A program made the translations under genes and the position numbers. From a virus: DNA of 34,231 nt. A model generated the notes under the pieces. The model was not told the DNA's origin, searched no databases, and saw only the letters and a list, made by a program, of their open reading frames with translations. The stretch is taken from positions 1-34,231 of the IMG/VR virus record IMGVR_UViG_3300037141_000051; one strand, 5' to 3'. Of this stretch, positions 1 to 34,231 are shown piece after piece; positions within the stretch are counted from its first letter, which is position 1, and every line of letters begins with the position of its first letter.

Positions 1-1
1 A

Positions 2-73
2 GATCAAGCTGATCGCATATTTTGGGACATGGTGAATGAAGGCCGCCAGAGGGCGAAGCACGGTGAGCGATGA
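2..73 (+). CDS. C-terminal end of an unidentified gene (partial)
   Basis: An open frame runs from the left edge to a TGA at 71-73 and gives the last 23 residues, DQADRIFWDMVNEGRQRAKH plus GER. The peptide is charged and helical-looking, and I do not recognise it. The stop overlaps the next start in an ATGA junction at 70-73. That is the same coupling seen through the rest of this early cluster and supports the frame as real. The gene begins outside the window. Confidence 0.5.
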   Translation, partial: DQADRIFWDMVNEGRQRAKHGER

Positions 74-234
74 TCAAGATCGAAACCAAATGCGATCCCA
101 AGCCCATGCCGATAAGGGCCTTTGATTGGCAGGCAACCGAGGAAGATTACGAGCCCGGCTTGCCCATCGGCTACGGCGCCACAGAGGCCGAAGCTATCGA
201 AGATTTACGGCGGCAATTGGACGAGCAGTCATGA
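70..234 (+). CDS. Small conserved phage protein, 54 aa
   Basis: The ORF starts at the ATG that overlaps the preceding stop (ATGA) and ends in another ATGA overlap at 231-234. The product starts MIKIETKCDPKPMPIRAFDW and contains the segment PIGYGATEAEAIEDLRRQL. Short acidic proteins with this 'DWQA...PIGYGATEAEAI' pattern recur in early modules of alphaproteobacterial phages, as far as I recall. Their function is unknown to me. No signal peptide or membrane segment is visible. The frame is supported by position and coupling on both sides. Confidence 0.7.
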   Translation: MIKIETKCDPKPMPIRAFDWQATEEDYEPGLPIGYGATEAEAIEDLRRQLDEQS

Positions 235-311
235 TACGCGCAACCGCAGAAGCAGTAGCTCTCATGTTGTTCATTGTCGCCGTTTTGTCGATTGTCGGAG
301 CCCTCCAATGA
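231..311 (+). CDS. Tiny single-span membrane peptide, 26 aa
   Basis: The ORF from ATG 231 to TGA 309-311 encodes MIRATAEAVALMLFIVAVLS followed by IVGALQ. Almost the whole peptide is hydrophobic and could form one membrane helix. It is joined by ATGA overlaps to the genes on both sides, the main reason to believe it is translated. Early membrane micropeptides are common in phages, but nothing here indicates a specific role. It could also serve only to couple translation across the gap. Confidence 0.5.
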   Translation: MIRATAEAVALMLFIVAVLSIVGALQ

Positions 312-643
312 ACGCGCTGCCGCTGTTCGATTTTGCCCTCGCCAACCGGCTCAAGACGGACGGCATGGCCCAAGTTGCCGCCCATGCGCCGATATATTCG
401 GCATTGGCATACGCTGCGCTGGTTCGAATAGCGCGGCGGCAGCTCGTCCTTCACGCCGACGATTTAATCGCGGAACTTAACGGCCTCAAGCCGCCCCATC
501 CAAATGCCATTGGTCCATGCTGGCAGCGCGCCGTCCATGAGGGCTTGATCCAGCGCACCAATCAAGTGCGGGCCAGCCATGACCCGGTGAAGCGGGCGAG
601 GATGTGCCCGGTGTATTTCAGCCTCGTTTACAGGAGCGTGTGA
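308..643 (+). CDS. Small phage protein, possible winged-helix fold, 111 aa
   Basis: The start is ATG 308, in an ATGA overlap with the upstream stop. A longer open frame exists upstream, but it would overlap two coupled genes. The product begins MNALPLFDFALANRLKTDGM and contains a helical stretch (YSALAYAALVRIARRQLVLH) and a segment NAIGPCWQRAVHEGLIQRT. It ends in a basic tail with a conserved-looking RARMCPVYFSLV. The order 'ADDL... GPCWQRAVHEGLI... hydrophobic end' resembles a family of about 100-residue proteins found beside phage recombination and replication genes. I infer a nucleic-acid-related role, but no catalytic motif is visible. Confidence 0.65.
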   Translation: MNALPLFDFALANRLKTDGMAQVAAHAPIYSALAYAALVRIARRQLVLHADDLIAELNGLKPPHPNAIGPCWQRAVHEGLIQRTNQVRASHDPVKRARMCPVYFSLVYRSV

Positions 644-644
644 C

Positions 645-1412
645 ATGAACCAAGCTCTTATCAAGCCGGATGCCATGCAGCCCATGGCGCCAATGTCAGA
701 ATCCTCCGCTCTGATCCACATTATCGAGCGGGCGGCGCGCGATCCTTCCGTTGACCTGGATAAGCTTGAGCGCCTAATCGCCATGCGCGAGCGTGTCGAG
801 GAACGCGAAGCCTCCCGGTCGTTCGATCTGGCCATGAGCCAATGCCAAGCCAAAATGCGCCCGGTCGCCGCCGACGCCAACAACCCGCAGACCAAGAGCA
901 AATATGCATCCTATTGTGCCTTGGATAGCGTCCTGCGACCGATCTACACCGATGCCGGATTTGCTCTCAGCTTCGATACCGGGGAGGGCGCACCGGATCA
1001 GTGCGTCCGCGTCGTCTGCCGCGTATCGCAGGGAGGCCACGGGCGCAACTACCATATTGACATGCCTGCCGATGGCAAGGGCGCCAAGGGCGGCGACGTG
1101 ATGACCCGCACCCATGCGACGGGATCGGCTGTTACCTACGGGCGCCGCTACCTCCTGCAGATGATCTACAACATCAGCATAGGCGGCGGCGACGACGACG
1201 GCAATGCAGCCGGTGCCAGCGAATACATTTCCCCGGCCCAGGTCGCAGAGCTTACGAAGCTGATCGAGGATACCGGAGGCAATGTCGCCAAGTTCTGCGA
1301 ATTTGCCAAGGTCGAAAAGCTCGGAGACATCTACGCCAACCGATGGGATGCGGCCGTGATGTCGGTCAAGCGGGCCGGCGAGGCTCGGAAGTCAAGGGCG
1401 AGCCAGTCATGA
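645..1412 (+). CDS. erf: ERF-family single-strand annealing recombinase
   Basis: This 255-aa protein has the ERF architecture: a charged helical N-terminus (residues about 40-75), the segment NPQTKSKYASYCALDSVLRP, and the typical core with THATGSAVTYGRRYLLQMIY followed by a glycine/aspartate turn (GGGDDDGN). ERF proteins bind single-stranded DNA and anneal complementary strands in phage recombination. The C-terminal third, after about residue 190, looks like a separate small domain. The ATG at 645 sits just after the upstream TGA (641-643). The next gene, a YqaJ-type exonuclease, is the usual partner that makes 3' single strands for the annealer, so the pair forms a two-component recombination system. 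The family call is secure. The symbol is by family only. Confidence 0.93.
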   Translation: MNQALIKPDAMQPMAPMSESSALIHIIERAARDPSVDLDKLERLIAMRERVEEREASRSFDLAMSQCQAKMRPVAADANNPQTKSKYASYCALDSVLRPIYTDAGFALSFDTGEGAPDQCVRVVCRVSQGGHGRNYHIDMPADGKGAKGGDVMTRTHATGSAVTYGRRYLLQMIYNISIGGGDDDGNAAGASEYISPAQVAELTKLIEDTGGNVAKFCEFAKVEKLGDIYANRWDAAVMSVKRAGEARKSRASQS

Positions 1413-2053
1413 TGCAGATCATCAATTGCACCCAGGGCGAGCCCGACTGGTTCAAGGCTCGCATGGGGATTCCTACAGCGAGCGAATTTGCAACAGTCCT
1501 CGCCAAGGGGAAGGACGGCGGCGCCAGCGTGACGCGCCGAACCTACCTACTCAAACTAGCCGGCGAGATTGTGACCGAAGAACCGATGGAAAGCTACTCC
1601 AACGACAATATGAGGCGCGGTCAAATCATGGAGGATGAGGCGCGCAGCTTCTATTCGTTCGCGACCGACGCCGAGCCGCAGCGAGTTGGCTTCATCGTCA
1701 ACGGCCCCAAGGGCTGTTCCCCGGATTCCCTGCTCGGCAACGACGGGATGCTCGAGATCAAGACCAAGTTTCCGCACCTGTTGGCCGAATGCCTGTTGCG
1801 GGACAATTTCCCGCCTGAGCACAAGGCGCAATGCCAGGGCGCTCTATGGGTGGCCGATCGCGAGTGGATCGATATCGCCATTTACTGGCCGAAGATGCCG
1901 CTATTCGTGAAACGAGCGACCCGAGACGAGATTTACATCAAGACCCTTTCCGATGCCGTTGATCGGTTCAATGACGAACTGGGGGAGACGGTCGCGCGGA
2001 TCAGACAGTACGGGCGCAACCAAGAGCCCGTCAACATGCTGGCGGGTGGCTGA
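1409..2053 (+). CDS. YqaJ-family viral recombinase/exonuclease
   Basis: The ORF encodes 214 aa. It starts at ATG 1409, overlapping the ERF stop by ATGA. An immediate second ATG at 1412 is also possible. The N-terminus has the family pattern 'Q-x-E-x-D-W-F-K-A-R-M-G-I-P-T-A-S-E-F'. Metal-binding nuclease residues are visible in the PD-(D/E)XK motif: GCSPDSLLGNDGMLEIKTKF supplies the acidic residue and the E-x-K. A downstream glutamine is in HKAQCQGALWV. YqaJ proteins are 5'-3' exonucleases related to lambda Exo that feed single strands to an annealing protein, here the adjacent ERF. Length is normal for the family, and all key residues appear intact. Confidence 0.9.
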   Translation: MMQIINCTQGEPDWFKARMGIPTASEFATVLAKGKDGGASVTRRTYLLKLAGEIVTEEPMESYSNDNMRRGQIMEDEARSFYSFATDAEPQRVGFIVNGPKGCSPDSLLGNDGMLEIKTKFPHLLAECLLRDNFPPEHKAQCQGALWVADREWIDIAIYWPKMPLFVKRATRDEIYIKTLSDAVDRFNDELGETVARIRQYGRNQEPVNMLAGG

Positions 2054-2054
2054 C

Positions 2055-2567
2055 ATGGAACAAGCCGCCGCGTTCAGGGCTTGTTATTCGGATTGGCGCC
2101 TCGTTAAGACGCGATCCGTCATTCAGATAGTCCTGGAAATCCCCGTCGAGGATTCAGACCGAGCCTATCAAGTGCTCGGCGGAATGCCTGCGCCGGGTGC
2201 GGAGCGGTGGTGCGCAGTTGCAAGGCTCACCGAAGGGCGCGAGGGCTCTCACGTCCTGGGCGAGGCGGCCGGTCCTGCACAAGCTGAACCTTGTGGGGAA
2301 CAGGACCGGCCGCACAAATCCCGCAAACCCGTAGACCCTGACAAGCGTCTCTCAAATGAAGCCGGCCGCATGTGCGCAGAGATGGCGTTTCAACGTTTCC
2401 TGTTCGAGAGCGATTACACCACCATCGTCAGCGAGGAAAGCGCCGCCGCTGCGGTTCGCCTGCATTGCGGGATCACGTCGCGCGCCGAACTCGTCCCCGG
2501 AAGCGAGGGAGCCGAGCGCTGGATCGATATTCGCGGTCGATTTGGGGCATGGAAGATTGCAGCATGA
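2055..2567 (+). CDS. Phage protein of unknown function, 170 aa
   Basis: The start is ATG 2055, one base after the YqaJ stop. The end overlaps the HNH-type gene by ATGA. The N-terminal half, with FRACYSDWRLVKTRSVIQIV and YQVLGGMPAPGAERWCAVAR, resembles a conserved but unnamed protein found beside ERF/YqaJ in related phages, as far as I recall. The middle is a charged, probably unstructured linker around residues 75-100. The C-terminal third contains FQRFLFESDYTTIVSEESAA and looks helical. No catalytic motif is visible. Its place between exonuclease and HNH genes suggests a role in DNA metabolism, which is an inference. Confidence 0.7.
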   Translation: MEQAAAFRACYSDWRLVKTRSVIQIVLEIPVEDSDRAYQVLGGMPAPGAERWCAVARLTEGREGSHVLGEAAGPAQAEPCGEQDRPHKSRKPVDPDKRLSNEAGRMCAEMAFQRFLFESDYTTIVSEESAAAAVRLHCGITSRAELVPGSEGAERWIDIRGRFGAWKIAA

Positions 2568-2974
2568 CCTACCGCGCCGGCCGCATCGCGATTCCCCCGA
2601 CCGCCTTCTCGATCGAGCGGACGAAACAACGTCGCCCGCGCGTCGAGAACAAGGATCACTTGGGCTTCATCCGCTCCCTGCCATGCATGATCTGCGGAAC
2701 ACATGCGAATGTCCAGGCTGCGCATATCCGCGCCAGATCGACTCTGTACAGAAAGCGCCAAGCCGGGACAGCGGAAAAGCCGGATGATAAATGGGCCGTT
2801 CCGCTATGCGCCGAGCACCATCTTTTCGGAGACGATGCCCAGCACGATTTTAACGAACTGATCTGGTGGGCAAATCATGGAATAGACCCGTTCGGCCTTG
2901 CACTTGGATTGTTTGGTTGCCAAGGGGATGTAGAGGAAGCCGAAGGGATTATTGAGCAAGCGCGGAAGAAATGA
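2564..2974 (+). CDS. HNH-type nuclease-like protein (DUF968/Ref-like)
   Basis: The 136-aa product starts at ATG 2564, overlapping the previous stop. It carries the zinc-binding and HNH-like layout: SLPCMICGTHANVQAAHIRA (a CxxC pair followed by AAH), then KPDDKWAVPLCAEHHLFGDD, where the C-x-x-H-H matches the second half of the motif. Proteins with this 'CxxC...AHIR...DDKW.VPLC..HH' pattern are widespread in phage recombination clusters and are related to DUF968 or Ref-type HNH nucleases. They are thought to cut or process DNA intermediates. The tail EEAEGIIEQARKK is a short helix. The domain call is good, but the exact activity is not established. Confidence 0.82.
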   Translation: MTYRAGRIAIPPTAFSIERTKQRRPRVENKDHLGFIRSLPCMICGTHANVQAAHIRARSTLYRKRQAGTAEKPDDKWAVPLCAEHHLFGDDAQHDFNELIWWANHGIDPFGLALGLFGCQGDVEEAEGIIEQARKK

Positions 2975-3192
2975 GCCGCGATCTCAACAACTGGACAGGA
3001 ATCATGGACATCGGAACGATCAAATTAAAGAGCCCTTCCGGCCACAAAACCGCGATCACGGTGGCGATTGGCAGTCGTGGGTCTATCGATATCCATTTTA
3101 GCCGGACATCGGAGGGCGAGGCGCTGATCAGGCTGCCGGCCTTCACGGCAAAGCAACTGAGTGAACTATTGGCGAAAGCTGCGGCTCAATAA
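2971..3192 (+). CDS. Small phage protein, 73 aa
   Basis: The ORF is coupled by ATGA to the HNH-type gene and ends 36 bases before the convergent late module. The product has an extended, beta-rich first part (TIKLKSPSGHKTAITVAIGS) and a short helical C-terminus (FTAKQLSELLAKAAAQ). A second in-frame ATG at 3004 would shorten it by 11 residues, and the sequence does not decide between them. I recognise no family. It is the last tightly coupled gene of the early cluster. Confidence 0.6.
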   Translation: MSRDLNNWTGIMDIGTIKLKSPSGHKTAITVAIGSRGSIDIHFSRTSEGEALIRLPAFTAKQLSELLAKAAAQ

Positions 3193-3193
3193 C

Positions 3194-3220
3194 GAGGACT
3201 AAACGCGGCTCCCGCGCCTC
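3194..3220. terminator. Stem-loop at the early/late convergence (possible bidirectional terminator)
   Basis: A perfect 5-bp GC stem, cgcgg-ctc-ccgcg (3204-3216), is extended by gagg (3194-3197) pairing with cctc (3217-3220). It sits in the 36-base gap between the end of the early gene at 3192 and the end of the - strand gene at 3229. No T-run follows on either strand, so intrinsic termination is uncertain. The position is where a bidirectional terminator would be expected. Confidence 0.3.
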
Positions 3221-3228
3221 GGGGATAT

Positions 3229-3705
3229 TCAGTGGGCAAGGAGTACGACAAAATGTCCAACCACCCAAACCGCAAGAAGCCAAACGGCGAGCGCGCCGTA
3301 CTGATCACTACGATTCATCGCGGCGTGTTCTTTGGATTTGCGACCGCGACCGACGGCGCAACGATCAAACTGCGGAGCGCCCGCAACTGCCTTAGACGGC
3401 GAGCCCGACGAGCCCGTTACCGCGCCGGTAACTTTTGCATCTGGACGCCGCCGCTTCCGTCCTTCATGCGCCCTGAGTATCTTGATGCGCTGCACGCATG
3501 ACCGCATGATATAGGTCGTGCCGCCGATTTGTCCACTGTTGTTCTTGCTGGTATAGAGAACGATGGATTTTTCGTTGTCGTGGAGCACCCACCCGACCGT
3601 AGTGCAGACGCACGCTTCGGTTAGCGTTTCATCGTCTACTTGCATCCAAGCGTCGGAGCTGTGATGGTCAAGCCATTCGACCGCAACGAGATCGTTTTGA
3701 GCCAT
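3229..3705 (-). CDS. Late phage protein of unknown function, 158 aa, with read-through C-terminus
   Basis: The start is ATG 3705, just after the stop of the phosphoesterase gene at 3707. The first 75 residues (EWLDHHSSDAWMQ, CVCTTVGWVLHDNEKSIVLY, TTYIMRSCVQRIKIL) resemble a conserved short protein of rhizobial phages. Typical members, as I recall them, end soon after the 'RKIKRL' segment. Here the frame stays open for another 75 residues that are antisense to the early ORF 3253-3501. That tail ends in a hydrophobic stretch (ALAVWLLAVWVVGHFVVLLA). The N-terminal half is convincing. The C-terminal half may be an accidental extension. Confidence 0.6.
   Translation of the reverse strand: MAQNDLVAVEWLDHHSSDAWMQVDDETLTEACVCTTVGWVLHDNEKSIVLYTSKNNSGQIGGTTYIMRSCVQRIKILRAHEGRKRRRPDAKVTGAVTGSSGSPSKAVAGAPQFDRCAVGRGRKSKEHAAMNRSDQYGALAVWLLAVWVVGHFVVLLAH
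3253..3501 (+). CDS. Small early protein, possibly truncated, antisense to a late gene
   Basis: The ATG at 3253 has a good ribosome-binding site, AAGGAG at 3239-3244. A GTG at 3232 in the same frame is less likely. The N-terminal half, GERAVLITTIHRGVFFGFAT followed by IKLRSARNC, matches my memory of a short phage/bacterial family with 'RGVFFG...TLxxARNC'. After RNC the sequence becomes arginine-rich and unlike that family. It may therefore have been replaced or frameshifted. The whole ORF lies inside the oppositely oriented gene 3229-3705, so one of the two 3' ends is probably a recent read-through. Confidence 0.45.
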   Translation: MSNHPNRKKPNGERAVLITTIHRGVFFGFATATDGATIKLRSARNCLRRRARRARYRAGNFCIWTPPLPSFMRPEYLDALHA

Positions 3706-3706
3706 C

Positions 3707-4672
3707 TCACACCTGTATGATTTCGCCGCGAAACTGGACCTCGTTATCACTCCATTTTGTTACAAGCTCAGGCCAAAGCAACTGGCCGTTTTTGAACGTT
3801 AGCACCACGAAGGCAGAGACCCACGAGCGCGGGTTGTCCTCTGTATAATTCACGAACGCTTTGTGATCCGCATCGGCTACGCAGCCGCCGTCTACGCCAA
3901 AGCGCGTTCCGTTGTAGTCCGTGAACGGCGTCACCTTGGCGCTATGCAGATGGCCGGTTACCATCGTTCTGCCGGAATTGATTGTATTGTTGTGGGGCGC
4001 ATGTATGCCGCCCTTGAAACGATGTTTCACTACAACTTCATTGTTGATGAAACAGGACCAAGCCTTTTGCCAGACAGAGAAATGATCGGAGAGGTGAACG
4101 CCGTGAATTTTCGCAAATTCGGGCGCGACTGATGCGATCCGCGTCTCGAAACGCGAATCATGGTTCCCGAGCGTCCAAATCTTTCCGCAGCCGATGGGAC
4201 ATGCAGACGCTATTTCGTGCATCCGATCCTGGGCCGTCTCAAGCTCCTGAATGAGCGTTGGCCGCGACTCCCAACCGATCGGAGGATGGCGGCTGATGCT
4301 CGCTGCGTCCATAACGTCGCCATTCGCGATGACGGCCTGCGGTTTCAGCTTCTTGATGAATTGCACGAAGGCGCGGTGACACGTTGAAGGCTCGCCCGGC
4401 CAGTAGTGGAAATCAGACCCGATGATGACGTGGCCGGCTTGTATGTTCAGTTCCGCGCGGTGCGGGTATTCCTTCTTGAGCCCATGCCGCTCCGCAGCAT
4501 AAATCTGCGTCTCCAGCGGCGGTTTCAATATCTCACCTAGCCGCCTTTCAATGCCTTGGCGCCGGAAGTAGACGCTGCGGACGTTTATCTTGAGTTTCCG
4601 CGCCAATCCGTGGGCACCAAGTTGCTTGAACAGCTTTACGAACTCGGCCTCCGGGATAGTGGGTTGGGCCAT
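3707..4672 (-). CDS. Calcineurin-like metallophosphoesterase, 321 aa
   Basis: All signature motifs of the two-metal phosphoesterase fold are present: D-x-H in IIGSDFHYW (about 87-89), GD in ANGDVMD (118-119), GNHD (169-172), a histidine in VVKHRF (217) and GHLHS (240-244). These residues bind the two metal ions, so the enzyme should be active on a phosphomonoester or phosphodiester. The substrate is unknown. Residues 10-45 (FVKLFKQLGAHGLARKLKIN) look like a helix-turn-helix, so it may act near nucleic acid. I chose ATG 4672 because it overlaps the stop of a short upstream gene (TAATG). A longer open frame upstream runs through a non-coding structured region and is rejected. Confidence 0.88.
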   Translation of the reverse strand: MAQPTIPEAEFVKLFKQLGAHGLARKLKINVRSVYFRRQGIERRLGEILKPPLETQIYAAERHGLKKEYPHRAELNIQAGHVIIGSDFHYWPGEPSTCHRAFVQFIKKLKPQAVIANGDVMDAASISRHPPIGWESRPTLIQELETAQDRMHEIASACPIGCGKIWTLGNHDSRFETRIASVAPEFAKIHGVHLSDHFSVWQKAWSCFINNEVVVKHRFKGGIHAPHNNTINSGRTMVTGHLHSAKVTPFTDYNGTRFGVDGGCVADADHKAFVNYTEDNPRSWVSAFVVLTFKNGQLLWPELVTKWSDNEVQFRGEIIQV

Positions 4673-4779
4673 TACCCGTCCAGCCTCGGTGGGTGGCGCC
4701 GCCCATGCGCCTGCGCCGTCGCCGGCAGGCATAGCAATAGCGCCAGCAGAAGATGCTGCAATTGACCAGTATTGGACAT
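4672..4779 (-). CDS. Tiny secreted or signal-peptide protein, 35 aa
   Basis: ATG 4779 is preceded by AGAGGG at 5-base spacing and the ORF ends in a TAATG overlap with the phosphoesterase gene. The peptide reads MSNTGQLQHLLLALLLCLPA then TAQAHGRRHPPRLDG. It has a hydrophobic core followed by an AQA cleavage-like site and a short basic, proline-rich tail. This is what a minimal exported peptide looks like. A cysteine in LLLC could alternatively act as a lipobox. Its role is unknown. Nearby lysis genes make a spanin-like or envelope role possible, but it is much shorter than usual o-spanins. Confidence 0.5.
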   Translation of the reverse strand: MSNTGQLQHLLLALLLCLPATAQAHGRRHPPRLDG

Positions 4780-4796
4780 GGAAGCCCTCTAAGTGG

Positions 4797-4866
4797 GATG
4801 GTTGCCGGACTCGTTTCCGAGCCCGGCACACCCCGAATGGCTTGGCAGCCGCTCGGGGCGCCCATC
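4797..4866 (-). ncRNA. Candidate structured RNA: three-way junction upstream of the tiny gene
   Basis: Read on the - strand, GATGG (4862-4866) can pair with CCATC (4797-4801), closing two hairpins. The first has CCCCGA (4853-4858) pairing TCGGGG (4831-4836), with an inner GGCT/AGCC stem. The second is a 10-bp stem (4818-4827 with 4804-4813) capped by a GAAA tetraloop. A further CCAATG/CATTGG hairpin lies just 5' at about 4872-4890. The segment sits between genes ending at 4992 and starting at 4779, about 210 bases without a convincing ORF. No T-loop or CCA is present, so it is not an evident tRNA. Function is unknown: it could be a leader, a terminator-like element or a processed small RNA. 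Confidence 0.4.
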
Positions 4867-4991
4867 TCCCCAATGCCGAAAACATTGGAAAGCTCAAGCC
4901 ATGACGATGCTCGTCAGCAGCATAACCCCTCGCACTGCGCTAGGCGATGGCGTTTCACCGGATTCGCGGGCCGCCAAGTCCTGCTGACATC

Positions 4992-5345
4992 TCAGTCCGC
5001 ACGCGGTTCGACGTGGCCGCTGCCGTTACGCCAGCCGAGAACTACAAGTGCCTTACCGATGTAGATAAGTTCCTTTTGCACGCCATCGAATTTTCCAACG
5101 TTATCGGTGTGCCGTTCGCTATCCTTGATTTCGTGGCTGGATTGCCATTCCTCATTTTTTTGCTGGATGGCCGCCAACATATTCTTGTTCTGCTCATGGA
5201 ATGCGAAAATCTGTGCCGTGCGCGCCATCTCGACGGAATCGAATCTCTTTTTAATCAACTTCCATAGTCGCACGATCGCGCCAATTACGAAGGTCGCCGC
5301 AGTAGCGGCGCCTTCGATCTGGTTCCAGTCAATAGGCAGGCTCAT
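4992..5345 (-). CDS. Membrane-anchored helical protein, lysis-region (117 aa)
   Basis: The N-terminus contains one likely membrane helix at about residues 12-27 (GAATAATFVIGAIVRLW), followed by a basic segment (KLIKKRF) and a long polar helix to about residue 75 (QNKNMLAAIQQKNEEWQSS). One transmembrane anchor plus a periplasmic or cytoplasmic helix is the layout of i-spanins and several accessory lysis proteins. The gene lies three positions downstream of the holin and endolysin. I see no diagnostic motif, so the spanin idea is tentative. The start ATG 5345 is four bases after the outer-membrane protein stop. Confidence 0.6.
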   Translation of the reverse strand: MSLPIDWNQIEGAATAATFVIGAIVRLWKLIKKRFDSVEMARTAQIFAFHEQNKNMLAAIQQKNEEWQSSHEIKDSERHTDNVGKFDGVQKELIYIGKALVVLGWRNGSGHVEPRAD

Positions 5346-5349
5346 GTTC

Positions 5350-6033
5350 TCAGAGGCCGAAATGCCGATTGATCGACAGCCGGAACTCGTTGTCGCTGGT
5401 GAGGGACACCGGCGCCCCGGCGAGCGTGCCAGCCGATCCGCCCTGGTTGTAGCTGTAGTGAAAATAGTCGGCGTTCAGGGTCCAGTTGGTCGCCAGCAGC
5501 GCCTCGACGCCAGCGCCTGACCGCAGCGCCGCCTGTCCGTGCCGCTTGACCTCGCCGGCGTTGATATAGGGCGTCATCATCGACGCGAGGAACTGCGACG
5601 GCAGCGTGGGCGCAGCCGTGCCGGTCGTCGCGGCACCGAACGCGCTGGCGAGCGAATAGCCGAGCCGGGCGGTGATGCCGTAGGTCAGCTTGCTCGACAG
5701 CGAAGTGCCGGGCGGATCGTTCAGGTTCATGTCGTCCTGGATATCGGCGTAGAGGGCCGCATAAACCTGGTTGTTCCAGAACTCATAGCCGGCCTGGGTG
5801 CCGAATCCCATACCGTTCTGCGCAAGGCCGGTAAGCCCGGTCCCGATCACATCGAGGTTGCCCCCGGCATTGGCGATGAAGCCACCGACGAACAGGCCAG
5901 TACACGAGCTGATGGTGCAGGGCGCCGAGGCCGGCGCCTTGACGAATACCGGGGCGGCGGGGGTGGCAAGATTAGCCGCATGAGCGCCCAGCGAAATGCA
6001 GGCGATTGCAGCAGCGAAAAGAATACGCTTCAT
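5350..6033 (-). CDS. Omp25/RopB-like outer-membrane beta-barrel protein
   Basis: The 227-aa product starts with a clear Sec signal peptide, MKRILFAAAIACISLGAHAA. Residues from about 50 onward show alternating aromatic/glycine strands of an 8-stranded barrel: CTGLFVGGFIANAGG, FGTQAGYEFWNNQVYAALYA, KLTYGITARLGYSLA, and a closing strand ending in phenylalanine and leucine (SDNEFRLSINRHFGL). This is the layout of the Omp25/RopB family common in Hyphomicrobiales. ATG 6033 is preferred over GTG 6039 because GGAG lies eight bases upstream. A phage copy would be displayed on the infected cell, where it could mask receptors or change the surface. Family call is good; the role is inference. Confidence 0.85.
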   Translation of the reverse strand: MKRILFAAAIACISLGAHAANLATPAAPVFVKAPASAPCTISSCTGLFVGGFIANAGGNLDVIGTGLTGLAQNGMGFGTQAGYEFWNNQVYAALYADIQDDMNLNDPPGTSLSSKLTYGITARLGYSLASAFGAATTGTAAPTLPSQFLASMMTPYINAGEVKRHGQAALRSGAGVEALLATNWTLNADYFHYSYNQGGSAGTLAGAPVSLTSDNEFRLSINRHFGL

Positions 6034-6049
6034 GTTCACTTCTCCGTGG

Positions 6050-6274
6050 TTAGGACTTGGGGCCGCCGTGGTAAGCGGCGGTGGGGTCGATGACGGTCTT
6101 GGCGTCCTCGGGAACTTTCTTCATGTTCCAGTGCAGCGCCACGCCGAGAAAGATACCGACGCCGCCGGTTAGAGCAGAGGTCAGATCGTCGGTCGAAAAC
6201 CCGTACTTTGCAGCAAGCGGCGCAAGTAGTGTCACCGCAAGCGGCACGAGATTAAGCAGCTCGTCCTTGTTCAC
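6050..6274 (-). CDS. Putative holin, 74 aa, two membrane segments
   Basis: The start is GTG 6274, with GGAG upstream at suitable spacing. No ATG is available in frame nearby except far upstream. Two hydrophobic segments are visible: LVPLAVTLLAPLAAKYG (about 8-24) and LTGGVGIFLGVALHW (about 34-48), separated by a short polar turn. A charged C-terminus follows (KKVPEDAK). This is the pattern of a class II holin, which makes membrane holes that release the endolysin. The gene directly follows the endolysin gene in the transcript, which supports the call. Confidence 0.72.
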   Translation of the reverse strand: MNKDELLNLVPLAVTLLAPLAAKYGFSTDDLTSALTGGVGIFLGVALHWNMKKVPEDAKTVIDPTAAYHGGPKS

Positions 6275-6314
6275 GTCATATTCTCCATGTTGATGAAAAC
6301 GAGCCCGGCAAAGA

Positions 6315-6941
6315 TCATGCAGCCGCACCCGGATCGGCGTAAAAATGGATTGACCCGTCGATCGCCATCATGGCCTTGAGCATGGCGGCGCAACCGATCT
6401 GGGTGTCCCAGGCGTTAGGGTCATATTGCCCGTCGCCAGTGTATTTGCCTTTTTGCTCCTGATCGGTTGCGCCCCAGTCATAGGGCGTGTCCTCGTTGTG
6501 GTAATCGTCGTATCCGGTGCCATTGTAGAGCTCGAGCAGCGTCAGCGTGCCGCCGGCCGTCCAGTCGGTCCACTTCGCTGCATAGGGCGGGCAGTTTTCC
6601 AGCGCATCGAGCGCACCGCGATAGAAGGCGTCCTGTCCTGGCGGGTCGGTCGGATGATTGAAGAACGGCCCGCGCCCTCGGGGAACATGGCGGGATGGCT
6701 CGTCAAGCGGGTCGCCTTGCGCGATCGAGCAGATGAAACTTTGATCTGCCTCTCGCTCATGGATAACGGCGATTACCCACCATGGGACTTTCGTTGCCGC
6801 CGATATGGCGACATAGCGCGCCTTGGCGGCCGGGGTGGTCAGCCTTGCGGCAACAGCGTTGACCTCTCCCGCCCGCGCCGGGAGTATATTGGCCTTTGCC
6901 CAGAGGGCGCCGTTCTTGGCAATGAGCGCAGAGATATTCAC
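6315..6941 (-). CDS. Endolysin: lysozyme-family muramidase (208 aa)
   Basis: The sequence matches the phage 'lysozyme family' (COG5526-like): WWVIAVIHEREADQSF carries the likely catalytic glutamate in HERE at about residues 61-64. It is followed by the signature AQGDPLDEPSRHVPRG and later LTLLELYNGTGYDDY. Such enzymes cleave the glycan chain of peptidoglycan to release virions. No signal peptide is visible, so export would depend on the adjacent holin. The chosen start is GTG 6941, since the longer frame upstream overlaps the 66-codon gene at 6964-7164 and has no family-like sequence. The ribosome-binding site for this GTG is weak, so the exact start is uncertain. Confidence 0.85.
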   Translation of the reverse strand: MNISALIAKNGALWAKANILPARAGEVNAVAARLTTPAAKARYVAISAATKVPWWVIAVIHEREADQSFICSIAQGDPLDEPSRHVPRGRGPFFNHPTDPPGQDAFYRGALDALENCPPYAAKWTDWTAGGTLTLLELYNGTGYDDYHNEDTPYDWGATDQEQKGKYTGDGQYDPNAWDTQIGCAAMLKAMMAIDGSIHFYADPGAAA

Positions 6942-6963
6942 AGTTTCGGCCCGTCCGCATCTG

Positions 6964-7164
6964 CTAGCATTCGCCCCTCCTATCCAAAGCAGATCGGCCG
7001 GGAAGCGGATCGCCCATGAGCGATGCGGTAAGAGATTGATGGCCCCGCGCGATAGCGTCCTGCGCTTCCTCGATGACTTCTCGGGGCGCCCATTCCCGAT
7101 AGATGACATAGCCGCGATTGGGAGATTCGCGCAGTAAACGGGGCTGCTCCGGGGATGTAGGCAT
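6964..7164 (-). CDS. Small phage protein, 66 aa
   Basis: The ATG at 7164 follows the upstream stop (7166-7168) by one base. The ORF ends 22 bases before the endolysin start. The product contains RGYVIYREWAPREVIEEAQD and SLTASLMGDPLPGRSALDRR. The central segment is amphipathic helix and the end is a polar tail. I do not recognise a named family. The tight packing between two well-supported lysis-region genes argues that it is translated. Confidence 0.55.
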   Translation of the reverse strand: MPTSPEQPRLLRESPNRGYVIYREWAPREVIEEAQDAIARGHQSLTASLMGDPLPGRSALDRRGEC

Positions 7165-7165
7165 G

Positions 7166-7627
7166 TCATATACCCGCTGGCGTGATGTAGCAGTACAGTT
7201 GTGAGGCCTGGCCGATGAACACGTAGCCGTGGCCTGTTGGATTGCCCTGGTCCCATTTCATCTTGCCGTTGGGGATTGAAATGCGCGTTCCCGGCTCGAT
7301 ATGTGGCCGCGTCATACCGTTCTTGAACGTATCTCCGCGCGTATCAGTTATGATCGCCACGTAATGGTCGCCGTCGATTTCAAACTCATCCGACTCGTAG
7401 GCGTCGGCCTCGCCGCAGCAAGAGACCATGGGAGCGTCGGGCTGCATGAGCGATTGAAACCAGCGCCGGACCTGCGGGGACGTATCTTCCCATCCGTTGT
7501 CCGTCGCCTGAGCCCGCACCGTCACGGCGACCGTAAACATCATCGCCACCATAATGACGCACAGGATTATCCCGGCCAGATAAACGACCACACATGCGTC
7601 GATGTCACGATCCGTATCGTGCTTCAT
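7166..7627 (-). CDS. Membrane-anchored protein with CCGEADAY motif, 153 aa
   Basis: The start is ATG 7627 (MKHDTDRDID); the frame is open further upstream, but that part overlaps the tailspike gene. An N-terminal membrane helix spans about residues 12-38 (VVVYLAGIILCVIMVAMMFT) and leads to an exported domain containing VSCCGEADAYESDEFEIDG, then PHIEPGTRISIPNGKMKWDQ and NPTGHGYVFIGQ. This CCGEADAY/K-x-K-W-D/NPTGH pattern belongs to a conserved but uncharacterised family of exported proteins in alphaproteobacteria and their phages, as far as I recall. The paired cysteines suggest a disulphide or metal site. Context suggests an envelope role at lysis. Confidence 0.72.
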   Translation of the reverse strand: MKHDTDRDIDACVVVYLAGIILCVIMVAMMFTVAVTVRAQATDNGWEDTSPQVRRWFQSLMQPDAPMVSCCGEADAYESDEFEIDGDHYVAIITDTRGDTFKNGMTRPHIEPGTRISIPNGKMKWDQGNPTGHGYVFIGQASQLYCYITPAGI

Positions 7628-7637
7628 GTTGCGATGC

Positions 7638-9542
7638 CTAGTTGTTGTTTGCGCAGATCGCAGTGGATAGTACAGCGCAGGCAACAGCCCACGTGTTTGT
7701 TGTTCCAGCCATGTCGGCTGACCAGCCTGGGGCTGAATTTCCTATGATGTTGTGAAAGCCATCATTGTCCACCTGCAGGAAGGTGCCGGTCCCGGTGCCG
7801 TGGTCAGCAATATGATTGCCCTGAATGATAGCTTCTTGCGTTGCGGATTGAATGTGTATAATTGGCTCAGTTTGACTTATATTTGCTGTTACGTGGATTT
7901 GCATTCCGCCAATTGTCACAAATCCGCCGCTCCCGTTGTAGAACGGAAGATCGCCAGAGCCATGATCGACATAACCATCACCGATATTAAGAACGCCTCC
8001 TGATTGCTGGACTTGCGCTCCATTCCCGCCGCTTCCATTTGCGAAGTTGCATGGCTTGCAGGTCAGCACGCCAGCATTCATGACGATTGCTGCGGCTGCA
8101 TTATTGGCGCCAGTAAAATAACTGGTGGATGCGTTTACGTTCCCGGGGTTGTGTCCTTGACCTGCTATGCTGTCGCCGCTGCTGACACCAGGAGAAGCTA
8201 TATTGACGCTCAATGTCTCAGTCGTTGCCGTGCAAGTCGTAATTGTCGCTCCGAACGGAATAGCGGTTGGATGCGTTATGTCATATGGAGCAGTCCCAAC
8301 ACCAAAGCAGGCCGAAAGAGAAGAGCTCCATGCCGGAGATGCCGCAAAGTGTAGTACGTTGTTTCCGATGGAAGTCGTATTATTCGTTGCCGTGGTCGAG
8401 TAGGTAACCGGCGGCTGATTCATAACAATGCCCTGGTTGCTGTCGAACCCGGCACCCGTAATCGAGCCGAACGTCACGCCGTCAAGCCAAGGCGTACCAG
8501 TTATGTTGCCGACGCCCTGCTTAAAACAGAGAGACATGCCGACAAGAAATAGCGGATTTTCAAGATGAAGGTCATCCATCCTTCCGCTGTAAAGCCCTAT
8601 TGGCCCGTCAACGCCTGATGTGGTTTCAGGGGTGCAGTTCGCGTTTGGTGTCTGCGAAAGTGTCAGTTGTGCGGACGTAAAGCCGAAAGGCCAATTATGC
8701 ATATTGCTGATGCGAACGGAATCGAGACTGCCGTCAATCCAGACACATACACTAAGGCATGATATTTCCAGATCATCGATCAACGCGCCGCCACTGTTGC
8801 CGCGCATATCGACGCCGACCATGGCGACCGTTATGCGGGAGCGTAGGATGCGGAAACGCGGCGTACTGCGAGCATATATGGCTGGCGGATAATTCGTCAG
8901 CGACGTGCGAGTCCCGGTGTTGACCTGACTCGGGAACCCGATGCCGCAACCGTAAATGGTCGGACCCGGCTCGCCGGTATTGAAATACAAGACCCCATGC
9001 GTAAATCCAGCGGCCGATGCCGAGGCGTTGATGGTCGTGACCGTACGGCCATCGCAATATAAAAGCTGCCCCGGTTTGGTGAAGGTCAGATCGGACGAAA
9101 CTGCGCACGACGCGCCGGTAAGATGGACTGGCTTGCCTGTAGCTATGGCGGTATTGATGCCGCTGGTATCGCTTGACCCGGTGCAGGCATAGGATGCCGT
9201 GGTGCTACCGCCGGCAATGGCTGACAGGACGCCAGCGGTGATAGCAATGGTGGTCCCGTCCGGCATGGAGCAGCCTATTTGCGAGGTTGTCGCCGTGGTG
9301 CAGGAACCAACGCCGGGGCCGGTGATTGTCAGAGTTGATCCGTCGCCCTGGATCGCTCCCAACTGCGATGACGACGCGATCGGCAAGTCGCTGGAAACCA
9401 ACGGGCGAGCCGTTCCCCAATCCGCCGAGCCGCTGGACGGCCCCCCAAAGAACTGATTGGCGGGGAACAGCCCGGTCTGCGCATTGGCAGGAGAAAGCAC
9501 GCCCGCGATAATCGCGAGCGCGCCGACGATTCTAGCAATCAT
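7638..9542 (-). CDS. Putative tailspike/receptor-binding protein with right-handed beta-helix, 634 aa
   Basis: The protein begins with a signal-peptide-like segment (MIARIVGALAIIAGVLSPAN then AQ). A virion-attachment-like region follows, with NQFFGGPSSGSADWGTARPL and SQLGAIQGDGSTLTITGPG. From about residue 125 it shows the low-complexity Gly/Asn/Ser/Thr strands of a pectate-lyase-type parallel beta-helix (DDLEISCLSVCVWIDGSLDS, VRISNMHNWPFG, NHIADHGTGTGTFLQVDNDG). Tailspikes of this fold bind and often cleave host surface polysaccharide. The N-terminal export signal is unusual for a virion protein that assembles in the cytoplasm. The neighbouring tail fibre and lipoprotein genes fit an adsorption module. 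The enzymatic activity cannot be read from the sequence. Confidence 0.78.
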   Translation of the reverse strand: MIARIVGALAIIAGVLSPANAQTGLFPANQFFGGPSSGSADWGTARPLVSSDLPIASSSQLGAIQGDGSTLTITGPGVGSCTTATTSQIGCSMPDGTTIAITAGVLSAIAGGSTTASYACTGSSDTSGINTAIATGKPVHLTGASCAVSSDLTFTKPGQLLYCDGRTVTTINASASAAGFTHGVLYFNTGEPGPTIYGCGIGFPSQVNTGTRTSLTNYPPAIYARSTPRFRILRSRITVAMVGVDMRGNSGGALIDDLEISCLSVCVWIDGSLDSVRISNMHNWPFGFTSAQLTLSQTPNANCTPETTSGVDGPIGLYSGRMDDLHLENPLFLVGMSLCFKQGVGNITGTPWLDGVTFGSITGAGFDSNQGIVMNQPPVTYSTTATNNTTSIGNNVLHFAASPAWSSSLSACFGVGTAPYDITHPTAIPFGATITTCTATTETLSVNIASPGVSSGDSIAGQGHNPGNVNASTSYFTGANNAAAAIVMNAGVLTCKPCNFANGSGGNGAQVQQSGGVLNIGDGYVDHGSGDLPFYNGSGGFVTIGGMQIHVTANISQTEPIIHIQSATQEAIIQGNHIADHGTGTGTFLQVDNDGFHNIIGNSAPGWSADMAGTTNTWAVACAVLSTAICANNN

Positions 9543-9548
9543 GCGGGA

Positions 9549-10016
9549 TTATCTGCCTCGAATATACCAGCCCGTTATCGGGCTGCCGGCGGGGCGCAAT
9601 TTGAGCAGCCCTAAACCGATATTGACTTTCGGACTGACGGCGCCCCTAAACGTGTCGGTGCCGTAAAGCGTGAACGTGATGTTGTGCGAAGCGGCCTGCC
9701 CGGTGCGGTCGCTGATGGTCAGCTCAAGCCCTGTTGGATGCGCCGCAGCCCACGCCGACGCGCTCGGCAACGCGGCGACAACAGCACTGGTGACCGTGCT
9801 CAATCCAAGCTCAACATCGGTCGAAAGAACGGTTACGCTGGCCGCGAAGGTTGGCTCGCGTATGGTCGCGACAGATAGCGATTTGCCGACGAATGCCGTA
9901 TTGGCGCATTGCGTATTGCTGGTGCCCGCTGCCGGTGTCATCGGGCAAACGGGCTGCGCGTCCGAAGCGCAGGATAGCAACAACAGCAGACACAGGACGT
10001 ATCCGAGGCGAAGCAT
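9549..10016 (-). CDS. Predicted lipoprotein in the tail-fibre cluster, 155 aa
   Basis: The N-terminus MLRLGYVLCLLLLLSCASDA has a hydrophobic core and a lipobox-like LLSC, so lipidation at cysteine 16 is likely. The mature part has CPMTPAAGTSNTQCANTAFV, a segment I associate with phage tail-fibre-associated proteins, followed by beta-rich sequence ending in GLLKLRPAGSPITGWYIRGR. The start overlaps the stop of the tail fibre gene (TAATG at 10014-10018). Being exported while encoded between two adsorption proteins is odd. It may act in the outer membrane of the infected cell, or the signal may be a relic. Confidence 0.68.
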   Translation of the reverse strand: MLRLGYVLCLLLLLSCASDAQPVCPMTPAAGTSNTQCANTAFVGKSLSVATIREPTFAASVTVLSTDVELGLSTVTSAVVAALPSASAWAAAHPTGLELTISDRTGQAASHNITFTLYGTDTFRGAVSPKVNIGLGLLKLRPAGSPITGWYIRGR

Positions 10017-11242
10017 TAGGCCCGGCGCCGCGCCAGAATGTAGCCAAACGCCGTATTTGTGCTGGCCGTGAAGGCAGAAGTTCCGACAAGATAATAGGTC
10101 GTCGTGGTCGATATACTGACACGCAGCGGCCCGACATTAACGCCGATATAGGCCACCGACAAAAATGGCGTGAAAGCCGCATATCCTTGCTGCACTTCGC
10201 TGCCGTTCGGCAATCCTGTGGTAGTGCCAGTGGTCGCGCTGATCGAGGCGATGCATTGAGTGACATTAGTGGTGGATGTCCCGGCAAAAGCAACGCATCC
10301 GCTCACGTCCCAATCGCCCGGCGGTATGGAGATTGATGTGACATTCTTTGAAGAGCCATTCGACAATGAGACTGCCGAGGCGACCGCAATTGTGGATGAC
10401 ACCGCATTTTCAGCGGCCGGGTTGAGCAATTCCCAGCGCGTATTGGCGAGATTATAACGAACGATGCACTCGGCTGCGGCTGCCGGAATGTCACCGGCAC
10501 CGAGCGCCGCACCACCGTTTTTGGTTATGGTGTGAGCCGTGAGCCCACTTGGTGCAAATGTCGGGGTCGTAGTGGCGTTCGCCGCGCCAGCCCGGAAGTA
10601 GCACAACAGGCCGTCGGTCAGCGCCAAAATGGCAGGAGCATAGGTCGCCGTGATGGCATCGGCAGAACCGCCGGCCGCTACCCAATTGGTCGCAACCGCA
10701 GTGCCATCATTCAGCAGTTCCCAGCGCGTATTGGCGAGGTTGTATCGCAGGATCAATTCGGCTAGATTGCCGGGGATATCTCCCGCCGCCAACGCAGCCC
10801 CGCCATTCTTGGTGATCGTATTGGCGCCAAGAGCGTTCGGGTTGAAGGTTGGCGTGCTCGTAGTATTGGCGGCAGTGGCTCGCACGAAACACAGTTGCCC
10901 GTCCACAAGGCTCGCCAAGGCCGGCGTGTAGGTTGCCGTGATTGCATTCGCCGTGCCGCCGCCGATCGTCCAGTTAACGCCGGTGCCGCTCTGGAGTTGC
11001 CCTAATGCAGCATAATCCGTCGCCGCCTGCCCGTTCCCCACGCCCGTATGGCGGAAGCCGAGCATCGGCAGATTGGCCGTGGCCGCGCCTTGACCGTCGC
11101 GAGTCAGGCAGTTACCAAACCCGTTCGAGGTCAGATCGTTCGTGTCGGCATCGGTCCGACTGGATGAAATATCAATGCCAGCCGCAGCATCCGCGACCCA
11201 ACTGTAAAGACGATTGAACACACCGCTGCCGTTCCAACTAAT
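10016..11242 (-). CDS. Tail fibre protein with two internal repeats and a probable ATT start (408 aa)
   Basis: The N-terminus (WNGSGVFNRLYSWVADAAAG, NDLTSNGFGNCLTRDGQG, ANLPMLGFRHTGVGNG) is the virion-anchoring part seen in many podovirus fibres. A GTG at 11221 starts the frame late, cutting off 'SWNGSG'. The family normally begins M-S-W-N-G-S-G, which here is read from ATT at 11240-11242, exactly eight bases after AGGAGG (11251-11256). An in-frame stop lies upstream, so no ATG, GTG or TTG start serves that site. Two 80-residue repeats occupy about residues 99-178 and 195-274. The C-terminal 130 residues form a different beta-rich domain, probably the receptor-contacting tip. Confidence 0.85.
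   Translation of the reverse strand: MSWNGSGVFNRLYSWVADAAAGIDISSSRTDADTNDLTSNGFGNCLTRDGQGAATANLPMLGFRHTGVGNGQAATDYAALGQLQSGTGVNWTIGGGTANAITATYTPALASLVDGQLCFVRATAANTTSTPTFNPNALGANTITKNGGAALAAGDIPGNLAELILRYNLANTRWELLNDGTAVATNWVAAGGSADAITATYAPAILALTDGLLCYFRAGAANATTTPTFAPSGLTAHTITKNGGAALGAGDIPAAAAECIVRYNLANTRWELLNPAAENAVSSTIAVASAVSLSNGSSKNVTSISIPPGDWDVSGCVAFAGTSTTNVTQCIASISATTGTTTGLPNGSEVQQGYAAFTPFLSVAYIGVNVGPLRVSISTTTTYYLVGTSAFTASTNTAFGYILARRRA
10421..10948 (-). repeat. Two tandem 80-residue repeats in the tail fibre
   Basis: Repeat 1 (10709-10948) and repeat 2 (10421-10660) are offset by 288 bases. Both run from AITATY through TITKNGGAAL, GDIP and RYNLANTRWELLN. At the DNA level the ends share ccagcgcgtattggcgag. 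Such modules probably extend the fibre shaft. Confidence 0.85.
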
Positions 11243-11250
11243 GGCTAGGC

Positions 11251-11256
11251 CCTCCT
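11251..11256 (-). promoter_or_regulatory. Strong Shine-Dalgarno site for the tail fibre gene
   Basis: AGGAGG on the - strand is followed by an 8-base spacer (GCCTAGCC) and then ATT AGT TGG AAC. The spacer is ideal for ATT 11242 and too long (29 bases) for GTG 11221. It is the element that decides the start. Confidence 0.75.
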
Positions 11257-11258
11257 AG

Positions 11259-11528
11259 ATGTGGAAATTATTTCAGACCGCAATTATTTGCGCGGTAGTT
11301 GAATCGGATTATTTGTGGCATTGGTCGCCGCCGCATAGCCTGCTGGCGCCCGTAGGCGGTGTTGCTTTGGCGGCGCTGGTGACGTGCTTTTATTCCGACA
11401 TCAAAGCCGGGCGCCTGTGGGCGGATTACCGCGACAACAGACGCAAGGATTTATTGGCCTTGGTTGCCTTGATTCAGGCTTTGCGCAATCCAAGAGGGCT
11501 GTTGCGCCGCAATCACCGCAGCCAGTGA
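11259..11528 (+). CDS. Small membrane protein on the opposite strand, 89 aa
   Basis: The product starts MWKLFQTAIICAVVESDYLW followed by HWSPPHSLLAPVGGVALAAL. A 'MWK-x-x-QT...HW-x-P' start and a hydrophobic segment at about 33-46 recall short phage membrane proteins usually found among tail genes. The C-terminal 30 residues are basic and overlap the 3' end of the - strand gene at 11451-13529 by 78 bases. No ribosome-binding site is visible before the ATG. It would be the only + strand gene within the late module. Its divergent start lies 17 bases from the tail-fibre start. Confidence 0.5.
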   Translation: MWKLFQTAIICAVVESDYLWHWSPPHSLLAPVGGVALAALVTCFYSDIKAGRLWADYRDNRRKDLLALVALIQALRNPRGLLRRNHRSQ

Positions 11529-13529
11529 TTTTGCTTGTGGCGCGAACGGCGTAGCGACATTAGCGGCCCGAGCGGTATTGTAGCGCGAGAGCACATCGGC
11601 AAGCTGCGACATCGCCGGGCCTTGACGGGTCACTAGATTGGCGATGCCCTGCCGGGTTTTGTCCATGTTCTGATCGGACAAGAATTGCGCACCCTTGCGC
11701 AGGCCAGCCAAGGTCATGCCGACGGCATTCGCCATGGGCGGCGCCGCAACGGATGGCGATTCCGTGTCCTTCATCAGCTCGCCGCGAACCGCTGTTCTTG
11801 AGTTAGCAGATATCTTGTTGGTCATGTCCTGGAATTGGGTTTCCGCAGTAATGCGGTTATCAATCGCATCAGCCGCCGGCTGCCCGAACACATTGGCAAT
11901 TTTGTCGCTGTTCTGGTTGGTGTCGAGAAGCCTACGTGCAGCAGCCCCATCGTTGCGAGCTGTGTCCATGATACGACCGACTTCACGTCGCATTCCGAGT
12001 TTGACGCCGGCTTGTTCTGGTAGGCTCATATCGGACATTTGATCGGCAAGCTCTTCCGGCAATAGTTGTGTATTAAGGGACGAGCGGCCGAGATCAATCG
12101 CATCGTTGACCTGAAATTGTGTTGCCGACGCCTTGCGAGCAACCGCATAGGCACCCCCGGTCACATTGTCCAGGTGACTGACGAGCGCCTGCTTGGCTGC
12201 GATTAGCCCGCTCAAGTCGGCCTTATCCGCACTATCAAGACTTTGAATGCCGCCCGTTTTCAGCATTCCTTTGATGTTTGAATCCATCGACTTCTTGACG
12301 TAATCCCAATAGCCAAGGCTGGTCTGCGCAGCGGGTGTCACATCATCAGCAATATGGAAGCCCGGCCCCTGCAAAATGGTATTCGTTTCGGTCGGGCCAC
12401 TCAATTGCTCTCCGTGGTTTTTCGCCAGCGAAACCGCGTCTTTCATGGCCTGCGCTACGGCCGGACGGCTCGTGATGCTATCTGGCACGTTAACGACCGG
12501 ATGCTCGTTCATAACCTGATCGTAAAGTGGCTTGGATATTTGAGCGACAACGGAATTGATGCGGTTTCTTTCAGCCACAATATCTGGCGTCGGCCCCATG
12601 ACTTGATCGAGCGTATCCGACACGCGGCCGGCGGTCCCGGTGCCGAATTGTCCGGTTCGCCCCTCGACCGCGTCAAGCACGGTATTTTGGCCGGCTCCAG
12701 GCTGGGACGCGACCGCCTCAGCCCGGCCAGCCATCTGCCGGCCCATATCAAGCATCATGGCTTCGGGGCCGAGATCGGCAGACTTCGCCGCCACGGTAGC
12801 GGGGTCAAGTTTGTCGGCGGCATAGCTACCGGCAACGCGATTGACGGCACCGGCAGGAACGTCACCGCCCAGTTCTCCTGCCGCAGCCTTCGCGGCCGAA
12901 CGATTGGCCAGAATTTCGCCGCCCTTCGATCCGAGCGCGCCAATCCCACCGCCCGCTAAAGCGCCGACGACGCGGGCGATAGGTTCAAGCCAAGAGCCTT
13001 GGACCTTTTCGCCCAAAGCCTCTGAGCCCGCACCGGGAAGAACCGCGAGCTTGGCTATATTCGACGCGACACCTTCCGGCCCCGCCAGCGCGGCTGGCGC
13101 AAATTCACCGATGGTCTGCGCATATTTACCGGGCGTCGATTTCGGTTCCGGTAGCGGGCCGGTCACATTGTTTTCGAGAGCCTTGACCGTTCCGGCAGAA
13201 GTCGGAAGCACATTCAGCGGTGAATCGTTGACCGCTTTTCCATAAGCAGCGATCTTGTCGGGGTCTTCGCCCAACCATCCAGCGATCTTGCCTGATGCGG
13301 ACGTAATTGCCGAATTGATATCGCCCGGCAGTCCGATCAACCCGGCAACGCCCTTGGCGAAGCCGACGCCGCCTTGCGTTGCAACATCTCCAACGGTTTG
13401 CGCCGCCGTCAAGGGCGGCGGTTGAACGCCGCCGAAGTGCTGCATCATGGCGCCGTGAATGACCTCGGCGTCCGTCCCATCCGGGAAATCGACCGTTGAC
13501 CCATCCGGCGCGCTGACTGTGACCGTCAT
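11451..13529 (-). CDS. Internal virion / DNA ejection protein, 692 aa
   Basis: A large late protein begins MTVTVSAPDGSTVDFPDGTD, a short domain seen at the start of several phage ejection proteins. A glycine/alanine-rich hydrophobic region follows (GGVGFAKGVAGLIGLPGDIN; ARVVGALAGGGIGALGSKGG). From about residue 250 the sequence is long, helical and charged. Proteins with amphipathic helices and Gly-rich hydrophobic patches at this gene position are ejected with the genome and form a channel in the cell envelope. It is coupled to the upstream gene by an ATGA overlap at 13526-13529. No peptidoglycan hydrolase motif was seen. The role comes from size, composition and position. Confidence 0.7.
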   Translation of the reverse strand: MTVTVSAPDGSTVDFPDGTDAEVIHGAMMQHFGGVQPPPLTAAQTVGDVATQGGVGFAKGVAGLIGLPGDINSAITSASGKIAGWLGEDPDKIAAYGKAVNDSPLNVLPTSAGTVKALENNVTGPLPEPKSTPGKYAQTIGEFAPAALAGPEGVASNIAKLAVLPGAGSEALGEKVQGSWLEPIARVVGALAGGGIGALGSKGGEILANRSAAKAAAGELGGDVPAGAVNRVAGSYAADKLDPATVAAKSADLGPEAMMLDMGRQMAGRAEAVASQPGAGQNTVLDAVEGRTGQFGTGTAGRVSDTLDQVMGPTPDIVAERNRINSVVAQISKPLYDQVMNEHPVVNVPDSITSRPAVAQAMKDAVSLAKNHGEQLSGPTETNTILQGPGFHIADDVTPAAQTSLGYWDYVKKSMDSNIKGMLKTGGIQSLDSADKADLSGLIAAKQALVSHLDNVTGGAYAVARKASATQFQVNDAIDLGRSSLNTQLLPEELADQMSDMSLPEQAGVKLGMRREVGRIMDTARNDGAAARRLLDTNQNSDKIANVFGQPAADAIDNRITAETQFQDMTNKISANSRTAVRGELMKDTESPSVAAPPMANAVGMTLAGLRKGAQFLSDQNMDKTRQGIANLVTRQGPAMSQLADVLSRYNTARAANVATPFAPQAKSLAAVIAAQQPSWIAQSLNQGNQGQ

Positions 13530-15202
13530 TTGGGCGCTATCCCACCATCAGGCGACCAGACATAAGCGCCCGGCTTGGTTGGGCCTTGCGCGCCTTCCAT
13601 CCCCTTGAGCGGCCCGATCTCTTTCTTGACGTTCTGGACGTAGCCCGAGAGCGGGTTAGCCTTCATCCACGACTGCTCGAAGGATTGCGGGTTTTGCCAG
13701 CCGTTTGCCTTGGCCGCCGTGAAATCGCTCGGGAGGTTTTGCGCCTGACGAAGCGTTGCAACGTCTTCTGACAGCATTTGAAGGTTTGCTTCCGGCGTAA
13801 GATTTGGGCCTTCCTTATTTAGAGATGTGGTCTTAAATTCCATCTGCGCAAATCGCGGCTGCGTAGCTTTAAGTTGCTGCAAGCTTTCAGCAACGTTTTC
13901 GTGCATCGCAATTTGGACATCACTGACCGTTGCCGTCATCGGCAGTTTTATTCCAGTGGTGGAATAAAGCCCCGCCAGAAATGCAGCTTTGTCGGTCGTG
14001 AATGCGCCGGTTTCAACTTTCTTCATTGCACCGGCCATCGTCATCAGCCGTTGCTCAGCTTGCGCGGCCGGTGCAATTGAATTATTCCAATCCGTCTCCG
14101 TCTTCTGCCAAGCCGGGATTGCTTCCTTGAGCTGCGCCGGGTTAGTCGGAAGCGCACCCTGCTCCGATACGGGCGGAATCGTGGTACCCGAGGCCGTCTT
14201 GATCGGCTCCGTGGTGCCGGGACCGGGCTTGAGCTCGCCGGGGGGATTCAGGAGGGGGCCAAGGTTGGCCTGGTTCTTGGCGGTTTCCTCTGCCCCGGCC
14301 TTGGCGCCTGCGATAGTGGCTTGGTTTTCGGCATAGCCCGGCAGGGTGCCCGCAAACCGCTGGTTAAACGTGGCGGCCGGCGGTTGTGCGGCAGATGGCT
14401 GGGCAGAGGGGGGCGCGCCCGCTGGCGGCTGCGGGGCGTTCTGGATGGATGCGCTGGGAGGAGGTGCCCCAGGCCCTAGAAACAGCTCTCCGTTCGGCAA
14501 AATGCTGCCCTGCTTCTGGGGGGCGGGCAGCGGAACAGCGCCTGTGGGGCTTACTGTGCCCGTCAGGCGGGGCGGGCCGGAGGGGGGCGAGGGCTGACCG
14601 GGTTGCCCTTGAATCGACGGAAAAACGTACCCATCCTTCGTGGCCGCTTGGGTAGCAGCCGAAGTCAACGCCGGTACTGCGGCGGGATTGTTACGGCCGG
14701 CGAGCTCCAGGTCGCGCTGGGCCTGTCCGGCTGGTGTCGTCGGCTGTGGATTCGTCAGAAGAGGCTGGCCGCCCCCCGGTTGTCCCACCGTATTATTTGG
14801 CCGCACTTCCTGCGGCTCATTGAGCTGCAATCCGGCCTTTTGGGCCATCTGCATACCCTGCATCCGAACGATCGGGTCTGGGCTGCGCAGCATTTTCGAG
14901 ACAATGCCACCCGGCGCAACCTGGTCGAAGACCTTGGCCATATTCTCGGTCGACCCGGAATAGGCTTTCGCCAACTGCGAGATGGCATCGCTTTTGATAT
15001 ATTGCCCGGTCCCAGTCTGGGCCACTCGAGCGAGCGCCTGCCACGGCGAAGCCGGGGCCGTGCTCAGACCGCCTTGGATGAGCGCCTGCCCCAACTGGAT
15101 ATCGGGCGTGGCAGCGGCAACGGCCGGGTCAAGGCCGAACATGGCGGCTTCGTTGCCGCCTTGGCCGCCCATCAGTGCTGCGGTGAGGGATGATGCGGCC
15201 AT
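13526..15202 (-). CDS. Internal virion protein, Pro/Ala/Gln-rich, 558 aa
   Basis: The N-terminal 110 residues (MAASSLTAALMGGQGGNEAA; WQALARVAQTGTGQYIKSDA) are helical and resemble other phage internal proteins. The middle, about residues 120-345, is a long low-complexity linker rich in P, A, G and Q, such as PPSAQPSAAQPPA. The C-terminal 200 residues are helical (ENVAESLQQLKATQPRFAQM) and end in PGAYVWSPDGGIAPK. The length and order in the block of 169-, 558- and 692-residue proteins match the ejection-protein cluster of podoviruses. I see no enzymatic motif. The start is ATG 15202, immediately after the stop of the preceding gene. Confidence 0.66.
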   Translation of the reverse strand: MAASSLTAALMGGQGGNEAAMFGLDPAVAAATPDIQLGQALIQGGLSTAPASPWQALARVAQTGTGQYIKSDAISQLAKAYSGSTENMAKVFDQVAPGGIVSKMLRSPDPIVRMQGMQMAQKAGLQLNEPQEVRPNNTVGQPGGGQPLLTNPQPTTPAGQAQRDLELAGRNNPAAVPALTSAATQAATKDGYVFPSIQGQPGQPSPPSGPPRLTGTVSPTGAVPLPAPQKQGSILPNGELFLGPGAPPPSASIQNAPQPPAGAPPSAQPSAAQPPAATFNQRFAGTLPGYAENQATIAGAKAGAEETAKNQANLGPLLNPPGELKPGPGTTEPIKTASGTTIPPVSEQGALPTNPAQLKEAIPAWQKTETDWNNSIAPAAQAEQRLMTMAGAMKKVETGAFTTDKAAFLAGLYSTTGIKLPMTATVSDVQIAMHENVAESLQQLKATQPRFAQMEFKTTSLNKEGPNLTPEANLQMLSEDVATLRQAQNLPSDFTAAKANGWQNPQSFEQSWMKANPLSGYVQNVKKEIGPLKGMEGAQGPTKPGAYVWSPDGGIAPK

Positions 15203-15712
15203 TTAGGCAAACAGTCCTGCGAGGAGGGGAAGAATATCGGCAATGCTAAAGCTTGCGCCAGCATCGGCGACAGCCGGCGCAGCGGAGGCCGCCACATCGG
15301 CCGCGATGGGCGCGCCAGCCGCATAGGCATCGGTCGCAGCGGCACCACCGCCCCCTAGGAGGTCGGAGATCGACCCAATGCCGGGGTAGGCAACCGGCGC
15401 TGAACCGAAAGCCGAACCCGCCGCAGCAGTATTGGCTGCGGCAGCCCCGCCAACTGGCACCGCTGCTGCCGCTGCTGGCTTAAGATAATTCGCCCCCGCC
15501 AGAACGGCCGAACTCCCCAAGCCAGCCAAGCCGCCCCACATGGCGTTATTCTGCTGGAGTTGCGCTTGATAGTTCTGTTCCGCCGCGTTCTGCGAGTTCT
15601 GATAGGCCCCGATGACGTTCGTGGGCTGCAGCGACGATGGGCTAAAGCCGCTGGGCTGTGTGATCCCAGGGGCATTTGGCGACATCAATGCAAGAGCAAG
15701 GGGTGAGGTCAT
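15203..15712 (-). CDS. Alanine/glycine-rich internal virion protein, 169 aa
   Basis: The first 55 residues contain a polar helix rich in N and Q (GAYQNSQNAAEQNYQAQLQQ), followed by a Trp/Gly turn (NAMWGGLAGLGSSAVLAGAN). The remainder is nearly all small residues (A, G, S) and ends in a hydrophobic helix (SIADILPLLAGLFA). This composition is typical of small podovirus internal proteins that insert in the host envelope during ejection. The gene sits between two others of similar style, with direct stop/start contact on both sides. Confidence 0.62.
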   Translation of the reverse strand: MTSPLALALMSPNAPGITQPSGFSPSSLQPTNVIGAYQNSQNAAEQNYQAQLQQNNAMWGGLAGLGSSAVLAGANYLKPAAAAAVPVGGAAAANTAAAGSAFGSAPVAYPGIGSISDLLGGGGAAATDAYAAGAPIAADVAASAAPAVADAGASFSIADILPLLAGLFA

Positions 15713-16497
15713 TAGGCAACCCCCGTCGCTGCATTGGCGGTTCCGTTGTAAATCTGGCTCAGGAGGTTCAACGGATTGGACTGGACCGTCTGTTGCTGGC
15801 CGATCTGCTGGTTCTGACCGAGCAGCGCCAGGTTATAGAGGTTCGATCCGGCCGTTGCGCCCTGCGCCGTGGCATTGTTGGCGGCGGCCGTGTAGCCCTG
15901 ATTTTGCGTGTTCGCCAGTTGGGTTTGAGCGTTCCCATAGGCCGAACTACCGAGCGGAATACCCTGCCGCGATAGCTGGTCCTGCAAGTCGGTCTGCTGC
16001 TGCTGGTAGGTCGGTTGGAGAAACCCGGCCTGCTCGTTGTAGACCGCATTAGCGACGCTGCTATCGGTCGCTTGCGGTCCTGCCGCAATAGTGTTCTGAT
16101 TTACGCCGGATGTATTGAGCGGCACGGCGGTCGAGGATTGCGCGGCCGTGGCGAGATTATTCGCGGTCCCGGCGAGGTTATTGCCGGTCCCGATCAGATT
16201 GCTCTCAAGCCCGGCCTGTTGGCTCTGTACCCCGAGTTGCTGGCCCTGCACCGTTTGTTGCTGATTATACAATGACTGCGCCAATGGCGTCAGCGATGTG
16301 TTCTGCGTCCACTGCGGGACAACCTGACCTGTGTTTGGGTCGGTGTAAGTCCCGCTCTGGGTATAGTTGGTCGAACCGCCCGGCCCAGTGGTGCCAACAA
16401 GGCTACCGGCCTGCGTATCAACGTTCGATCCAGTTTGTGCCGCCGCAGTGACGGCCGGCGAGGGAGCGGCGGGAGCCGTCGGTTGGGATTTGCCCAA
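15712..16497 (-). CDS. Gln/Asn-rich virion-associated protein, 261 aa
   Basis: The start is TTG 16497, with AGAGGA eight bases upstream. No ATG or GTG is available at this position. After a Pro/Ala-rich leader (GKSQPTAPAAPSPAVTAAAQ) the protein is dominated by Q, N, T and A helices: LYNQQQTVQGQQLGVQSQQA, TYQQQQTDLQDQLSRQGIPL and GSSAYGNAQTQLANTQNQGY. The 'RQGIPLGSSAYGNAQTQL' segment recurs in phage internal or tail-tip proteins. It is probably part of the ejectosome or tail hub. The first 80 bases overlap the end of the acetyltransferase gene. Confidence 0.66.
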   Translation of the reverse strand: MGKSQPTAPAAPSPAVTAAAQTGSNVDTQAGSLVGTTGPGGSTNYTQSGTYTDPNTGQVVPQWTQNTSLTPLAQSLYNQQQTVQGQQLGVQSQQAGLESNLIGTGNNLAGTANNLATAAQSSTAVPLNTSGVNQNTIAAGPQATDSSVANAVYNEQAGFLQPTYQQQQTDLQDQLSRQGIPLGSSAYGNAQTQLANTQNQGYTAAANNATAQGATAGSNLYNLALLGQNQQIGQQQTVQSNPLNLLSQIYNGTANAATGVA

Positions 16498-16912
16498 ATT
16501 GATATTCCTCTGCTACCCATCGGGCGGCGTCTTTCGCCAAAAGCCCGTAGGTCACGGCGTCACCCGTCGGCAAAGCGTCGGGGTGATAGCCTTCCTGTGT
16601 GAATCCGAGACGGCAGAGGAATGCCCTGGCGGGCTGGTTCGTGGCCTCGGTGACCGCCGTTAGGCGTTTGCATCCTAGTTGTTTGAAGGGGTATCTTAAA
16701 ATTACAGCGATGGTCTGACGTGTCGCCCAGCGCGGCGTTGACGTGACGAACGTAATCTCGATGTTCGGATGGCGATAGTTGTTGAAAAGTGCGACGGCGA
16801 CTATTTCAGAGTTTCGCGCTACGCCGATGGCAACAGATAGCCCAAAGTCTGGTACGCCTAGACGCGCGCCAGCCCATTGGGCGAGTTCTTTGTCGTAACC
16901 GAATACAAGCAA
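16418..16912 (-). CDS. GNAT-family acetyltransferase-like protein, 164 aa
   Basis: The central part shows the GNAT layout: IGVARNSEIVAVALFNNYRH (beta strands 2-4), ILRYPFKQLGCKRLTAVTEA (helix and strand before the acetyl-CoA site) and NQPARAFLCRLGFTQEGYHP (the typical 'N-x-x-A-x-x-F-x-x-x-L-G-F-x-x-E-G' segment). These enzymes move acetyl groups to amines. The start is TTG 16912, just after the stop of the preceding gene. Copies of this family occur among head-tail genes of many podoviruses with unknown substrate; a virion or host protein is possible. The C-terminal 26 codons overlap the next gene and are probably extra. Confidence 0.82.
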   Translation of the reverse strand: MLVFGYDKELAQWAGARLGVPDFGLSVAIGVARNSEIVAVALFNNYRHPNIEITFVTSTPRWATRQTIAVILRYPFKQLGCKRLTAVTEATNQPARAFLCRLGFTQEGYHPDALPTGDAVTYGLLAKDAARWVAEEYQFGQIPTDGSRRSLAGRHCGGTNWIER

Positions 16913-16915
16913 ATG

Positions 16916-17254
16916 TCACCCGTTCGGTGCGGTTTGTCCGCCGACCGGGAAAACCGTTTGACCACCGAGTCCGCTGCCGGCTGGGAACACTGTTTGGCCG
17001 CTGGCTGGACTGGAACCCCCATTAAGATAAGCGCGCCCAAGAGGCGTACTCGCGGCGTTTGCAAACAACTGCCCAAGCGGCCCCATATTTTGCCCGTTTT
17101 GCATGAGGCTCGTCAAAAGCGGGTTTTGTGGCGGCATACCAGGAATAGATTGCTGGGATGACGGGCCGGAACCGCCATTTGCCCCATCGATTAATGGAGT
17201 ACCGCTTCCATTAATCGCATTTGCCCATGGCAATTGCATTGCGCCTATTCTCAT
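16916..17254 (-). CDS. Small late protein with QTVFP repeats, 112 aa
   Basis: ATG 17254 overlaps the stop of the tail hub/stabilisation gene (ATGA). The frame is open further upstream, but that part is antisense to known coding sequence. The product, starting MRIGAMQLPWANAINGSGTP, is Gly/Pro/Ser-rich and ends with two copies of GQTVFP separated by nine residues (PAGSGLG...), then GGQTAPNG. It has no recognisable domain. Low-complexity proteins at this place may be linkers or minor virion components. The stop is four bases before the acetyltransferase start. Confidence 0.5.
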   Translation of the reverse strand: MRIGAMQLPWANAINGSGTPLIDGANGGSGPSSQQSIPGMPPQNPLLTSLMQNGQNMGPLGQLFANAASTPLGRAYLNGGSSPASGQTVFPAGSGLGGQTVFPVGGQTAPNG

Positions 17255-18810
17255 AGAGCATCGCCTTGTTGGAATTTGAAGTCCGTCCGCAGCCAAGACG
17301 CGCCCTGCGTAGCCGAGAACGACAGCGCCCCCGATATCGCAACCCCCGTCCCACCAGCCGCGTGCCAAAGTGTGCTCAAAATGGGCGACGGCGACCATGG
17401 ACTTGTGTCCCACGGAGATATATCCCACGGAGACCCCGCCGCCCCGGTCGCAACTGCCACAGAGATATTTATATCGCCGTAGTCATACCCAAGCCCGAAC
17501 GAATAGGCCACCTGACCGTTGGATTGCACGATCGGCCGCGCCGCCGTGATCAGTTTCCGTTCCGGGCTCTGAAATGTATTCCAAGACTGCTGCGCATTGG
17601 CGACCACCGGGCCGAGCACGTCAAGCGTTCCCACGTCCGCCTGATAGACAACGCCGGCCGCCCCGCCGAAGTACAGAACATTCTTGAACAGCCCGAAACA
17701 CGTACCATTCATGTTGATAAATCGGCACCAGGGCGAGACTTGCTGCGCCGTGTTCGGGTCAATATATGTAATGCCGGTATTCTGGACGTGCTGCGAGAAT
17801 GTCCCGTCAGGATTCGGAATGTTGAAGATCAGCCGGCGACCGGCCGGATAATAGAGCGCCTGCCATCCGAACGCCCCCGCATTGGCCTGCACCGCCGCCT
17901 GCACTGCCCCGGATACCTTGGACCTCGGCGGGATGCGCCCTTCCCGCAAGGCCACCAACTGCTGCGATAGCGGCACATGATCGTCATACGTGGTCAGGAA
18001 CGCCTCGGCACCGTAGTTGCAAACCGCCCTTGGCGATACTGGAGGCGATATGCGATAGATGCCGATCAGTTGCCAGTTGTTCACGTCCGAAGGGTCGTTG
18101 CCGTAATAGATCAGCACGTCCCCAGACGACATGATGAAGGCGATGAAATCCAGAACGCCATTGCCGCCGTCATGGCTGTACGTGATGGTCGCGATCAAGT
18201 TTCCGCCGTGGGGCGTGAACGCTGACAGATCATAGAACGTCAGCGCACCAGAGATGGAATTGAGCAGCGCGTAATAGAACCCGGTCGAATTGCTCGCCCA
18301 CGTAAACAGCCGGTTCTGATAGATGCACCCGCCGATCAGAGAACTTAGCGTGACACCGGTAAAGCTCGCATTGCCAATCGTGCTGCCGTTGTAAACCTGC
18401 GCCGTGTCATTGCCGTTGAAGAAAAACAGCTTTCCCAGGAAAGCCGCCGTCTGCCATTCGCTGGAACCATATCCGCTGCCAAGCGCCACGCCTACCGCGC
18501 CGGAAGCCGATATGTCATAAATACTGTCATCGCACGCGGCTAGAAACTTGTTCGTGCTGCCGCTGCTATATTCGATCAGCGTATTGACGGCCCCGCCGCT
18601 CCCCATTCTCGTCGCGTATGACGTATAGCCATTGCGAACGATGACACCGCCGGCATCCGGGAACCAGTTATCCAGCAGCACCGCATCGGCCGGGTCCATC
18701 GCATCGAGCGCATCGCGTGTGTTCCAGCCCTTAACCGGCGAGATGAGCGGCGGGGTTGGCTGTGCGAGATTCTGCGATGCGAATTTGATGCGGTCGGCGC
18801 GGGAGAGCAC
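17251..18810 (-). CDS. Packaged-DNA stabilisation / tail hub protein (P22 gp10-like), 519 aa
   Basis: The sequence is beta-rich with repeated aromatic strands (AVLLDNWFPDAGGVIVRNGY, GKLFFFNGNDTAQVYNG, YGNDPSDVNNWQLIGIYRIS, FGWQALYYPAGRRLIFNIPN). This 'NWFPD...VRNG' opening and propeller-like pattern is shared by a family of phage proteins that close the portal vertex after packaging and connect to the tail spike. The start is GTG 18810, directly after the stop of the adaptor gene. The C-terminus carries an SPWDISPWDTSPWSPSP repeat. Order after the adaptor protein fits head completion. The specific P22 equivalence is inference. Confidence 0.75.
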   Translation of the reverse strand: MLSRADRIKFASQNLAQPTPPLISPVKGWNTRDALDAMDPADAVLLDNWFPDAGGVIVRNGYTSYATRMGSGGAVNTLIEYSSGSTNKFLAACDDSIYDISASGAVGVALGSGYGSSEWQTAAFLGKLFFFNGNDTAQVYNGSTIGNASFTGVTLSSLIGGCIYQNRLFTWASNSTGFYYALLNSISGALTFYDLSAFTPHGGNLIATITYSHDGGNGVLDFIAFIMSSGDVLIYYGNDPSDVNNWQLIGIYRISPPVSPRAVCNYGAEAFLTTYDDHVPLSQQLVALREGRIPPRSKVSGAVQAAVQANAGAFGWQALYYPAGRRLIFNIPNPDGTFSQHVQNTGITYIDPNTAQQVSPWCRFINMNGTCFGLFKNVLYFGGAAGVVYQADVGTLDVLGPVVANAQQSWNTFQSPERKLITAARPIVQSNGQVAYSFGLGYDYGDINISVAVATGAAGSPWDISPWDTSPWSPSPILSTLWHAAGGTGVAISGALSFSATQGASWLRTDFKFQQGDAL

Positions 18811-19764
18811 TTAGGACCCCACAACATTGCCGAAATCAGTTTCGGGCAAATTCCAGGGACCAAGTAAGGACAACCTATTCCCCGGCGTCAGATCAAGTAT
18901 GGCCTGCCCGCCATCCTTCGCTGTGGCCTTGGAGACTTGGCGGTCGTATTCGTCCAGTTCTTCCGCGTAGCTGAAACCGAGCCGTCGCATCATGCGCCAG
19001 CGGATGCCGAGCGTAATCAGGTACTCATCCAGCACGCCTACGTCAGTATCGGCCATCCATGTGGTCTGGAGCGTGCCACTCTGCGACTTGCACCACGCAT
19101 TTGAAACGTATTCAAAGACCAGCGCAGAGCCATTGTCGGTCGGCACCGGGTCGATCGAGAAAACCTGATTGCCGCCGATTTCACGAAATCGGAACCGGCG
19201 CTGAATGGACGCTTTGCCGATGACGCTGGACTTGTAGAGTTGCCACTGTTGCGGGCTTTGCGGGCCGCGCATTGCCCAAAACCGGGAACGGTCCCAGAGC
19301 GTATTGTCGATAACGCGCTGAAATCCGGTCGGCAGCGGATAGTCGGACTGACCGAATGTGAACTGTCCGGCGCCGGTCGTGGTCGCTGCCACGTTCATGG
19401 TGACGGTGCCGGCCCCGGAATTGACCGCTGACACGATCGAGTTGTTCGGCAATCCGGTCCCAAATCCGTACCACGTCAAGGGCGCAACGGCGGTAATACC
19501 AGTGAGCCCGCTGATGACCGCAACCCCGCCAGGGCCGGTATTCGCCACGGTGCCGGCCTGCTGGGCTACCGCCGCAGTGACGAAATCGTATTCCGCGATC
19601 ATCGCCACCCAGCCGTTTTCCGGCTTACGGGCGAGGCTTTCCCCTGCCAATTGCGCAGCGGCGAGCAGGCGAATGGCCGTCTCGTCGGTGTTGCCGACGA
19701 TTGCGGTAGGCGCCGCAAGCGCAAGATCGTTGGCAACTTCTGTGCATATCGACAACAAACTCAT
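18811..19764 (-). CDS. Head-tail adaptor / tail tubular protein A-like, 317 aa
   Basis: The N-terminus (MSLLSICTEVANDLALAAPT) is the helical start of the gp4/gp11-like adaptor family that binds the portal ring. The sequence then has WVAMIAEYDFVTAAVAQQAG, DYPLPTGFQRVIDNTLWDRS, the 'GPQSPQQWQLYK' segment and RRFRFREIGGNQVFSIDPVP. These are all typical of this family. The C-terminal helix region (ITLGIRWRMMRRLGFSYAEE) also matches. It contributes the first ring of the short tail below the portal. The position just before the stabilisation protein agrees. A glycine-rich insertion around residues 68-125 is longer than I would expect. Confidence 0.82.
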   Translation of the reverse strand: MSLLSICTEVANDLALAAPTAIVGNTDETAIRLLAAAQLAGESLARKPENGWVAMIAEYDFVTAAVAQQAGTVANTGPGGVAVISGLTGITAVAPLTWYGFGTGLPNNSIVSAVNSGAGTVTMNVAATTTGAGQFTFGQSDYPLPTGFQRVIDNTLWDRSRFWAMRGPQSPQQWQLYKSSVIGKASIQRRFRFREIGGNQVFSIDPVPTDNGSALVFEYVSNAWCKSQSGTLQTTWMADTDVGVLDEYLITLGIRWRMMRRLGFSYAEELDEYDRQVSKATAKDGGQAILDLTPGNRLSLLGPWNLPETDFGNVVGS

Positions 19765-19946
19765 TTCTTGCGACCGAGCTCAGCCATGGCGAATTTCGGC
19801 TTCGCTGCTTTATTTGCAACGGCGATGGCTTCACCCTCAGGAACGCCGCTCTTGAGAATAGCATTCGCCTGCTTGGCGGCTTTTGCCGCCTTGGATGGCG
19901 ACAAGCCCTTATTGTGTTTCTTGAATGACTTGCCGCCCCAAGGCAT
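19761..19946 (-). CDS. Small lysine-rich phage protein, 61 aa
   Basis: ATG 19946 to the stop overlapping the adaptor start (ATGA at 19761-19764). The peptide starts MPWGGKSFKKHNKGLSPSKA, followed by alternating Ala/Lys helix (KAAKQANAILKSGVPEGEA). 'PWGGKSFKKHN..L' is a recurring start of very small basic phage proteins, often annotated as hypothetical. The charge suggests DNA or virion binding, an inference. Chained overlaps with both neighbours support translation. Confidence 0.7.
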   Translation of the reverse strand: MPWGGKSFKKHNKGLSPSKAAKAAKQANAILKSGVPEGEAIAVANKAAKPKFAMAELGRKK

Positions 19947-20258
19947 CAGTTTGCCCTTTCGCCATGCTGGTTGACGATGACGGGCTTCTTGCGGTCAGCC
20001 TTGCGCTGCTCCAACTCAAGAGCGCGGATGCGCTTGTCCATCTGCACCAGCGCGGCGCGCACCGTCATGGCGCCGTCAAGATTTTCGACCGAGCCGACAA
20101 CGGACCCCCGTAATTCCTCCAAATTATGGATCATATTTATAATCAACTCTTCCTCGCTCATATCAGTTTGCCCTTTCGCCGTGCTGGTTGACGATGACGG
20201 GCTTCTTGCGGTCAGCCTTGCGCTGGGCAAGTTCCAGAGCACGGATGCGTTTATCTTG
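19945..20258 (-). repeat. Direct repeat of about 95 bp, two copies 217 bp apart
   Basis: Copy A is at about 19945-20041 and copy B at about 20162-20258. The first 64 bases, beginning atcagtttgccctttcgcc, differ at one position that I can see. Similarity then falls across the next 30 bases. The repeat encodes the shared C-termini of two adjacent small proteins. Confidence 0.88.
19946..20161 (-). CDS. Small helical protein, 71 aa; paralogue of the upstream gene
   Basis: The start is ATG 20161 (MSEEELIINMIHNLEELRG), overlapping the stop of the upstream gene. The central and C-terminal parts, QMDKRIRALELEQRKADRKK followed by PVIVNQHGERAN, are nearly identical to those of the gene at 20163-20429. 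The N-terminal halves differ. The helix 'KRIRALELEQRKADR' looks like a coiled coil, suggesting an oligomer. Function is unknown. The pair looks like a tandem duplication of a 3' end. Confidence 0.65.
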   Translation of the reverse strand: MSEEELIINMIHNLEELRGSVVGSVENLDGAMTVRAALVQMDKRIRALELEQRKADRKKPVIVNQHGERAN

Positions 20259-20429
20259 CTGGTGAACTACATCAATCGCCATTCTTAGACCTTGATCCAT
20301 CTTCTCGACCGCATCCATGAGATGAATGCAAATGTCTTCAATATTTTGAAGATGATGCCGGCGAGACGGATTGCCTATACTCTTTGCTAGCGTAAGATCA
20401 GCGGGAACAAACTTAATGGTTTCTGTCAT
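20163..20429 (-). CDS. Small helical protein, 88 aa; paralogue of the downstream gene
   Basis: The ATG at 20429 gives MTETIKFVPADLTLAKSIGN, then a helical segment with LQNIEDICIHLMDAVEKMDQ. It shares its last 31 residues almost exactly with the 71-aa neighbour (QDKRIRALELAQRKADRKKP). No domain is recognised. It follows the 248-residue gene at 20453-21199 with a 23-base gap containing a weak AT-rich hairpin (ATCCTA/TAGGAT). Confidence 0.65.
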   Translation of the reverse strand: MTETIKFVPADLTLAKSIGNPSRRHHLQNIEDICIHLMDAVEKMDQGLRMAIDVVHQQDKRIRALELAQRKADRKKPVIVNQHGERAN

Positions 20430-20452
20430 TTACAGTATCCTAGAGTTTAGGA

Positions 20453-21199
20453 TTAAGCAGCGTCCGGCTGCTTTGCAGCATTCGGTGGACGCCCGCGCCG
20501 CTTGGGAGCCGCGAAGTCATTGAGCGACGAGGACGCAATCGCCTGTGGCGCGTTCTGCTGCGCAATCTGCACCGGATCGCTCATGCCTGGAATGTACGAT
20601 GCAATGGCGTTCGGGGCGTTCTTGGTGGTCTGCAACTCGCTGTGAAGCTGGTTCACCAGCGCACTGAGCTGATCGACCTTCGCCTCCAACTCGACATTGC
20701 GGGACTCGAATTTCGCATTCTGGGCCTGCAATTGCGAGGTCAAGGCGCCGGCCTCGGCATCGTCCAGAAACGCGAGGGCCGCATTTCGCAGCGCCATGCC
20801 GCCCATGCCGATGCGTTGTACGTCCAGATCGCCCATCTTGGCGAGGTCATCGACGGTGCGGAAACCAAGATGCTTGAGCTCCATGATATGCCCCGGCTTG
20901 AGGCGCGGCCAATCCTCGAGCGGCGTGCCAACCGCCGATATGGTCTGCCCGGCCTTGAAAGCCTCGTATTCCTTGGGAAACCGCTGGATATATTCCTGCG
21001 TTACCTTGAATACCGGCTTGGTGTGCGGATTGCCGGGGAAGATCAGTTCGACCCGCTCCTCGTCCACGCAGATAAGGCGCCCCTCACGTTCGGAGGCTAC
21101 GCGATCTTCGCTGGTGGCAATGTGGAACCTGGGCCAGCAGCGTTCCTCGCCGGGTCCAAACGAGTTAGTTCGGGTAAATGCGCCGTTCGCTACAGACAT
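20453..21199 (-). CDS. Phage structural-region protein with coiled coil, 248 aa
   Basis: The start is ATG 21199 (MSVANGAFTRTNSFGPGEER). A longer open frame lies upstream without homology. Residues 60-115 contain VFKVTQEYIQRFPKEYEAFK and QTISAVGTPLEDWPRLKPGH. A following 'LKHLGFRTVDDLAKMGD' segment resembles a helix-hairpin-helix-like motif. Residues about 155-190 form a coiled coil (SRNVELEAKVDQLSALVNQL). The end is a basic AT-hook-like KRRGRPP segment. This domain order is found in a conserved head-region protein of podoviruses infecting Proteobacteria, as I recall. The role is unknown; DNA contact through KRRGRPP is an inference. Confidence 0.68.
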   Translation of the reverse strand: MSVANGAFTRTNSFGPGEERCWPRFHIATSEDRVASEREGRLICVDEERVELIFPGNPHTKPVFKVTQEYIQRFPKEYEAFKAGQTISAVGTPLEDWPRLKPGHIMELKHLGFRTVDDLAKMGDLDVQRIGMGGMALRNAALAFLDDAEAGALTSQLQAQNAKFESRNVELEAKVDQLSALVNQLHSELQTTKNAPNAIASYIPGMSDPVQIAQQNAPQAIASSSLNDFAAPKRRGRPPNAAKQPDAA

Positions 21200-21216
21200 G
21201 CAGTGAGCCTTTCCTT

Positions 21217-21573
21217 TTACGCGCCGAGAATGGCAATAACCGTCACGCCATCGCCATAGAGGACGCACGACTTGCCAGATGCAAGCGCGATAGCGGCATT
21301 TTTCGCAGCACCCTGGATCGTCCCGCCGACCGGGGGATAGATCGAAAGCGCGTTCGGGCCGGAATTGTAGATCGCATAGAACGCCTCAACGTTCGGCAGG
21401 ATGATGCCTTGGTTAGCGCTGGCGACCGTCACGTTCGCCGCATTGCCGGTGAGTTTGGTCGCGGTGCCCTGCGTAGACCCGGCAGCCGCAAACGTCGCAA
21501 TCGGGTCAAGACCCAATCTATTCGCCAATGCCGCCGGCATTCCGACAGCCATTAATTCACTCTTGAGAGCCAT
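21217..21573 (-). CDS. Small virion-associated protein, 118 aa
   Basis: The start MALKSELMAVGMPAALANRL is followed by a beta-rich body: GSTQGTATKLTGNAANVTVA, IILPNVEAFYAIYNSGPNAL and SIYPPVGGTIQGAA. It closes with SCVLYGDGVTVIAILGA. The pattern 'ELMGLGMPAAxAxxLG...TQGTAT...ILP...YVPVG' is shared with a family of small head-region proteins that probably decorate or stabilise the virion. No enzymatic residues are present. ATG 21573 is 15 bases downstream of the glycosyltransferase stop. Confidence 0.68.
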   Translation of the reverse strand: MALKSELMAVGMPAALANRLGLDPIATFAAAGSTQGTATKLTGNAANVTVASANQGIILPNVEAFYAIYNSGPNALSIYPPVGGTIQGAAKNAAIALASGKSCVLYGDGVTVIAILGA

Positions 21574-21588
21574 GATCGTTAGTCCTTG

Positions 21589-22263
21589 TTAGGCCGCGAC
21601 TTGGCGGCGGTTGTAGTTCCACTCAGCGGCGACCCAAGGAGTCTCGCAGTCATGGGGTTTCGGTTTTCCGTGAAAGCACACAACTGAATGATCGCCGGGG
21701 CCGCTCTGGCATCCCCACTTGAACGATGCGAACATGCCGGGGAACAAGTCCTGCAGAATGCGATGGGCACCGATCTTGTGGCCCCATTTTCGATGGGCCA
21801 CGACCTCGATAAACGCCTGATCACCGCCGGCTAGGGTCGGCCGATCTTCGGCGCACCACTGCTCCCATACTTCGTTCATCTTGCCGGCTTCCCAGATCAT
21901 GACCCCGGAGCCAAGCCCCTTCGGGCGACCGAAGTCACGCAGCGCGGCAAAATCCGATTTGCAATCGGCAAGTTGTTCGATTGACCCCCTTATTACCGTG
22001 TCAAGATCGAAATACAGAACGCGGTCGCCCTTGTCGAATAGGGCCGGGCTGAACAGATAGAGCTTGTTCCACCAGCCCGAGACATTCTTAGGAAGCGGCT
22101 CGACTTCTACGGAAGGCCATATTTCTTCGGCGCTATCCGTGAAGCAGACCCTTCGATATTCCTGCTTTCCGATATGGCGCTGAACCATTGAGAAAAGCGT
22201 GTTGACGTAATGCGCGCCGAGCCCGCAGTAGTTACCATATTGGACCGTGCATACCGTCAGCAT
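21589..22263 (-). CDS. Glycosyltransferase, GT8-like, 224 aa
   Basis: The sequence carries the GT-A pattern: CTVQYGNYCGLGAHYVNTLF at the start, then GDRVLYFDLDTVIRGSIEQL, whose D-x-D (DLDT) binds the metal and sugar nucleotide. GLGSGVMIWEAGKMNEVWEQ and GGDQAFIEVVAH follow, and a late CFHGKPKPHD gives the final H-x-x-G-x-x-K-like segment of GT8 enzymes. It should add a sugar to a protein or glycan acceptor. The start overlaps the methyltransferase gene by seven bases, so both are in one transcript. The acceptor is unknown; a virion protein is plausible. Confidence 0.82.
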   Translation of the reverse strand: MLTVCTVQYGNYCGLGAHYVNTLFSMVQRHIGKQEYRRVCFTDSAEEIWPSVEVEPLPKNVSGWWNKLYLFSPALFDKGDRVLYFDLDTVIRGSIEQLADCKSDFAALRDFGRPKGLGSGVMIWEAGKMNEVWEQWCAEDRPTLAGGDQAFIEVVAHRKWGHKIGAHRILQDLFPGMFASFKWGCQSGPGDHSVVCFHGKPKPHDCETPWVAAEWNYNRRQVAA

Positions 22264-23477
22264 ATTTCAAGCCTCGGCATCGGGAATATGAACTTCACGC
22301 CCCGCTCGCGTAGCGCAGCCTCTCGCTCCAAGAGCTGATCGCGGAAGTGCCACGGCAGAACCAGAAACGCATCCGGCGGATTGGCCCGCGCCTCGTCCTC
22401 GGAGATGATCGGGATACCGGAACCAGGAAGCCTGCGACCGACCTTCGACGGATTGCGGTCAACCGCCGCCTGAATATGATCCTTGCCAAGACCGCACGCC
22501 TGCAACAGCGTGTTGCCCTTGGTCGAAGCTCCGAGCACATAGACGCGCTTGCCTTTGAAATCTCGCTGAATACAGTGCCGGATTTCCTTAGCTTGGAGTT
22601 CCATTTCCCGCTGGAACATCGAGAAATCGAAGCCGGCCTCCTTGGCGATGATGTCCTGGGCTGAAAGATCGCGGCCTTGGCGCCACAGCCAGACCTGCAT
22701 CGAGCCGCCGTTGATCTCGTTGAACCGCACCCGCCCGATGGTCAGACCGGCTTTATCGGCAATCCACTTGATCTGCTTCAAGCCCAGATAAGTCACATGC
22801 TCGTGGCAGATGCCGTCCCAGGCGCCATCAATGAGCGCCCCGACATAGCCAACCTCAAGGCACCAGATGCCAGTGGGGGAAAGAACCGCCGCGACATCTT
22901 TCGCAAATCCGACCGGATCATCCAAGTCGTAGAACATCGCAATGGATGTGACAGTATCAGCCTGTGGTACGCCGAGCGCGTGATATTTTCGTGCGCTAAA
23001 ATAATCCCGCTGGATCAGAGCGCCTTCAACCTTTTCCCCGATCGGGTCAAATCCGACCTTCTGGACGCCATACCGCTCCCATGCCTTGAGCAGCGTCCCG
23101 TCATTACAGCCGATGTCGAGAACCGTCCTGTTCTGCTTACCGAGCGCCATTCGGTCCACAATCGACCGCAGATGCCGCGCCATTGTTTCGTTGGTGCCGG
23201 ATGCGTAGCCGTATCCTACGCGCCACATCTCGCCGCCGTTGACCGATTGGCCCAACTGGACAAGATCGCACTTTGGGCACCGACACAGCGTTAGCGGTAT
23301 TTTCGGCAAGTCCTCTTCATGCGGATAATAGAACCGTGACGCCAGAGCATGTTCGCCAAAATCAGCAACCGTCCTCAACAGGCTATCGCAGATGCGACAT
23401 CGATCGACCGGACGATAAAGCGAAGACGCTCTAGTAGCTCTCCAGTTTCCGGTGCGGCTGTCCAGCTCTTGAAGCAT
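22257..23477 (-). CDS. SAM-dependent sugar C-methyltransferase-like protein, 406 aa
   Basis: Three parts are visible. The N-terminal zinc-binding part has CRICDSLL and CRCPKCDLVQLG (two CxxC pairs). The central Rossmann domain has VLDIGCNDGTLLKAWERYGV (SAM-binding motif I) and DTVTSIAMFYDLDD. The C-terminal domain has RVYVLGASTKGNTLLQACGL and a late LVLPWHF. This is the architecture of the TylCIII/NovU family, which methylates carbon atoms of nucleotide-linked deoxysugars. The GICHEHVTYL segment matches the family's active site. The 5' end overlaps the upstream glycosyltransferase by about 100 bases, with no later good start. Confidence 0.88.
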   Translation of the reverse strand: MLQELDSRTGNWRATRASSLYRPVDRCRICDSLLRTVADFGEHALASRFYYPHEEDLPKIPLTLCRCPKCDLVQLGQSVNGGEMWRVGYGYASGTNETMARHLRSIVDRMALGKQNRTVLDIGCNDGTLLKAWERYGVQKVGFDPIGEKVEGALIQRDYFSARKYHALGVPQADTVTSIAMFYDLDDPVGFAKDVAAVLSPTGIWCLEVGYVGALIDGAWDGICHEHVTYLGLKQIKWIADKAGLTIGRVRFNEINGGSMQVWLWRQGRDLSAQDIIAKEAGFDFSMFQREMELQAKEIRHCIQRDFKGKRVYVLGASTKGNTLLQACGLGKDHIQAAVDRNPSKVGRRLPGSGIPIISEDEARANPPDAFLVLPWHFRDQLLEREAALRERGVKFIFPMPRLEIC

Positions 23478-24058
23478 CGTGCGTCGGCTCCATTGTCAAC
23501 CCGACGATACACATCGTCAAAGGGCGATTTTCCAGTACTGAAATGCAGATGCTCGAGCACGACATCGCCGCGATATTTGGCGCATTTGAGCACGCGCCCG
23601 ATGTGCTCAAGCGTCGTGTCGGTGTATAGATGCGTAATCTCGGGGAGCGCCCACCAGCCCATTTCGCGCAGCACATCGCCGGCCGTCACCGGATGCGAAA
23701 TGCGCTTATCGCCCCAGATGCAATCTTCCGGGTATGACATGCCGTATTTTAGCGCGGATTTCTCTAGCTCTTGGTCCCAGCAGGGCGTGCGCGGTATCGT
23801 GTCGTCGCCTATCTGCAGGTAGCTGGCGTGATTTGGTTCGGCTGCGAACAGTTCCCGCATTGCGGCACCTGCCCGCGCCCGCTCACCTATCACCAGCCGC
23901 CAACGCATCGGCAACTTGATTTGGCGGTACTGATCCAACATGGGATCGTTTTCATCGCATCTCACCCATACAAATGCCGTCGCATGGGTCATGGCGCAAT
24001 GGTCAACGAGCCGCTGCAACGATTTTGGCCGTTCCCTGGTCGGAACGCAAACGATCAT
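23375..24058 (-). CDS. Glycosyltransferase-like protein (GT2-type fold), 227 aa
   Basis: The start is ATG 24058, in an ATGA overlap with the DUF115-type gene. The opening MIVCVPTRERPKSLQRLVDH is a nucleotide-sugar-binding strand and helix typical of GT-A enzymes. YLQIGDDTIPRTPCWDQELE has a D-D metal motif. The WGDKRISHPVTAGDVLREMG part and the tail GDVVLEHLHFSTGKSPFDDV match a family of short phage glycosyltransferases. It probably acts together with its neighbours. Its last 34 codons overlap the methyltransferase start, an unusually long overlap that is kept open in both frames. Confidence 0.75.
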   Translation of the reverse strand: MIVCVPTRERPKSLQRLVDHCAMTHATAFVWVRCDENDPMLDQYRQIKLPMRWRLVIGERARAGAAMRELFAAEPNHASYLQIGDDTIPRTPCWDQELEKSALKYGMSYPEDCIWGDKRISHPVTAGDVLREMGWWALPEITHLYTDTTLEHIGRVLKCAKYRGDVVLEHLHFSTGKSPFDDVYRRVDNGADARCFKSWTAAPETGELLERLRFIVRSIDVASAIAC

Positions 24059-24885
24059 GCGGCCTCTGCCTGCGCCAGCAAATTCATCTGCCGGGCAACC
24101 TCTGGGATAAGCCCGTCGCCGTGAATGTGGATGTTCATGCCTTCCAACGCCAAGCCATGCGCGATATGCTGGAAATCGTCGGCCTGGCGGATCATCCATG
24201 CGGTCGAGACAAATGCCCGTCCCCCGCAGATAACCTCCCGGATCACGTCACCCGCATTCTCGAATTGGTCATAGGAATGGGCATCGCCATCCCGGTAGCT
24301 GGAGTCGTACCCATACAGGTGGAGCTCACGATAGCCGAGCACGTGAACGAGGCGCATCGCCCGCATTCCAGTGGTCGTGGAGCCCCCTATCATCACGGTT
24401 CCGCGCGGGTCGTTGAAGTCCACCCCAAGCGGCGGATGCCATGCTATGATCTTGTTGTCCTTACCCGCCTCGAATACGGACGGATCGCATTGCGTCGCCA
24501 GAAACAGCGTCACACTCTTATGCAGCCCGTCCAGAAACCTTGCATTGTGCGCCCGCGCATCCAATAGGATCAGCGCATCCGGCACGATGCCGTTCCGTTG
24601 CAGCCACAGCGCCGAGCCGTTGATGCAAAACACATGATTGCCGGCATTCTTGTGGGCGCGGATTTCCTCGATCAAGTCCTCGCCAGATGGCCCCCCGCCC
24701 ACGATAAGGCACGGCTGCGGATGAGGAACGGCCGGCTGAATGAGCGCATAGCCTTTGTCGATTGCCGACTGCACATTGGCGGCCAGCACTTCCATCTGGA
24801 CGTTGCATTCCAGCGGCAACTGCGCCGCGATAGCGGAGGAGGGGAAATCCCCCTCCTCCTTTGTTGTTGGGACAACGGGGTCCAT
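24055..24885 (-). CDS. DUF115 / Maf-like glycosyltransferase-type protein, 276 aa
   Basis: PCLIVGGGPSGEDLIEEIRA is the glycine-rich nucleotide-binding loop of the DUF115 (6-hydroxymethylpterin pyrophosphokinase-like/Maf) fold. NHVFCINGSALWLQRNGIVP, PDALILLDARAHNARFLDGL and GGSTTTGMRAMRLVHVLGYR follow in family order, then HLYGYDSS. Members of this group transfer nonulosonic-type sugars to proteins, as flagellin Maf proteins do, though several are unassigned. ATG 24885 lies two bases after the stop of the decoration-like gene. Codons about 9-17 coincide with a strong hairpin, and a later start is possible. It opens the four-gene glycan cassette. Confidence 0.75.
   Translation of the reverse strand: MDPVVPTTKEEGDFPSSAIAAQLPLECNVQMEVLAANVQSAIDKGYALIQPAVPHPQPCLIVGGGPSGEDLIEEIRAHKNAGNHVFCINGSALWLQRNGIVPDALILLDARAHNARFLDGLHKSVTLFLATQCDPSVFEAGKDNKIIAWHPPLGVDFNDPRGTVMIGGSTTTGMRAMRLVHVLGYRELHLYGYDSSYRDGDAHSYDQFENAGDVIREVICGGRAFVSTAWMIRQADDFQHIAHGLALEGMNIHIHGDGLIPEVARQMNLLAQAEAA
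24835..24859 (-). other. 10-bp perfect hairpin at the start of the glycan cassette
   Basis: GGAGGAGGGG (24850-24859 on the - strand) pairs with CCCCTCCTCC (24835-24844) around a 5-base loop. It begins 28 bases after the stop of the abundant virion gene at 24887. It could slow the ribosome or polymerase, protect the upstream mRNA 3' end, or hide an internal ribosome-binding site. No T-run follows. Confidence 0.6.
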
Positions 24886-24886
24886 A

Positions 24887-25396
24887 TTACGTGATGGCGC
24901 CCTGGGCAAAAGGACGCTGGATCAGCGTGTTCACCGTAGACGTACCGGACGCCACGGTAGCGGCGTTGACGGTGTGGGCGTTCACCAACTGCTTGCCGGC
25001 GGAAGCGGTCGAAGACACCGCGCCCGCAGTAGCCGACAGGTAGAGAATGACCGCAGGGTTAACCTTGGTCGCGGTCTTGAGCACCGCAGCCACACCCGCG
25101 ATCTGATACCAGCCATAGTTCTTGGTCGAGGTATTGGCTGACATCGCAACCGCCAAAGGCTGCGCGAGATTGGCAGTATGCGGGCAAAGCGTGGTTGACG
25201 CGCCTACGCCTACCGGGTTGTACGTCACAAGGGAACCGACTTCGGTACTCGCCACGCCGGGGAGATAGATGAACTCTCCACCCCCCAGCACAGGGTCTTG
25301 CCCGCGAATGATCGTCCCGAATGGAACGGCAGTCGCGGTGTCTTTGTTCGTGAACGAAGTCACACCGAGTCGGCTCTCGGTCGGAATATAAACCAT
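24887..25396 (-). CDS. Capsid decoration/cement-like protein, 169 aa
   Basis: The gene lies directly downstream of the major capsid gene. The product begins MVYIPTESRLGVTSFTNKDT and is beta-rich: VPFGTIIRGQDPVLGGGEFI, GSLVTYNPVG and VAMSANTSTKNYGWYQIAGV. Small, Gly/Thr/Val-rich proteins in this position, related to the DUF2190-type fold, bind the outside of the capsid and stabilise it. No catalytic site is seen. Such an abundant surface protein would be one reasonable acceptor for the glycosyltransferases encoded downstream, which is speculation. Confidence 0.7.
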   Translation of the reverse strand: MVYIPTESRLGVTSFTNKDTATAVPFGTIIRGQDPVLGGGEFIYLPGVASTEVGSLVTYNPVGVGASTTLCPHTANLAQPLAVAMSANTSTKNYGWYQIAGVAAVLKTATKVNPAVILYLSATAGAVSSTASAGKQLVNAHTVNAATVASGTSTVNTLIQRPFAQGAIT

Positions 25397-25424
25397 GTTG
25401 ATCGTCCTTTCTGACCGTTGGCCG

Positions 25425-27979
25425 TTACGCGGAAACTATGGCTTGGAGGAAGCGGTTGCTCATCGTCATGTTGCCAGCCCAAGCAACCAGCTTGACCATG
25501 GCATCCTGATTCACGCTGAACCGATCCGGGTCCAGCGGGACCATGTCCCTGTCCTTGTGAGGGCGCAGGAAAATGTAGTCCGTGTTGAGCATGAACATGG
25601 ACGAAGCCGGCGCACCGCTGCCGCTCGACCACGAAAGCCCACCACCAAACGGAGGCGCACCGTTACCGTTCGTCGTGCCCTGGAAGCCGCCGTCATACAC
25701 GACATCGGCATCCATGAACTTGAGCGAGGCGAAACCCGCCATGCCCGAGCGGTCATCCGAAATGCGCTGGATGGCCTGCAACGACTCCCAGTAGTAACGG
25801 AAGTAGGTATTGTCCGCGATGATCACATCAGGACGATCGGCCTGTCTCGCTACCGAGAGCCAAGCGCGGTTCATCATGGTCTGCATCGTGGCAGCACCGG
25901 GGGTCAACCCGGCCGACGCGAAGCTGTTGACAGAGTTCTGCCAAAAACCCCACACGCCCGAATCGATGCCGCCGACAACGCCAGAGTTGTTGGTCGTGCT
26001 CACCAGAAGCTGCAGACCACCGATCTGCTTGCCGCCTGATGCCGATCCAGTGCTGTAACAGTCGGTAGAGATGTTGTTCTGCATCGTGCGCTCGGCATTG
26101 CCGATGCGCGACTCGAGCAGATCAATCATCTTCTCCTTGCCCAGACTATTCTTTACGTTGGCTCTTTATCCAACGCTTTCCATACGTCACCGCATGGCTT
26201 GGACTATCTCATCACTCGTGCGAGTGTCGGGCGCTCGTGGGCCGATTATTGTTGGAACTCACGGCCTAGTCTCTACGCCTTCCGCGCAACCTATGTCCTG
26301 CGCGGCTTGGCACGGTATTGTCTGGATCGCTCCAGATGTTCACCGTTTCACCCGATTTGAAAACTCCCAGCATTTAAGAGTTTTGCAGCATCTCGAGGCC
26401 CGAGATAGAGACCGCAGCAGCGGCCTGGGCGATCGAAAACTGCGCAGCGGTAAAGACATCTGAAGGCGCTATATTCAAAATGTCATAACCGCTGTAACGC
26501 ATATACGTGCCGTTCTCCAGAGGCACCCCTCAGGCTTTCGCAAGAGGCCGGACTATATCTTCACCCGTGGTCACGGGTGCGGTACGTAAAGTCTCTGAGC
26601 CAACCATATGTTCAAGGTAGCGATCGAGTTTGGCCTGTTTTCGACTGGCGTAAAAGAACATCCCTGCATCATGATAGCTGCGGATGTTTGGACACACGCA
26701 ATATGTGTCACGGTAGCCAGCCTTTACCTGCGTGGAAATCTTACCGACCTTGACGCCTACGCTTTGCATGATTGAGGCAAAGCCCTGGACTAGATTTAGC
26801 TTCCCGTTGGTGAAGCCGATCATCCAGCGTTTGATGTGATAGCGCTTGTCGGTGTTATCGACGAACTCCGCTGAGTAACCATCGGTGTCCATCAATCCAC
26901 GGCAGAACTCTAGCTTCGTTTCCTTCGATGCCGAAAAGTAATATGCCGGGATTTCCTGCCGCATCGCGGTATTGACCGAAAAGAAATCGAAAATCTCTCT
27001 ACGGTGTGCCGTGAACACGTAGTGAGGCTTCCCTGAAGGGAGAATCCTCGTCTGCATATTATATTTCTTGCCGAAGACTTGCTCGATTTGCGTCCGGGCT
27101 CTCTCAACCGGCTCTAGATCAGAGCAAACGAAGACAACATCGTTGTGGTAGTAGGTTTTCCCGTTCCTAGCTGACACGAATGGGCCTGAATACAGACACC
27201 CATCACCGAGAAAGAACCCTACCGCGTAGGCCAACTCATCGAACATGTGATTTTCGCTGCTGATTGCCCAATATTTTGCACTTTACCACTTTGGGGGCAA
27301 AATCTCTAAGGGATTTCCAGCATATTGTACCGTATCAACAGAGGATTTCGCCTCTGCGCTCCAGAAGGCTTATGCAGCCCTAGAGTATTCCATCTCTTGG
27401 ACGATGGCTTGACCGCCATCGAACGGCTTGACTTTGCCCTTCTGCGACAGGCGCCGCAGGAGAGCGTTGTTTTTGGTCGCTTATGTTATCGCGAGGGCTC
27501 TTTATCCCTCGCTTCTAACGGTTGCCCGTTAGGCCGGACTATCTCATGTGCTTTCTCAACGAGAGCATTTGCGGCTCGATCAAGCGCGCGACGGATGACA
27601 GGCTTCATAAGCTGTTCGCGTCGTGCAGCTCCACGAAACGCATTCGCCAATTCTGGCGACATAGCTCCTGCTGGGATACGCACCCGGGGGCTCGTGGGCG
27701 AATTATTGTTGGGACTCATCGCCTAGTCTCTACACCTTCCGTCGAACCTTTGCCCTCGACGGCTTGGCACGGTATTGTCTCGCTGTTTATGGCACGCACC
27801 GACCGCAGCAGTTTCTCAATCCTGCGATATAGTGCGTTTTCCTGTATAATCAACGAGAGTTTCACCGTTTCACCCGGTTTTGCAACGTCTGCCAGTTAAA
27901 CGTTGTCCGCCAGCTTTCGCGAGCGGTTGTAGAGCGTTGTGGTCGTAATTTCCGACCAATTGGTATTGGGTACGGACAC
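25425..27979 (-). CDS. Major capsid protein, four exons split by three group I introns (344 aa)
   Basis: Exon 1 is 27899-27979, exon 2 27382-27477, exon 3 26377-26517 and exon 4 25425-26141. All junctions fall between codons. Joined, they give one frame: exon 1 ends in KLADNV, exon 2 starts TKNNALLRRLSQ and ends IVQEMEYS, exon 3 reads ENGTYMRYSGYDILNIAPSD and ends GLEMLQNS, and exon 4 starts GKEKMIDLLESRIGN. This continuous order is the known pattern of a podovirus major capsid family (probable HK97 fold). Exon 4 holds SVARQADRPDVIIADNTYFR and FASLKFMDADVVYDGGF. The start is GTG 27979 with AAAGGA upstream. Gene order, between scaffold and decoration-like protein, agrees. Unspliced RNA would stop right after each exon. 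Confidence 0.92.
26142..26376 (-). other. Group I intron 3 in the major capsid gene (235 nt, minimal)
   Basis: Exon 3 ends ...CAAAACTCT. The guide GGAGTTTT pairs eight bases with AAAACTCT, with the terminal U opposite G. UGCU just upstream can pair with the exon 4 start GGCA (P10). P5 is TCTGGA-GCGA-TCCAGA (26321-26336), P6 arms CCGCGCA/TGCGCGG are at 26282-26305, P7 is GTAGAGACTAGGC (26264-26276) with GATGAGATAGTCC (26201-26213), P9 is at 26156-26175, and the intron ends in G. It has no ORF. The core is closely similar to intron 1. Confidence 0.92.
26518..27381 (-). other. Group I intron 2 in the major capsid gene (864 nt, endonuclease-bearing)
   Basis: Exon 2 ends ...TACTCT and the intron guide GGAG pairs with CUCU, with U opposite G. 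P4-P6 sequence is seen in AATATGCTGGAAATCCC and GGCAATCAGCAGC. P3 uses CGGTAC with GTACCG. P7 is CAGAGACTTTACG (26585-26597) with AAGATATAGTCC (26550-26561). P8 is the 8-bp hairpin at 26562-26579. The preferred 3' splice is before GAG (26517), since UUCU in the guide region can pair with AGAA of the exon (P10) and EYS-ENGTY matches the family. A G-ending alternative lies six bases earlier. Confidence 0.88.
26530..27246 (-). CDS. LAGLIDADG homing endonuclease encoded in intron 2 (238 aa)
   Basis: Two LAGLIDADG helices are present: LAYAVGFFLGDGCLY (residues 5-19) and FCRGLMDTDGYSAE (114-127). Each ends in the metal-binding acidic residue, so this is a single-chain, two-motif enzyme of normal length. 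Between and after them lie strand segments such as RILPSGKPHYVFTAHRREIF and RWMIGFTNGKLNLVQGF. Such enzymes cut intron-less alleles of the host gene so that the intron is copied in during repair. The ORF starts at ATG 27246, just after the P4-P6 elements. Its last 24 codons double as P7, P3 and P8 of the ribozyme. Both motifs look intact, so activity is plausible. Confidence 0.92.
   Translation of the reverse strand: MFDELAYAVGFFLGDGCLYSGPFVSARNGKTYYHNDVVFVCSDLEPVERARTQIEQVFGKKYNMQTRILPSGKPHYVFTAHRREIFDFFSVNTAMRQEIPAYYFSASKETKLEFCRGLMDTDGYSAEFVDNTDKRYHIKRWMIGFTNGKLNLVQGFASIMQSVGVKVGKISTQVKAGYRDTYCVCPNIRSYHDAGMFFYASRKQAKLDRYLEHMVGSETLRTAPVTTGEDIVRPLAKA
27478..27898 (-). other. Group I intron 1 in the major capsid gene (421 nt)
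   Basis: The 5' splice follows ...GACAACGTT. The guide sequence GACGTTG inside the intron pairs with CAACGTT and places a G opposite the terminal U, the hallmark of P1. P7 is formed by GTAGAGACTAGGC (27721-27733) and CATGAGATAGTCC (27536-27548). P6 arms CCGTCGA/TCGACGG lie at 27739-27762. P9 is a 7-bp hairpin at 27491-27512. The intron ends in G before ACC. Extra sequence sits in P5 (about 60 nt) and between the P7 strands. Confidence 0.9.
27486..27719 (-). CDS. Small ORF inside intron 1, 77 codons (doubtful)
   Basis: The ATG lies immediately after the P7 5' strand and the frame reads through the inserted P8-region sequence and the P7 3' strand. The middle is an Arg/Ala-rich helix (LANAFRGAARREQLMKPVIR, ALDRAANALVEKA) and the end, EIVRPNGQPLEARDKEPSR, is simply translated ribozyme core. 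No LAGLIDADG, HNH or GIY-YIG motif is visible and no good ribosome-binding site precedes it. It may be a decayed endonuclease ORF, a maturase-like helper, or chance. Confidence 0.25.
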   Translation of the reverse strand: MSPNNNSPTSPRVRIPAGAMSPELANAFRGAARREQLMKPVIRRALDRAANALVEKAHEIVRPNGQPLEARDKEPSR

Positions 27980-28015
27980 GGATTATCCTTTCATGTCCGA
28001 GTGAATGGGATTGCG

Positions 28016-29248
28016 TTAGGCGGCGTCGTCTGCCGCTTCCAGCAATTGCTCGCGCAACGATAGCTCGCTCCCTCGGCGTCCACTTGGGGCCTGGCCTGCG
28101 CCTGGGGCTCCTGTGACACTTGCGGATGCTTTCTTCGCTGCTGCCGTTTTGGCTCTGGCCTCGTCGGTGCGCTTTTTTTCCGCTGCCTGCGTTTCCGCAG
28201 TGCGTACTTTTTCGCGCGTCGAGGGGTTTGCCCATACGGCGCTTTCATAGAGTTTGTCCAACGGGGGGACGGGCTGCTTCATCGCAAGGTGAGCATTTGC
28301 GAGGGCCGTCATATCGGCCTCGACATCCTCAAAATGCGGGTGGAGCGGATTTCCATCCTTGTCGGACGCACTCTTGAAGGTTTCAATCTCCGTCATCACG
28401 CGGGATTCTAAATCGCGGATGCGGGCCTGCGCCTCTTGGGCGCGGCGTAGGTCTTCGTTTGCGGTGAACTGTTCGACCCTGTTAAGGCGATCAAGCAGTT
28501 CGGGCGGCAGTTGCGCCTGTACGTGTTCGGCGGCGGGCGGTTGGCCGTCTGCGGCAGGCACCTGCGTTGCCTTGATACCAAGCGCGGCGGCGATCTTATC
28601 GACCGGGATATTGTAGCCCTTGACCAGACCTTGAACAATTCGGACGGCGTTGTCTGGCCCGGCGGCGAGCTCGCTTTCAACCTTGCCCCAACTCTCGATC
28701 AGCGTGCGCGGGGTGAAGCCCTTGGCCCGCATTACGTCCTTGTGCGGGGCGAAGAAAGCGTCAACCGGCTCATATTCCTTTTTCAGATCGGAGATGGCCT
28801 GCGTTTTCTTGGTGTAATCCGCCTCCATGTCCTTGTGGCGGCGGAGCAGAAAATCCTTTGCCGGCTCAGGGAGGGTCTTGAATGTCTCCTTGTCGGGGGC
28901 CTGCCAATTAGCGGGCGGCTCCTTGCCGGATTGAGCTTCCGCCGCCTTATCGTCCTTGGCGGTAGCATCGTCTTTGGCGTCTTTGGCGTCTTTGGCACCC
29001 TTGCGCTCCCGACGAGGCTTCGGCTCATGTTCTTCGCCGCCACCCTCTTCCTGCTCCTTGGCCCATTTCAGCAGGCGATCCTGTTCACTGTCCTTGTCAA
29101 GTCCAGTGTCTTCCTTTGGTGCAGGTTTCGCAGGCTTTACGGGCTCTGGTGCGGGCGTATCATCTTGCGCCGCAATGGCGGAAGCCAACGCAGAACGGAT
29201 ATCATCGGCTGGTTGGCTCTCGCCAGTGCCTTGATCGAGTTCAGTCAT
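28016..29248 (-). CDS. Capsid scaffolding protein, 410 aa
   Basis: This is a highly charged helical protein placed just upstream of the major capsid gene, the usual scaffold position. The first 100 residues are acidic and Pro/Lys-rich, with a KDAKDAKDD repeat (GAKDAKDAKDDATAKDDKAA). The middle contains EPAKDFLLRRHKDMEADYTK and KKEYEPVDAFFAPHKDVMRA, typical of scaffold/assembly proteins of this capsid type. A coiled coil follows at about 255-290 (ANEDLRRAQEAQARIRDLES). The C-terminal helix, SELSLREQLLEAADDAA, would be the coat-binding end. The start overlaps the stop of the sigma-like gene (ATGA). Confidence 0.82.
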   Translation of the reverse strand: MTELDQGTGESQPADDIRSALASAIAAQDDTPAPEPVKPAKPAPKEDTGLDKDSEQDRLLKWAKEQEEGGGEEHEPKPRRERKGAKDAKDAKDDATAKDDKAAEAQSGKEPPANWQAPDKETFKTLPEPAKDFLLRRHKDMEADYTKKTQAISDLKKEYEPVDAFFAPHKDVMRAKGFTPRTLIESWGKVESELAAGPDNAVRIVQGLVKGYNIPVDKIAAALGIKATQVPAADGQPPAAEHVQAQLPPELLDRLNRVEQFTANEDLRRAQEAQARIRDLESRVMTEIETFKSASDKDGNPLHPHFEDVEADMTALANAHLAMKQPVPPLDKLYESAVWANPSTREKVRTAETQAAEKKRTDEARAKTAAAKKASASVTGAPGAGQAPSGRRGSELSLREQLLEAADDAA

Positions 29249-29691
29249 GAATACTCCGGATTATATCCAAATGCCTTGGCCAACGACGCCATCGCAGATG
29301 ATTGTGATTGATACAATTTGGCCAGAATCAAAGTATTTTGCCGTCGCTCTTCCTCGGCAAGAGCGGATAGCCTTCTTGCCTTAACCTTTGAGCGCCAAAT
29401 TCCTATTTTGGAAAGTTTCTTGATCTTAATGCATTCCTCTGGTGATCTAAAGCTTACTTCTTGAGCCCTGACGAATAGTCCCCTATCAATAGCGCGCATT
29501 GCTTTGCGTAAGGCGCGGTCTCGTATTTGACAAATACGAGTAGAACTCACGCCAAAAGATGCTGCGCATTCAGCATTGGTTCTGTCTTCTAAGACTAATT
29601 GCGTTATAATTTCAATTTCGCGTGGCGACATAACCTTCATTGCTTTAGAGACCAAATCCTTGCGGATAAGCTGATCCTCTAAAGTTTCCAT
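29245..29691 (-). CDS. Sigma-70 region 4-like DNA-binding protein, 148 aa
   Basis: Residues about 22-68 read MSPREIEIITQLVLEDRTNA followed by ECAASFGVSSTRICQIRDRA and LRKAMRAI. This is a close match to the region 4 helix-turn-helix of sigma-70 factors, which contacts the -35 element. Only about 20 residues precede it, so region 2 is missing and it is not a full sigma factor. The C-terminal half is basic and helical (SKIGIWRSKVKARRLSALAE). The gene is AT-richer than its neighbours and overlaps the scaffold start. ATG 29694 gives one extra Met. A regulator in the head operon may control late transcription; that is inference. Confidence 0.75.
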   Translation of the reverse strand: METLEDQLIRKDLVSKAMKVMSPREIEIITQLVLEDRTNAECAASFGVSSTRICQIRDRALRKAMRAIDRGLFVRAQEVSFRSPEECIKIKKLSKIGIWRSKVKARRLSALAEEERRQNTLILAKLYQSQSSAMASLAKAFGYNPEYS

Positions 29692-29768
29692 CATCGCTCG
29701 ATGGCGCGTTTAATGTCGGCCACTCGATCACTTTGGCTAAGATGCTCGCGCGTCGGCATTTCAGTCAT
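29691..29768 (-). CDS. Very short ORF, 25 aa; duplicated gene end
   Basis: ATG 29768 overlaps the stop of the 54-aa gene (ATGA), and TGA 29691-29693 overlaps the start of the sigma-like gene. The peptide MTEMPTREHLSQSDRVADIK then RAIER repeats the C-terminus of the protein at 29935-30234 (APTREHLSQSDRVSDIRRAI...). It may be a remnant of a duplication that is kept because it couples translation. It might not be a functional protein by itself. Confidence 0.45.
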   Translation of the reverse strand: MTEMPTREHLSQSDRVADIKRAIER

Positions 29769-29929
29769 CCATTTACCTCAGTAAAAACTGCTTGCGCGAT
29801 CAAAACAGCGAGTTCGTCCAACTCTGCAGAACTCGGCTCATCAACCGCATGATCGTTAATGACTTTTCGGATTGTCTGGCGTAGGCGCTCTAACTCTAGC
29901 TTTGCTATCTCCCGATCAACCCTGCTCAT
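29765..29929 (-). CDS. Small helical protein, 54 aa
   Basis: ATG 29929 to TGA 29765-29767 encodes MSRVDREIAKLELERLRQTI, then RKVINDHAVDEPSS and a second helix (AELDELAVLIAQAVFTEVNG). The first helix has a heptad-like spacing of hydrophobic residues and may form a coiled coil. The start is five bases after the stop of the 99-aa gene, and the stop overlaps the next ATG. The base composition is AT-richer than the surrounding head genes and matches the sigma-like gene. I recognise no family. Confidence 0.6.
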   Translation of the reverse strand: MSRVDREIAKLELERLRQTIRKVINDHAVDEPSSAELDELAVLIAQAVFTEVNG

Positions 29930-29934
29930 CGCTA

Positions 29935-30234
29935 TCATCGCTCGATTGCGCGCCTGATATCCGACACCCGATCGCTCTGGCTCAAATGCTCGCGTGTCGG
30001 GGCCACGTATTCGTTGCCGACCTCGGTGTAGCCATTGCGGGATAGGAACTCGCGGTGCTGACGCCGGCCACCGATCATAGGACGCTTGCCGTTATGCTTG
30101 TCGGCCGCAGCCGCTCGATATTCCGGCAGATCACCGATGACCATAGGGGCGGCGTTAGACGTGACCAGCGGAGGCGCTAGGCGCTTGGGGACCAGCTTGC
30201 CGTTACGGTAAACGTAGGTTTCACGGACTGGCAT
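29935..30234 (-). CDS. Small head-region protein, 99 aa
   Basis: The product starts MPVRETYVYRNGKLVPKRLA, with a strand-rich N-terminus often seen in short podovirus proteins near the portal gene. A segment PMIGGRRQHREFLSRNGYTE and VGNEYVAPTREHL follow. The 'GRRQHREHLRxxGxxEVGNE' part is a recurring feature of this family. The function is unknown. The C-terminal 21 residues are repeated in the short ORF at 29691-29768. It lies three bases downstream of the 119-aa gene. Confidence 0.68.
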   Translation of the reverse strand: MPVRETYVYRNGKLVPKRLAPPLVTSNAAPMVIGDLPEYRAAAADKHNGKRPMIGGRRQHREFLSRNGYTEVGNEYVAPTREHLSQSDRVSDIRRAIER

Positions 30235-30237
30235 AGA

Positions 30238-30597
30238 TTAGGCTGCCGGCGAGGATGGAGCGGAGGGCGGCGAAGCCCCCGAAGGAGGAGGGCCGCCGTT
30301 TCCCCCCGTTAAGTCACGAACGGCGTCCTGCATGGACTTAAAGCCGGTTTCCGCCTCAAGGATTTTCTCCTCATGCGCCAGGAATGCGCCTTCTGCCACC
30401 GGATCGAGCGCAGCCATCCCGGCTATGATCTTGTCGGCGCGCTCGTCCCACGCCTTGCGGCGGGTCGCCATGCCTTGCGCAATGAACTGGAACTTGTTTT
30501 CCACGGATGAACCTTTTGCGTCGTGAACTGCCTTGGCGATGAACGACAAAGCGGCGAGCCGATCAGCGGTTATGTCGAGCTTGGTCTTGAAATCCAC
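30238..30597 (-). CDS. Helical head-region protein, 119 aa
   Basis: The product starts MDFKTKLDITADRLAALSFI and is almost wholly helical up to residue 95 (ENKFQFIAQGMATRRKAWDE; FLAHEEKILEAETGFKSMQD). The last 22 residues are Gly/Pro/Ser-rich (GGNGGPPPSGASPPSAPSSP). No domain is recognised. The stop of the gene before it overlaps the start by one base (30597), so translation is probably coupled. A helper of portal or packaging is possible from location only. Confidence 0.6.
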   Translation of the reverse strand: MDFKTKLDITADRLAALSFIAKAVHDAKGSSVENKFQFIAQGMATRRKAWDERADKIIAGMAALDPVAEGAFLAHEEKILEAETGFKSMQDAVRDLTGGNGGPPPSGASPPSAPSSPAA

Positions 30598-30863
30598 TAC
30601 CAGGGGCGAACGTTGGCCGGCTCAATCGGTGTTTCTGGCGGCGTGTTGCCGTTCGGTGCGCCTTGCATGGCGGTATGAAGAACGCGGGCGACGTGCTGAC
30701 GGCGCAGCGCCTTGTGATTGGCGGTCTTGTAGGCATTCAAATTCTGGAGCGGGACGCCGACCGTCCACCGGCTGCCATCGCGCTCGATCGTATAGGTGCA
30801 GACCCGAGTGGAAGGGTTGTAGCTGCTGCCGACCAGTTCTGTTTCGAGGTTGATGGGCGTCAT
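30597..30863 (-). CDS. Small head-region protein, 88 aa
   Basis: ATG 30863 overlaps the portal stop (ATGA at 30860-30863). The product, beginning MTPINLETELVGSSYNPSTR, has a beta-rich first half (VCTYTIERDGSRWTVGVPLQ) and a helical, basic segment (NHKALRRQHVARVLHTAMQG). It ends in a proline-rich tail. It resembles other short hypothetical proteins next to podovirus portals. No function can be assigned. Confidence 0.6.
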   Translation of the reverse strand: MTPINLETELVGSSYNPSTRVCTYTIERDGSRWTVGVPLQNLNAYKTANHKALRRQHVARVLHTAMQGAPNGNTPPETPIEPANVRPW

Positions 30864-33283
30864 GTCAGCGAACTCGCATCCCGCGTTTCGATATGCGTCA
30901 GGCGAGCCCCGGCCAATGCGTCAGACTTGGCCATATGCGCAACGTCCAACCCAAGTCGGTCATGCTGGTTTTTCTCCTGCGTGAGGACTTGCATTCGCTT
31001 GGTGGCCTCGGATTCGGTGAACTGTTCTTGCTGCAAGGCCAATTTCTGCCGCTCAATCGAATCCTTGTCGGTCTGCTCCTTGGCGCGAAGGGCCAGATCA
31101 GCCGGGCTGTCAACACCAGACGCCTTGCCCCCTCCCTTCGGGGGAGGCGGCGGCATCTTGGACAACGACGCAAAGAACTTGGTCACAGTCTCCTCAAGCG
31201 GCCGCGCCACCCTAAACCCGCGCATGACGAATAGCGTCATCTGCTCGGCCATTTCAGCCGCAGCCGGATTGCCCTGCGACAGCGGGACGATCTGCTCAAG
31301 GAACGGCACGAACTTCTCCATGAACTCGACGCGAGACGTCTTTTCGGCCTGCTCATCCGGGGCAATCGTAGAATCGGCCTCGATGTCGATCCTGAAACCA
31401 TGAACGCCATCCGACTTGATCAGGGCGACCGCAGCGTCGAACTGCTGCTGGAGCTGCTGGTTCTGCTGCTGGACGGCCTGCGCGGCCTGTGCGGCTTGCT
31501 GCCATTGCGCCATCTGCTGTTGATAGGCTTGCATGGCTGGGTTTGGTGGCGGCGCTGGCGGGGCTCCCGGCTGGCCTGGAGGGCCACCCGCAGCCGGCCC
31601 ATTCGGAACCGCAGCCGGCGGCCCAGCACCCGGAGCGGACGGGGCCGGACCGCCAGGCTGCGCTGCGCCCCCGATCATTGCGGGCTGCATAGGAGGCGGT
31701 AATTGTGGCTGCATGGGACGCGGCGGAACCGGAGGCACCGGGGCCAATTGCGGATATCCGGTGATCATGGATATGGTCTTGGCCTGGAAATGCTCCGCAA
31801 CGACCGACGCCATCAGCCGAAGCAGATTCCGTGCAAACTTGGCGACTTTCTTCTGTTGCGGGGTAATGCGTCGGGTCGAAAAATTGGCCTTGAGCTCCTG
31901 CGCCCCCAACGTCTCATCCGGCTCCGTCATGCCGCGCATGATGTCGCCAATGCCGGTCAATTCGTACAGAACAGCTTTCACCCGATCGCGCGCATTATAA
32001 AGCTGGATCAGGGTTTCAGCGACCTGCTGAATGGGCATCCATTCGATGATCTTCGATAGGCCGCCCTTATCGGCCCAAGCCATCGCATCGCCCACCGGGA
32101 TCAGGCGGTTTTCGGTGCCCTCGTCCACCAACTGTTGCAGGACTTGCTTTTCCTCGCCGGCATAGACGCCCGACACCTTGAGGGCGCGGGTCAGCCGGTC
32201 AATTCTGGCCGTCAGCGTGTCGAGCTCGCGGGCCTGGTCCTGATATTCGGAATAATCCGCTACTGGGGTGCGCTTGTCGTTGGTCGTGGTGGACCGCAGC
32301 GGGTCGGGGTTTGGAAAGAAATCAGGCAGCTTGAGCGGGTCCGCCCGGGTATCGAGGATAAGGTCCGGCGTTCCAGGCGCGTACCAAACCGCCTCCAGCT
32401 TGATCTTGTCCCAGACCTCGTGGACTATCGCCTTCTTATAGATGTCGAGCGGCGGAACGTCCTTGGTGGTCTCGCTGCCATAGCCTTTTGGCGAATAGTC
32501 GAGATTGACCTTACCGCCCTTTTCCTTGCCAAACCGCTCGATCAGCTCCTCACGGGTCAGATATGAGCGATAGCGGACCCAGGGAACCTCGCGCCACTTC
32601 CGGGCTGCACCTTCGCGGTAATCCTCCCAGAACACATAGGAGGCGATGACCTCTTCGTAATCGACTTCGCGGTCGGCGGCCTTCTTTTTGCCGTCCTCGG
32701 ATTCGTCCTCGTCCTCGTCCTCATCGCCGGGATTATCGACGGTCGAAGCCGCATCTTCATCGGCCTCAAACTCCTCGTTGTCCTCGCCGTCATCGTCTTC
32801 CTTGCCGGGCTCTTTGATTTCATCCCCAAAATGGGGGACATAGAGCACGCGGGCCACACCACGGCCCGGCAGTAGGCGATCCTCAACGACCGACTCGATT
32901 ACATCGTCAAAATCGCAGTTATCGACCGAATAGGACAGGCACCGCTCGAGCAGAGTGGACGCGAGCCGTCCGATCGGGTCTTCCTGTGGGCCGGAATCCT
33001 TGAACCGGCGCTCAACATCAGGCTTCGGGGTGCGGCCATACAGCGTCGGGAGCAATGTCTGGACGTTGGCCCAGAGGATATTGAACCGATGTACGTCTTG
33101 GCCCTGTTCCGGCCGCTCATCGCGGTATCGCTTGACGATTTCCCGGCCGCGTTTGGTCCACTTCTTGTCTTCCTTTTCGGCAGCAGCTTCCTGGGCCTGC
33201 CAATAGGCAAAGACGGCCTCGTCGCCGGTGCCAAGGTCTGAGCGTTCTTCGATGGTTTGCGCCGGGACGCTGGGGTCAACCAT
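30860..33283 (-). CDS. Portal protein, 807 aa
   Basis: The protein is long, with a conserved portal core: RFNILWANVQTLLPTLYGRT, VEDRLLPGRGVARVLYVPHF, SYVFWEDYREGAARKWREVP, QLYNARDRVKAVLYELTGIG and MTEPDETLGAQELKANFSTR. The last is the 'ETLGAQ' signature of P22-like portals. The portal forms the 12-subunit ring through which DNA enters and leaves. I chose ATG 33283 (MVDPSVPAQT), which overlaps the preceding stop; a TTG at 33313 is possible. An acidic insertion at about 155-200 (GDEDEDEDESEDG) and a P/G/Q-rich region at about 535-640 are unusual. The C-terminus is helical, like a barrel domain. Confidence 0.9.
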   Translation of the reverse strand: MVDPSVPAQTIEERSDLGTGDEAVFAYWQAQEAAAEKEDKKWTKRGREIVKRYRDERPEQGQDVHRFNILWANVQTLLPTLYGRTPKPDVERRFKDSGPQEDPIGRLASTLLERCLSYSVDNCDFDDVIESVVEDRLLPGRGVARVLYVPHFGDEIKEPGKEDDDGEDNEEFEADEDAASTVDNPGDEDEDEDESEDGKKKAADREVDYEEVIASYVFWEDYREGAARKWREVPWVRYRSYLTREELIERFGKEKGGKVNLDYSPKGYGSETTKDVPPLDIYKKAIVHEVWDKIKLEAVWYAPGTPDLILDTRADPLKLPDFFPNPDPLRSTTTNDKRTPVADYSEYQDQARELDTLTARIDRLTRALKVSGVYAGEEKQVLQQLVDEGTENRLIPVGDAMAWADKGGLSKIIEWMPIQQVAETLIQLYNARDRVKAVLYELTGIGDIMRGMTEPDETLGAQELKANFSTRRITPQQKKVAKFARNLLRLMASVVAEHFQAKTISMITGYPQLAPVPPVPPRPMQPQLPPPMQPAMIGGAAQPGGPAPSAPGAGPPAAVPNGPAAGGPPGQPGAPPAPPPNPAMQAYQQQMAQWQQAAQAAQAVQQQNQQLQQQFDAAVALIKSDGVHGFRIDIEADSTIAPDEQAEKTSRVEFMEKFVPFLEQIVPLSQGNPAAAEMAEQMTLFVMRGFRVARPLEETVTKFFASLSKMPPPPPKGGGKASGVDSPADLALRAKEQTDKDSIERQKLALQQEQFTESEATKRMQVLTQEKNQHDRLGLDVAHMAKSDALAGARLTHIETRDASSLT

Positions 33284-33461
33284 AATAAGGTTGCTGTTCT
33301 GCCGTGACAGCAAAGCTATAGGCGACGTGCATCAAACGCGCTGCTTCATTAAGCCTCGGGTCTTTGAATTGGGCGTAATCAGTTTGATTGCTGCCATCCA
33401 ATTTATGCAAGGCATTTCTTGCCGCCAAGATATGATTGTGCAACTCAGTGAGGGCCGTCAT
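33276..33461 (-). CDS. Small helical protein, 61 aa, upstream of the portal
   Basis: The product starts MTALTELHNHILAARNALHK and contains LNEAARLMHVAYSFAVTAEQ. It is helical through most of its length and ends QPYYG. The stop overlaps the portal start by eight bases, so translation of the portal may be coupled to it. It has no recognised domain. Confidence 0.6.
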   Translation of the reverse strand: MTALTELHNHILAARNALHKLDGSNQTDYAQFKDPRLNEAARLMHVAYSFAVTAEQQPYYG

Positions 33462-33463
33462 TG

Positions 33464-33721
33464 CTATTCATCCGCGCAAAAGACGGGCACGCCCATCAAA
33501 TAAAAATTCGGCCGGCGAATATCGGGGCATTTGCCTGGACCGCTCCAGCCACGGGCGCGGAGCACTTCGGTCATCTCGTGGCTGGCGCGCTGGTAGGTTT
33601 CCGGGTCAACCGCCAACGGCTCCTTGGCCGCCCACCATGGGCGATTGAGTAGCCGATGCACTACGCCTTGCAGAACAGGAGTGGCCGCCGATACAACTGA
33701 CGGATCGGGCGCCGTGATCAT
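33464..33721 (-). CDS. Small head-region protein, 85 aa
   Basis: ATG 33721 overlaps the stop of the staple-like gene (ATGA). The product starts MITAPDPSVVSAATPVLQGV and has a Trp-rich middle (RLLNRPWWAAKEPLAVDPET), a helix (YQRASHEMTEVLRARGWSGP) and a C-terminal segment CPDIRRPNFYLMGVPV. Proteins of this kind are found before the portal in related phages. I cannot assign a function. Confidence 0.62.
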   Translation of the reverse strand: MITAPDPSVVSAATPVLQGVVHRLLNRPWWAAKEPLAVDPETYQRASHEMTEVLRARGWSGPGKCPDIRRPNFYLMGVPVFCADE

Positions 33722-34146
33722 GCGCCCTCGGGAACCTTCTTGCCGCTGGCGCCATCTTTCTTCTTGGCTTCCTTGTCGACGCGCTTCTGTTCGGACTTGT
33801 CGTGCGCCGACATGATCTCGGTCTTGATCTCGCCGCGCTCGGCTTCGCCCTCTTCCGGCTCGTGCTCCAGCGAGCCCCGATCGAGCCGTAGCGTGGCGCT
33901 GTGGCGATCGCCGTCCTTGCTGGATCGGGTTTCCGATCGCTCGACCGTGCCGGTGCCGTGAAGCGTGACCTTATGGCCGGACTTCATGCCGCCGCCCACG
34001 CCCATATTCATCAGGTGGTGGTGGTCGAGATTGACGGTCACGCCCTGATCTTCGGCCGGGACGTAGGGCGTGGCGGGCGAGCCGAGCGCGTCCTTTTCGG
34101 CCCGGCGATCGGCGGCGGATTTCTTGAGCGATACCATCTTGACCAT
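33718..34146 (-). CDS. Capsid staple-like protein, 142 aa
   Basis: MVSLKKSAADRRAEKDALGS matches the start of the phage 'capsid staple' family: a basic N-terminus, then VNLDHHHLMNMGVGGGMKSG and HKVTLHGTGTVERSETRSS, with a beta-rich middle. In phages where the structure is known these proteins staple neighbouring capsid subunits. The start ATG 34146 has AGGA at suitable distance; MVSL at 34137 is an alternative. The C-terminal 50 residues are highly charged (HDKSEQKRVDKEAKKKDGAS). Family resemblance is moderate. Confidence 0.7.
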   Translation of the reverse strand: MVKMVSLKKSAADRRAEKDALGSPATPYVPAEDQGVTVNLDHHHLMNMGVGGGMKSGHKVTLHGTGTVERSETRSSKDGDRHSATLRLDRGSLEHEPEEGEAERGEIKTEIMSAHDKSEQKRVDKEAKKKDGASGKKVPEGA

Positions 34147-34192
34147 TGGGCAGTCCTTCGAGTTTAGGGGCTTTGCGCTTTAGCCGGCGGAT

Positions 34193-34231
34193 TTACTGCC
34201 CGCCGAAGAACGCATTGAACACAGCCGCCAC
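34193..34231 (-). CDS. C-terminal end of an unidentified late gene (partial)
   Basis: The open frame from the right edge ends at TAA 34193-34195 and encodes VAAVFNAFFGGQ. It is separated from the staple-like gene by 46 bases without an ORF, which contain only the ribosome-binding site of that gene. The gene continues outside the window and cannot be identified. Confidence 0.4.
   Translation of the reverse strand: MAAVFNAFFGGQ

Follow-up and report, generated by a model that had tools for sequence, protein, structure and literature searches.

Single introns in phage capsid genes and three introns within one phage gene are both known. In mycobacteriophage LittleE (Cluster J), a capsid-gene intron was demonstrated and shown to be spliced in infected cells (PMC3706429). 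It resembles the introns presented here in its location in the major capsid gene, the U that ends its 5' exon, its final G, its LAGLIDADG-like ORF and its absence from close relatives, but it is the only intron of its gene and belongs to a different phage group (PMC3706429). The same paper cites a capsid subunit gene of lactococcal phage Tuc2009 as bearing one group I intron, which is like our locus in intron class and host gene and, as far as that citation goes, unlike it in being single (PMC3706429). A title in the reference list of PMC11878797 announces three group I introns in one gene of phage Twort, and the paper itself describes two or three in each of the DNA polymerase and terminase genes of Bastillevirinae, most of them with homing endonucleases; these are genes other than ours, and the word capsid is absent from the paper (PMC11878797). 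Jug phages carry on average 18.5 introns across a huge genome, with terL in 2-3 pieces and some splicing backed by metatranscriptome reads; they share with our locus the richness in introns and the splitting of essential genes, whereas their introns are spread genome-wide and ours are confined to the capsid gene (PMC12363816).

Here we analyse a soil phage represented by IMG/VR virus record IMGVR_UViG_3300037141_000051, the entire 34,231 bases of which we call the window; for the capsid allele, it is a single metagenomic contig. Judged by its title, the Twort report concerns three introns in one gene, compared with up to 9 and 13 in the capsid families described below. The Twort gene is reportedly orf142, not a capsid gene. 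In the open-access literature that we searched, we found no report of a capsid gene with several introns, of a phage gene with more than three, or of capsid genes as intron-dense as these. Genes holding 9 to 13 group I introns, with exons measuring 5-23 nt, would far exceed the density of the described phage genes that we found (two or three introns). An initial annotation of the window had noted that phage genes with two or three introns are known, which Twort and Bastillevirinae bear out (PMC11878797), and had considered three in a short stretch of a major capsid gene rare. The latter view needs adjusting, since genes with 4, 5, 6 and 9 introns occur in the same family and one with 13 in another, so that the window is a modest case.

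Anatomy of the interrupted capsid gene

It is very probable that the major capsid gene of the window is interrupted by three group I introns, most likely self-splicing from the late mRNA. On the minus strand at 25425-27979, frame and alignment analysis resolves four capsid exons, separated by insertions that measure 421, 864 and 235 nt. Exon 1 (27899..27979, minus strand, as are all features of the gene) starts with GTG, upstream of which lies an AAGGA ribosome-binding-like site at about 27986-27990, and ends with GAC AAC GTT. It is followed by intron 1 (27478..27898, 421 nt, core at 27641-27883), exon 2 (27382..27477, ending with GAA TAC TCT), intron 2 (26518..27381, 864 nt), exon 3 (26377..26517, ending with CAA AAC TCT), the ORF-less intron 3 (26142..26376, 235 nt, core at 26177-26361) and exon 4 (25425..26141), which runs from GGC AAG GAG to the stop codon TAA and matches the major head protein family phrog_9953. 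The sequences at the exon junctions are GACAACGTT/ACCAAAAAC, GAATACTCT/GAGAACGGC and CAAAACTCT/GGCAAGGAG. All three introns are in phase 0, i.e. each follows a complete codon.

Joined, the four exons give 1035 nt, that is 344 codons plus stop, with no internal stop and no frameshift. The spliced product covers positions 4-325 of the 329 of phrog_9953 (E 6e-108), compared with positions 112-325 only for exon 4 by itself. Intronless relatives read DNV-TKNN, EYS-ENG and QNS-GKE across the three junctions with no gap and no extra residue; these viral contigs, as much as 82% identical to the window where exon 4 lies, carry the same gene uninterrupted. A custom spliced protein alignment, the sole rules of which are that T/U precedes an intron and that the intron's last base is G, recovered these same junctions from two different intronless references. 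The pieces, order and coordinates of the four-part gene in the initial annotation hold, its 344-codon frame is exact, and the family-like sequence that it had noticed across every junction agrees with the intronless relatives.

Given this anatomy, it is highly improbable that we are looking at a decaying capsid pseudogene with unspliced insertions while a functional capsid gene lies elsewhere, even if the contig may be incomplete. The exons keep the family's protein sequence without stop or frameshift, the three insertions restore the frame exactly, which led us to reject a frameshift or pseudogene, and every insertion follows the U.G/terminal-G rule.

Isolated relatives of the window gene are unbroken. 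The nearest isolated relative is a Bradyrhizobium phage and a Xanthobacteraceae MAG contains a capsid gene related at 81%, two observations that hint at an alphaproteobacterial host for the window phage. Elsewhere in the window, at 19945-20255, the 3' ends of two adjoining small genes have in common a 94-nt direct repeat, 89% identical and 217 bases apart.

Group I features and covariation

The 5' exon ends pair with internal guides over 7, 4 and 8 bp in introns 1, 2 and 3 (GACGTTG; GGAG, with a further 4 bp added within the intron; and GGAGTTTT), forming a P1 with a terminal U.G in each case, and the last base of all three introns, with borders set by intronless relatives, is G. We compared the introns with the Rfam group I model RF00028 (cut-off 50 bits) and with a family covariance model, R1, built from 19 sequences that include the core of intron 3 and leave out intron 1. 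Intron 3 scores 58.6 bits with RF00028 (E 1.4e-12), above the cut-off, and 173.9 bits with R1, among whose 19 building sequences its core is counted; in energy folding, it reaches a z of -4.07, beats 200 of 200 shuffles and forms the expected helices. Intron 1 scores 111.7 bits with R1, in which it has no part, and 25.3 bits with RF00028 (E 8e-4), below the Rfam cut-off. Introns 1 and 3 are members of one family with a P3/P7 pseudoknot core and an extra P7.1 hairpin. Subgroup IA, the phage type, is characterised by extra P7.1/P7.2 hairpins between P7 and P3; one such hairpin, P7.1, is present and covaries in intron 3 and most relatives.

The covariation strongly indicates that a group I fold has been under selection. 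In an alignment of 19 related intron cores, one of them from the window, with the structure counted including the P3/P7 pseudoknot, 93.8% of cells are standard pairs, 31 of 42 pairs show changes on both sides, and double changes number 144 cells against 45 in shuffles; the pairing signal is lost when the partner is slid by one to three columns. P3 and P7 are 100% paired in the 19 introns, with double changes in both, and in two introns P7, the guanosine-binding helix, has gone from GACUA/UAGUC to GCACA/UGUGC by three compensatory changes. Such changes maintain the ribozyme helices and thereby argue further against a decaying pseudogene. In 31 intronless capsid loci (341 kb), R1 gave no match at E<=1, and in another search of intronless alleles it gave a single chance-level match (E 0.35).

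Intron 2 is of a separate lineage and appears to be group I, a class that we assign to it with less certainty than to introns 1 and 3. RF00028 gives two half-matches of 17 bits each (27241-27322 and 26529-26640), with E values of 0.2 each on 2 kb and of 5e-4 and 7.5e-4 on the whole record, and R1 gives 17.4 bits. The ORF of this intron (26530..27246) encodes 238 residues, overlaps the 3' part of the core and matches PF14528 (LAGLIDADG_3) with 25.6 bits against a cut-off of 22.5; the protein has no relatives among the viral contigs searched and only 26-30% matches among GenBank phages. A degenerate or different kind of intron, or another spliced element carrying a LAGLIDADG gene, would account for the low covariance scores of the two halves, for the lack of a fold signal (without its ORF, the core folds no better than shuffles, z -0.19, in an energy program that cannot model the P3/P7 pseudoknot) and for the absence of the 3' hairpin motif GGATAAAGAGCC, which is common to introns 1 and 3 and most relatives. 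We nevertheless regard this as unlikely, because the half-matches flank the ORF in the right order and because the intron ends in G, forms a P1 with U.G and offers both a P7-like pair and a possible P3 of 6 bp (CGGUAC/GUACCG). Moreover, LAGLIDADG genes are often housed in group I introns. Intron 1, by comparison, lacks a recognisable endonuclease; its 77-aa ORF (27486..27719, minus strand) has no family match. Since relatives' introns at this site bear GIY-YIG endonuclease genes, the ORF may be the relic of such a gene.

The frame, the P1 U.G pairs, the terminal Gs, the covariance matches and the P3/P7 covariation over 19 introns thus uphold the earlier reading of three group I introns as the best one, including the terminal U opposite G and the final G that it had assigned to all three. 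The P7 strands that it had likewise assigned to every segment stand for introns 1 and 3 by covariation and models, while intron 2 offers a P7-like pair only. The Rfam covariance search that it had proposed places intron 3 above the cut-off and introns 1 and 2 below, so that matches were found for the three segments, weak ones for intron 2, and the refuting outcome that it had named, covariance models without any match, did not occur.

Group I splicing proceeds by two transesterifications. In the first step, a guanosine bound in P7 would attack the phosphate after the U of the P1 U.G pair; in the second, the freed exon would attack behind the final G of the intron and so be joined to the next exon. 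Following this established chemistry, we infer that each intron splices itself from the late transcript and that three such events yield one capsid protein of 344 residues. Few phage proteins are as abundant as that of the capsid, so each intron in its gene must splice out well.

Intron load and insertion sites among relatives

Introns have repeatedly settled in the capsid gene of this phage group, at about 31 different insertion sites and with 0 to 9 introns per gene. By the same spliced alignment method, 108 of 123 complete relatives are intronless and the remainder carry 1 to 9 introns; these records overlap in ancestry, and the counts are not independent. Alignments with negative scores (L243, L246, L249, L258, L327 and L333) were left out. 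Nine introns interrupt the gene of contig L279 (IMGVR_UViG_3300005434_000025), the spliced protein of which, at 343 residues, is equal in length and closely alike in sequence to that of its intronless sister L284. Contig L317 (3300037840_000553) has nine full-size introns, and further relatives have 6, 6, 5, 5 and 4 per gene. Most intron-bearing relatives give full-length spliced products. Six insertion sites fall within residues 58-70, four of which split a tyrosine codon after its T. Some of the relatives' introns encode an endonuclease (GIY-YIG, HNH or LAGLIDADG-like), which may lie on either strand, and others encode none.

The mutual likeness of introns within one gene can confuse an assembly, and odd junctions do occur in two relatives. 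In L317, site 28/29 (L317:4035-4085) holds 51 nt with P1 pairing and a final G, an in-frame TAA and no core, where relatives have a full intron; this piece is either a dead intron remnant or an assembly error. In L326 (L326:5067-5617), two intron ends enclose a 58-codon-like ORF in place of the exon that would encode residues 128-165. Both contigs hold pieces unable to splice as assembled, and either the assemblies may be imperfect or the alleles broken. Still, metagenome repeats wrongly joined hardly explain the insertions in general: independent contigs of different sample sets have identical sites (e.g. L278, L279 and L309; L343 and L344), and mis-joins would not restore frames or set every junction after U and G. 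Partly broken genes such as those of L317 and L326 might also be expected of a family drifting into pseudogenes, yet genes with 9 and 13 insertions behave just as the window gene does.

Three minor observations concern the same genes. L317:6242-7059 holds introns of only 179-186 nt, separated by exons of 22-45 nt; to our knowledge, this is very small for natural group I introns. In L278, L279, L319, L326 and L022, a second intron subtype (P7 GAGCAU/AUGUGCUC, without P7.1) stands beside the main type in the same capsid genes. A candidate intron at residue 27 of L002 and L003 was rejected as a one-base frameshift with no gap; the two capsid genes are close to each other and have this frameshift in common near residue 28, beside the site of window intron 1 (L002:517-618, L003:4672-4773).

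Preference for capsid genes

Scanning for a core motif that introns 1 and 3 share, without regard to the host gene, we found the same intron family in at least four other head-protein families (phrog_1005/Phage_cap_E, SU10_MCP, phrog_334 and phrog_371/4523). Introns, 1 to 13 per gene, interrupt 31 of the 59 complete genes of the phrog_1005 family. The gene of 3300034279_001550 contains thirteen, with exons as short as 5 and 6 nt among them, and its spliced product agrees with that of an intronless relative at 342 of the 346 residues aligned; in 3300044547_001977, 11 introns exceed the cut-off of the Rfam model, which was not built from these introns. The nearest isolated relative in this family, Synechococcus phage S-CBWM1 (68%), has an unbroken gene.

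Within whole records, the introns keep to the capsid gene. R1 gave 73 matches at E<=0.01 in 20 records (737 kb), 72 of them inside the capsid gene and the remaining one (in record G003) just upstream of its alignable part. Because R1 was built from capsid introns, the search was repeated with the general Rfam model, for which every match in 16 records lies in the capsid gene and none elsewhere. Inside the gene, the middle third is free of sites in both capsid families (120 of 344 and 178 of 351 residues); random placement equalled such a stretch in 0 of 20,000 draws for the first family and in about 1 in 10,000 for the second. In the phrog_1005 family, the intron sites lie in more conserved stretches.

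Intron trees group by capsid family (11 changes compared with 74 when shuffled) and also by insertion site (44 vs 52.9; second family 31 vs 46), the latter signal being inflated by near-copies. There is no grouping by genome in either family (47 vs 47.7; 42 vs 38), and we therefore do not propose that the many introns arose by local duplication inside a single genome. For introns other than intron 2, grouping by capsid family and site and not by genome is consistent with transmission between related phages at constant sites and an occasional jump elsewhere; for intron 2, the LAGLIDADG homing endonuclease would be the likely agent. New sites might be reached by reverse splicing into the capsid mRNA, which is abundant, although direct proof of this mode of mobility is lacking according to a review (PMC3984707). 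As very short exons leave room for guide pairing only, a forced order of splicing would be expected.

Phage capsid genes thus look like a hot spot for group I introns. More tentatively, and with less than even confidence, we suggest that tailed-phage capsid genes of several unrelated families are a selective accumulation site of one group I family, reaching 13 introns and 5-nt exons, and that the cause is tied to the gene's role or its abundant mRNA, e.g. through reverse splicing, rather than to DNA sequence alone. Intron-dense capsid genes make testable how several ribozymes avoid exon skipping, in which order they splice, whether endonuclease homing or reverse splicing into an abundant mRNA brings them in, and what the load costs the phage. 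They also warn that capsid genes, on which virus surveys usually rely as a marker, can be overlooked or fragmented in phage annotation.

The preference for capsid genes is strong, in a sampling that was not designed to measure it, and it is not absolute, because the intron family also occurs in DNA polymerase, tape measure, helicase and pmoC genes. The core-motif scan also returned many distant introns in other genes, which we take as context only. In two viral contigs, a phage-borne pmoC, which encodes a methane monooxygenase subunit (PF04896, E 6.6e-100), is split by a group I intron that belongs to this same broad family (L125:374-543 and L096:2168-2337, both on the minus strand).
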